Of a stretch of DNA of 64,000 nucleotides, positions 1 to 64,000 are shown piece by piece (the first letter of the stretch is position 1; each line of letters opens with the position of its first letter). The position numbers were made by a program, and so were the translations under genes. Below the pieces are notes generated by a model. That model was not told the origin of the DNA and searched no databases. It saw only the letters and a program-made list of their open reading frames with translations. Source of the DNA: Lineus longissimus (lineage: Eukaryota > Nemertea > Pilidiophora > Heteronemertea > Lineidae); assembly GCF_910592395.1 (NCBI RefSeq), contig NC_088322.1, positions 12,951,431-13,015,430 of the forward strand, read 5' to 3'.

Positions 1-2149
1 TGGCTGTAATAAATCGGTCACGACAGTTGATCAAGGGAGGACCTGCCGGGAGGGACAAGGGATTTTAGCGGTCATAATGCAATTGTGAGAAATAGACACG
101 GTTAGTAATGGAATTAGTCATTGTTTATTAAGCACTCTCCTAATTGCTTTTGGCACCGATTTGTTGAAGGAGAGTTCTGAAATGTATGTTGGGCGATGTG
201 TAGAATAACTCGACAATATTTTGTCGAAACAAAATTAAGCCTCAATTTAAACTCGTTGGAAAGTTCATTCCATTATTCCCCGCGTATAAAAAACTGCAGT
301 AGGGTATCCCACACCATCGATTTTCGAAAATGGAAAAATATCGATGACACAATTTCTCATTAGTACTGCCTTATTCTGCGAATTAAGATACGCGCAGGAT
401 CAAGAGTTTTTTTCAACATCTTGTCTTTTTCTTCAAGTCGCAGACCAAGTTACTGTGTCGAAACCCGGGAGACTAGTAGACGTCCACTTACAGGGTTATA
501 TGTATTCATATCTTGAATCAAGCATCACACAACAGCTCTTCTTTCTCTATTATTGCTATTATTGAGTAGCTTTGAGGAGAAACGAGTATTCTGTAACGCA
601 CTCTCATATCGTGCGTATTAATTGCAGTTGGCAAAACTATTTTTGAAGACCAATGCATACTTGTTGTCTGCAAGCTACTGATTTACTGTTCTAGGTAGCT
701 CAATAGCATTACGGCGATGCTGAATGCATTAGCAGGCCATTTGTTTACTGTTATTGACCATTAGGGAGTATTAGTCTACAGAAGAACCACTTGGGAATCG
801 ACTTCGTGACCCAATCCTTTCAACGCAAATGGCCAACACTGTCAATAGATGAACGTCTTATAGTTAAGAGCCAGGTCCTCTTGCTGAAAATCTTAAAGTT
901 GAAAATGAATTTGAATTTGAATTTTCCAATATTGTGTCAACATTTTAATCAACATCGCGTTATGCACGCTCATATCATTTGTAGGTCAATTTTCATCACG
1001 TTTGCGTGACTAGTTACTGCTCTGCTGTTGTTTCTATTCTGCCGTAAAAGGTTTGATGTTTGAAGTTTGAAAAATATGAGTGTGATCATAAAGCAACGAG
1101 GTGCAAACAGGAAGAATATGATGCTGTTTTACATTGAAACATTTTGTTTCCTTTACAGTTCGTTTGGTTATTCTCCAGAGTATCGTAAAACAGTAGACCT
1201 GGGAATCGGCCTCCTGCTGCTAACACATGGTGGATTTTAAAAAATTGGAATAGAAAATTCGTTGCAATTAAAGGCAAACAAACAAATTCATTAGAAATCC
1301 TCAATATTTTCCCAATGGTAAATGCAATTTGCCATCATTAACCTTGAAGGAAAAAATTCCTCGACCATCCAAGTAGTTAATTGGAACATCGTCAATATTG
1401 AATTCCAATGGCTCTTCACGTGTTCAAGTGTACCTTTCAAGCTACTGCGTAATGACTGGAGTAGATTTTTCGTAAAATGGCAGCAGCGTTTAGCTGCGTG
1501 CCATCGAAATGTTACCCACTCAACGATCATCAAATGTGAAAAAAAACGTAAAATACAAATAAAACGAAGTTTAATTTCTCGCGAAAGGATGCAAACCAGC
1601 AGGTTCAAGCATGGTGACATCGTTTCTGAAATCATAGTGGTGAACGAATGTGATTGGAAAGGTTGCAAACTTTGAAAGATGGAATTCCCGTGGATCTGTT
1701 GAGAATGAACAATTAACTGATTCTTATTGATATTAATTTGATTTTTACGATTTACTAAATTTACGAGTTTTTTTTTCGGCCAGTGAATTTCGTACGATCA
1801 CTTTACAATAAATAGCTAGAGTAACGCGTGCCACGAAATCACATAGAGCTAATTATTTTCGTTATTTCACTGGTGTGTAGTATTGGCTTGAATTTTTGAT
1901 CTGAAAACAGGATGAGGTAATCATGGCACGGTTAATGTGCTACACTACAGTTGGCTTTAGATATATTATTGATTAAATGTGAGAACGTGAGAATGTTATT
2001 TTGTTAGAAAAAAAAACGTTTTATAGTTATAACGTGGGTGCAAACTGAATTTTATATTGTAAACCTGAAATCAGTATGCACCTTCGCGTGCCTTGTGTCG
2101 TATTTTTAGTGCTTCAATTGCAATTCAATACTGTATCAAGAGGGTTCTT

Positions 2150-2207
2150 CGTCTCGAGCAGATCATTTTGAAAGCGGCTAGAGTTCTAACAGATGTGTCA
2201 CAAAGAG
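2150..2207 (+). repeat. Short diverged repeat, copy 1
   Basis: The block starts GTCTCGAGCAG, continues TTTTGAAAGCGGC and ends near ACAGATGTG. The same order of motifs recurs at 2811-2865. It may be a small piece of an interspersed repeat. Confidence 0.4.
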
Positions 2208-2810
2208 ATGTTGGTCACCGTTAGTGGTAAATTCAACCGCCTTGCATTGCCAATTCCATTAAAAGCCAGAGGTACCTCGGGCTAATTCATAACCATGGCA
2301 CTTTATGACATGTTACATTCATAGCATCACCCCTATTCTGCTCTTTCATCCAATAATGATAGTGGGGCTTAAGGGTACTTTTATGGTATGAAAATATTGT
2401 TGTAGATCGGAAGTAATATAAATATAGCGGCGAATTTACTTCCGATGACCTAAGGAAATCTTACCAGTGCCATTAGTAATATCGTATATGCACTTTTCAC
2501 AACACAAGAACGGATCAGTTGGCACCAAACTCGAAAGTGAAACATTCTCTGTCAGACGATGCAAATCTAATCTGCTATATACATGAATATGTCAACTGCG
2601 GGGAAGAGAAGAATATAGGCCATGATGAATTAGGTGATATCGCAGCATAATAAAAACTTTCCCTCAAAAATAGCTGCACGATGACCAGATTTACAAATCA
2701 CGAAAATATTCAATGCAATCATCAGTCATTTTTTTTCATTTTATTTTTTGGCGAAATACCGGCAAAAGACATAATGCATGTTTTCCGATATGGCATCGTC
2801 TTTGAGGGAT

Positions 2811-2865
2811 AGTCTCGAGCAGTTCGCTTTGAAAGCGGCAACTATTGTGTTATTACAGATGTGGA
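2811..2865 (+). repeat. Short diverged repeat, copy 2
   Basis: This is the second copy of the 2150-2207 block, sharing GTCTCGAGCAG, TTTGAAAGCGGC and ACAGATGTG in the same order. Confidence 0.4.
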
Positions 2866-5800
2866 GACGTGTCGGAAGTATCGCAAAAGGCTAACTCCAC
2901 CGCGATCGAAGGGCGGAAACAACTGTTTTCTCATCAAAATACATAAAAACATGAATTGCAGCACATACAGATTCCGTTCTCATTATGCGAGGGCCAAGCT
3001 TTTTCTGCCCCCTACATTTTCCGAGCAAGGCTATATACAAAAACAAAACTAATGAGTATGCGTGCTGTACATCTCGATGTGGTAATTACTTCTGAAGAAC
3101 TGTTTGCGTGGTAGGGGGATAGAACATGACATTTCCCTCAGCCGTGCCAAATCAAGCTTTATTAAAAAGGATCCCGGGGTAGTTGCGTGGGGTGGGGATG
3201 GTGAGTGTGATAGAGTAGTGTACTTGCACTTAACGTAACTTGGATAATCTTGTTAAAAAAACCCAGAAGAAGCCAAAATGAATACATGCATATGCATTGA
3301 TAGAGAAAAATGAAAGTAGTATCATAAAAATGATAATAACTAGTAGACTTACATGTACATAGTGCTAAATCCAACTGGTTTCATTCACCCAAAGCCCTTC
3401 ACATTATTCCCCCTTGCATTTAGCCTATACGTCATGATTCAAGCTCCATTCTCTTGACAGGACTGGTCCGAGCCGTAGCTATACAGCACTCAGGACTAAC
3501 ACTCATATTTTGCAATGTCTACCAGACCTAGATTTGTGTATGATGGTAAACCTAACAAACCCTGCTAAGTAAATGCCCACTCTCATTTGCTTATCATTCA
3601 GTGTGGCCGTCACCAGGTTTTATGTCAAACTGTATAGTCCTATCAGCTGACAGTCATACAGTGCTATTGATGCTGTCACCGAGATATACTTGGATCTGGC
3701 ATGGAACTGTATTATTTCACTCGATCAATGTAGAAATATATCATCGTCTACATGTCGGTTCCAAATTAAACTTTTGTGGTCAATTTATTTTGCATCTTCA
3801 CTGTATACATTTTGTGTTTACATTACACACCGGTACTGTATTGCACTCTGCAATGTACTAACATATCACCTCTGCAAATGATAAATGATAGGAGTGGGCC
3901 TGGGGATGTATCTATAGTAAACTTCGTGAGGAGATGCTTCTGCCGGGTAGTGTTAAGTTCACCTTGTTTCACAGCTAACAAACCGCACGTAAGTGATGAA
4001 TGATGTCTTCGTTGTCAGTATATACAATACCTGTTTTGCAATGCATGCATTTACGCAGGCTATGGACTCGTTTTAGAAGTCAACTGCTTCATATAAGATG
4101 AAAACGGGAAAAGACGGTGGTTAAATACATCTTTAAAGCATAATGTCAACAGAATGCAACATATTCAAACATTTTATTTGGTCAACATTTTACAATTTTA
4201 CAGACACTTGTACATTTACTGGTAGTTATTTCACGTTTACCTACGCCAACTCAGTGTCAAAGCATACACGGAGGTTCATTACACGTTGAAGGAAACTGGT
4301 GACAATTGGTAACAAAGTAAATGCTTCGATAAAATGTGGACAGCGGGGGTGCACGAACACGAACACGACGCCTTGTGTTGATTTTTTATATTTATATACA
4401 CATAATGGACTCATTTTCGCTGATGGAAAGTCACATTGTTCGAGTCACCTAGTACAACAGGAATAGAAAAAAAATGTCAGCTGCTATATGTAAATAATAA
4501 GGCCCGAAACCTGTATGAGAACGGGCCCTAAAGCTGTGCATTTGTAAACGAACTCTATTGTAATGCCTATGCGTAGAATAATGGATAAATAGGCTTGATG
4601 AAACAAGCGTTACACCCAATAAACCCAATAAACCTAGAGATGGAAGCTTTTTGAAAACATCTCTGACCACCGGTTTAAAAAAGCACCATGAGTCTAACGC
4701 ATTGTGACAGGGGAAGATGATAATTCAAACACTGATCGCCTTTGCCGCAATCTCAGTCGTGGGGGATCAAAAAGTCGAGCATGTTGATGACCCTCGATCC
4801 ATCTCGATGTGCCTAAATCCCTTCGGCAATAATGTGTAATTGGCTTCTCAATGCAGACGAAAAGAATATAATTGACCATTCGTTGCTTTAGGGTGGTTAA
4901 ACAAAACCGCTGTGTCACGCCATATTTTTCAATTCTGATGCGGTATGTGTGAGTATGGCTCATCGAGGCCGCTTGAAGTTCAAATTTACTGAACTGGAAT
5001 CAGTAGTCACACAATGTGAAGCGTCGAATGCAAATGACCTTTGGCGTATCACCTTTTAAACCGAGTTTGATCGTTTAACTTTAGTTCCTTTTCGGTTTTT
5101 TCAATTTCTCCTATTCTTCACACAACTAACTTGGTATGACGAATCTCGCGAAAATGTTTCAGGCATTTTAATGCTTTACCCTTATATTGAAATGTTCAGT
5201 GCACAGTCATGCAAAATCGCACTTCTCTGTGACAAAGGCGCCATCGAGTGATTAGTCTGTCTCTCCTCAATCCTCTGGCCGTGACTTCCGGCTGGTTTCA
5301 ACCGATCTCGATGACTCGTTGATTCTGCTCGACCGCCCTGCTGCAGACTTGGTCGATTATCTTTCCTTCGACGAGTGCGAAGTGATTGATTCCAGCCATA
5401 CCGATTCAACACAAAAATATTTTGTAAAGGCAACTGACAGACGAGCAGTCTATATCACCCATTGCGTAGTCTCAGAACCTGTCCCACATTATATCAGCAT
5501 CATCCGTGCAACGCGGACGCGGGTCGAAACTAAGACGCTGCTAAATAGCCTATACCGAGCAAACGTTTTTGGGTCGACTTTCAACCAATCCTTATTGTGA
5601 TGACAAAAGCAACACTGGCCTTGAAATTATTCTGCTGTTGATAAGGTTTGTCGTATGCAGTCGTTACTATTAACAATGATGGAAGCAGTGTCAAAAGCAC
5701 CAGTGTAAATCACTCTATTCTGCGTCGGAAAGGTATTTTTGACACACCCTAAAATAATTACAGCTACTGGCAGCTTAAAAACCGTAGAATCATAAATCAT

Positions 5801-6023
5801 TAAAAGTTTATTTTTTGAAAACAAATTTTATTAAACTATTCGGACTGATCGAGAATTATCCTAATGAGTATGTTATCCATACAAATTAAAATAAAACACC
5901 GACAGCCCATAAAAAAGTTGCCCACCTAATCGGCAGCTGGTTCTCATCAACTTACTGACAATTCAAATTTCGCAGTCGGTCAATTAAAATACAAGAATTG
6001 CACTGTTGAGAGAACTGTTTCTC

Positions 6024-6140
6024 AGTACAAGACCAGTGCTCGTAGATCTACCGCTCTACGTTACGTCCGCACACACGCTCTCGCAGTTTGAAAGAATCTG
6101 AAATTCGCAACCACTAACTAAAATCGTTGTTTTTAAACTG
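6024..6140 (+). repeat. Dispersed repeat, copy 1
   Basis: About 115 bp beginning AGTACAAGACCAGTGCTCGT is similar along its length to 7247-7362, with shared blocks such as CGTAGATCTAC, CTTGCAG/CTCGCAG, TTTGAAAGAAT/CTTGAAAGAAT and AAATTCGCA. It is non-coding and is probably a diverged copy of an interspersed repeat. Confidence 0.6.
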
Positions 6141-7246
6141 AAATGTGTGGTTTCAATTTTGCTTTTTAAAAGATACAAAGTTTACCAGGTGAGAATGTGG
6201 TACGTCTAGATTATTGTGAAACAGAAAAAAGTCGTTTGCGAAAATCTTCACGCAGTGATCGCGAGTAGTATTACTCATTAACGTTCGTTTTTTTCTTACT
6301 CTAAAACGATGTGCTTCGTCGAGGGCTGTTGCTGTGTGATAGTTCTCGAGGTCCTAGTTGTCATACGTATTTTGCAATTGAACAACCACAGTGCACGTAA
6401 AGTAACAACACCTGTCATTAATATATAGTCTTAGCCAAACACAATTAACAGCGCTCGTAGTATGTTCAGACATTTTCGGAATACTTTGGTATTTTTTTTG
6501 GTAAGGGCTGCGTCTTGAATGGAGATACAGTAAACATAAGGGCATTTTAGGTATCGGATGTTGGTACAAAGTGTATGAAACTTATTATATGTCGTTTATC
6601 TCAGAAATGCTTCTAAAACTGGTCAGCATACTGCAGAAAGCTACCAACAATGGAACCTGCACGTTCTGGCTTCTTCACTGTAATTACTTCACACTGCAAC
6701 GCTGTATTGGGTATCGATAATATTTATTAAGTTTATGTGAGAATAAGTTCAGTTGGGGGCAACCCAGCAATAGGTAATTTCGAAGCGGTTTTACCTATAC
6801 TCTGCATCCTATACGCAAGAGACAGGCGGCAAGCCTGTTCCAAGCATTGTTGCGTTAGAAGGTGGCATATTTACCCAGTATTCGGGTCACATATCTTAAA
6901 CATGCCTGAAGATGAATGGGATAACCTCGGATAACCTCGTGTAGGGTTTCAAGGTAATGTAGTACACCACGCAGTTTGATATGCTTCTTTTGTAAACGAG
7001 AGCTTTCCATGGTTAACGAAATGGCGGCAGGACCAGCATCGTATTTACTTCACCAATGAAATGCATGTTTGGGTCGATAAACCCCCACACGCTATATAAG
7101 AAAAGTTAGGATGAGTTTCTGACTCCGATTTCATATCGGAGTCATAACGTGATATCTATTCGCCCTACGGTAGCTAAACTAAAGAACATTTTCAAATATA
7201 AAAAATATACAACTCAAGAATGGCATACTTTAACGAACTTGTGCTC

Positions 7247-7362
7247 CGTACACGACCAATGCACGTAGATCTACTGATAGGTTACTTCCGTACACATGCT
7301 CTTGCAGCTTGAAAGAATAAAAAAATTCGCAGCCGCTAATTGAAAAATGTTGTTTTCCAACA
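7247..7362 (+). repeat. Dispersed repeat, copy 2
   Basis: This is the second, diverged copy of the block at 6024-6140, in the same orientation and about 1.2 kb away. Small indels separate the copies. Confidence 0.6.
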
Positions 7363-9548
7363 ACAACTTAAGGCGGAATACAATTACCCCCACCCAAGAC
7401 CCCTTCTCAAAAACAGGTAGCCAACTTTTCTATCGGCATTCATAATACCTGCCCTATCGAGATAAAGAAATACCTTCCTTTCAAAGTAATCAAGAAGAGG
7501 TAGAACAATATCTGGCGACAGTTCCGTTCATTATATTCGCATTTTCTCGTATTGTCGTCAGTGTTATGTCAATCCGCATGTAATTTAGGAAAATGCCTTG
7601 TTTGGCTCTCTTGAGGAATGATATCTTGGTATAATACGATCGAATGCGTGATATCAGCTTTTCGCACTTCCCATCAGTAAGACATCATTTCCAGTAGTAA
7701 TGAAGACGGTGGAACAGTAATTGACAAGGGAGGAACCCGTCACACTTCATAGGGAGGCTATCCCATTGAGTCTGATTTTGAGATTCTAGTGTCTGATTCG
7801 TCGTATTGGCATTCTTTATCTGGTAAAATTGCAAGTCGCGCTGTAAACTTTACAGGCTCATATCCAAATGTAGTGTTGCGATTCAAATTTATAAACCGGT
7901 AATACGTGCTGCAATAAATCCGTCAGAATCAATATTTTTGGCTTTTGAAATTAGGGAGCGGAAGATGTTTATTTGCATTATGATGTTGAGCAACCTGAAC
8001 TGGCGGATTAGAACATGAGCAATCCTGCGTCACAAATTCCAGAACCGCTCATTTTTGCGTCTGGTTGTCCCCACTGTGCGACGTAATCACCCCGTGGGAA
8101 AGTGACATGACTTACGCGCGACCTACGCGCTGGGTAGCTCGTCGACGACGCGATTTACGGCGGCCAGTGATGTATATTTTGACGTGACATCCATTACACC
8201 AGTTTCTTTTAATGATTTGCGTTACTATTGCGATTGATGAAGAAAATAACATCTTCTAATTACAAGTAATGATTTCTCAAGCTTGCCACAAAGAACGTTA
8301 GTTAATCAATAGTCGGTGCCAAAAAACGTCCATTTATCATAATGCTATCGTAGCTGGTAATCGAGAACGAAATGTTGTCAGAAGAAGGATAATCACTGAA
8401 GATCCATACCTTGAATTGGAAAAACCGTTCATCCAATTTTTGCTGCTCTTCTTTTCATTTTCGCTATTTACCTGGTTGCAACAATTAATGAATAAATCGC
8501 ACCATCAGAAATCATTTTATGGATTAAAATGTCTGTGCTGTTTTCTTGTAATGCTTGAAAACACAGTCATAGACATGTCAGCCTCCGAAACGACCAAATC
8601 TAGCACCGAAGTTCATCAAAATCACGTGAAGTTTTCGTGCCTTGTTTTGGCGTCATTCTGTCTGCTACAGCAATAGTTTTCAGTGACAGTGTTATTATAT
8701 CCTACTCCTCTAAACGAAATGAAATGTTGAATCAGTCAAAAGAGATCGTGAGTATAAAGTCTTAATTTGGATTAGTGTTCGTAATGTTAAAACCATTTGT
8801 CTTGTCTAGAGAAAACGGATATCCTTTTTTAAATCACAGATCTTTTACATCACGAGCTTATCCCGCAATAGAATTCTGACCATGGCGTTATGAAATTGCC
8901 GATGGTTAAGCATCTCTTGTGGAAAGAGTATTATTATTTTTGCCGACGTTTTGATGATATGCAACCATTCATGCGATAATGATGGAATGGGATAACAATA
9001 AGAAAGTCAATGAAATATTGCAAATCAGTTACGGGCAGTGATCATTCGTGCTGCCGCAGATGGCAACGGACACGAATCAATTAATTTTGAAAAGGTCGTA
9101 AAATAAACCGAAATAATTACCACCAACTAATTCATCGAAACGGCACATGTCGTTAAATTGTCGTTCGTATTATTCTGTATAATCGAATACTTCATTGCAT
9201 CGTTAATTTCAATTTCGATGTCGCTTATCACCACGATAAGCTCCCCCATGCATGACCTGGAACACTCGTTACTATCAACTTTGCTTAGCGACCCCTCTAT
9301 CTTAATAAACTACATGCATAACTTGTACGGGCCGGCAGTGCAAGACAGGCATCCACCATTAAGATATGAGTATAACATTTGCCAAATTATATCGCGCTGG
9401 CAAGCGTCAATGCTGCAATTTCAGATTGCGAATTATGGTGACCTGAAGCTTGTGTGAAATAAAAATGTCGCTCTCTGTCACACAAAGTTCATATCGCCAT
9501 AGCTTGGCTATTACAGGCGAAGAAAATCTCCACTCTAACATGAAAAGT

Positions 9549-9630
9549 TCTGTGGTTCAACGGTTAGAATGCTGGACCTTCGATCCGGCGGTCATGGGTT
9601 CGATTCTCCGTATATCCACGACTTTTTTTT
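9549..9630 (+). pseudogene. tRNA-like sequence with Pol III terminator (tRNA pseudogene or SINE head)
   Basis: The stretch has a D-arm-like segment (stem GTTC with GAAT around loop AACGGTTA), a 5-bp anticodon-type stem (CTGGA with TCCGG) and a B-box-like GGTTCGATTC, and is followed at once by eight T residues, a typical Pol III stop. The T stem pairs poorly, the base at position 33 would be C rather than the usual T, and the acceptor stem pairs only with a bulge. I therefore read it as a decayed tRNA or the head of a tRNA-derived SINE, not a working tRNA. Confidence 0.45.
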
Positions 9631-10377
9631 ATTCATTTACTTTTTTATTCAGTCATGTACATATAGTGTTATAAGTATTATCGTTATCATCATTATCAAT
9701 ATAATTGTTATCAAGTACACACTGATTTCAGACTGTAACGAAGATGTCACCAATACTGAGTGTTAATATTATTTTAAATGGTTCATGATCAGACTTTGAG
9801 AGAACTAAGCATATGTCACATTGATAATCAGACGACTGATATTAAGAACGAAAACTTGCACACCACCGCTGGTAGTATCAATAAGGCCCTCTAAGGATTA
9901 ACGCAATGTCCACGACAACACCTTTAAGCAAATTGATACTCACTGCATGATAGTTACAAGTTACCTTGAGCTTCTATAGCAGTGTATCTTTTTATAGTGT
10001 TGCTCTGGAACTTATCAGAAAGATAAGGATACTTAAACAACTGATTGCGATGTTTTCGATGCGATGAATTGCTGAGTTAGCTGCCTCTCTGCGGTACTTT
10101 GAGAGGGTCAGAATGATTAGGATCATATAAAATTTGTTTATTTCAAAGGCTAGTAGCAATACTTGTTTAGCTACCGTAGACGATTGGAAAGATAGCGTAC
10201 CTAAGGCTATCTGCAATTAGACCAGGGGGATATGCTTAACAGCACTCAAATATTCTAATGAAACTGGCAAGATAAAACCAATAAATATATATCATATCCA
10301 TGTTTTATTTATTAGTTATTCCTGTGAGCAATGGTAGTAGGATTATTATGTCTGTGGGTGTTAACTATTTATAGGTA

Positions 10378-10455
10378 TTATTCCTCGTAGAACATGACAT
10401 AAGCCACAAAGCCCGCAGTGTTGGGGCCCACATAGAGCGCCAGACGCACTTGTAA
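10378..10455 (-). CDS. Candidate terminal exon of an unidentified gene
   Basis: On the minus strand an acceptor-like CATATTTTTTAG is followed by 25 open codons and a TAA stop. The predicted peptide reads like folded protein: it contains VRLALYVG and ends FVAYVMFYEE. The stretch is richer in G+C than its flanks. No upstream exon was found and the family is not recognised. Chance remains a real alternative for so short a stretch. Confidence 0.3.
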   Translation of the reverse strand, partial: LQVRLALYVGPNTAGFVAYVMFYEE

Positions 10456-13400
10456 CTAAAAAATATGTTTTCTTCCGATGGCAAGCACATTTTGGTCATT
10501 GACGGCCCAACCAATAATACTGCTCGTAGCAATAAACTGATGATGCGAAATCTACCGGATGTTGCGTGCCATAATAAAAAATGTGTGTTTGATTTATCCT
10601 CTATGGGTTGTATGAAATAATAGATAGTTATTTGGGGAAGATGCACAATGTCCATTTACCCTAATCACCTCATAGCGACCGCGTCTTTCAATTAAAAAAT
10701 GAACCGAACGTACAGGAGGTCAGGAAATAGCTCCCTCCCTAATAATTTCATTCATCCAGACGGCGTAATCTTACACAAAGTATGGTTTTCTTCCCCCTCA
10801 GTCGAAAAGATCCTTTGATAATCTGCCACTGAATTAGCAAGAAGCCGCAGAAGAACTTCAACGAAAGTAGGATTCTGTCAGTTATGGTAGAAGTCGGTTC
10901 TAGGTCTTCACAGGTGATCATGAAATGTGGGGGCTTTACTGACGTGTTCTAATAACTTGCTTCACTTTTTTGCGTAGTTCAGCTTATCTGGTTTGCGGTT
11001 AGGAAGATACTTCATAATTCGGTGGAAAGAACCGGTTATTTTAAGTCTTAATGTGAACCGCCAAATGTTTGTGCCTTTCAATTCTTGTGATTCATAATTT
11101 GGGCGATTAACCACAAATCAGTGCTGCCACACAACTGTCACTGTTATGGAGTCTTAAAATAATTGCTCACATGTCCTCATCTTAAACGAGTACCCAAAGT
11201 CATTCATCGGATATTACCGTAGGACCTTGAGTAAATAGTTGGAAACGAGTGTTGGAAGGCATATTATTCTATAAACCTCGATTGCGAACCGGGTTTCTGA
11301 AGCCTTGCTCAGTTGAGAAATGAAGTGTCCTGCTCTTTTTAGACTATAACAAGTGCTCTTTCACTAGGTGGGCATAAGTCCCCTCCGGTATGAACGAAAT
11401 CTCAAGCACTGCTCCCTTTCAAGCCTACCGTATCATTAATTTATGATCTTGACATATGATTGCCATCCGCGGCAATTAAAATGAAACTAAAACACAATAA
11501 AGTATCGGCGGAGAAAAACTATTGGAAGGATATCGATCAATTAGTTTAATTGGATACTTAAGCCGATAAGCTAGACTGCTGGAGCCGCAATATGATAAAA
11601 CTAACAGAATGAGTTCGAACGATCTCATTCTCTCATACTTTCGTTTCATCTGGAATAAAAAAAGAATGACAAATGTAACCCGTCACAACAAAACGAGGCG
11701 CATGTTGCTCTGATCTTGCTGGTTGAGGCGGACTGATTGTTCATTTTACTGCTGTCTGCATTTTGTGCACTGTGGGTGCAGCAGTGTCTTCCATTTTCTT
11801 CTGATGCCATATTTCCGCCACGCCCCGAGTAATGCTACGTTGGGGTCTGACCAACTTTTACCATTGCCACAACTTGACGTTTATCAAAACTGAGTTACCC
11901 TATTCACATAATGGTAACTGCCAGCATCCCCCCCCCCCTTCCACCTGCTTCCCCGGTACTTGGCAAGAAATAATAATGGTTTCTTTGTATCAATTCCTCC
12001 AGTAAATCTCTGAAGCATTCCAACGAAACACGGTTTGCTCCGAATTGTTTACGATTTTGGCCATTTGTATACTTGGAGGAAAGGAACACATCTATCAACA
12101 GGCCTACCACTTCCTACATTCATCTCATCTTTAGCTTCAATGGAACCACCAATGCAAGTTACCTGATGATGTGTCTAAAATGCTTGGGTGGCAATATCAA
12201 CCCGCTAGTGAAATGGAACCTCAGGTGCGCTCGTATGTCGTGGCACTTACGTATGCCTTTCAACCATAGGTCTTTAGCGTGTTATGGTAACCTGCAGGCT
12301 AAGCTAAGTACACAGGGTGCATAAAAACAGACAAATGGATTTTTGTCATGATAGGAAGGCATGAAATTGTATACATTCCTTTACCGCTTTTTGCCTGCTA
12401 CCCTGATGTGAAGCAACTTCACCCCACATTCAACTTAATGACGTCACTCGTAGTATACTAACATCTAAAGAGTATCTTGGGTCATTACTGTTATCGAATT
12501 ACGAGGTAATAGATGCAAGTAATGAGTGTCAACAAAACTTCAAAGGGGCATTCTGGGCGGCAATTATGCAGTCTACAAAGTCGTGGCCAAGGGAAGATGC
12601 CATCGTTGAGACATTGCCATACGCTGCTGCAGGCTGCTGACGAGGTTTAATATCACGGTTGGTTGAATGGTCGACAGGACTACGACTGCCATTTCGCCCA
12701 AAAAGCTCCTGATCGTGACCTACCAGCTCGTACAGTTATCACAATTAACCTCATCACAATGATAATTAAATTGTCATTTCGATGACAGCTGAAATGGAAT
12801 GTCAGTCATATATTTGTCATATATTGTATGACATTGCCCAGAGTCTGAACCGGGATTTCAGTCAGTCCAGTTGCTGCGTTAACTGGACCACACTTGATCT
12901 GAATATTCTCAGGCGAAGACCGTGGTTGTCTGACGCAATTAACATGTGTTTACCGAGTACACCGCGATACCCCTTGCGTGATCAAAATGCTTGATCTCTT
13001 GCAGTGGATGTCATCAAAAATAGGTCGAATGATGGCAGTAGCCTCTGGCTGTTCTTTAAGATTACCCGGAGGAGGTTGGCTCATATTATCATATCTCTCG
13101 ACAAACCAGACATAGCCTTCCGATATTTTCATCAATAAGAGAGAGGGGTCCTGTCAATTTCAAGGAATCAATGCAGAATAATTTCAGTCGACTATTGTAA
13201 CGTGAAATATTTTTGTTCAAAGGTTCCCTGTAATGCAGGAACAGAACATCGGTCAGTAAAAAAACACAACATATTCCGAATGAGCACGATAATTTTGCTT
13301 ATTTCTTTAACGATGGGTCCACCCGTTTTTGTTGCAATATCATTGGTATCGGCAAGTTGCTATTGAGAAGCCGATATCGCTGTATCTTGCCAATTAGTCG

Positions 13401-16400
13401 GTTATCCAATCAGCTCGTTAGTTATTCAACACGTAAAGCAAATATTTACCCCGGGCGAATGACTATATCATGTTTAAAAGGTAACAAAATTCAGGATAAG
13501 TTCGACATGATTATCAGTCAATTGTTATCGCCTGTCTGGTGGAATAATTATATCAAGCTATGGTTGCAAAATCACACGCACCTATATCTGGTTGCTGAAT
13601 TTTACGTAAGACAAAGCATGCAATCGCCTTAATTTGGTATCAAAGAGATCGCTGTCGCATTTAAGGCGAATGACTTGATTTCTCCAGCAGTTTATACTGC
13701 TGATATTTCTCATTAGATAAATTAGTGAAATTTTCCCATGTTCCTATTTCGACCGAAGCAAGTTTGACAGGTCGCTTTCCTAACGTGCGGTTACCTTACT
13801 TAAAGTTATTATCAAAGTTTCAAAAACTAACACTTACCGTTTCCTATAACCTCGCTTATTCACTTATCCAACACTGCTAACTCGACGACCTGTTGATAAC
13901 AGTCCAGCATCCACTAAACGTGAAAGCTTCCCACAGACGTATACACTTACTAAAAAGAACTTACGAAGTCTTGAGCAACGAATAGGTATCCACTTGCGAC
14001 AAGCCCTCCCTCGCGTCTGCCTTTCGTTATGAGCTCGGAGCTGCCGTCGGAGTTGAGTTTGCGCATTCGTTGCTTAGGAAGCCGTTACGTATACGTTCGC
14101 GTGCGAAGTAGATGTACTTCGAATTATATGATCCAATGGAGACAAAGCAGGTGCAAGAGGAAGTTTTTTAATCAATTTTGTTTCACATCCTCTGTTATTG
14201 TGGTTGCTACTGTTGTCGTTTTCATGTTATGTTGCATCTGGAGCACCAAAACCAATACCAAAATCATTTTATCAGTGATCAAAGATCATGCATATAGTTT
14301 GGATGCAACTAATATGTCTGATATGTGACCTCGGACTTTATGCAGATGCCGATGCTCTCGACGAGTCGAGAGCAAGCGAACGAATTCGCGTGCAGTTTTT
14401 GCTCCCGAACAACGTCATCGAAGAGATTGGCACCACACCACTTACTTTAAATCTGAGTGAATAACCACTGCTTGCCGACAATGACGAGCGGACTGCTTTT
14501 CCGTCCAAACCACTGCTTGCCGACAGTGACGAGTGGGCTGCTTTTCCTTCTAAAGTTTTTTATTTCCAGAAGGAAACGGCTATTCGCGTGTCACGTGCTT
14601 TGATCTTACTAGGGATGGCAATATTTATTTCATATCAAGCTGACTAACCTCTTATCAGTTGATACCGTGTTGTCTTCCTTCTGATGCCCTTGCCATTGAT
14701 GACTGTGGAGAACAACTCCGATATAGAGCCGACATCTCATTTGAATCAAAGTAATTTCCGGCTGTTATCAGACCAATATCTACACATTAAAACAAATGTA
14801 TTCGTTGCGTTGTTGCTGCACGTAGGTTATGCTATTCACAAGGAGACTATCTGCATGATATAAATCATTATTTCTCAATGAAATTAACTCCCTGTTGTCC
14901 ACTGAGGACTCTATGCTCGGTAGATTATGTGTCCCCCTGTGGAATTCCATTGCGAATGTTGAGCTACCAGTCCATGTCGATCTCATACTAAAACGAACAG
15001 TATTGTTGTCGCCCGCTGCCACAGTCTCGCCACCATCGCCATGAAGTTCCTTTCCCCCCTATATGTCCAGTTAAAAAAAGGTAACTGAGATACCATGTAG
15101 ACAATCTACCATGCCTTTAGTATCCCTAGCGTAATCGCCCTACAAGCATGGCCTACAATAATGTTAATGGGTCAATGGACCTCGGATCACCTGACTTTGA
15201 AATTCTTGATTAGCTGCACATTTTTTTAGTCACTAGCTGCGTTTTTTGTATATCTCGATACTGTTTTTTCTTGAAAAAGGAAATAATAAAATGAGCACTT
15301 CGCTTGGATATTCATGAATAAAAGCTAATAAACTGTTCGTTCATGAGAACTATGTTACTTTCATTTATCCAAAGCCAGATCTCTCCTAGCTCCCAGCGTG
15401 ATGGATGACTCGACCATAGCAGATTTGAAGCGAATAAATAAATAATAATCAGGCGATCGGAGAGGAACTAGTCTATCAAGACTGGTGGCTAACCTTGATA
15501 ATTAGAGCTGCCATGGATAGCCGTGTGGTCTACCTGTTCTAGTACGTCCATCAACCAAGCGTTATCATGTTAAACTAAAGCATAGCATGGCATTGATGTT
15601 ATGAGCTTGAAGAACTTTTTTTGCCATCGAAAAACAAACATTCGCTGCCTTACTAACAGCAGCGATGCTTTGTAACTTTGACGAATTCCGAGTTCCGAAT
15701 TGTTATCTATTCGATAAAATGAGAATACATTAAGTTAGGTGATAACGTCCGTTAGTGCAGAGCTGGACGTATCAGCTGCAATTTGCGAAACCATGTTAAA
15801 GGTAGGTCGATGAAATAACTCCCTACCAAGGTTGCTTTACATTCTCGACTACTCCATCACGGGTACACCGGGAGTGACTGACACAGGTGGAATAAGCCGA
15901 GCTTTAAATGAGAGGGCGGATCGTTACCTCAGTTTCCTCTTTCTCCTGTTTCATTAGTAATTTTTTTTTCTGAAAGCGTTGATGTTTTTTTCCAATCTTG
16001 TTTCTAATCTCGAAATACAATGATGTAGAGAAACAGAGTATTGGTTATTTATATATAACACCCGCACCTCCTGTTGAAATACTTTGCGCTACCCGAGTGC
16101 AACCAAGGTCGGAACTTAAGTTTAAAACCCCGATAGATCGACGCTGTCGCATTGCCAGTGTCGTCGTATTATCAGGGGAATCAAAAACACCTCAATGGTG
16201 TCATGATGTTGATCCTTGCCTCCGCGAAGCGCGTCGCCAATGCATCAAGTCTCAATAATCGGTTAGGCAACCAAGAAGCAAGACACGCCTTTCATCCATG
16301 CTGAGATCAAATTGTTTTTGGGCCCCACAACTTTACATTTCTAGGTTCGGAGAGACCTCAGGTAGAGTTCAATTCCACCTGGTCTAACTGTGCTCGTTCG

Positions 16401-19058
16401 CATTGCGGTCACCACCAGAAAATTTGACAACCATGTGATGGTCAATCCCATCCCTTGGCCTTGGAGATGCCGGTCATCATATACACGGTTTTTCAGGCCT
16501 ATCACAAAAACCATAAGATTCATTAGTCATCTAGGTGCACAATACACATTTCATGTAAATCAGCCTCCTTTGAGCCAACTATCTTTCTTTTAGCCAGCAA
16601 GTCACGAAGGTTTCAAGGTTGAATAGGTCAACGTAATAGAATATTTTGGAGGTTACTGTCACGCGAAATTTGTATTGAGTGTTCATGTCAATTAGGCTCG
16701 ATTGACACGTCCCCACGACTCGAAATTGGTTTATCACGTGGTAATTGGCCAGGTTTCTTTCCTAATTTGGGTAGCGGTCAAATGGAGAGGCATGACAGTT
16801 TTCGGAAGTTAACGATACATGGGTTGTTTTCAACCTGGCTGAGTTTTCGTACCGGTTGTCAGCGCGTAGGTTGGTTGATATACTCTTGTTATCGATCTGA
16901 TTGAAGAGATCCCGTTGAAAACCTGCAGTGGACAGGATGAACGTCATATACGCTGAAATTGTCGTGATTTCTATTTAGCGTACTGGAAAGAAGTGATTCA
17001 GTCGCAACGACAGCGGCATTTTAATCTGAAAGTTCACATCAATGATGGAATTACGTAAATCGTGAATGATACAGGCAACTCCTATGACTAATTAACAGTA
17101 ATCAGTATTTTTCCCGACGAATGCATAACACAGAAATCATCAATTCATTCTGAGGCGAAGATTGTACAACGACAAAATCTTACCGTGGAGAGCGAAAATG
17201 TAAAATGGTGTAGAATTTCTCCCACGGCCAATGCGCCATCACGCGGTGACTAATGGTATCATTATAAGTCTAAGGACAGCAGTTGTGATTCCCACTACTC
17301 TTTTCCCCACAAGAAACAAATATGGAAAAAAACAAATTACGTGAATTCTAGAACTCTGACGAAATTCGTCCACAGTAGATCCTAATCACGAAACTCGTAG
17401 GATTGTTTATCTCCGAACTGCTAGGAGCAGATTCCGTCTTAATGGGGAAGTGATTCAATTGCCGCCGGTTCGGAAATAGTGAATAAACTATCCGTAGATT
17501 GCTCCCGAGATTTTCGATTACACTTTCTTCTTTAGACAGATGCTTCAGCTTCATCTTAGGTGGCATTCTGCTGGCATTGTTAAGAAAAAAAACCGAAAGT
17601 GATCGCCGTTCGATTCGTGCATCTTGGTGGCTGTATTTTGTAACGTCGGACGTTTTGAAAGTGTTAAAGGAGCTGGATTTGCACTGGAACACAAGAAACT
17701 GTATACAGTTGTTGATATCATTGAGTGCCGAAATTGATATGACTTTGACTTCGCAAGTAGTGCTTGAATATCTCGGAACTTAAGTGCCTAAAGGCATTTG
17801 ATATCTTGAAAGTTATGTAAAATTGCCCATCTATCAGATGGTATTGGGCATCTCAATGAAACGACAAATAACAAAGACAGAAGAATCAAGAAGAAGAAAT
17901 TCAATGACAATCTAACGATTTTGTCATTTTCAATTCAACCATCTCCGCGCAGTGGCAGAATAACGTAACTCAATTAGCCGTTCGTACAGGACAAGAATTT
18001 ATGCGATAGGACCCATCTCCTATTCTGTTTGAAGTTCATAAATGCTGGAGGTTTGCATTTGGTATAACTATAGCTCCAACCATTTTATTCGCGTTTATTT
18101 TCAGGTCGATTTAAAATTATCACAGCACTGGTACTACCATGTCATTAATCTGCCTTTCATAAAAATTGACACACGTCAGGTGACAGTAACATACAGAAGG
18201 AGACAACTCATACTAGTAGTATGTAAGTCCAGTAAAACGCATCTTGAAGACCACCACGTGTTAACAATTCGTTTTACATTATTTAAATAGTGTTTGAATA
18301 ATGGAAGAATGATTGGGTACATGTTAATCGGGATGTAAGAAATGGCGCCAAATCATTCATTCCTCATGATGTGCTACCCAATCTATTCCTTGCTAACTGT
18401 TGATCATTAGAACAACAAACCACTTTAAAAATGCACCTGTTGTGTGACCACCACTGATGAAGAATGAAGGTCACCAATTCTAATTTGAGTGGAGATTTTA
18501 GCAGCTGATCCAAACTTTTCGGAGCAATTACCGAGTAAATCCATCACTGGTCAATGTTGTTGTTTTTTACGTTGAGGCGGCTGTGTAAAACGCGCCGTGT
18601 AATGGATTGGGCGTAATCATCTATTGAATGGACTTGTGCGGTCGCTGTACTGTGTCACTAATGTTTGTCAGTGTGATAAAGCATCGAGAGCTCCGCTATG
18701 CCCTGTGTTCGTCGTACGGACCCCTTCGTTCCCGGGTAGGTTGTGTTTGCAGATGTTGTACCTATGAATAGAGAAGCCCTTTTCCGATGTCAAGTAAAAC
18801 TTTTGATGAATGTGAAAGAAAATAGCGCTACTTAACTCGTTGATTTATGAACCACTATCTAGCGCAATGCTAGGCAGTGCTTCCCCTAATACTGCCCTCC
18901 AACGTGGAAGTATCTTTCCACCGGAGGGGAGCGTCCTCGGAGAACCGGAACATCATATCTCTCAGCTTCAGTTATCGTTTTCATCGGGCACTTCTTTAAA
19001 GAAGTCCGTATTATCATCAAACAGAATTGGCAAACGCATCTAGAAAGCTTCAGTGTAA
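10456..19058. other. Non-coding stretch without a supported gene
   Basis: Apart from the tandem repeat at 14.46 kb, I see no supported gene. A 99-codon frame at 14029-14328 (+) has one hydrophobic segment (SSVIVVATVVVFMLCC), but no strong splice donor or partner exon was found. An imperfect inverted repeat occurs near 18880-18932. Confidence 0.5.
14463..14552 (+). repeat. Two-copy tandem repeat, 45-bp unit
   Basis: Two adjacent copies of a unit beginning AACCACTGCTTGCCGACA, at 14463 and 14508, differ at only a few positions. No ORF or domain lies across it. Confidence 0.75.
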
Positions 19059-19319
19059 TTATTCTCCACGAACGCTGTAAAGTTGCCTTAGATATTTTAT
19101 CAGAGTAGCATCGGCTGCATCTGCAAATGTTTTAATATGTGTTCCGTTTAACCACAACTCCGTATAAAGCATTGGCTCTTTGTGAACTCGAGGAAAACGG
19201 GTAACATGCAATATGCCTATTTTTGGTTGAACATATTTTTTTCTTAAGCCGTCTCTTTCCTTTGTTGCATGACAATTTTTGCGTATAGGGGGCCTGTCAG
19301 ATTCCGAGTGGCAAGCCAT
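19059..19319 (-). pseudogene. Possible retroelement aspartic-protease remnant
   Basis: The minus-strand open frame contains an LWLNGT..IKTFADAADATLI stretch. It recalls the strand-turn layout of retroviral-type proteases, where a DTG or DSG triad is followed by A-x-x-TLI. Here the triad reads DAA, so an active enzyme is unlikely. No RT or integrase lies next to it. The match is by eye only and weak. Confidence 0.25.
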
Positions 19320-20064
19320 AAAGATAAAGGAGGATGAAGTACTTATGATTTTTTCGAATCGAAGCTTTGTTCAGCAAATGGGAACTGGTGATGGTGCCCA
19401 CGCATTACGCGACAGAATTCCTACTTAAGACATTGCTTCTCTGTAAAACCAATTTTCAATAAAACTGGGGGCAGTACAGCTGTGCGCTAACTTAATAAAG
19501 GTAGTAAACACTAAAACAAGTGTTCCTACACTAAGGTATAAAGAAGGTGATATTCTCTATAATGCTGTTGCGGTCATGCTATAAACCGAAAATATCAACT
19601 TTTTCGACTTCGGTTTTTTGGAAGGTTTGCACTTTAAATTACTCTCAACGTACTTGCCCTAAGATTTTTCCAAATTTGTGCGAGTCACCCAGGTTTAAGG
19701 AGCATAGGAAATCTTTTTTTAAAGTTCTGAAAAATACATCGTGGCAACGTTCAATTGCTTATGATTAAAGCGAAGTTTACAGCATTCTGATTTGTAATTC
19801 AGTAAGCGAGCTGTAACTTCGTCCTCAAAACAGTTTTTTTTCTGATGATAGAAATTATGCATAAGCACCACGGAATCTCACTCTGTGCATCAGAGTCACT
19901 TTAAGGTTGTTCTTGTATATGTTTCATCACGGCAAGAAAGCTTAATCTTTTTTATGGCAGGGTTATCTCACGTTTAGTTTACATTCGGAAGCTTATCAAC
20001 AATTCGAGGAAACTGATGGCATTGCCGTTGGTTTTTTTTTACTTAAAACACCAGATTTAAATCA

Positions 20065-20844
20065 TCAAGATATGAGTAATCAAAATATGAGTAATCATAA
20101 TATGATCGATGAACAGAATAACCTGCCTATAGGGGCGAAGTCCGATTTAAACCCTCAGGGTTTCAGTCTTAGTCAAATCAGTGAAGTTAAGAGTTCTTTG
20201 AAGCTGAGAATGAATGCAGGCGGAAAACATTTATGAAATACAAGAAAGCTTTTGATGTTATTACTGGGGTTAGCCATGCCCTAAATTTCACAAGTGTGGC
20301 TGCTGGCTCTGCTGGTATTCAAGCAGTAGCAGGATTCATCACTGCCCCAATAGGTTTTGCTTTGAGTGGTGTGACAATAGCAAGTGCCATTATTTCATCA
20401 CTATTTAGTTTTCAGAAGAAGGTCATACTTAGGAAAATTTAAAAGCATGAGAAGATATCAAAATTGGCCATTTCCAAACTTAACACAATCAATGATTTGG
20501 TCAGTAAAGCCTTAACTGACTCTCACATCTCTACAGAGGAATTCAGTTTACTCCTCAAGGAGAAGGAGAAGTACATTTCCTTGAAGAATGCCATTAGAAA
20601 GAAACAAAGGGAGGCTAGTTCTGATGCCAGTTTTGACGTAGAAACCCTTAAGAAGACTGTTTTAGAGGAAGGGGAAAAACTAGCACAGACAGAGATGTTA
20701 GAGAAATTGAAAAGTTGTCAATTTACACATTCATTTTGCAACAAAGATTTGTTCATTCATTTAATAGGATTAATTATTCCTAATTTCCGATTAGCATTGC
20801 AAGGATTAACGCCATTCTTTGAAGGTTTTCATTTCACTAATTGA
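20065..20844 (+). pseudogene. Broken ORF encoding a hydrophobic, then helical protein (unidentified, transposon-like)
   Basis: Reading from about 20065 gives a Ser/Asn/Met-rich start, then SLSQISEVKSSLKLRMNAGG. A frameshift near 20220-20236 moves the frame to a part beginning MKYKKAFDVI at 20233. That part has two hydrophobic, Gly/Ala-rich segments (about 20290-20410). A single in-frame TAA near 20440 interrupts it, and the same frame continues to 20844 with charged, probably helical sequence (LLLKEKEKYISLKNAIRKKQ). One frameshift and one stop in an otherwise protein-like ORF indicate a recently inactivated gene, probably carried by a mobile element. The family is not recognised. Confidence 0.55.
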
Positions 20845-21821
20845 ATCATCGCTGAGATAAGAAGGCTGCAGATCATCCATCAATGGAGACCATGGGAATT
20901 TTACTGATGAACGCTTGCAGAAAAAAGAAGAAGCAACTCCACGTTTCAATTTCCCGAAATTGTAATTAATGAAGCATTTACATCCCGAGATGATGAACTA
21001 TAATAACACTTGCCGAATAGTTTGAAAGAGATAAAAACCAAACAGACTGGCCCTAGATATCTGATTGTAACTACATATTTTTACAAAATCACCTCAGGCA
21101 CGAGTTCTTTCCGTACTATGAAGATATTAAATTTATGGGTGCACAAATCTTGAAACTCATTGTCTACATTTTTTGGGAAATCCTGTTTTCAAATAGTTGA
21201 TATCAGTTGATATTGGATTATTGTGTTCATCCTTAACCGCGTTAAAAACTATACAAATCGGGCTTCAGGTTTTATTTTTGCTCTTCGCACTGGTCGCTTT
21301 CACATGCCTGATGTGCACTTAATAACATTTAAAAATAATAACCAAAAAACTTGGCAAGTATTAGATATAGGGCTAGTAATAGACGACAAATGAGTTAAAT
21401 ACATAAATTTAAAAAAAACCCATCTCATCATGCACCTTGAATCGCGGATGGTGTTCAGGTGGTTATTTCCTGTCTTGAGATCGCAAATCGAACGCTGAAA
21501 GTAGAGTTGCGTCCATGATCCGAATGTTTATCTTAACGTTGGTTGCACGAAGTCCTTCTATTAGGCATTTGACTTACCTATAGGCCATAGAGACTTCTTA
21601 TATTGTGTGATGACAGAACTATGTATTTGATTTCAACTATAACAGTACCGTATAGTAAAGAAAAACATGCGGAAGTCTTTTCCTTCCACAAAAACATCTA
21701 CAGGCAAAACTAACTGTACACCCGTAACCAACCATCACTGTTAGTCATAAGTCCTAGTCTTTCAAATTCAGATAACATTGATATTTGATGATCTCAGTAG
21801 CACAGGTCAATTGAACAACGT
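20845..21821. other. 3' flank of the DEG/ENaC gene
   Basis: No ORF is supported. On the minus strand an AATAAA hexamer lies at 21271-21276, about 550 bases past the channel stop codon. It is a candidate polyadenylation signal, by position only. Confidence 0.4.
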
Positions 21822-22081
21822 TCATGTGATTTGCCAGAGCGCATCGATTCTCTGTGGCAGGGCACGCTTGGGTGGCAGATCAATCGGCGACTTTTCCAAC
21901 CCAAGTGTCTTCGGTTGGACCTCAATCGTGGTGATATGTTGCGTGTGCTGCGAATCCACGGACTGGCGGATTCTCCGGATTCGGGCGCGCTCACTTGCCT
22001 TCCGCACGCAAAAGTAGACAAACTCTGGGATGACCAGGACTGATGCGCCCAGGAAAAGACCAGCAGCGCCGCCTATGTCAC
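21822..22081 (-). CDS. DEG/ENaC exon 10 (TM2, selectivity filter, cytosolic tail)
   Basis: The acceptor ATTTCAG is followed by DIGGAAGLFLGASVLVIPEF, the signature TM2 sequence with the GAS filter and conserved Glu. The rest is a basic cytosolic tail (VRKASERARIRRIRQ) of about 60 residues ending DALWQIT and a TGA stop at 21822-21824. Confidence 0.95.
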
Positions 22082-25000
22082 CTGAAATAAGTGAAGAAAG
22101 TTCTCGGTAGCTTTCTATAGAATATGACTGCGATCACAGCACATGCCAAACCGCACCCAAACTATGCAAAGATCAATTTGTTTCGCAAGCCATGCGAAGT
22201 CGCGTCTAATCGCATTCAGTGGAAACCCTTCGTATTCTAAACTAAACAACATAACCTGTGATGACATCTACAAACTTAGCGTTCACCTAACCGTCTGATG
22301 AAGACGTGCAGCTCTGCGCCTCAAACGAGCATCAAACATTGCTTTCCGAGTCACCTTTTCGAGGGGGGGGGGGGTGCAATTGACCAGCTGTGAACACTGA
22401 TGATTATCGATACCTTTGTATCGCCTTTACGCTCAGTAGTTATATAAAATCTCACCGACGTTTAGCTTACATTTCCCCGTGTGATTTCAGCAAAGATTTT
22501 TTTCATCGCTTGTGCACCGGTGCATTTAGGTCACCATGTTGGGATTGAGGAGGGCCGTAGGAAAAATTTCCATAATCGTTCCGTACTTCTTGTATCCTGC
22601 TCGGTATGTATATTTCCTGGTTTAAACTTGCAATTGGACAAACAAAATGTATACTTACTTAATAATGCAAACCACTTGTAGCCCTCTTGTTTGCGGACGG
22701 TTTGGTAGCTCATTTTCTGGAAGTATACCCAGACATTCATAAAGTTGTTCCTGAAAGAAATATTGTATAGACAGTACAGAAAGGCAGGACCATGCGATTC
22801 ACGATGACAATGCCACATGAACGTGCAATTAAATGTTATTTTCGAATGCAATAGTTGCACAAGTATGACGAAGATAAATCGATTTTAACTAAAACCACCG
22901 CCACACACACTCAGAAATGAAGTTTTTTGAATAGAAAAACATCAAGGGTTTCCACTTATTTGTATCTACGATATTCGAAAAGCCTTTAAGATTTCTCAAA
23001 AGCTCGAAATCGTTATTTCGAACAAGAGTGAATGATTAGCCTTTAGGATACAGTTATTTACATAACATATTCAAAAACGGCCTTTTTGATAGACATACAG
23101 GCATATAGCTATGTATAGCGTAATCCTACCGATTTATCAACTTGTATTTTTACACGATCAAAGTGCCCATTTCCTTACAAGAAATGGCCATTTTGTTAGT
23201 TCATACTTACCTATGGAACACTTTTGCATGTTACTCCATTTGGGCTCAAACACAAGAGTATCCCTTTAATTTTCTAAAGGGAGAACTGAGTTAACAGCTC
23301 GGCCGCCAGGCGGCGCCCTGACCGATCCCACGAGATCGCGCCGATCTCATGCCGCCATATTTAGTCTTTACTCTTGAGCGTTAATAAAGAGTATGTCCCG
23401 TTTGTGGGGACGGCGGGAGGGCCGTGTTCCATAGGTAAGTATGAACTAACAAAATGGCCATTTCTTGTAAGGAAATGGGCATTTTGTGTCATTCAAACTT
23501 ACCTATGGAACACTTTTGCATCGAATCCCAGCAACCTATTGGAGGTGGGAAACGAGGACTTACCTAAGGCTGAGCTGTTGTTCCATCCAGGAGGCACCAC
23601 CGGCATATTAGCTAAGGAGGACCGCCAGGGGAAAGAAATGGGGAGAACCGGAGGACCGGTATTTTGATCTCGGTATTACAATCATATTATAGAGAGTAAT
23701 AGACCCATTCTCTGGAAAGCACTAGAATTGCGTAATAAAACCATCTTCTTTCCGGCAACAGAGCTTAGAGCAAGTAAGGCATGTTCAAGGGTGTAGAATG
23801 AGTTATTGCTAAACAACAATAAGAAATTGCGTCCTTTCTAGTCTACTAGGGGTTGCCTGGATTGTTGAAGATAGGGCATATCAAAAATGGCGCAAGATGC
23901 GCGTTTGACTCTTCAATCGGGCTTCCCCCCCTTTTTTGATCTAGCCAGGATCAAACAACATGCCCCGCAGACACAATCGGGCCGATTGTGTGCATGCCAT
24001 CTACGAGGGATGAAACGTCTCGTAGGTAGAAACGAGAGAATGTGGAGTGATTACTCCAACATGCAGCAGAAACGACTTCTTGAAGAGCAACTCCTCGGTA
24101 GTTAGCCCAGGAGGTGGCTAGTGCTCTAACTTCGTGCGCTGAGATGTTAGCTAGCGCACGAAGATCAGAGGAAGTCTTCAAGGTGTTGTAGGAAAGACGA
24201 ATAGTCTCCACAATCCACCTTGAAATAGTGGCGGCCGCTATCTCTCGTTTATTTCCCTCCTTATAGGACAAAAATAAACGCTCTCTCCCCTGGCGGATAC
24301 CGGGAGGTTTTGTCCTATTTATGTAGAACTTTAGGGCCCTGACGGGACATAAAGTTCTGTCAGGAAGATCATAAGAGATCGTTCCTGACAGAGAGGGAAT
24401 AGTAACCGGGGGCCGAGAGGCGGCCGGTCCCTGGTTCTTTGCCAGAAATCCTGGTATGAAAGCCAGGATAACCTCCCCTCCCTCTCTAAAAGCCAGCTTC
24501 TTAAAAGAAAGTGCATGGAGCTCTGATCTCCGTTGGGCGGTAGCCAAGGCTACTAGAAAGACCGTTTTGAGTGTCAGATATTTCATGGATGAAATAGACA
24601 TGGGTTCAAAAGGATGCCTCATGAGCACCTTAAGGACAACAAAAAGGTCCCATTTAGGGGTGTTGTGAACCGGTCTAGGACGCTCTAATAACATTCCTCT
24701 GAAAAGAGGGGTTATTTGGTCCTCCCAACGAAGATCCCAGGTGCTTAAAACACGGAGGGTAGAAGCGATGGCGGACTTGTACCCTTTTATAGCCGTGACA
24801 GATAGTTGTCTTTCCGTGAATAATTCAATAAGGAAATCAACTAATCTGTATATAGAGGGAGAGATCGGATTAACTCCGTTCTCCCTGCACCAGGAAGTGA
24901 AGGTAGACCACTTTCCTTGATACACATCAAGGGTAGACCCCCTTTGAGGTGCGGACATGCGCTTGACAGCGATGTCCGAAAAGCCTCTCTGGTGGAGATG

Positions 25001-28000
25001 CAACTGGATAAGTTCCAGGCGTGAAACTTGAACAATCCAGTGTTCTGGTGGTAGCATCTCCCCAGGGGGTGCCACAGGAGGTGCTTCCAAGTAGGAAGAC
25101 TCCTGGGGTGGTCTATCAGGAGCTCCAGCAAGGCTGGGAACCAGGCCTGATTTGGCCAGCAAGGTGCGATGAGAGTTATTCTCACCGGGTGGCTGGTCAA
25201 GATCTTGTTCAGGACTGGTTGGATGAGAGGGAGGGGTGGAAACGCATATGCGTTCAGCCCGACCCAAGAGGCTGTAAGGCTGTCGACTTTCAGGGCCTCT
25301 TCGTCCGGAGGTGGAGAGTAATAGATGGGAAGGCGATTGTTCAGCCTGGTGGCGAACAGATCTACCTTCGGAGATTGCCAAAGGCGACAAAGGTCGTCTA
25401 CAACCTCCTGATGGAGTGTCCACTCTGTCTGAACTAGTTTGTTCTGACGGGACAGGGCGTCGGCAAGGATGTTGCGTTTGCCCGGTATGTGTCTGGCACA
25501 TATCGATACTCCAAGGTCGGCACAAAGATGGTAAAGCTCCCAAGTAAGCTGGCAAAGAATGCCGGACTTTGTGCCTCCCTGTCTCCTGACATATGCTACT
25601 ACTGTAGAATTGTCGGAGAACAGGGTTACTCTCCGATTCTTCAGGTGAAGGGAAAGAGCCCTCACGGCAAGAAGGACAGCCTTCATTTCCAATATATTTA
25701 TTGAAAGAATGGTCTCCTCCCTTGTCCATAGACCCCTTATGGACATGTCCCCGTTGTTCAGATGTGCTCCCCACCCTAGTAGAGAAGCATCTGTGAACAG
25801 GGACACTTCTGGGGGCGGCGGAGCAAGATCTACACCGCTTTGGAGACGAGTCTCCGACTCCCAGAAGTTCCAGACGTTCTTGAGTAGGTATTGAGGTATC
25901 AATACCAACTTGTCTAATGGGTCCCTGTGGGGTTTCCATAGAGACATTAGAAACATCTGGATGGGACGCATATATAGACGGCCAAGGGGGATTTGGTCTG
26001 CTGCCGAATTCAGAAGTCCCAAAAGGCTCAAGCATCGCCTTGCGGGAGCTTGAGTCCTTCCTCTGAATTCTGCGACGAGATGAAGAATTTTCTTTATCCT
26101 GTCTAGGGGGGGGGGGGGCAGCATTTTCCCTATGGCCGTAAGGAACCGAACTCCAACGTAAACGAAGTCTTGGGATGGTATGAATTCTGACTTTGTTTCG
26201 TTGATAATCCAACCTGCGGAAACTACTTTTTGCTTTAGAACCTGAAGTTGTTGCAGTAGTAGTTCCCGCGATTTGCAACGGGGTAGCCAATCGTCTAGGT
26301 AGTGATGGAGCTTGAACCCCATCACGTGAAAGGGAGCGACGAAGGCTGTGACTATCATCGTAAAAATTAGGGGTGCCGATGCCAGACCGAACGGCAGGGC
26401 CCTGAATTGATACGTCTTTCCTTCGTAATGGAATCGAAGGAAGTGTTGATAGTCTGGATGGATCGGTACATGTAAGTACGCATCCGTTAAATCCATCGAT
26501 ACCGCCCAATCGTTGGGCTGTATCGCCGTTGCTATAGACCTGGTGGTTTCCATCTTGAAATGAGGAACATTCAAGAAGGTGTTTAATCTGGAAAGGTCTA
26601 TGATCAGCCTCCATGTCCCTGCTTTCTTGGGAACCAAGAAAACGTGGCTGTAAAAGCCGGGGGAGCATGGATCTTGAAGGACTTGGATAGCTTGCTTCTC
26701 CAGTAATGTCGCGACCTCTGCTTGGAGGGCAGAGGCCTTGACTGGGTCCTTCGGTGGCTGAACTGGGGTTGGATATATGGTAGTCGGGGGGGGGGGGGGG
26801 GTACGGTTGAAATCTAGTTTCACTCCGTACCTTAACATGTTTGGGACTGGGGACCCCTTTGGGCACCAATCGTCCCAAATGTCTGCAAATTTTTGCAGAC
26901 GGCCCCCGACTACCGGAGTCGGCTCCTTTTTGCGTCCGGGAGGAGAAAGGAGGGGGGAGTCACCTCTTCCGGCCAGCACCCCTTGGGCGAAAGGAGTGCT
27001 TAGTCGGACCGGATCCACCCTGGTTAGAGGAAGTATTTTTCCTCTTTCCAGTCCGGCGACCCTCCGCTTCCCGTTGGAAGGATCCAGCAGGAGCAGGCTG
27101 ACTAGGCGGGGTAGGCCTAGGCAGGACCTGCCTGGCGTACGGGATTGAACCCGATGCCTGCTGGGGCCTCTCTATCTTTCTAGCGTTAGGTAGAGAGGTC
27201 TTGGCCCTCTGTGTCGCAGTGGGGGCATATAATTTGTCCCAATCTTTCTGTGCTTGAGCCGCCTCTTGTACAGAATCTGCGAACAGGAAAGAACTGTCCA
27301 TAGGAGCGGTTCCTAAGGCCCCTTCCAGCTGGAGGGATCTGATGACATTGAGAGAGCCCAGTGTGGCGTCTCTACGGAGTAGGACGCTATTTGCTGCGGT
27401 CTTGGCGGACAGAGCAATAGCGTGCCTAATCGAATGTGACAAGGATGTCACAAGCGATTTTGTGTCATCAGATAGTGACTCATTATCTTTTAGGGATCTG
27501 GCTAGGGCCAGGTTAGTGTGCTCTGCGTAGGAGAGCACCGCTAACGTGTTTTTGGCCAGACCCTCTTGTGCTCTAAGGTCTCGGTAAGCCGAGGAGGAGG
27601 TCACCCTAGGCACGAGTTGGTCCAGCTGTACATCGTCCTTTAATATGGAAGTCGATGCTGCAGCTGGACAGCCGGCCGAGCTGACTCGATAATAGTCAGC
27701 GCGGTACTGCCTAACGGGAGGAAGTTGTGCCGTGAACAACTTCCCCGGTTGGTTACACCAAGCTTCCGGTCCGACTGCCAGAAGGACAGGGATGGAAGTA
27801 CGTTGGTGGGCGCCTTGTGAGTCTCTGATTGTACGCTCCAAACGTTCAGAGACTGCTACCACCGACGGGGAGGGAGGAAGGAATTCAAGTGCCCGAATGG
27901 AGCCTTGAGAAACCTGTGGATTGGGATCCACTTCCTGTCCCCAGAGTGAAAAGGTCGGTGTTGACAAGGCTGGCAGTTCCGGCGGGGTAGGGCACAGATC

Positions 28001-31000
28001 CTGCGGGAGGTACGCTCTGATCAAGGATCTGAGTGTCCTAATATCCGACAAGATACTGGCCTCCTCTGGTGACAGCTCCTCCTGATTGGGGGAGCGGTAG
28101 CCTGGCTGAGAACTCTCGTTCTCAGAAAATTCCTCTAAAATAGAGGAGTCGGATGGTGGGTATCCGATGGGACCAGGCGCACCAGAGGAAACGGAACCCT
28201 GCTCCAGATGGCTGAGTCTATCAGTAAGACCTGCTACCATCTGGATGAGCTGGGACAGTTGCTGTCCCGACTCGGGTTCCGGACCCGACGTGCGGCTTCT
28301 CTCAACGACGGGCGGTTGAGGCGAGGGTGAGCGCATAAGCGAACCCTGGAAGCCGTATGTACGGGCGAATGGGTCTTCCGGAAGCGGAAGATGCCCATAT
28401 TCTGAACCAGAGTTCAGATGTCCTCTCTGCGTAGCTCGTTCCATGGGAACGACGCCTCTGCTACGAGGAGGGGGTGGCACTTCCGGTTGGTTCCACCCAA
28501 GAGGTTGGCCAACGTAGGAAGGTGCCTGCATTTCCGGTAGGACGAAGTCCGAAACCGGAAATGCCCGTAACTCCTTCGCCGGTATGGAGCTACTGGATGC
28601 CCTTTTAGAAGGAGGTACGGAGGGCGGAAACGCTGTTACTGAAGACGCATGGCGTTTCGGAGGTGGCGTTATAAAGTCCGGCCCTACTCTACTGTGTCCG
28701 TGAGGACTGGGGTTATTTTGCAGTAAAGACTGAGAAAAACCCCCAGTAGAGTCTTCGGTTACTGAAAAACGGGAACCCGCGTCAGTAACCGGAACTGCAA
28801 TCGGCGGACCGGAAGCAGGGTGCTCCCGCGGGTACAAAGGGCTTGTACTCGGGGGAGCGGACGACAGAGGAACCGGAAGGTTCCCTGAGGTCCGGGGTAT
28901 ATTAAACCCTTGGAGACTTACTGGATGTAAGTCTCCCTTGGGACCACAGACATTAATAATGTCAGATCCCGCATCCTTCGCAGCCGCGGCCGGAACCGGA
29001 ATTCGGCTGACGGAAGGGGTGGTGGCGGGAGGTTTGCTAGACCTCCGGGTTATATGCTCGGAAACGGAACCGGAAGAGGGTTTAGGCGTCTTCGCGGCCC
29101 GTTTCCCGCCACCAGACGCATTCCTTTGTGGTGAGAGAAAGGATGCCGTCGGAGGGGTACGCCATATAAAAAATGGTACCAATGACAATAAAAACACTGG
29201 AAACCCCAAGTAGGCCAGAAAGGACGCAATAATTAATGGAAAGGAAAACATGCCTACTTGAATTAAACACTATTGCAATGGATCTGAGTCTTGTTCATTA
29301 CAATAGAGCGGAGAATAGCCTACTTAACTCTACCCTACCAAGATCAAAATAATGGAGCCGGGTCGACTAAGCTAGCTAAGAAAATGTCTATAATTAAATA
29401 GACTGGACAATACTAATGCCAAGATTAGTTTGGCGGTCTACTCCGTAGGTGAATGAACCCAAAAATCGTCTAGACTTGGCTGGTTGAATTTGGTTTTAAA
29501 TCGAATTCACGGCAGCTTTGAAAAAACGATGTGCTTCGTAGAAGCACAAGAGTAAAGACTGAATATGGCGGCATGAGATCGGCGCGATCTCGCGGGATCG
29601 GTCAGGGCGCCGCCTGGCGGCCGAGCTGTTAACTCAGTTCTCCCTTTAGAAAATTAAAGGGATACTCTTGTGTTTGAGCCCAAATGGAGTAACATGCAAA
29701 AGTGTTCCATAGGTAAGTTTGAATGACACAAAATGGTATATACCTGATAAATGCTCTGTTGATTGTCAAAGACTCATTGAACGACCTCAGTTTACCACGA
29801 AATATGTGGAAGTTTGTTGTGAAGTTCTTCCAATGTTTCGACGTCCTTTTTTGTGATCCATCGAACTCATCCAATTTCGTCAGCAAATTCGACAGCATAT
29901 CACGGAACTGCTGTGCCAGGCCAGTTTTGTTGCCTTCATAGCTGCCCTCCAATGTGTATGTTTTCATCATTGTGTTGGTGATGAAGTCATATGCTGTCCG
30001 TATGATTGAGGCAAACCGACTCCCAACTGCGAAGTCGGATCTATCGAGACTGATGATAACTGTGCTATACAGGTTGTCCAAGCATTCTAGCAGGTCTAGT
30101 TTTGTTGTGTTCTCCCAAGAAACGAAGAAGTAGCGCAGCTGTTCTATTTTGTCGCTCATGGCTATACCACGTAGAACTTTCTGAACGCGAACTTGAAGCA
30201 GTTCCAACTTGGAGAAGACAATATGTTTACTCGCCTTATAAACAGCAAGAAATTCGCTCTTTACAGCTTGGTCAGCCTTAACCTTACCGAATACTTCCTC
30301 CAAATACTTCCTTGCCAATGCAGCATATCTCATGAAATCGTCACCAAATGTTTTAACGGACTTAAAGTTTCCTTCTACGATAGAAATGCGCTTAATCAAA
30401 CTCAGAGTTTTGTTCGATTCATCATGTACGATGCGGTCGAGATTTTCAATGATTTGATCCAGGCCAGCAACTGTCTTGTGCACACTCAACGACAACCTTC
30501 GTAATGGCGTAAGCACTCCTGTCTTCCAATTCTTCAAGTACTTATGTGGCACCTGGTCATGAACATCCCGATTGCGAGTGACGTTTCGCATGACATGATG
30601 TTCGTACTTATCATACTGTTCGATTTTCTCTCTTGCTAGCTGTTCAAGAATCTCGCAAGAACTCTGGACCCGCCGGAGATTAATCTCAACTATATGCTGC
30701 AATTTCATCATTTGCCCCCTCGCCGCTCCGCCTAAGACATTTTCCTTTCTAAGCCTTACAATCTCGATGACGTATTTGTTGTACATCAGATCAAGAGTCT
30801 TCCGAAACTGAGAAAGTGATGCATCGAGTACCGTTTCCAGTTCGTCAAAGTCAAGATTCCTGTCGAAATGTACAATGAAGTCTGCCTGTTCTTTTATGAT
30901 ATCCCGCAAGCTGTTTTCAGCTCCTTGTACCATGGATCCCATAAAGGCAGCCACAAGCGCCTAGAACAAAAGAGATTCAGAAAATGTACGTGCGATTATC

Positions 31001-34000
31001 ACCAACCATTTTTGTTGCTCTTTAACGCATTTTCTGAGTTTGCTCATTTCTCCGAGCTTTCATATCTTTTTCGCGAATGCTAAAAATACTGAAAAACATA
31101 GTTACGCAAAATGGAATTAAGATCTACTAACGTGATGAGTGCCATGTGTCAATGATATTTCCTCATACAGCATCGAAAATAATGAGACCTTGTGCAAAAA
31201 AGAATTTATAGCAGATTTTCATCATGCAAGTTTTTTTTAATCCTCGTATCAATACTTTACTAACCGAATAAATATATCAAAGCAGCACAGTGCTACAGAT
31301 ACTTACACTTAGTTTATCAACAGTTGTCCGAAACTCGGCATCCGTGATGTTAAGTGCCTGAAGCGTATATAATATGTCATTGTCGTTTTGCTTCCAAAAT
31401 TTTGGCTCCTGGCGGTGAAGGATCAACATAGCATTCTTGTGCTGCTCAAACATTGTCTTATCATATGCCCACTTTTTAGCCAACTTCTTAGTAGCGAAGA
31501 AGTTTCTTTTCGTATACGAAATGTCGTGTAGGTAGGTGTCTTCTATGCAGTCGGTTGGGCAGATTTCATATTTGAAGCACGTATCGTTCTGGTTGAGAAC
31601 ACCTGCAATATTGATGGCAGAACTGTAAACCACCAAATTTTTACTATATATGCCAAGTTTCAATGAATTTGCGTGCATGAATGACAGGACAGAACTGCAA
31701 CAATGCATTTTAGACTTACACCAGCTAAGCTACAAGAAGATAATGATTTCATAGGGCGTAGGCCTTGAAGGCACGTGTAACAACATTTATTTTGAACTTA
31801 GAGAAGTACACTTCCCACCGAAGCTTAACCTCCGCATCCTTGTCTGAGACGGCGAAGTGGAGTCCATGATGTTTTCGTCACGATCAGCCACATTTCAAAA
31901 CGTGCTACTCACGAAGAGCGTTTTCAACACAACCATAGTGCGTAGACATGTTGCAGAAAGGTACAGACTGTTTCCATCGAATCCACCAGGGTTTACAACC
32001 GCATTTCTCAATAAGACGTCCAATATTACAATCCGTGTTACAATACTCGTCGCTGTAGACAGGATGGCCACCTATGGGTTCTTTCTCACCGCAGTTTCCA
32101 TCGGGATACGGCAGTTCATTGGTCTGCGAATAGAAAAGCGAGCACCATTCCATGAGTTACATCTCCATGGTTAATATGATTCTTTATAACCCACTGCGAA
32201 CATCTACTAGTTTCCATATGCAATGCAATATTGGACCACTGTATATTTCAGACATTGTAATATATACCTCTAACTATTACTCTCATTCGAAAGTTAGTTG
32301 ATACGTTGAATTTTTACAGTAGCTGGCGATAAACCTGAAAATCTTTCAAATGTCTACACCATGCATTGTTGCGTATTGTGTACTAATGGCGCATGCATCT
32401 CCACAACAGGGCAATGAAACGTCAATTTAAGTCCGCCTTCCAAGTTCTGGATTTGACTTCCTTTATATTAATTGGGTACCTATCCCATACGTTAGGGGCT
32501 AGGAACGGAGGTGCGTGTCCGGGTCAGGCCAGAGACGCTAGAGTTGAAAAACGCGGCAAGACGTGTTAAGATCATATCGAGTCAAAGTTACCAGGTAACT
32601 CACTCTAAAAAGCTGTAGTCCTATCTTGGCATTATTCTCCTGCGCCAGGGATATAGAAAGGTCCCTAACCCTTGGCATATCCCGCAGCGAGTGTATGAGT
32701 AAGTTGAAACCAGCGGATGAATAAGGCCCAGCCATGTGCTCGTAGCTCTCAACATTCAGAAGGAGACGGAGGCCATTTAAAACGCCTGAAATGAACAGAT
32801 TGGAAGAAGGTATATAGCGTACTGACGTCTATGGTAGGCTGTAGGGGATATAAATCAGAAGTAATCGGCATGTAAAATACCATCCCGATTAGCTGAGACC
32901 GAATTTTTTTGAGAGAATTTACGGTAGGTTTTTGCAGGAGGTATTTGCGGGAGGTATTTCATCGAACAATTATTTATGATTTATGTCCCCTCCCGCCAAC
33001 CATAGACGTCAGCACTTGAGTTTATAAATGAAATGTCATAGACAAACACCACGTGCACTATGAGCTAAAGTATTTTGTTTCAGTTCGACTTGCCTTTTTG
33101 ATTTCTTGTCATGATAACGTCATCACAATATGAACTCAATGCGACTAACGATTATTTAAAGGGATTATCTCACTAGAATGTAAAAAATGCTGTAATTGAG
33201 AATTTCGAACCTTTTGATATGACTTTCAAAATATCAAACATTCGAAAGAAAAGGTACAAACCAGTGTCATGTACAACTCTGCCGGACTTTTCTGAGTTGA
33301 AGGAAAAACAGTAACCGCTGTCGGTCATGATCCCCGAGAAGTCTTCTGGTCCGCACTGCTCTCCTTCCCACATGCACCTAAAACAAAGTATGCGAAATTT
33401 GCATTCGGACTTCTGTCAGTTTATTGCCTATAGCTATAATGCTATCTCCCCTTAAGAATTTGTTACCGCGATCCACCACATAACAAAATTTTTCGTTCAA
33501 GAGTTCAAATTCGTCGTTAAGCGCTATAATATAGTGAATTGATTCTTTTTTTTCGTTAGCTTGAAATGGCACAATCAGAAATACAACGTACTCTTTGATC
33601 ATATCTTCTTTCTTGTGAGCAAGCTCTATTAGGGTGGAGTAATTTAGGTAGTCAAGATTGTCGAACTTGTGCCTTTCCGTGGATTTTTCAACGAAGAACT
33701 TTGTGATGTTGTCCCACAGACCTAGTCGCTCAGCTGCAGTAATCCTGTAAATGAAATCTGTGATTTATTGACCATGAAATGTTCCATTTGTACGATTGCT
33801 GCCCCCGCCTCATTCCGTTTAAAATTTCATTTAGTTTTTGTCAAAAATACTTGACTTCGTTGAGCCCACCTCTCATAATAGAGACGACGCGACCCTGTTG
33901 CATAACTCCTGAAACTTTTATTATGCAATGTTTATAGTGATATTTAAAATGATGCAATCAGATGGAGGGGCATGCCCCAGGATTCATTACGCGTCTTTCG

Positions 34001-35648
34001 CCAGCCCCCCCCCCCTTCCAAAAAGGCTCTCCATGGTAATTGATTAGATTAGGCAACCTTAAATTATACAGTAAACATGAACTTTCTACTTCTACCTTGG
34101 GTTTTTAGCCGTGAACGGTAAGGCGTAATATTTCAAGCACTTGACTTGCATATTTTAGTTGAATGGGCTTAGCATGCGCATTGGCGTCGTGAGTGGTATT
34201 CACTTAACAGTGTTCAAGTACCAAATAAGGTAATGTGAGATTCTTGCAAAAGCTATTATAACTAAAAATGAGAGTGTGTTCGGGAATCTGTCTCACTAAT
34301 TTTAAGACATAAGAGTGCTCGACTGAATTCATTTGTTCGACATACCCGGATAGTCGTAAAGTTCGACTGCCATATCACAATGACATTTTTGCTGAGCAAT
34401 GTCTAAATTTGTTTATCTATCATACAATGATAATATATCCATTAGTGTATTGTGTCTGTTTCACATGTTCACGCCAATGAATATGATCTTAACTAGGAAT
34501 AATTTAAGAATTTTATCTGTTTTTTCAACCCGGGTTGGTATTAACGAAAAGTGACGTTAACGCCATAGTTCGTGACAACATTGTTCGAACAACCGTACAA
34601 AGGTCGCGGAAGACAGCGTCCAATGCTGTTCCAAATTGTTACTGCAGGGACAATTGGGAAACTTGTTTTCAAAGGTTCCAAACCCATCCCATTACCTATA
34701 TGTGTTGCTGTTGCAAAGCGTTATCACGGGGAATGGCACTGGGTTCGAATATTCAACTTCCATGTTCACATTGATGGGCTTCGAGTAGTACTTCCTTGTC
34801 CGCTCTACGACCTGCCAGGTGAAGGCCGACCACGCTGCCAGGAACATGGCCACCCACAACATTCTGAAAAGAATATATGTTTAGGTGCCTCAAGTAATGT
34901 TTCCTCCCCGAGAACTGGCGTGGATATGTTTACACAGAACGCTGCGCAGAATGAACGCACTTGTCCAAATGTCACGCAAAGCTCGACTTACTAATAATCG
35001 AGAGAGTCGTATACAAGTACGTTTATGAGGCTTCGTAGCATGAGATGATTTTTTTTGGAAAAGTTTGTGTTTGGGGTGGAAATAAGGTATGTGTCATCGA
35101 ACAGGAGTATACGTGTATATAGTCACATCAATCTAACAGTTTGCAATTAAGGTATCTATTCATATCATGGCATATTTCTTCCTACGTAAAGTGGGATCGG
35201 CGGCAGATGGTTCGAGTACGGGTTTACAACCAGGAGGTCCATGATCTACTCTCGAACGGATCAACACTCTATCGCTGCGTCCTTTAGGAGAACTTTTTAC
35301 CCAAGGAAGTTGAGTTAATCGAAGTAGTCTGGAGGTATATCTCAAACTGTCTGATTAATATTGACCATGTTGATCGGGATGGAGCTCGTAAGGTAACTTC
35401 GCAATATCGGAGCCGTGGGTGTCTCGATGCTACTTGCCTTTGCCGGTTACAGTATGATAAACTAGCCTGTAATGCGTTTGTTTGCTAGTTTCATCAACGA
35501 ATTGACAAGTTGAGATCGAATAATTTTTTTTTAAATATTTCAAAACCTACCTCCAGAACATGTTGGTCGACTTGAATATATATCTGAATCCATGTATGAC
35601 AGTCTGGTCTGAATACTCCTCTAATAGTTTGTAGACGTTCGTAGACAT
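21822..35648 (-). CDS. DEG/ENaC (ASIC-like) sodium channel subunit with a giant ectodomain insertion; ten coding exons
   Basis: The joined exons are 35648-35551, 34863-34696, 33744-33592, 33377-33262, 32785-32604, 32123-31913, 31602-31307, 30960-29744, 22750-22659 and 22081-21822. Together they are 2793 nt, coding 930 residues plus stop, and phase agrees at all nine junctions. Family features in order: HG gating motif (19-20), TM1 (about 34-52), FPVITLCNSN (77-86), TDSGYCFSFN (158-167), Cys-rich ectodomain (about 240-330), and TM2 with DIGG (846-849), a GAS selectivity filter (856-858) and the conserved Glu after it. ENaC/ASIC subunits form trimeric, mostly Na+-selective plasma-membrane channels. 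Typical members have 500-700 residues. The excess is an insertion between about 360 and 814. Activating ligand and cell type cannot be inferred. No orthologue name is assigned. Confidence 0.93.
22659..22750 (-). CDS. DEG/ENaC exon 9 (strand before TM2)
   Basis: It encodes NNFMNVWVYFQKMSYQTVRK and YKWFALL, matching the last ectodomain strand and the run into TM2. The Ala in FALL sits at the degenerin position, where a small residue is expected. The acceptor is TTTCTTTCAG and the donor A|GTAAGT. Its leading G completes the AGG codon left open by exon 8, 7 kb away across the DIRS insertion. Confidence 0.92.
23164..23376 (-). repeat. DIRS 3' inverted terminal repeat with terminal extension
   Basis: Positions 23189-23376 mirror the other end. 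Positions 23164-23188 are an extra outer extension found only here and in the internal complementary region, as in known DIRS elements. On the minus strand it contains a consensus splice donor, AG|GTAAGTA, near 23196-23213. Confidence 0.9.
23424..23521 (-). repeat. DIRS internal complementary region (copy of the circle junction)
   Basis: The first 58 bases are the exact reverse complement of 23164-23221. The remainder matches the outer tip of the other end (CATTTTGTGTCATTCAAAC and on). The region thus holds both element ends fused across a shared TG, the arrangement used as template to complete the ends in the DIRS replication model. Confidence 0.92.
23951..25057 (-). CDS. DIRS ORF3, tyrosine recombinase
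   Basis: Starting at the ATG at 25057, the protein has 368 residues. The catalytic set is present: R-box in ATAQRRSELHAL (R177), HEVR box (H308, R311) and the nucleophile in FSRFYLRD (Y344). An N-terminal SAM-like core-binding region is suggested by TLDVYQGKWSTFTSWCREN. It overlaps the end of ORF2 by about 216 bases in another frame. That frame stays open upstream to 26878 over the RT gene, which I take as a composition effect, not coding. The enzyme would insert the circular DNA without target duplication. Confidence 0.92.
   Translation of the reverse strand: MLPPEHWIVQVSRLELIQLHLHQRGFSDIAVKRMSAPQRGSTLDVYQGKWSTFTSWCRENGVNPISPSIYRLVDFLIELFTERQLSVTAIKGYKSAIASTLRVLSTWDLRWEDQITPLFRGMLLERPRPVHNTPKWDLFVVLKVLMRHPFEPMSISSMKYLTLKTVFLVALATAQRRSELHALSFKKLAFREGGEVILAFIPGFLAKNQGPAASRPPVTIPSLSGTISYDLPDRTLCPVRALKFYINRTKPPGIRQGRERLFLSYKEGNKREIAAATISRWIVETIRLSYNTLKTSSDLRALANISAHEVRALATSWANYRGVALQEVVSAACWSNHSTFSRFYLRDVSSLVDGMHTIGPIVSAGHVV
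24841..27018 (-). CDS. DIRS ORF2, reverse transcriptase-RNase H
   Basis: The protein has 725 residues. The RT palm is clear: catalytic Asp in SMDLTDAY (D176), LPFGLASAP, and the YLDD box (240-243). RNase H follows with FTDAS (D410), EMKAV (E444) and FSDNSTV (D469). Downstream, KVDLFATRLNNRLPIYYSP and AYAFPPLPLI are typical of DIRS-type C-terminal regions. Proline runs at about 74-78 and 301-304 come from long C tracts that may be unstable or misread. All active-site residues are present, so the enzyme may be functional. It copies the element RNA into DNA. Confidence 0.93.
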   Translation of the reverse strand: MDPVRLSTPFAQGVLAGRGDSPLLSPPGRKKEPTPVVGGRLQKFADIWDDWCPKGSPVPNMLRYGVKLDFNRTPPPPPTTIYPTPVQPPKDPVKASALQAEVATLLEKQAIQVLQDPCSPGFYSHVFLVPKKAGTWRLIIDLSRLNTFLNVPHFKMETTRSIATAIQPNDWAVSMDLTDAYLHVPIHPDYQHFLRFHYEGKTYQFRALPFGLASAPLIFTMIVTAFVAPFHVMGFKLHHYLDDWLPRCKSRELLLQQLQVLKQKVVSAGWIINETKSEFIPSQDFVYVGVRFLTAIGKMLPPPPLDRIKKILHLVAEFRGRTQAPARRCLSLLGLLNSAADQIPLGRLYMRPIQMFLMSLWKPHRDPLDKLVLIPQYLLKNVWNFWESETRLQSGVDLAPPPPEVSLFTDASLLGWGAHLNNGDMSIRGLWTREETILSINILEMKAVLLAVRALSLHLKNRRVTLFSDNSTVVAYVRRQGGTKSGILCQLTWELYHLCADLGVSICARHIPGKRNILADALSRQNKLVQTEWTLHQEVVDDLCRLWQSPKVDLFATRLNNRLPIYYSPPPDEEALKVDSLTASWVGLNAYAFPPLPLIQPVLNKILTSHPVRITLIAPCWPNQAWFPALLELLIDHPRSLPTWKHLLWHPLGRCYHQNTGLFKFHAWNLSSCISTREAFRTSLSSACPHLKGGLPLMCIKESGLPSLPGAGRTELIRSLPLYTD
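26960..29251 (-). CDS. DIRS ORF1, Gag-like protein
   Basis: The open frame has up to 763 codons, rich in Pro, Ser and Thr, and ends in a basic tail (RPRGAGRKR) suited to binding nucleic acid. It is placed first in the element and overlaps the RT ORF by 59 bases. The first Met gives an odd hydrophobic start (FPLIIASFLAYLGFPVFLL), so the true start may lie further in or translation may begin another way. No zinc knuckle is visible. The call rests on position and composition. Confidence 0.75.
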   Translation of the reverse strand: MFSFPLIIASFLAYLGFPVFLLSLVPFFIWRTPPTASFLSPQRNASGGGKRAAKTPKPSSGSVSEHITRRSSKPPATTPSVSRIPVPAAAAKDAGSDIINVCGPKGDLHPVSLQGFNIPRTSGNLPVPLSSAPPSTSPLYPREHPASGPPIAVPVTDAGSRFSVTEDSTGGFSQSLLQNNPSPHGHSRVGPDFITPPPKRHASSVTAFPPSVPPSKRASSSSIPAKELRAFPVSDFVLPEMQAPSYVGQPLGWNQPEVPPPPRSRGVVPMERATQRGHLNSGSEYGHLPLPEDPFARTYGFQGSLMRSPSPQPPVVERSRTSGPEPESGQQLSQLIQMVAGLTDRLSHLEQGSVSSGAPGPIGYPPSDSSILEEFSENESSQPGYRSPNQEELSPEEASILSDIRTLRSLIRAYLPQDLCPTPPELPALSTPTFSLWGQEVDPNPQVSQGSIRALEFLPPSPSVVAVSERLERTIRDSQGAHQRTSIPVLLAVGPEAWCNQPGKLFTAQLPPVRQYRADYYRVSSAGCPAAASTSILKDDVQLDQLVPRVTSSSAYRDLRAQEGLAKNTLAVLSYAEHTNLALARSLKDNESLSDDTKSLVTSLSHSIRHAIALSAKTAANSVLLRRDATLGSLNVIRSLQLEGALGTAPMDSSFLFADSVQEAAQAQKDWDKLYAPTATQRAKTSLPNARKIERPQQASGSIPYARQVLPRPTPPSQPAPAGSFQREAEGRRTGKRKNTSSNQGGSGPTKHSFRPRGAGRKR
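29252..29546. other. DIRS 5' leader
   Basis: This stretch lies between the 5' ITR and ORF1. It holds no ORF and is AT-rich compared with the ORFs. It would carry the promoter or leader of the element, but no specific signal is recognised. Confidence 0.5.
29547..29735 (-). repeat. DIRS 5' inverted terminal repeat
   Basis: It is the reverse complement of 23189-23376 apart from a few substitutions and a differing outer tip. The outer tip reads GACACAAAATG on the + strand and is repeated in the internal complementary region. Confidence 0.93.
29744..30960 (-). CDS. DEG/ENaC exon 8: 405-codon insertion exon, helical and glycosylation-rich
   Basis: This 1217-nt exon is about four times longer than any other in the gene and encodes residues 409-813. 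The sequence is dominated by charged, heptad-like helices (for example EILEQLAREKIEQYDKYEHH). It has only two cysteines (510, 701) and six N-glycosylation sequons (534, 591, 692, 752, 787, 803), which fits an extracellular position. It resembles no ENaC/ASIC segment I know. The acceptor is TTTTGTTCTAG; the donor is CAG|GTATAT, in phase 2. The DIRS element begins eight bases past that donor. If the intron were retained, the frame would continue 37 codons into the element and stop, giving a channel without TM2. Confidence 0.9.
31307..31602 (-). CDS. DEG/ENaC exon 7 (thumb end, knuckle helix, start of insertion)
   Basis: It has 98 codons. It carries the last ectodomain cysteines (CFKYEICPTDC) and the knuckle-helix-like KKLAKKW at 348-354. 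After MFEQHKNAM the sequence leaves the family alignment and begins the long insertion. The acceptor is ATATTGCAG and the donor AGT|GTAAGT, phase 0. Confidence 0.92.
31913..32123 (-). CDS. DEG/ENaC exon 6 (Cys-rich ectodomain)
   Basis: It encodes TNELPYPDGNC followed by the C-x3-C-x8-C-x-C-x-P cysteine series expected of the thumb region. The acceptor is TTTTCTATTCGCAG. The donor is C|GTGAGT, phase 1, which joins exon 7 as ENAL-R-VLNQ. Confidence 0.93.
32604..32785 (-). CDS. DEG/ENaC exon 5
   Basis: It encodes GLRLLLNVESYEHM and the AGFNLLIHSLRDMP segment, typical of the palm/finger region of the family. The acceptor is ATTTCAG and the donor AGA|GTGAGT. The exon starts after a split Gly codon and ends in phase 0. 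Confidence 0.92.
33262..33377 (-). CDS. DEG/ENaC exon 4 (GxCFxFN motif)
   Basis: It encodes CMWEGEQCGPEDF and TDSGYCFSFN, the conserved Cys pair and T-x-x-G-x-C-x-x-FN motif of the family. The acceptor is TTGTTTTAG. The donor GTTTGT is weak, but phase 1 is the only one that joins the next exon as HDT-G-VLNGL. Confidence 0.88.
33592..33744 (-). CDS. DEG/ENaC exon 3
   Basis: The acceptor ATTTACAG and donor GA|GTACGT enclose 50 whole codons starting ITAAERLGLWDN. Phase 2 at both ends joins exon 2 as NTY-R-ITA and exon 4 as IKE-CMWEG. It encodes the first part of the ectodomain. Confidence 0.9.
34696..34863 (-). CDS. DEG/ENaC exon 2 (TM1 and FPxxTLCN motif)
   Basis: The acceptor TTTTCAG is followed by 55 whole codons. 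The first transmembrane helix is MLWVAMFLAAWSAFTWQVV, and the diagnostic post-TM1 motif FPVITLCNSNTY follows. The donor is AG|GTAATG. Both ends are phase 2, matching exons 1 and 3. Confidence 0.93.
35551..35648 (-). CDS. DEG/ENaC exon 1 (cytosolic N-terminus)
   Basis: The chosen start ATG (35648-35646) gives MSTNVYKLLEEYSDQTVIHG, which includes the family HG gating motif. The exon then runs FRYIFKSTNMFW to the donor AG|GTAGGT, ending in phase 2. A possible acceptor (AAATGCAG) lies directly before the ATG, so a non-coding 5' exon may exist upstream. Confidence 0.85.
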
Positions 35649-38257
35649 CCTGCATTTACTACATTGTTTAGAGATTTTACAACATCTTGAGGAACTCGAT
35701 TCCATAGGTCGGGTATGGAGATCACAATATTGTTAAAATAAACCACGTCCAGAATTTTTCGCGTTTAGATTTGTTCCTATCCCAAAACAGTTAGTCTGAA
35801 ATATCTGGAATGAACTCTCAAATATGTACCCTGCCTAATGAGATGCCGCATATTCCGAACTGAATTATGAAAATTTGGATCGGTTAGGTGAGGTGCTAAT
35901 GGTCGAAACTCAATCGCTTCTTGTCAAACCACTGGTGTCACATTCTCTGGCTAGGGCCCTCCAGAACCTCCAAAGTGTGCAGAGCGAGTAGATTTCAAGT
36001 GTTGAGGAAGATACCCCAATTCTGTGAGTCGCACTATTTAATTACAGTAGGGTGTCACGCACAAGCGATATCTACTGCCAGTCGCGTGTAATTTTGCTCA
36101 GTAAAAATAATAAGTTTTGTCATATGTTTATATTTTAATGTATCAACTTAAAGGTGTGTTTTTCGGGTATAAGCGAGTATTTATTGCACTTGAAAGTATT
36201 CAAATGAGAGAGTATGCTCATTAAATCTTTTACGACATGGTTCTTTCGAAAAGCGTTTCGAAGATTTTCATAATACCCAGTGGGTTAAAAGGAGGACTTT
36301 GTCACTCGGGATCTTAATAGTGGCTACAGCAACAAGGCAGAAAACGGCAGCCCTGACTCGCACGTGATTATTTACTGTCAAGCCATCTTGGGGCTTTCTA
36401 AAGAATTCAATAGGGTGAAAAACACTGTTAAAATTCCATGCAGCAAAGATGAATTTTAATTGAGGTATTGCTCTAGAGGTGGTTTCACCGCCAATTCACG
36501 CCCTCTCAAAAATTACATGTGAACTGATATATAAAATGATATATGTCTCACAATGAGTTCGATATTCCAGGACTTGACGGAGTTTCAGCTGCATTATTTA
36601 AATGAGTTCGAGAGTCCTAGTACATGACGGAGTTTCAGCTGCATTGTTTAAACCATTCACTATCGTTTAGATGTTCAGCTCTTTCAAGTCATAATTGTAG
36701 TCTAATGGAAATGGTTCTTTTTAAATTCTTCAAAGCCACTTATTGTCCAAAACTGCCCTAACTAATGGCCCTGATTTTCAGGATTTCAAGAAACGTTGGT
36801 GTTACCATGGCATGACCTCTATCTCTGCAGACGATTCCCCAAATGTTGAACAGGAGAATCGAATGAATTAGTCACTTTTCACAGATTATCCTTTTCTGTC
36901 ATAGCAAAAAAGACAACATAAATTTAATTCCATCAAATTTGATTTTGATACATGATTCAAATGACATTTAAACACCTTAACATACAGCGTCGTGAAATAA
37001 CAAGCATGTTATACAACTTTGTACAAAAACTTATAAAACTTAACTTCAGTTAATAACAATCTACACTACTAAGTTCGGGTGGCATTCTTTAGAAAATTAA
37101 AGCTTGTTTGCATTATTTGAATTTACCACAGCATCATAATGATATCTAGTTTGAAAACCACAACCCTTTAACTTCGAAAAAGCTAGACGGAATAGCTATT
37201 TTCTGGTCAGTTGTGAGACTGCGTAGTAATTCATCCAGTCCTAGTTCTGAAAGAATTATAACATCACAAATTCACAGTAAGATGATGACACCAGGTGTCA
37301 CATCAGAAGGACTACGCCGGTATACCTCTTGTTCACAACTCTAGTTTTTATATTCTAGATGCTCGATTCTATATGCTTAAAGCGACTCTATTTTCTCCTT
37401 GGAAAAAAGTGCCAAGGTCCAAAAGCTCAGCTCTATATTTAATATCGACAAATACATCAAGAGTTCCGGACCATTCATGATCTCTATCACAAATGATAAT
37501 CGACACCTTGCATAAGACACACTCGCCAGTCAGTTGTCTGCATTCCGCCACAAACGCATTGCATTTCATTCCTCGAAGTCCACTCAACTTGTTCATCTTA
37601 TTGTCTTTCGTGTGACACCATGTGCTGTGCGTTCCCATTGTAAAAATGTTATTCTGCATTCTTGAATGAGAACTGCGCGCAGCTCTACCTTCCTCTTGTC
37701 GCTCTTCATAACAAACAAGATATATCAATTACATCACAGATAAGAACTTTGCTCCTCGACCCGTTCCACAATGTCTACCTAAACTTACCATCATCCATAC
37801 AGAAAGCAAAGCAATGAAACTAACAGGCAAAGCACCAATAATTGCAGATTTCCGATAAAATTTTCGGTGGCTGATTAAAAAATCCTACTCATAAGCGTCA
37901 TGTGCATATTCAATCATGTTGTCTTGCTAATCTATTCAGTATGTGACGGTTAGTCTCAAGAATCTGTTCATATATAGAGTCCACCATCTAGAAAAGGCAA
38001 GGTACAATTAACGCTAATTGGAAAATACTAATGAAGTTCCATTATACATGAAATATGGACACGGAACACTGTCCCTATTTTTCATGCCCATTTAGATTGA
38101 GATAAAGTCCATCTGGCTATCATGTCCAGTAAGCTTAATAAGTTCATGATATTCAAATCACGGTTGACGCTCTTCTGATAGAAGTTTGCGTATATCTGAT
38201 CAACGTTTTATCACAATGTTATACACTGCTATCTTACTGGTTGACGATACACCATAG
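35649..38257. other. Intergenic stretch between the two channel genes
   Basis: No splice-supported exon was found. A 119-codon frame on the minus strand (37728-37369), containing GMKCNAFVAECRQ and VFVDIKYRAELLDLG, is protein-like but unrecognised. It lies just past the channel's last stop and may be 3' UTR or an old gene piece. A two-copy repeat lies at 36552-36650. The DEG/ENaC promoter should be here, but I see no clear core element. Confidence 0.45.
36552..36650 (+). repeat. Two-copy tandem repeat, about 49-bp unit
   Basis: Units begin AATGAGTTCGA at 36552 and 36601 and share GACGGAGTTTCAGCTGCATT exactly. A few differences occur in the middle. Confidence 0.75.
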
Positions 38258-38383
38258 TTACAGCCACGTTGTGTCAGTTGTCGTGTTTACAATCACGTGC
38301 TCGTTTCGCGGGACTTCTCGAGATGACTGCCGCCGGAAGAACTTCTTCTTTTTCACTTTTTGCTCTAATTTTTCGATTTTCTC
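38258..38383 (-). CDS. pLGIC candidate last exon 8b
   Basis: The acceptor AATGATTCCAG is followed by 41 codons and a TAA stop, phase 0. The sequence EKIEKLEQKVKKKKFFRR continues the helical, basic character of exon 7 very naturally and ends DTTWL. I prefer this as the main tail. Joining it skips exon 8a. Confidence 0.65.
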   Translation of the reverse strand, partial: EKIEKLEQKVKKKKFFRRQSSREVPRNEHVIVNTTTDTTWL

Positions 38384-41300
38384 CTGGAATCATTAAATAA
38401 CATAGTGTAAAATTACGAACTGAACTGTCAAATGGATCGTTCATGGGTTGTTTGCTTTATAATCTGTCAAAACATACGTCAGTCCTATACCTTATCATAT
38501 ACTCACCGAAGTGCTGCGAGGCACGTGTTTACATAATTGTAAGGACTCTTTTGCTTGTATATCAGCTAAACTTTTAAAGTTATAGGCCCCTATTTGGTGG
38601 TAAGCTTGTTCTTACTTCATAGGCAACTTAACTTTCAACAGGGATGTCTCTGGGAACATATTTGGTAGTTAGCATCATAAAAGAGGCTATCTATAGCGAT
38701 CAAGGTAGACGTTTTAAGAGGGTCTGTCCTGCATTTTCAGCCCCAAATGTCTCGCTGTGGTGATGAAAGCGTTGGATATCGGTCATGACGGACAAGGGTA
38801 CGAATGATGCTTGCATGTGTCGCATGAGCCGAAGTATCGAATGAAGTGCTGGCCAGTCGGTAGAAAAGCTGAAACAAGTGCCCTTTCGATTCCGCCCATA
38901 ACCGAAAGACGATGAGCAAATGGCCAAATCGGCAGGAACGGCGGATTTTGCCCTTGCCTATACACCTTTCCAGAAATGGGGCGCTGAGTGTCCGAAATAG
39001 TGATGTCATGAGGGGAAACTAGGCCTTATGGTGGAGGGACAAAGGAGATAGTCATGGTTGACCAACACACTTGAATGCCTTTGGTGACGGACAAGGGGGG
39101 AAAAGTTAGTTTTAATGCAAGCCACCAATTTCGGGAAGCATGTATATGGTCAGCATTTACCAATACCGACATGGCCCTTGTGCATTATAATTCAATGAAT
39201 GGGTAAGATATAAGTCCTCATATCTAAAGAGAAAATGATTGTTAGTTGCCGAGTTAGTACGAAGAAATTTTAGCAAAACATTTCGGAAACCTGGTATTAG
39301 TTAGAATATGAAGGTATCGAAACCTTATAGCATTTTAAAAAACATTTTGAAATCTTATAATAAAACGTGAACGTACTGGATTGATGAAAACAATGGGCGT
39401 TATGGTGAACGATTAAGGATAACATGCTCTTGGGCACTTGGATGATCCCCGGGAAAACGGGATGTAAGCAGTAAGCTGAAACATTAAGGGGTCGGTTTTT
39501 TTAACAAGGCCATCTGCAAATGTATTTTGAGTCGGATGAGTCGTATTCAAGGTGAATGAAAGAACGCCGAAAGCAAGAAAACCTGAATCCCATTAACGCT
39601 TAAAAAGCTTTGCCACCACGAATTAAAAATTCTGTACCAAAAGTAAAATCGCGGTGTTTGACCAATCAGTTAACACCGAGGGATAAAAGAAGTAACTTTC
39701 ATTAAGTTTGAGCCAAAATATGAGATAACCATGCCAGTGACGTTCGACGAATCACCATGTGATGACATATATAGCATGAATTATTAACGGAACCCTTCTC
39801 CATATATACAGCCAATAAAGATGAAATTTAGATCTATCAAATATAGCGACTGCATCACATCTCATTGAATGGCGTAACCATGCCACAAATTCATTCGGGT
39901 AAAGTATAAAACCAACAAGGACCCAGGAGTTAATGAGATAGTAGAAAAATTACTTGAAAAAAACACCATTGAAATCTTGGATCCCTACATACCTACGCCA
40001 TATTAGGTTTTGGGCCGGAGCACTCTCGGTTCCGGGCCCACTGAAACAAATCCGTAAAAAGGTCTAGAATAGTTGATAAAAACCTGACAAAGGATTACAA
40101 TAACGCACGGGGAAGAGGCTGCTACATGTACCATGCTGTTATTTGTAAAATCTACTACGATCGCGTTTAATGCGGACATGAAAATAAAAGCTATTGAGGT
40201 TTACCGTTTACGTCTAGACCACTTGAGCTGCCAACTTAGCCTTCTTCTGTTTCTTAGGCGCGTTCATAGCCCCCTGAACAAGTAACTAAAGAAAAACAAC
40301 ATGTAAGAACGCCGTGATTAACGCCATTCTACCATTCTCATCAAACGCAGCACAACCTCCCCAAGCTCCAATTATAATATGACAGTTGTGTTTGGTGTGA
40401 CGTTTTCAGTCCGTGACATAGCAATGGGTACAACACTGACACGACAGTAACCAACAACGAGGGAAGAAATATGTATTAATCGCGGTGCAACGAAATCATC
40501 CCTGATCTAACGCCAAGGGAAAGTCACCCAGGTCTTAATGAAGGAGTGCGTCAAACAGGCGATATCCATGCTATCGTCAGTTTAGGTAATGGCCTACCCG
40601 ACCAAAGAACAATGACAGTGGTGAAGGTACAAAGCGAGTGCATGCGAGAGAATTCGTCGTTTCTTGTTATGTCCTTGCACAAGAGTCCGGTTTCCATCAA
40701 AGTGTGGAAGAGCATCGGCCTGATGGTGATGAAGATATCGCAGGTTTCATGGACTCCCGGCTGAGCCTCTTCTCAGTTTTTCAAACTGTTCGAGGTCATG
40801 CCATGTGTGTGCTTTCTAGCCACCTGTCTTTACCCCAGATAGCCTCTTTGGAGACCGGGCTAATGGTATCTACCTAAAGCTCCAGCTAGCAAGTGCCTTC
40901 TAAATATACATTGTAATGCATTTATCGTTATAAAGCGTGATATCACGCACCAAGTTGGTGGAAACCGGTTTCTTGACCAGAAATGCTGCATTAACAGGCA
41001 ACATCAAATGTAGGACTATGCACTAATCTACTCTGTGAAGCCAGTTAAAGACCAATTGCTGCCAAGACTACTGGGGGAGATTATCTACTAGGGTGGACAA
41101 AATAACATTTGGCAATCTTTTAGCAAACAATGATATCATTCCTCAATAGTCAAAGGAATGATTTAATGTTGCACGCAACCGACTTTGGTTGGTTACTGCA
41201 TGATAGTTAAATGACCTATGCATTGACCACGAACTGCTTTCATCCATTTTCCGCTTGCTACATTGTTAAAGCTACAAAGGTCTGTCAAAATGGTATAATG

Positions 41301-44300
41301 CAAAACCGACCCTTCATGGCACATCATTTCTTGCAATCGTATCTATCTAATTTTACTGGTATTTTTGGTGCCACGGAGATTTTTGGTGTAATACTTTAAA
41401 GCGAATGAGGAAACACTAACCCGAGAGTCAACACCTCCACCGTGAACATAGTGTTTACTCACGCGTAGAGGTTTGACCATTTTTGCGCTTATCTCAGAAT
41501 TGTAGCGATGAACCCACTTTGGATACCATGGACCAATCACTCTAGAGAATTCTATCTCGGTGGAGACACCATAAAGCGATCTGCCTTCTTTGTTTTGCAA
41601 CATGTTCTGGGAAAAGAAATGTTTTACCATATGACCCCTGTGTCAAATTGAACAGAACCACTAGGCTTCATTATAGGTTTTAAGTACTTGACTAAGGGAA
41701 GAGGACCTGGTTAGGTCACTCTGGGATGACGATGATGTAAAATGAATGTTGCTGCTGGAATTTGGTTACGGAATAACTAGCAACTATAGACATCAACGCC
41801 TTGAACTGATTCAGAAGCCACATTCTTTCTTTGCTTTGAACTGCATGCTCATCAGCTAAATTAGGAATCATAATCGTAAAAACTACTTTTGGGCAAACTT
41901 GCCAGACAAATTTTCGAAAGCTAACCTAATAATGGTTTAAGGAATTGATATCGAAGTAGAGGTATTGGTTGCCTCACCAAATATTGCGATGGTGGAGCTA
42001 CAATGTGAGCTAATATTATACCAGCCAGTGTTTCGGGCGAAACAACAGCTCCACTTGGTCAGACAACCAATATAACACCTCAAAATAAACACTAATAAGC
42101 GATTTTGACGGCTTGAATATTTTGCACCATCCAAAGCGGTTATGATTGCCAAAACAAGTGCATTATATAGACAGTGCTACTTTGTAACCAAGGTGGTTTA
42201 GAATAAGTAACTTTAGAATAAAGTATTCGATACTCTACGAACTAAAGCGAAATTTACAGCCGGAATGATACGAGACTTTCAAATGGCAGTTCGAATCCTA
42301 AAGCTACAGCATTGCTAAATTTCAAGATTACACACCATTCTTCTTATACTTCAGTTAAATATTGTCGGTAATAAATCGACGATTTTAGTTGTACTTCTAC
42401 TTGCAGACATCGAATCTGAAATATACTTTCAGCTTTAACAACAATACTGTCTGTATGAGTCATCTTGACGTGCAAGGTGTTTATACAAAGTAGAGCATGC
42501 ACACATTCGCTCGTTTAAGTGACCATGTGCACATGCAAGCCTTTCAGTATTGATAAATTTAGCGGCTGCACTCTCAAATGGCACATCAATGCTAAGTGAT
42601 GAAGAATCCAGCATGTTACTAATTTGAGGCAAAAAGCCATGTTTTATGAAGGCAAATATATCCAACTTCTGAACATTCCATTTTAGGAGCAGCGAGAATG
42701 ACATTGATGTCTATGGAAGTGAAAATGCGATCCTCCTTTAGACACACGGTCATCAGTGTATCGTTGGGTCGTCAGATAGCAGAGCTATTTGCATCAATTT
42801 CTCTCCGAGATCCAGTCAGAATTTACTCGAATCTCTCTGCATTTGTAATCAATTATTTATTGTGTATCCTTTATCGTGTTTATCATGTTTATGGTAATAC
42901 ATGTAGTTCGCGTTCTTTTACAAAAAAAGGACCTCATGTGGGAACCAACCTCTGCTTCAAAGGCGTAGTTTTACAACATCTAAATAGAAGGACGACATGT
43001 GCACGTCCATATCAATTACATTCATGTACAAAACAATTTATTTGAATATAAAAACAATGCTTTCCCTTACCATATATTCCTTGTCTTTTTGTTTCATCAT
43101 CCGTCGTCTTCGACATGCCTGAAAAGGGAAGCTTTCATAAAATTTCAACAAATTACGACCACACTGTGTTACTACTGTATAGTTGTAGCTTGTCATAAAA
43201 TTCGTGCTGGTCATATCTAGTTCCCTGGCTCCGTTACCTTTCTGTCCTCGTTCGCTACTCTCTGACAGCTTTGGCGTTTCCGCTTTGCTTTTTGCTGTCC
43301 TCCATAATTATACAGAACAATTTCAAAGCATTAGTTCAATGAACTCTTACACGATCGTGTGTGACACTAAGCTCTTAAGCTCGAATTGTAAAATCAATAT
43401 ATTCACGAACTTGCAATTTTGACAGTGAAACCATTAAAGTCACGATTCTGACTCGGTTGAGGGTAAATCCGTACAACTCGAAACTTCATTCACAAACTTT
43501 TTAAAACTACACATCAATAATTGTACTCACGCTGAAGTATATCCGAATTGAAAATGCTACGTTGTATAAAATATAGAAGCTAAGCAGAAACCCAACCATC
43601 CCTTTCTCGACTTTCTGCATGAACTCCTCGGGGTTCTCTGGCGAGAGGCTGCGAGCATTGTCGTCGATGACGGTCACAAGACAGTGCCAAACGCAGATTA
43701 TCGCCAACATGATCATTGAGGCCAACACGTATTTATCCTGGAAGGAATTGGAATAAAATATAAAATGATATGTGTTCACATCTTCGCTTAATTACAGATA
43801 AGGTATCAACAATTTCATTTGATATTGTGATTGTTACCTAGCGTACGGATCTGACTGGTCGGTTTTAGTTATCTAATTCGTGTGACATCAGCAAAAATAC
43901 CAAGCCTTATCATTGAGGGGTTGATAAACGTTTCAGGGTTTACCCCGTTGAACATTTGGAACAAGTTGATGGAGGCAACATTAAACAATTAGGCTAACCT
44001 GACCAGAATTTGATCATTTGGCATCCGTTATTATAAAGAGTGCATGGTCATAACATACATCAGTTAGAATACACAGAGGTAAAATAAACTGTTTAAAAAA
44101 TCGTGTTTAATTAACATTTTAACCATGTTAACAATTCAAGTCTATTGAGTGGGTGATTCTATTTTTAATTTTGCATCACTTTTATTTCAATGCCAGTAAT
44201 ACAAGCATAACCGTAATGCTACAACTATCATTGATCCTATATTATTTATTATCACGTGGAACTCAGGCGTCATATAGTTAATACGACTATCTCTTTGATC

Positions 44301-47300
44301 TCAAACCTATCACCTTTATGAAATGACCTTAAACGATACCAAACAATCCACCATCCAAAGCTGATTGTAAAAAGCTGCATGAGTGTATACACCTTTATCA
44401 AATGCAAGTTACGCAGTCAAAAGCAAATTGTCAACCGTATTGGTGTCACAGCATTAGCCGAAAAGCAATTTTACCAATATGTTAAAAAAACATTTTAAGG
44501 GGCACTTGTGTCTCTATTATTGTGACAACTGATTCACATCTTCACCACCGCCGGTAACAGCTTCTTGCTGACTGAATGTATTGACTATATGGACACATTT
44601 TGCTTTACCACCTTTAAGATGACGACAAAGACATAAATTAACCACGTAATGTGCTGCTGTTGGCGCCACCCCCAGTTGCTACAACCGTGGACAACCATCA
44701 CTGCATCAATTTATGTTAGCTTCATGCTGTATTGTGCATGACATAAGTATCCCAACAAAAAAGCGGCATGAAGGTAACATGTAGAAAGCAAAGCTCATAT
44801 CCAAAACGAGCAGATAAAGCCTCATTCAAATTTTAACTCCTACCACCTTGCAGGATATTATTTACCATGTAAGTTAGATATGATATTTTGGGTAAGCATC
44901 GATCGACGACTAACTTAAATGTCACAGAGCTCAAGAACAACGTGAAACACAGCTTGAGTCTCGAGGAAGTATCCTTGCGGTCCACAACAAAGGAAGCAAA
45001 AGCCAAAGATGTTATCAGAAACTGAAAAGGAGATGTTTGCATTTATTATCGGGAACCAATACATCCGAATGGCTTGGCCACATCACGAAATGTTTGGAAT
45101 TGTGCGACGGTAAATGGTTTATTTGTAAATTTGCATACACCTTTATCTATGTATGTGCATGCACCTGCACTGTGACGGTTCCAAGAATGAGCCAGCTCTC
45201 TCACTATCTTCTTTTTCAATGCCTTATCACAAGGTCTTAGATGACACAATAAAACAAACTTTTTCTACAATATAAAGATAAGGTAAAAAGAAAAACTTCT
45301 CCGATATGAAATCGCCGTCATACATCTGGCGTGCCTGCTTATATAGGTTTGAATTCCTGCCGCATAGGGCAGTTTTGAAAACTACATCAACATTGCGCCT
45401 AGTTCATTGCTTTCGCGTGTAATGGCGACACCACTGTAGACGCGGTTTTTCGTCCAATTCCGACATTTCCAAATGTTTACCAAGCCATTCCGTTGCATTG
45501 GTCCACCGTCTTTTCAACGGCACTTACCAGATACGTTAGATATGATATTTTTGGTAGACTCTGATTCACGATAAATTTAAATGCTACTGATGTCAGGATA
45601 AGAGTGAACGATAATTGGAGACGGTTCTGGGGGAGGGTGTGTTTCACGGAAAACGTCGCAAATGACAGAGAGCATATAAGAAACTGAAATAGAAAAAAGC
45701 ATTATGACGCAAATATGCTATAATCGTCATGCCAGTATCAAAACATCGTGTTTTTTTTAATAAAATGGTGTACAGCATTATATTTTAAGGAACACTGGAT
45801 ATCATGGCATATGATTGAGAGAAACCCACGGATTACTTTGACTTCACTTCCAACAAAGCAAACTGTTCAACCTGATAAGTAAAGCGATACAATAACTAAC
45901 TGTCAAAATACTAATAATCGGAGATGGGCGATATATCAATTAAAAGGCAGTAAATCATATGTCTTAGAACAACAAGCGTATTTTAATTGTGTTCTAAAAT
46001 GTATGAATAATTCTATTGAAATCGACTGAAATACTCTAGCGGTTGTGCATATCTAAAACGGTGATTAGAACTGGACTGGATCTAGTAGGGATACAAATTA
46101 CGCTGCATTCTAATTTGAGGCGTTGTGATTGTGCTACTTGGTCGTGGGTTAGAGAAGGATGATAGGTTATAAGTAAGTAGTTGTATCCACGATGCACGAT
46201 ATGTTCGCTTTTTCTCCCAATAATGACCTCGTAAAGTGATCCTTATGGTCGTTTCTCGCCAGGTAAACAACGTGAAGATAACTGTCCTAGAGCAGGTAAC
46301 ATGACAAGAACAAGAATGAAAGACCTTGGTCGAATGATACCACAGTCTGGTACAGGTATGGGATTGTATAGGGTTGCGTCTATTCGGGCAGAAGCTGTGA
46401 GTCCGATTGTTGGTCTTCATGTGAAATCTTTGGGGTGAAGGTTTGACGGAAGGTTGGGAACATCCCATAAGCTAAATCGAATAGTTATGGTTTTCCGTGA
46501 AAATGCAGGGACAAACATTTTGCCAGTTGTAAAGACGGGAAGGTACAATGCAGACTATTACAAATAAACACGCTAGATACTCATTGTCTCCTTTAGAAGG
46601 AGGAGACAGACGCCAAAAATACGTACCGTGATGAGAAAAATATTCCAGAAGAAATATGCCGGCCTCCTCGCCGCCCTACACTTCACCGACATAGCCTGTC
46701 TCTGGAATGTTGGGTCCGCATGTTCGTAGGTAAGAACCTTAGGTTCCGCCTCTATATGCTTGTATAATGACCATTCTTGTTCGTCAACGAAAGACTGTTT
46801 GTTCACTCGATGGATGTCGTTGGCGTCGCTGATGAGCTCGACTTCTGTTTGTGGCCGGTCAGATGCTACCGTGCAAGTCAAGTCCTGGAAAAAAGAGGAG
46901 TGTTGTTCTTGTTTAGTTGCGACGTTACTCTGTGTTTTCTACAACCTAATGAACTTCATCCCACAGCTAGACATAACGAAAGGAAAACAGGCATAGCGAT
47001 AGGAGCGCTTAAGGTAAAGATGGTTTCAATTCGGCTAATGCAACGTAGAAAGTAACAGGTGGCAAGTGTTAGGTATAACACACCGCCAAACAACATGCTA
47101 GCTCTCATTCTATCTCAGGAAGTACTTCACAGTTTTGACAAGCATTACCTGCACGTCAAATGGAAAGTCCATTAACTCTAAATTCTCAAGGAACGTGCCC
47201 TTGACTCTCCTCTTTTCTGTCATATAGGCTTCCCCATTCTCCATCCACATGGGACTCCTGAATATACTCTCTTTTGGCTCCCCTATTGTGTTTTCTATAA

Positions 47301-49895
47301 AGAGGCGAGGATGCCAGATGCTGTCTGGGTCCATGGTGGATTGCCTCGGCTGCTGCTGGAAATGGAAATAAGAAAATTTTCATTTACATTTTACATTGCA
47401 CCAAACTATGAAGATCGTGAATTTGATTAATCCGCACATAAATCCATCTTAAGTACGTACATCATTTCAGATCAGTGTATTATCAGCGAACAAAATATGC
47501 ATCAAAATGACGCACTCGCGAATCAAAACACGTGTTGGTAGTTTATCAAAGCCTCACATTTGGGGAAACTAAAACAAGCTAGTTGTTAGTGAACTTATAA
47601 AGCGTGCAATGTTTTGAACTCGTAGACAGTTATACGGCTGTTTCAACACATTGCTTTCTTGCCTGATGCATGGCATTTAAGGGTCGAGTTATGGGAATAA
47701 CGAGTCCTCAGATGTTAAGAATGGCTTGCCCTTTGGCAGGAATGACACTATGAACAAGCTTTTATCATGATGGTCATCGCAGCATCAATATTAGGGGACA
47801 TCGAAATCTTACCTCCCTGGCGGCCTTGGCTTCTTTTTCGGATTTGTCCATGCTTGGTTCCCGCCATCTTGCCTTGACAAGTACATCAGCATTAAATTGT
47901 TCTTTAATGGTGTCGATCTCCCCGACCTTCAAGAATACCACGCATACCTCTACTCGTTTCTTAAAAGATAAGAACGAATGTTGTGATAGCTCTGATTTGG
48001 CACAGTCGCCAATCGTCAGGTAGGGCACCCAAATCAATGAATTTTGTGGTGTACTCTTAAACTAAAGTGTAACAGCAAGAACTCCCAACCCTTTCTCAGG
48101 CAGCTTCCTAGCCTCATTCCCGAAACCTGTCACCAACCAGTTGTTTGGTTTCTGACTACAGGTCCTTCTACACTCTCTTTTAGCTATTTGTGATGTATAC
48201 ACCCCTTCCGTGAGTGGTTCTTCTCTGAAAAAAAGCAGCATGCTAAGGTTATAAACTGCTGTATACGTTTTATCTGCATGAGGGTCGAAAAGGTAAAATT
48301 TGTAAAAAAACAACATTACTGCAGGGTCATGGCCGTCGCTTAATATAGGAAACTACATATCTTGGTTGCAGAGAATGTTATAAGAAACGCGTACTTGAAA
48401 TAATAATTAATCTTTTTGTTGGTTTTTATAGCCATGCCTTTACTCCAAGTCAAGCAATACCAAATGGCTTTTTTGGGGGAGGGGTAAAGTTTTCTTATAC
48501 CATAGATATCTGCCGGGACACCACTGTTGATATCCCCATTCGTCAACGAATCGAGTTAATGCAACACCTGGCAATATCGATACCCCTCCATCGATTCATA
48601 GCCAATGTAAATATACATCGACAATCTAGGAATATTCTGTAAGGAGATAGGCTGATACGTTATGGTGCAGCGATGATCACTATTTCCAGAAATCAAGTGC
48701 ACTTATTGACAAAAAAACGTAAGCTAGCTTGGTTATCCCTATGCGATTAGGAACGACCAAAATACCAGATCCAGGTTGCATATTCAGGAGTTTAAGTCAC
48801 TAACTACCGCAGCGTTATCTCCTTCAATATATTTATCCCCGTAAGCATGGTAAACTGAAAGCCAAGTATAAGGTAAAGTTTACTTTATAGTGACCAACTT
48901 GTTTGAAAACCCAAGCCCAGTAGCTTAGCTGTCCTCACCTCTTACGACGGAGATGTAGTAGTACCAAGACCTCGAGAATTTTCGCCGTATTGTTGGATTT
49001 GACATTTGATATTATCCGGAATAGGTAAAACAAAGTCTGACCGTATCCAGTTTTGATGTTGTCATACACCCGGTCGGACTCATTGCAGTTTAGACATTTA
49101 TACAAGTATGTGCATTATATGATGCTGCTTCTAAAATATTCGAACGGCCCCTTGTCGACGTTTTAGTAATTGATTGCTCCTTGCTTCTTCTTTTCTTATC
49201 GCCAAGCATGTTGGTGAATTTACGGGAAACTGATACCTGGTGTTTCTTGAGCTGCGAAATTGTATCTCCGTTGCTTTTCACCGACTGTGTTTATCAACAA
49301 AGCCATTGTTTCAATATGCACGCCGTGATATATGCACATTGAATTTGTACCTGGTGTGATGTGCAGACTACGAATGCAGTGGGAAAATGTTTTTGAAGAG
49401 GCAATGCATTGTGCACCCGAAGGTTCGAGAGTGTCCGTTGCACTCCACATAAACTCGCTTAAAATCTCTAAGCGAACCATGAGCGCACGGTACATAGCTT
49501 TGATGGGCCCGTTGGGTTCAGTCGAAATGAGTTGGGATATGTTGCGATGCCAGGCACGGTGCCAGACACAGTGAATTTCTCGGCAGCTCGAGATATTGCC
49601 GAACAACAGTCATGGTCAGATCGCCTCCCTCCAAAACAATCTCAACCAGCGACAATACTGCGGCATATTCTGTACTATTGATAGCAAAGGCGTCTCGTTA
49701 CAGGGGTGTGACCGTGAGTGAGTGCGTGAGTCCTGACACTAACACTTTGCCTACCTTGTCGGGGTTTGGATCACCCGGTTCATAGTCCTTGAACGTAGCA
49801 TACGATGGCTCCAAACTTATTTGATTATATCCGTCTGATTTAATTGAAAGAGATCTCACCCGCTGTACAGGCCCAAATGCACCTATTGGAAGCAT
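38258..49895 (-). CDS. Pentameric ligand-gated ion channel subunit lacking the Cys-loop cysteines, with duplicated pore exon
   Basis: The coding exons are 49895-49755, 47959-47813, 47355-47149, 46884-46627, 45683-45528 or 45021-44866, 43737-43531, 43118-43071, then 38383-38258 or 40273-40214. All junctions are phase 0. With the 38383 tail the protein has 429 residues. Family features: FLKVGEIDT and ARWREP in the ligand-binding domain, SIWHPRLFIEN, FPFDVQ (160-165), RRPAYFFWN entering M1, an M2 of type RLQLSFTLILTSVAFKF, LPKISYLTYLDKY, M3 (about 305-328) and M4 (about 350-370). Both Cys-loop cysteines are absent and the M3-M4 loop is about 22 residues, as in bacterial relatives. Invertebrate Cys-less members are known; ligand and ion selectivity are not predictable. 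No signal peptide is evident, so the start is uncertain. Confidence 0.9.
40214..40273 (-). CDS. pLGIC candidate alternative last exon 8a
   Basis: The acceptor ACTTGTTCAG is followed by 19 codons (GAMNAPKKQKKAKLAAQVV) and a TAG stop, in the phase required by exon 7. It is Lys-rich like the preceding exon. It could be an alternative short tail or a chance frame. Confidence 0.45.
   Translation of the reverse strand, partial: GAMNAPKKQKKAKLAAQVV
43071..43118 (-). CDS. pLGIC exon 7 (basic cytoplasmic microexon)
   Basis: This 48-nt exon encodes ACRRRRMMKQKDKEYM directly after M4. The acceptor is CCCTTTTCAG and the donor ATG|GTAAGG; both are phase 0. A run of basic residues right after the last membrane helix is what topology predicts. 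Confidence 0.8.
43531..43737 (-). CDS. pLGIC exon 6 (M3, short loop, M4)
   Basis: It has 69 codons from DKYVLASMIMLAIICVWHCL to SIRIYFS. M3 and M4 are joined by only about 22 residues (DDNARSLSPENPEEF...). The acceptor is ATTCCTTCCAG and the donor AGC|GTGAGT, phase 0. Confidence 0.92.
44866..45021 (-). CDS. pLGIC exon 5b, alternative copy of the pore exon
   Basis: It has 52 codons in the same phase as 5a, with acceptor TTTTCAG and donor ATG|GTAAAT. M2 reads RLKLCFTLFLSSVTFKL: 2' is Lys instead of Gln, 4' Cys instead of Ser and 13' Thr instead of Ala. Using both copies would repeat M2, so one or the other is expected in a mature transcript. The copy is free of stops and conserved where it matters, so it is not an obvious pseudoexon. 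Confidence 0.88.
45528..45683 (-). CDS. pLGIC exon 5a (M1 end, M2 pore, M2-M3 linker)
   Basis: It has 52 codons, phase 0 at both ends, with acceptor CTATTTCAG and donor CTG|GTAAGT. M2 reads RLQLSFTLILTSVAFKF; taking Arg as 0', the 2' residue is Gln. LPKISYLTY follows. It is 30/52 identical to exon 5b, and the last nine shared residues are unchanged. Confidence 0.93.
46627..46884 (-). CDS. pLGIC exon 4 (end of ligand-binding domain, start of M1)
   Basis: It has 86 codons from DLTCTVASDRP to RRPAYFFWNIFLIT. The second Cys-loop cysteine is replaced by Leu (DVQDL). The acceptor is TTTTTTCCAG and the donor ACG|GTACGT, phase 0. M1 is interrupted by the intron and completed by either copy of the next exon. 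Confidence 0.93.
47149..47355 (-). CDS. pLGIC exon 3 (W-x-P motif and Cys-less loop)
   Basis: It encodes DSIWHPRLFIENTIG and ends LELMDFPFDVQ at the donor CAG|GTAATG. In canonical Cys-loop receptors a cysteine precedes this motif; here the aligned position is Glu. The acceptor region reads CCAGCAGCAG, so three tandem AG choices could add or remove one or two Gln. Confidence 0.93.
47813..47959 (-). CDS. pLGIC exon 2
   Basis: It encodes KRVEVCVVFLKVGEIDTIKE and VKARWREP, the start of the ligand-binding domain with its conserved first strands. The acceptor is TTCTTATCTTTTAAG and the donor GAG|GTAAGA; both are phase 0. Confidence 0.9.
49755..49895 (-). CDS. pLGIC exon 1 (N-terminal, start uncertain)
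   Basis: The chosen ATG gives MLPIGAFGPVQRV and 47 codons ending DPNPDK at the donor AAG|GTAGGC, phase 0. Alternative acceptors in the same phase (GCTCTTGCAG about 24 bases upstream of the ATG; CCTGTACAG just inside) mean this could be an internal exon. No signal peptide is seen. Confidence 0.7.
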
Positions 49896-51210
49896 TTTCA
49901 CCTTAACACGTAGGACCCACCTATGCTGCAAGAGCTTGTTTTGCTATGTTTAACATTATCCAAAATGTCATGTTATGTCTCTACTTTATGTTTTAGAAAA
50001 TTATACCAAGAGTTGTTTTCGTGACGATCGATGGTCGACTATTTCTCTCCTGAAGGCATGATTTGGTTTCACCTTTACGACATCGAAATCGATACAGAAT
50101 ATCATATTAGAAATATACCAAAAAAATCAATTGTAGCTGAAATATAACATTTTAATTATAGAAAACCTTGATGATTTAATGATTATAGATAATTTGCTTG
50201 ATTGCTGGCTTTGGTTTTCTACGGCGTTATCCGCCCATGCGTCCCGGGCTATACGTGTCCCCTCTTGTAGAGGAAGGTCGAGGTTAGTATTAGGCTTAGG
50301 TTTGTGCTGTTCGAAAATAGGTCTCCATAGAATGACCCTGTGGAATCAATTAACGAACTCAAATTCATAGACAAAGCAGCGACAAAAATACAATTTTATC
50401 CTACGAACTAATGACATGATGGATGCCCTATTATGCCACCGTCCTAAATTGTATAGCCATGACAAGGACGTGTACACATAAAGCTAGACATATGCAAACC
50501 CTCGGAGTGCATCTTGCGGCTTCACCCTAAACAAGGTTAACATATGTTTGTACCAGCATCAATTTACAAAAAATGTAATGGTTTATATGAGAACTATACG
50601 CACGTTCGTGGGCGTGCTATTGCATGTATGGTCATTACCTCATCATCACTTTCTTTACGGGTATAATTTTCATTGATGTTGATAGTATCGCCTTGGGATG
50701 TATAATGTTAATAAAAATCAATGTCAATTTTCATCAGAGTTATCTCTCACAGTTTGCTGTGTTACAAACATTAGCTATAAACTGTTATGATATGTATTAT
50801 TAGCAATGTTTAAAGCCAATAAAAATGAGTTTTCATATATTTATTACAATCTCATATATTTTGAATACTTTAGTGAGAAAAAGCTCGCTGAGCAAGTTAA
50901 TGATTTGTTACTTACCAGGGTATTAAAGTAAGCCAAATGAATACAGTGGTGCGGTAGGTTATAACGTATGATATCCCAATGTGAATCCGATAGTCTAAGT
51001 GTGTTGCAACACAGTCTGATTATGGTAAACAACTCGGAATTTTTTTACTCGGCAATTAATGGAAAAGCTCATGAATTTACAAGTACCAGCTGTGAACCTA
51101 AAATAGATGAAAAACAACAGCCTACTTCACCTGTTAGAAGACTTAGCTTGGAGGAACCACTTGACATGCAAGCTCACAAAGCGAGTGAGAAATATCATTC
51201 AAATACCTAC

Positions 51211-51408
51211 CGGATACTTCCGCCTTCTTAACGTACAATTAGTATCCAAGTCTGTCTCCAAAAGACAAACTGCATCGTCACACGCGTCGTTGCAAGCCTC
51301 ATTTTCCATTCCCATCCTATGATCGTGGTTATAGTTGCAATCGCCTATTCCGCAGAAGGTTATGTCTGAAGCCTGTGCATGCGGGGCAGCATCCCAGGGC
51401 ACTACTGT
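51211..51408 (-). CDS. Cys-rich exon-like stretch (Lin12/Notch-repeat-like)
   Basis: It has 66 open codons with a donor CCG|GTAGGT and a possible acceptor GTAGCACAG, phase 0 at both ends. The segment NEACNDACDDAVCLLETDLD then TNC has the spacing C-x3-C-x4-C-x9-C, like the second half of an LNR module. In phase it could precede pLGIC exon 1, but no known receptor of that build comes to mind, so a separate gene is as likely. Confidence 0.35.
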
Positions 51409-51594
51409 CTGTGCTACCCGAGCCAACACAGGTTCCATAGCGCAGGTAGCTTTTTGGTTTCGGGTTACAGAAGTCAAGACTTCAGAATGTTTCTTGCATA
51501 CATGACGTTTTCCTTAGCACATTTATCCATTGTTTTTGTTATTATTCTAATATTTTGGTAAGCATCTGGGCATAGAACTAAAGTTTACAAGACT

Positions 51595-51746
51595 TAGAGT
51601 AACGCTTCTTGCATGGTCTTTCTTTTTCATGTTTTATCCAAGACATTATATGCCTTATTGTTGCAATATCTAGAGTAACGCTTCTTGCGTGACTTTTCTT
51701 TTGCATGTTTAATCCGACAAATTATATATGTAAGGTCTTCTTATAT
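51595..51746 (+). repeat. Two-copy tandem repeat, 76-bp unit
   Basis: Units start TAGAGTAACGCTTCTTGC at 51595 and 51671. The first halves are nearly identical and the second halves have diverged. Confidence 0.65.
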
Positions 51747-51979
51747 TGCGAAAAGATTTAAGCTTTATGCAGGTTAAGACTCCAAAAAATTTTCTCGCAA
51801 AAAGCAGAGTCATCGTATTTGTATGGTCCTATATTTCCGATAGACTATTGAGCTAGCCGACCTATTTGGAGTATAAAATCATTTTAGTTCCGGTCAGACA
51901 ATACTATAATTTGGTTCTTATTCGGCAGATGACTGTATAAACAAAGAAGTTCAGATCATTTTGTGGAAAATGGACTTAC

Positions 51980-52187
51980 AGTCACCAAGAACAGTTCAAA
52001 AACATGCAGCAAAAATCCTGGTGAAACGATTATCTCGAAACGTTCGACACGTGGACCACAGCCAGAAAAATGTTTGAAAATTGAATCGAATACTCTACCG
52101 GTAGTGATCAACACAACATTCCCAAGACAATTCTCATTGTTCTTCGACCAGACATTGAAAAAGGCAGCAATAGTTAGGACAGAATTC
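51980..52187 (-). CDS. Exon-like stretch resembling part of a VWA domain
   Basis: The acceptor CGAATTTTAG and donor ACT|GTAAGT bound 69 whole codons. The order of NVVLITTG, then VFDSIFKHF, then RVERFEIIV recalls the strand-helix-strand of VWA domains of calcium-channel alpha2-delta type (xLITDG-type motif, but Thr replaces the Asp). A further open stretch at 52552-52410 contains a matching VWA-helix-like ARIVKMSQDIVSKFIW, but the phase between the two does not fit directly. This is a weak call by eye. Confidence 0.35.
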
Positions 52188-52875
52188 CTAAAATTCGAGA
52201 GGTTCCGAGAATGAGTCAAATATCTCAGGTTTGATACATGTCACATAATGCACCATAACATCCCTGAAAACACAAAGCTACCATGTTCTTCGAGAACTCG
52301 AGATGACAAGTAACGGAACACAGTTTTAAACCAAATCCATATGGATTCAAGAAAGAAATATGTCGTTGCCTTCTCACCACACATAGCCAAGAGGCTCGCC
52401 TCTGCTAACAATCCAATTTCTGCCAAGAGCGATTTATCACCAGAATTGCCTCTCCAGAAAAGAAACCAGTGACCGAATGACCATATAAATTTGCTCACGA
52501 TATCTTGCGACATTTTCACAATGCGAGCTCTGAATTCTCCCACAGGAGACATTTTAACGCTTTATCCCTATGTTTCCAAAGATTATTGAATACTTGTGGG
52601 GAAAACAAATTTTGGTGGAAACAATCGTTTTGCGTCTGTGAATTCGTTAGCGCTTGATCTTATAAATCAAAACCTCAATACAACATGAAGTCAGTGCAGT
52701 TCTTTTTGGGAGAAAGGCGTACAGTAAGTACAGCACAGTACGTACATGAAGTTCCCAACATTACCAACATTTATAGTGATTCAGTGCATCTTATATAATC
52801 AATACCTCAGCCCCAAGAAAACGCAAAGAAAAACGTCTACCCTCCACCTATTGACAGTAATTTCAGCGGTTTTAC

Positions 52876-53075
52876 CTTAGGGTAAAATAACTTGGGTTGT
52901 TCGTGGGAAAAGGGATCGTTGAACATTCTTTTATCAATTTGGCTTGGCAAATAAGGGATGTCATCGGGAAGATCATCTAGAAAAAAATGAACATGGTTCT
53001 TCGGGTCAAAGTCTATACGACTAATAACAGTACAGGAAAACATTTGAATGTTGTTGATTTCATACATCATTCTCC
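52876..53075 (-). CDS. Exon-like stretch, unidentified
   Basis: The acceptor CTGCTGTCAG and donor AAG|GTAAAA enclose 66 whole codons including FLDDLPDDIPYLPSQIDKRM and FSHEQPKLFYPK. The composition is protein-like and acidic. No family is recognised and no phase-compatible neighbour was confirmed. Confidence 0.35.
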
Positions 53076-56000
53076 CTGACAGCAGGTCAAAGCATAATGT
53101 TCTTAAATTATCTAAACATTTTAATATCATGATAAAAACTTACCCGTCCTTGTTCTCATGTTAAGAAGCTGAACTGGCACCGTTTCCATCATATTTAGGC
53201 CTATTCTTGTTTTATACCGCACAAAATCACAAAGGCAGTTATTCCAAAATGAACACCCGATGAATGGAGTACCAAACCTGTAATGCCTCTAATATTCTAT
53301 AAAAAAAATGTCGATATATTTCTCAATTCATGACATTGATCTTTCCCCCACTTGAATCATTGGGTTAGAACCCGTAATGCACACAATTCCCAGCTGCGAT
53401 CGGCTGGAACCCTCGAGAACTACTGCTGTTCGTGACACCGAGTGTGAATTTCAGGCATTTCGGATGGTACATGATATTGCAGTCTATGATAGCAGGACAT
53501 AGTTAAGTGACATACAGAGATATGCTGTGTTACTGTGTTACTGTTGGTTTAAGGGCGACATACACTTCTTACTAACCGCAGCAGAGCATTGGCTGGAATG
53601 TCAATGCTCGTCGTAACTCAACTAAACGATTAGCTATATCTCCCGGAAGTAGAGTCCATTGATCACATTCTTTTGTTACGAAAGGGTATTTCAATGTGAA
53701 TTAATATGGTCCACCATTATTATACAACAAGGAAGTGGGCCATTGGAATAAGCTTCCTGTTTAGTATAACAGGCTCTGCTTGTGACGCTCTTGTACACAG
53801 TGTGCTGTACATTACATGTACTATGTATGCCATGGCCATGAACGTGATTAGCTAACACTTGTCAGTCAATCTGTTCGACAAGCGATACATGGCACAACAT
53901 ATCATTGCCGTCTCTTTTTTCACAACTACTCTGACTCATTGTTGTCCTTTGTAGCAGCACATAAATGAGAGTCAGATGTATATTGCAGCTATATAATATC
54001 TCAGCATGTATAGTACACCGAGGTTCAATCTGAGAAATATAATTAGATGTGCAGCAAAGCACATGTATATATCGAACAGATATCATAACTGTTGTGTGGA
54101 CTTAATGATAGCCAAAGCTGACTGTTTGCAATATTATACGTTTTCTCGGTGACCAATGGTATGAACTATATACTTATTATTGCTCCGGAGCCCTAAGCGT
54201 TGAGCACGTTAAATTAAATAGATAGTCTTCATCGGTTGGGTAGCTCTTCCCGAAGTTATTGAACCAGATACACGAAAGAAAAAATCATGAAACATCCAAC
54301 GATCTCAGAATAGGCCTCAGGTGTATGCAGAATAACCTTTGCCACTGATACTGCCCAAAACATCACGAATGCCAATCTTTCCCCCTTAATGAAGGACAAT
54401 CACATAATATTTTACTTTATCTGAAACATTGCGTGCAGCCCAGTGTCAGACATACCCAGGCAAAGAATTAACGATGTATCAGCAAATGATTGGACTACTC
54501 CGTGATATACTCTTTTACACGTCCGTTCAGAACACACTGAAACCAATCAGATGAAATGTTTGCGGACATCCGTAACGATTTGGAGCATACAGTGCACCGT
54601 ATCGAAGACACAATTGTAATCACCAAAAAAGTGAATATTCCTAGTGGGTTCCTTGATGAACACGTTACTCTCGCTGAAACACTACGATGTCAAATGCACA
54701 ATACGGACAAATACGACATTCCTATCAACATTTCTATATTGAGATAAATTACACTAAATGAAAGCTAATTAATGGACCAAATGTTGCATCGCAGTCAGCA
54801 AGTGGCATGCTTTTAGCTGCCTGTCGAGTAGAAGCAGATAAACCTAGTTAATATGAGTGTTTTCCACTTGCACAGCATCGTATTTGTGGTAATCATAGTT
54901 TTTGATAGATGTAAATAAACCAGTTGGGAACAAGTTTGACAATGCGGCACGAACAGATCATTAATCGCGTTGATATGTCAAACCGAAATTGTGAAACCGG
55001 CCAACTCCAAATAATCTAAGTTCAAATCGAGCAGAAGAATGAAGCAATGATATCATGTGATATGTTGAAACCATTAAAGGCAGTGCTGGTGGAAAGGAAT
55101 CATCCGCATACATGCCGGCATCGTCCGCACTCACACATACTCACATAGTACAGCTGTCTACATAATTCTTCCGCTTATATATTTTGATGGAAACTTTGAA
55201 GACAACTGATAGCAAGTATACTACTTCAGATATCCTACAGGGAATGAAAAACTGCAGGATTTCATGGCGTAATGGCAGAAACTGGCTGTGATAAACGAGT
55301 CAGTTTCCTCTTTTATGCTTTAAAAAGACGGCAGAGTTGAAGCAAAATGAAACCGAGAAAAAACTTCAGAGCAAGACTGCACGGGTGGATAAAATTGTCT
55401 TGTAATGTATTATGGAATTCTATGTCTTTTGAGTCTTTTTACTGATGTGGCGTGAGACCTCAACAGACGAGCAGATCATATTTTGCTACAATAGTGAAAT
55501 CGAGTAAACAGTAACGAAACACAATATTGGCATTGCTTAATTCCATTACAATTTTTTTCATGTGAGCTATGAATTTTCAGAGAAACTCCGTGAATGTAGT
55601 TGTGGGTCATTGAACGTTTTACAGAATTTCGGTAGTTTGTGCATCGAAAAGAACACTCAGGATCATTTGCAAAGGAATCCTCCCCGGTCCAATAAGCCTC
55701 CTACTGGCTTTCGGCAGCAGCGCTAATTGGCCGCGCAATGACCCAAATGTGCCCCCGCAAGACTCACAACGTGAGGGAGGAGGGCCAGTAAATCAGTCGG
55801 CGCCATTTCACCTCTGACAACAAACAAACACAACTTTCAAAAGATATTTTCTCGTTCTCATCGCTCCCGCCCAAAAAAATTGATTGTCCATTTCATGCAC
55901 AGGAAATCTAGCCATATCATCACTTTTATTAATCCGATTACGGTGTCCCATTGAAGTTGCTGATGCGAACTGCATGCCACTCAAAAAACAATACGGTGTC

Positions 56001-57100
56001 CCCTAAGACTTTATAATGTGCAATGATCATGTTACTGGAATTCCTAATGTTACTGAAACTTCCAAAAGTTCCATTAATGGCAAATGATCTTTGTTCTAAC
56101 TACGTTTTCACGCTCTAGTATCGCACAAATTACCTAAAAAAGCATTGTTTAAATGCGGTCACCCACTTGCAGCTAGGACGGTATCGATCATCCGGTATTC
56201 TGGGAATTTTTAGTCGAAATGATCGCATGTCTTTTGGCATAGTCCACAAGAATAGCCATGTGAAACAATAGGAATATGCAGGTATCTTGCTTCCACTTCT
56301 CGCAGATCTGAAAGGTTAGCCTACACTGGCCCTTCGCTGGCCCTAATTAGTAGGCCCTCGCTTGCTTTAATTTGGCATTGTCGGAGTCTTTGCCCTGGCA
56401 TTGTCTGGTGAAGACAAAATTTAGAAACGAGGTTGACAACGGCACAATAAGATGCAAACGAAGTCGATGACAACTCCCAGATCTTAATGCCAAAATGATG
56501 GCCAGTAGGTCGACCAAATTTAATCTATATGGTGCGGAATTTTTCTGCATATCCCTCGAAAATATTGATTGGCAGACCCGGCAAGCCTCAACAGGATCAG
56601 AGTGTAGTCGCAATGAGTGCAGCATGTAGACATTATCGACTGGTCTGCAAGAAACGCTGCTTTAAGCGAAACTATGGAGACATCTTCCAATACTAACTTG
56701 AACTAAGGTTATCCAAATAAAGAATCATTTTCAGAGACCTCTTGCTATTTGGGCGAATTGCAACCGTTCGTCCGGCGAGATAATTTGTCCCGATTCCTTT
56801 TTCCTTCGGATGTTAGTCACGTGAGTCCATAATTTAATTTCTGCCCTGACGACATTATCGTCTGTATCTTGAATCTTGTTAGGACGATACTTGATGTTTT
56901 AATATTCTCGAGAAGCATCCATAAATAGCGAAGCGCCACACAAGGTCCGAAATTCTGAATTTCGTAGCCTGCTATGGGCAGCATTCATGTTTGAATGATA
57001 ACTGCATCACCAAGCGCGTAAGCTGATGTATGTAAGTCATTATTTTAAGCAGATATATAATGATGGTTTGAACAGACATTGCATGCGTACATGTACTCAC

Positions 57101-57240
57101 GTCTTTGACTTAACTGCCAGTGCACATGAGCGATTCAGCTTGATTTGCTTGTTAATACAATAAAAAGTGGCATCGTGCTCTGGGGACACAATCACTCCAT
57201 CAGTAGTGTCAGTCTTTTCAAATAGCGCCATCGAAAATCT
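57101..57240 (-). CDS. Exon-like stretch, unidentified (acceptor end approximate)
   Basis: The open frame contains TDGVIVSPEHDATFYC and KLNRSCALAVKSKT and ends at a strong donor AC|GTGAGT. The acceptor is not clear. The sequence reads like an extracellular protein segment, but I cannot name it. Confidence 0.3.
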
Positions 57241-57822
57241 TACATGGTTGCAAATTGCTTGATAGGCTCCCCAAAGGGGCAATTACGAGGCATGGCAAAG
57301 ATGTGATTGATTAAAATTTGCGGTGGCACATAGGCGTTGTTCATATATTTACTCTGCCTTTATCGTTGCCTTCGCTGCGGAGACATTTCAATAGCAAGCG
57401 TGGTCCATTACAAAGGAAGGCAGAGATCGAAGAACGGTTGCTACCAGAACAAATATCTAGTAAAAGATGAAGAAATGTATCTCATTTGACACTTGCGTTG
57501 GGGAAATGACCAGGGATAGACCTAAATATCTGGAATGAGGATGCGTTTTGCTCTAATGCTGGATAACACTTTTATCTCTACTGACCTGTTACCATCCACA
57601 ATGTAATTTTAAGATTACGAAAGTCGACCAAAACAACGCCCCGCACAGCTTTCTGTCTGGAGTCGAGATCGATTTTCCTGATACCAGATAGCAGGCAAAT
57701 ATTATATTAGCTTTTGTCAATTGCTCGATCAATACTCTTCATAACTTTTGACGACCTAACGGTCGAGGTGATAAGAGAGAAATAATCCCGACATATGATT
57801 ATATAATCCAGCTTCAACAACA

Positions 57823-57852
57823 AAGGTCTCTGCTACTGGTAGCGGAGACCTT
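57823..57852. repeat. Near-perfect hairpin
   Basis: AAGGTCTCTGCTAC is followed by TG and then its near-exact reverse complement GTAGCGGAGACCTT, with one T-G wobble. No T run follows. It could be cruciform-forming DNA or an RNA hairpin. Confidence 0.5.
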
Positions 57853-59475
57853 CTATCAAACCTTCTTTTACACAGAAGTGTGGATTTCAAACTGGTGCAT
57901 TCTGTGTAATCATGTGTGGACTCAATGTTACATTGGGTTTTGTTTTAAATGCTTGGGATGCGTGCAAACATATACTTAGGAAGTTGTGACCTTCATCCAA
58001 CAAAGATGAATTTAGTATTTCAATTATGAGTGTCGGCATCCAAATGCACAACAACCATTCTATGGTTTTGCGATCTGGGTTTCCGTTTTATTATAGCTTG
58101 ACATCTTTGCCAACTGATGAATGATTTTGACCTGAGTATCAGTACCTCTAACATACCGCAAAAAAATAGCTTGACGTTTTCAAAGCCAGCGAAGAACCAT
58201 CACAGCTTATTCATATTTTCGTATTTCTGGTTTTAGTCTAGCATGCGCCATGAAATGCCATTCTAGATCGATTTGCAGGGAACATACTCCTTTAGTTGGC
58301 ATGTAGGCAACACATCAATTGTGATAGATCACTTCGCTAATGATTTCAGGCACGATTCGTTTTCAGTGTAAGTGATTTTCCAAATTCGTGGCGAGAGTCG
58401 ACACGGATTAACACTTATTAGGAAAATTATAGTATTCTGATGATTAATCATGTACAGGTAACTTAGATATATAGGAAAAGGAAAAAAGGAAATAGTCTAT
58501 AAAATATATATATATAAGTAATAGGAACATCTTTCTCAACTGAAATAATAAATAAATAAAGTTTATTGCCTCCTAAAAGGAGAATAGAAACTACAGTTAT
58601 ACAACACGTTACACACAAACAGCATTTAAAATGATGTAGAAGTTAAGTTAAAAGGCCTTTAACATAAGCTTTGTAAGCTTGAACGATCGTTGCTGAGATA
58701 TGGCGCTAGAGTTATGAGCCATCCCCTTCTTACGCAGGCGTACCAGTCTAAGACGTAGCAGGGGTAGAGGTTTTCGTTCAAATTAACATGGCTGGAAGGC
58801 ATTTAGCTGACAATGTACATGTACATGTATCTTGATTTGACCTTGCGCATGTGTCCCTGAGGTGACATTATGTTGCTTCATTACTTGCTGAAATACCAAG
58901 GGCAAACTTTCCGGCCAAACTGATTCTGTATGACATGATATGTAATAGCTTCTCGTCCCCTCGATCGGTCGGATTATTGATCATTTTGTATACTGACTGG
59001 ACCTAAACAACAGTTGATTGGTTGAAGAAGTTGCGCATATACATAAATTGCGAGCTGCCACTTCTAATGGTATCCCCTCGGGGTAAACGTCGAATGCGAT
59101 AAATATAACGTCCTTGAAAGTGGCGGAAGATTTTTATGTTCCAATGTCCTAATCCTCGCATGCAGTAGCCACCATCCATTAATAACTGCGACACCATTTT
59201 CCAAGCGTCTTCGACTATACCGCGCAGTTTTCACCTGAAACAAACGTTCGCTGAGCCATCCAGGTCCCAAGATGAGCTCAATACATTCCATTATTGGATA
59301 TGTCCTGGAAAACTGGGGCCCGTTCCTGTTCAATTACGGTGAGCTTGAACCTTGTCTTGCCTCTCATATGTATCACGTTTGGACATCGTCAGTACTTACG
59401 GGGAGATGTGTTGCTTGATATTGGGACATTCGAGTGAGCACTTTCATTGGATAGCGTTATTGTCTGCGTCGTAAA

Positions 59476-59611
59476 GGATCGAGGATCAATATGATAAATG
59501 TTTTAGCAAGGTAAACGTACTGAGGATTCGTTCGTTGCCGAAATGATCGAGGAGAAATTTGATAAATGTTCCAGCAAAGTTAACATACTGATGATCGGTT
59601 AGTTGCCGATA
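59476..59611 (+). repeat. Two-copy tandem repeat, 68-bp unit
   Basis: Units begin GGATCGAGG (59476) and TGATCGAGG (59544). Both contain TTGATAAATGTT or TATGATAAATGTT, AGCAA, a GTAAACGTACTGA/GTTAACATACTGA block and GTTGCCGA. Confidence 0.65.
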
Positions 59612-62600
59612 TAGTTGCCGGGTCTATTAGGAAAATATCAGTCATACTTGAAGACAGTCCAGTACACGACAAAAGAAACCGTGAAAAAAGTTATCCATTC
59701 ATGAGCTTATGACAGAGTCCAACTGAAACCTCAAAACGTAACGGGACAAAAGGATGCCGTTGGATTTTATCAACGTTTTCTGCCCTACTTACCCTTAAAT
59801 CTTGTTCAATGCTGCAGTACTTCGTCATAAACAACTGGCCAAAAGTCCCAAGTCCTGATTGCCGCCTTTCGAAGCTGGGGATTCCTTCAGAAGACACTAT
59901 GTTAGACATGTTGTATCCTGTCTGGTATTGCATATGATACCTTGCCACTTATCCTAGAACTTAAGTCATTATCATGATTATTGCGCTGAAGATATCATTC
60001 GCCAAATGCTTCACATTTCCACATTTTAGTCTCTGTTGTAATCATGCTTTTCGACACTTAGCTTTATTAATGACACGGGACTTAACAAATGATAATTCCA
60101 TTAATTAAAAAACTGCAAAGAAGTCACTAATGAAATCCACGATGAATGAGCTAATGTCAAATCAATGCTGACGTAATAAAAGTTGCAGGGTAAGTTATCA
60201 ATTATCAGACAAGCCAGGTCTTGTCTCTATCGTCAACCAAGCCAACATTAGTGAGCTTACAAAACCGTCCGGTATGGACAACGACTATACTTGTACATTT
60301 AGCAGAAATTCACCGTGTAGACGAACGATATACCTTGCAAAACTATGTAAAACTGTAACTAAAGTTGCCATTCGAGATCTTGAAAAACTTGACCAAATTG
60401 AGATTGATGTAGCCATTCGACATCGGATTTAACATGCTTATCCTCCAGTACACAGACTCGGAACAACTGGAAAACTATACTATACAAATGGCAAGTATCC
60501 AGGCTGGCCTAAAACATGCATGACAGGCTACTCACCTAACATTTCGAAGCACCAACGTGTAGAGGGGCCGTGTATTCGGAATTCGATCGCCATCTAAAAG
60601 CATCCGAACACTTCATGACAAGGTTTCAATAATACAATAGCTCGTTTTGCAAAGTGTATTGTTAATCAACTCTCCATGGTCACTTGCTGGTTTCAAATGA
60701 ATCTTTCAGTGACTGCTTTTTCAACAACAACACTTTGTCTCTCACACAACCCTGCTGATGGGTTGGTTTTTACGAGCTATATCGTAACACACAAAATTAA
60801 TGAATTATGTCACAACAGAAACGTGCATGTAGTTTCATGTTATCATGCAGCGTCAAGCCTGGTAAGAATACTCCTCATCGGACCGATCTAACAAAGTGTC
60901 TGCCAAGAAATTAATATTAGCCACTGGCCTTATGAAGGTGAAAAAAGAGTACACAAATCGGAAGCTCAAAGTCTTTCGAGAGATCTAATTGCGTCCCTGT
61001 TTGCTGAGAAGGTTGGTAGGAACTGGTTATGGTCCGAAGAGGCAGGACATAAAGGACATTTAGGCAGTGTAATCAACAACCTAATGATGATGGATAAGCC
61101 TAGATTGGGCTGCTTTCTAACCATTGATGACGTTTGTATTCAGATCACACCTGTCCAATAGTTTCCATGGCAATAGATAACCGTTTCAATGCCATTAATA
61201 CGGAGAAGCTGTTTTCGGCTACTCCGTTCGACCATCAACTTTGGGGCTGTTGCATGCGGTAATGTGGATAAGGAAATAAAGCATCAATACTTGTTGTTGT
61301 CATCGAAAAAAATACCGCCTGCTGATGTAGACTGCAGGAAATATAGCTAAAAATCATGCTAATAGATATTGTACCTTGATGTAAAAAATACGAAATCGAA
61401 CTAGACTGCTGTCTTAAGTATTCGCCCATCACTAAGCTTACGTTAACGCAACTGGAGGTAGCTTTTCAAAACGCCAACACGAGCGACATGATCACGATGT
61501 CGAATAACGGGATAGGTAATTAAACGTCAGGAGCAGAGCATCTCTAATCTGGAGTAAATGCTCTAGTTATTGCAGCCAAGTCCATGTAATCCCTCTTGAA
61601 GTGATGTACATGGCAGGATAGGACCAGAGTAGATAAGACCACATATTTGCCTGCACCACTGACAACTTATGGGCTCCATACGAGCATTGGTGGTACATTT
61701 ACAGCTCGCTCTCCGTCCCTTTCACTCGCTCTCCCGGCTCCATTTTTGTCTTTTTGTTGAATAAATTCATCCGATCGATCGTTTCCAGGCCGACTGTAGA
61801 TGAGAATTGCACCAGACCAAATTGTTTATTTTTTTCTCGGTGAACATTTTCTGGGGGAGACGGGACGAGACGGCACATTACTATTATCTCTGCAGAAAGC
61901 TTTAAAATGGCGACGGGGGACATCTGCACGCCATTATGTGTTGTTTTTTTTCTTGCAGTCTGACATGGAGTGTCAATATATTCTCAGCGGGGGAATTGTT
62001 GCTCTTTTACATTCTCTTGTGAAGATATATGATTGGTGAAACATAATAAGTGCCAGAAGAAACCCATTTGTGAGGGACCACTGTATGAACCCCTGAGGAT
62101 TTATCATCTCTGTTGGAAGATAGCATCACTTCAGTATATTGCATCATGGCAATGACCGTCTTGATTAAACCTTGATTAAATATATTTTAACTAATCAAGA
62201 ATCATGGAGCGATGCGTGGTGCAGTATGCTGTTTCACCTGCATCGCATTTTTTCTGAGGCATTACTGCAGCAATGTATGTGAGGTAGACCAGAAAGTTGG
62301 CTTGGAGGAGGCGTAGTTCTCATTTATTTTTTATTTTTATTTTATTGTATTCAACCCCATCTATCAATCGCGAGTTGTCCTCAACCCCTCAAAACAACAC
62401 TATTGATTAGCTTTTCACCAATATTCAAAACATAAACTTCCGCAAATCCCTGTGAGACCAATTTTCACACTAATCACTGTCGTCAGTATTAATAAAACTT
62501 TCAGAGTTGCTGCATTATCCATGGTATCCGTGGCTGGAAGAGAGCTTGAACTCTCACGACATCATAAGGGGTGGGGTATGAGGCGAGACGGTAGGCAAAA

Positions 62601-64000
62601 AGTTACGTTTTGGCAGAAACTTAATGTCTCATGCAATCAAATTGAGTTTATGAGCGATGTGCTGATCAAGTGATGCGGCAGCAGAAACTATAGTGTTTCA
62701 CGTTATACCAATGTTTTTATGCGGTCTTTGCAGCCAGATACGAGTGTAATAGATCACCATCACTGAACGTGCTATGCACAATGATGGTGATTGTAACTGT
62801 GAAATTAGCATCATATGGTTGAATGAAACCACTCTCAAAGGGATTTGCTCCCATTCGTGTCGGGTTTACGAGTGATGTGCTTTTCAACAACGGAAAAACC
62901 GCAAATGTGGATGATAGATGTGATGAACAGAAGCTCAGTTAAAGGGTTGTTTTCAATACATTCGTTGAGAGGGTTAAGTTGGCAAAGAAGTGCGGGACAC
63001 GCCCAAGCTCAGCAAGGCGTAAAGCATCAAATCTACAGAAATCTGCTGATCGCGTGAAAAACAAAGCAGAGTCGTTCTGTAAGTAAACCAAGTTACCATC
63101 TGGCCCAATATGCTTGATAATAATACTGATGTATACGATATATATTGGCATTGCTCATAAGGTGTCGATGCTTACTCAATTATCGACATCGATGATTACG
63201 AAGAACAATCTGAGACTAGCTTGTTCTGGGCAATACGGGGGGGAAACTGGAATATGTACACTCTTGTGGAGTGGTCTTTGAGAAGGACGGTGACTCAGAA
63301 TTTTTCCGAGATGGGGCTCACTGGGATAAGAAAAAGTTTTGCTCAAGGAAACCGATTTGCTTGTACTAAGCTCCGTGTGAATGGAATGCAAACGTGGCTG
63401 TTATCAAAAGATACCAGAGAATATAATTATACCCTACCGTTGTCACCGATGTGTTAGAGTGGTGTCCGCGTCCATCAACTAATCCAGGAAAACCAAACGC
63501 CCCTATTCCAATAGAGGATATCCTTTTACGGGTAGTCTGTTTCACAGAGGAGAACACCATTTCAAAGAAATGAACAGTGTTCCGAATATGCTTGCCATAC
63601 CAAGAGTCGCTGAGATCATCTGAATGATCATGTAACTGTATTAACAGTTAATGAATTGGTCGGATGCCAGCGCTGATTTTGTCAATTAGTTACAGTTTAT
63701 AACAGAATATGTATTGTCATCACATCTAGAGAGCATTAACCTAATAAATCAATTACTTTCATGAATAATGTTAAACCCCGATTTCGGCCCGATTAGGCAA
63801 ATAAGTTAGCAGTCTGATCGGAAGCATAACCTGGATATCAAAGCTTTACCTCCCATGACATGTTGCTCTAGGAGTCCAGATTTACGTCTTGTGGCTGTCA
63901 GAGTGGCGCGGTTGAAAGACCAATGCTCTACATTAATATAAAAGTGTGTCATCTCTTGATGTGAGGTTGTGGGTGCATTCCTGGCCAGGTCGAATCACTT

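Follow-up and report, generated by a model that had tools for sequence, protein, structure and literature searches.

The window, i.e. the whole stretch of 64,000 nucleotides analysed here (C15:12951431-13015430, in a genome of 391 Mb and 30 contigs), carries on its minus strand a gene for a putative ligand-gated channel in which the exon over the pore helix M2 is present twice. The ligand-binding domain starts, as far as found, in exon E2 (47813..47959, 49 amino acids, phase 0, open frame and AG/GT boundaries), which matches exons of five paralogues. It continues in exon E3 (47149..47355, 69 amino acids), with FPFDVQ of the Pro-loop at the C-terminal end and E106 at the place of the first Cys-loop cysteine, and finishes in exon E4 (46627..46884, 86 amino acids), which has L120 at the place of the second cysteine and also encodes the start of M1. 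The end of M1, M2 and the M2-M3 linker are encoded by exon 5a (45528..45683; 2'Q, 4'S, 13'A), the canonical copy, and again by exon 5b (44866..45021; 2'K, 4'C, 13'T, 19'D, 20'R), the variant copy with the donor GTAAAT. The two are separated by an intron of 506 nt with complementary ends (45022..45527). Exon E6 (43531..43737) encodes M3, a short M3-M4 loop and M4, and exon E7 (43071..43118) a basic tail of 16 amino acids C-terminal to M4. All the introns of this minus-strand gene are GT-AG and phase 0 throughout, and the junction coordinates listed in an earlier note on this DNA (46627, 45683, 45528, 45021, 44866 and 43737) are all right. Comparison with three of the five paralogue loci (L015-L017) revealed none of the missing 5' and 3' exons.

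Elsewhere in the window, long overlapping open frames occupy 24000-29300 on the minus strand, and a reverse transcriptase domain is recognised in one of them (RVT_1, 2.4e-22, Pfam); by its look, we take the element to be a DIRS-type retroelement. A 63-nt inverted repeat is found near it (approximately 23159-23221 and 23424-23486). An open frame of 443 amino acids (29629-30960, minus) is without a Pfam match at E 0.1, and an exon of the amiloride-sensitive sodium channel type (31905-32156, minus; ASC, 3.8e-6, Pfam) indicates that another channel gene, not related to the pore-exon gene, lies ~11 kb from it.

The identification of the product as a ligand-gated channel, already made in the earlier note, is supported by the Pfam ligand-binding domain (34.8 bits, cut-off 26) and by ELIC, the best relative of solved structure (PDB), with 9.1e-20 and 27% identity in the alignment; the Pfam membrane domain scores 27.3 bits, slightly under its cut-off of 28.1. 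Membership of the Cys-loop receptors was rejected, as the cysteine pair that defines them (13 residues apart, in the beta6-beta7 loop) is replaced by E106 and L120. The loop reads FPFD, with P114. Because glutamate and leucine occupy both Cys-loop positions, the gene is placed among the Cys-less Pro-loop receptors, all the marks of which are present: the loop proline, the absence of the flanking cysteines, and the ligand-binding and membrane domains. Judged by its translated exons, the gene product is a subunit of a pentameric ligand-gated channel of the Cys-less (Pro-loop) kind. Contig scans detected two bacterial loci (L001 of Dickeya undicola and L002 of an Exiguobacterium MAG) and no viral locus.

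Exons 5a and 5b are, exactly as described in the earlier note, both 156 nt long and phase 0 at both ends; their translations are open, and they have AG acceptors and GT donors. For the pore positions, 0' was set at the Arg of RLQL/RLKL, by what we take to be the usual convention, and applied to the alignment. The two exons have 30 of 52 residues in common, among them the whole of LPKISYLTY, and differ at 2' (Gln/Lys), at 13' (Ala/Thr) and in the stretch PQN/TSS, so the claim of tandem pore exons with changes at pore positions is borne out by their alignment. Further differences are seen at 4' (Ser/Cys), 19' (Asn/Asp) and 20' (Gln/Arg), and 0'R, 6'T and 9'L are retained in 5b. At the nucleotide level 95 of the 156 positions are identical (30, 42 and 23 of 52 for the first, second and third codon positions, respectively). 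When the window was searched in translation with 5a as the query, 5b was found at E 1.5e-15, which rules out chance similarity; the next among the matches listed is at just E 0.11, and a third pore exon in the window was rejected on this ground. The pair has the layout sought for tandem alternative pore exons like those of nAChR alpha6 exon 8, namely homologous exons of equal phase over M2.

In respect to the electrical consequences, the -1' Glu of ELIC is absent from both 5a and 5b, and in both the M1-M2 loop is 2 residues longer, because of which the selectivity of even 5a cannot be read from its sequence. The net charge is equal in the two exons (+4 for the whole exon, +3 for loop plus M2); thus, 5b relocates charge within the pore module and adds none. 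That a basic M2 residue can matter is illustrated by the L251R substitution in alpha1, with which the muscle AChR becomes a chloride conductance at positive potentials, according to the text available (PMC6800317). A change of charge selectivity by 5b is unlikely.

The genome search with exon E4 gave seven matches at E<=1, which represent at least six family genes, as E4 is divided into two parts in one of them. Tandem pore exons are present in two of the six family genes as found: the gene in the window and a paralogue at C15:12.119 Mb (L016), 0.88 Mb away, with pore exons at 4958-5113 and 5186-5341 of that locus. In the paralogue, unlike the window gene, the variant copy (-1'K, 2'V, 4'A, 13'T) precedes the canonical one. 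The residues 2'Q, 4'S, 6'T, 9'L and 13'A of 5a are common to the second copy of the paralogue (C15p_B) and to the single pore exons of two other family genes (C4 and C2a); the remaining ones have 2'T (C2b) and 2'K (C2c). At C2:5.655 Mb (L019, 2941-3096) the sole pore exon found has 2' Lys together with -1' Glu, and this locus adjoins the family gene L018 with 2' Thr, so the residue at 2' differs not only between exons but also between genes. At C9:20.389 Mb (L020, 5246-5389) there is a PARVALGITTVLTMTT pore exon, still with LPKISYL at its end; presumably it comes from a receptor of the anionic Cys-loop type.

Four canonical copies (5a, C15p_B, C4 and C2a) define 32 invariant positions, and the variant of the paralogue departs from them at four (-1', 2', 4' and 13'), all of which belong to the ten departures of 5b (P 0.006). 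Over all 52 positions, nine of the ten positions that differ within the paralogue's pair differ in the window gene too (P 0.001); both P values treat all the positions as equally variable. The history of the copies was addressed with six topologies of eight sequences of 156 nt, for which p-AU ranges from 0.0555 to 0.911 with the codon model and from 0.105 to 0.85 with the DNA model. The best tree by codons places 5b outside the others, and the best by DNA joins 5a with C15p_B and 5b with C15p_A. Under both models, bp-RELL and c-ELW reject the tree of one shared duplication with the same order, which AU retains. In the tree of the ligand-binding domain the L016 gene has the shortest path to the window gene, but neither this tree nor the M2 tree fixes the key forks. 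The reversed order of canonical and variant copies hints at separate duplications, and gene conversion is also conceivable.

The ends of the 506-nt intron are complementary to each other. The arms of the panhandle are those of a 23-nt inverted repeat (I1, 87% complementary, minus strand), the 5' arm of which (45480..45502) begins at intron nucleotide 26 and the 3' arm of which (45055..45077) lies 33 intron nucleotides before exon 5b; the whole imperfect duplex comprises ~60 bp. The duplex computed between the first 81 and the last 89 nt has an energy of -72.4 kcal/mol, compared with -34.7 +/- 4.6 kcal/mol (minimum -49.1) for 500 shuffles and with -18.1 to -37.4 kcal/mol for the ends of 18 other family introns (those of at least 170 nt in the gene and its paralogues, 14 with GT...AG and 4 with approximate ends). 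The fold of the entire intron has a z value of -5.09, and none of 100 shuffles is as stable; its best ungapped stem is reached by none of 300 shuffles and by one of 63 chunks of the window (at 23 kb, beside the retroelement). In a fold of 1018 nt of context the arms have a mean pairing of 0.905, and the unpaired share of the zone 18-40 nt before 5b is 4%. The polypyrimidine tract of 5b is paired in the fold of the intron only and 77% open in the 1018-nt fold. No strict branch-point motif is present 12-70 nt before 5b. Pairing was also sought in the docking-site/selector pattern of the Dscam type, and the intra-intron pairing alone stands out. One further 13-nt match, between 45506-45518 and 46526-46538 (92% complementary), would loop out 5a and might compete with the panhandle; it is one of 22 listed pairs.

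The computed pairing makes it conceivable, at slightly under even odds, that the intron structure matters for exon choice; the pairing of intron ends can also aid splicing. Its closest competitor, a serious though not a favoured one, is that the exons are indeed alternative, that ordinary trans-acting factors choose between them, and that the pairing, left over from an old inverted insertion, has no role in splicing. Inverted repeats of like strength do exist elsewhere: none of 24,840 test windows (both strands, 324 kb) reaches -72.4 kcal/mol, but -70 kcal/mol is reached at two places, the intron and L027:8651, and -55 kcal/mol or lower at 28 places including the intron (11 of these are in L040, a stretch of 10 kb). 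The self-match of the intron (49 nt, 77.6%) also resembles terminal inverted repeats. Against a relic of this kind, the intron has one match in 391 Mb at E<=0.001, namely itself (in a search that skips very common words), and a MITE or other multi-copy repeat was rejected on this basis; in the 324 kb at E<=0.1 it matches just itself, its own inverted arms and a 22-nt segment. Furthermore, the 18 other family introns (4 of them with approximate ends) are all far weaker, and the arms sit at both ends of the intron, next to the splice sites.

Less likely, yet not to be neglected, is that 5b is an ageing duplicate, seldom or never spliced, so that in practice the gene yields the 5a form alone. This would fit the greater divergence of 5b, which is identical to the other copies at 78 to 100 of 156 nt in seven comparisons (75 to 113 for 5a), and its ten departures from the 32 positions common to the four canonical copies. 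Its donor is the weakest of eight M2-exon donors and the sole one that is not GTAAGT, so 5b may be rare, and the intron pairing would cover its branch zone. The open frame of 5b alone is weak evidence of function, because 12 to 35% of neutral simulations of 5a remain open. Nevertheless, 5b seems free of decay. The dN between 5a and 5b is 0.35 with dS saturated (2.6 by NG86, 2.1 by YN00 and 13 by ML). In comparison with five relatives (5a, C15p_A, C15p_B, C4 and C2a; C2b and C2c were left out), 5b is changed at 14/39 first, 8/45 second and 9/15 third positions where at least four of the five agree, and the contrast of second and third positions on the 5b side has a Fisher P of 0.003; for the unanimous sites alone the values are 7/40 and 2/4 (P 0.18). 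When 61 neutral substitutions are all loaded on one copy, at least 30 of the 52 residues are kept in 1.5% of simulations. The acceptor of 5b is usable, and the retention of 0'R, 6'T, 9'L and LPKISYLTY likewise speaks against an ageing copy. With moderate support from these comparisons, 5b seems to be selected and its splice sites to be usable, and we consider it quite likely that both exons are functional and alternatively used.

A distinctly improbable role for the hairpin is that of a substrate chiefly for A-to-I editing or for dsRNA-binding proteins, and not that of a steric device; an imperfect duplex of this length would suit it, and Tribolium nAChR alpha6 is edited, but at exon sites according to the text available (PMC2064938), whereas the duplex here is intronic.

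How one-at-a-time use could be enforced is constrained by the exons themselves. With both or neither of them included the frame is kept (phase 0, 156 nt each); exclusion enforced by the frame was therefore rejected, and nonsense decay cannot police errors. Incompatibility of U12 and U2 sites was rejected as well, since the donors of the window gene look like ordinary GT sites. In the paralogue the intron between the pore exons (L016 5114-5185) is 72 nt long. Its branch-like CTAAT places an adenine at a distance of 49 nt from the donor, and a less apt match lies at 16 nt. This intron is open in frame, and its retention would give a continuous open frame of 180 amino acids across both pore exons. 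Taken together, the 72-nt intron and the computed panhandle suggest that both keep the first donor too near the second branch site, and mutual exclusion of 5a and 5b is plausible. Serial inclusion of 5a and 5b, by which the subunit would gain a further transmembrane helix, is very improbable even with the frame preserved, as a second M2 would be expected to flip the topology of M3 and M4, and as the ends of the inter-exon intron pair in the computation and are in the paralogue only 72 nt apart.

We favour the reading, at a probability of roughly 0.62, that the pore cassette of this gene is doubled and that its copies are used singly, with 5a as the default. Exons 5a and 5b would be alternative versions of one pore module, used singly, and the cell would choose the canonical pore with 2' Gln or a variant pore with 2' lysine. 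The pairing would hold the 5a donor against the branch zone of 5b and cover that zone, so that with the intron ends paired 5a and 5b could not be joined; 5a would be spliced by default, and 5b would be released when the pairing opens. The paralogue may attain the same outcome through its 72-nt intron. In homomers or mixed pentamers, the 2' lysines could reduce the conductance for cations or make the pore prefer anions. A broader proposal, that the pore exon was made an exchangeable cassette twice, that the swap from a neutral 2' ring to a lysine ring alters charge selectivity or silences the channel with its ligand-binding domain unchanged, and that the closeness of donor and branch site (through the panhandle in one gene, through the 72-nt intron in the other) enforces the choice, seems rather improbable as a whole. 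If the exons of the window gene are used as proposed, splicing could let one receptor gene answer a given ligand with electrical responses that are opposite or graded. The two genes share the doubled exon and the four altered positions but not the intron architecture, and offer a natural comparison of how tandem exons are kept exclusive.

Among known receptors, the closest in kind are the Cys-less Pro-loop receptors of invertebrates described by Jaiteh et al. (2016) as predicted proteins from Branchiostoma, an echinoderm, molluscs and others (PMC4795631), where the animal Cys-less channels are given as without biochemical characterisation in the text available. The present gene resembles them in lacking the Cys-loop cysteines and having the loop proline, and its Glu/Leu fits the polar-then-hydrophobic pattern given there for the bacterial sequences. 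In contrast to the window gene, tandem pore exons go unmentioned for those receptors in the text available of that paper, and the word "alternative" is absent from its main text (PMC4795631). ELIC shares 2'Q, 4'S, 6'T, 9'L and 13'A with exon 5a; unlike 5a and 5b, it has the -1' Glu and the shorter M1-M2 loop, and its bacterial gene is without splicing. Primary amines act as openers of ELIC (PMC4801368, in the text available).

In respect to the splicing, a steric threshold of ~50 nt is proposed for mutually exclusive exons (PMC7969005, in the text available), and the 49 nt from donor to branch-like adenine bring the paralogue near to this threshold, in likeness to the steric exclusive exons of alpha-tropomyosin and of OGDH (exons 4a/4b). 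The intron of the window gene, unlike those systems, has 506 nt, and RNA pairing would have to bring donor and branch site together. For a combination of sterics with RNA structure, Dscam exon 17 is cited (reference list of PMC7969005). Competing RNA structures are well known in mutually exclusive exons (PMC6071210, in the text available), and a panhandle within the inter-exon intron alone differs in its layout from docking site and selector.

The earlier note held that pore-exon switching was undescribed in these receptors, which is wrong: the exon 8 alternatives of the insect nAChR alpha6 change TM2 (PMC2064938, PMC3644170, both in the text available), and with these tandem M2 exons known the claim to novelty fails. 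Those alternatives are termed mutually exclusive in the text available of PMC6393475. In Tribolium all six combinations of exon 3 and exon 8 were found by RT-PCR, and exon 8c substitutes a conserved Glu (PMC2064938, as accessible); in thrips, exons 8a and 8b are of 29 amino acids with 7 differences (PMC3644170, as accessible). Among the papers listed in a search of the openly licensed literature, no title or visible abstract reports alternative pore exons for a Cys-less receptor. As far as this search shows, the receptor class, the larger module, the 2' Gln/Lys exchange, the recurrence in two genes and the intron pairing are new. The exons 8a/8b/8c of alpha6 in Drosophila, Tribolium, Apis and thrips, as far as the available texts describe them, are, like 5a and 5b, tandem homologous exons over the pore helix. 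Unlike alpha6, which belongs to a Cys-loop receptor, the 5a/5b module is found in a Cys-less one, spans 52 amino acids with 22 differences, and has 2' Lys in one of its copies.
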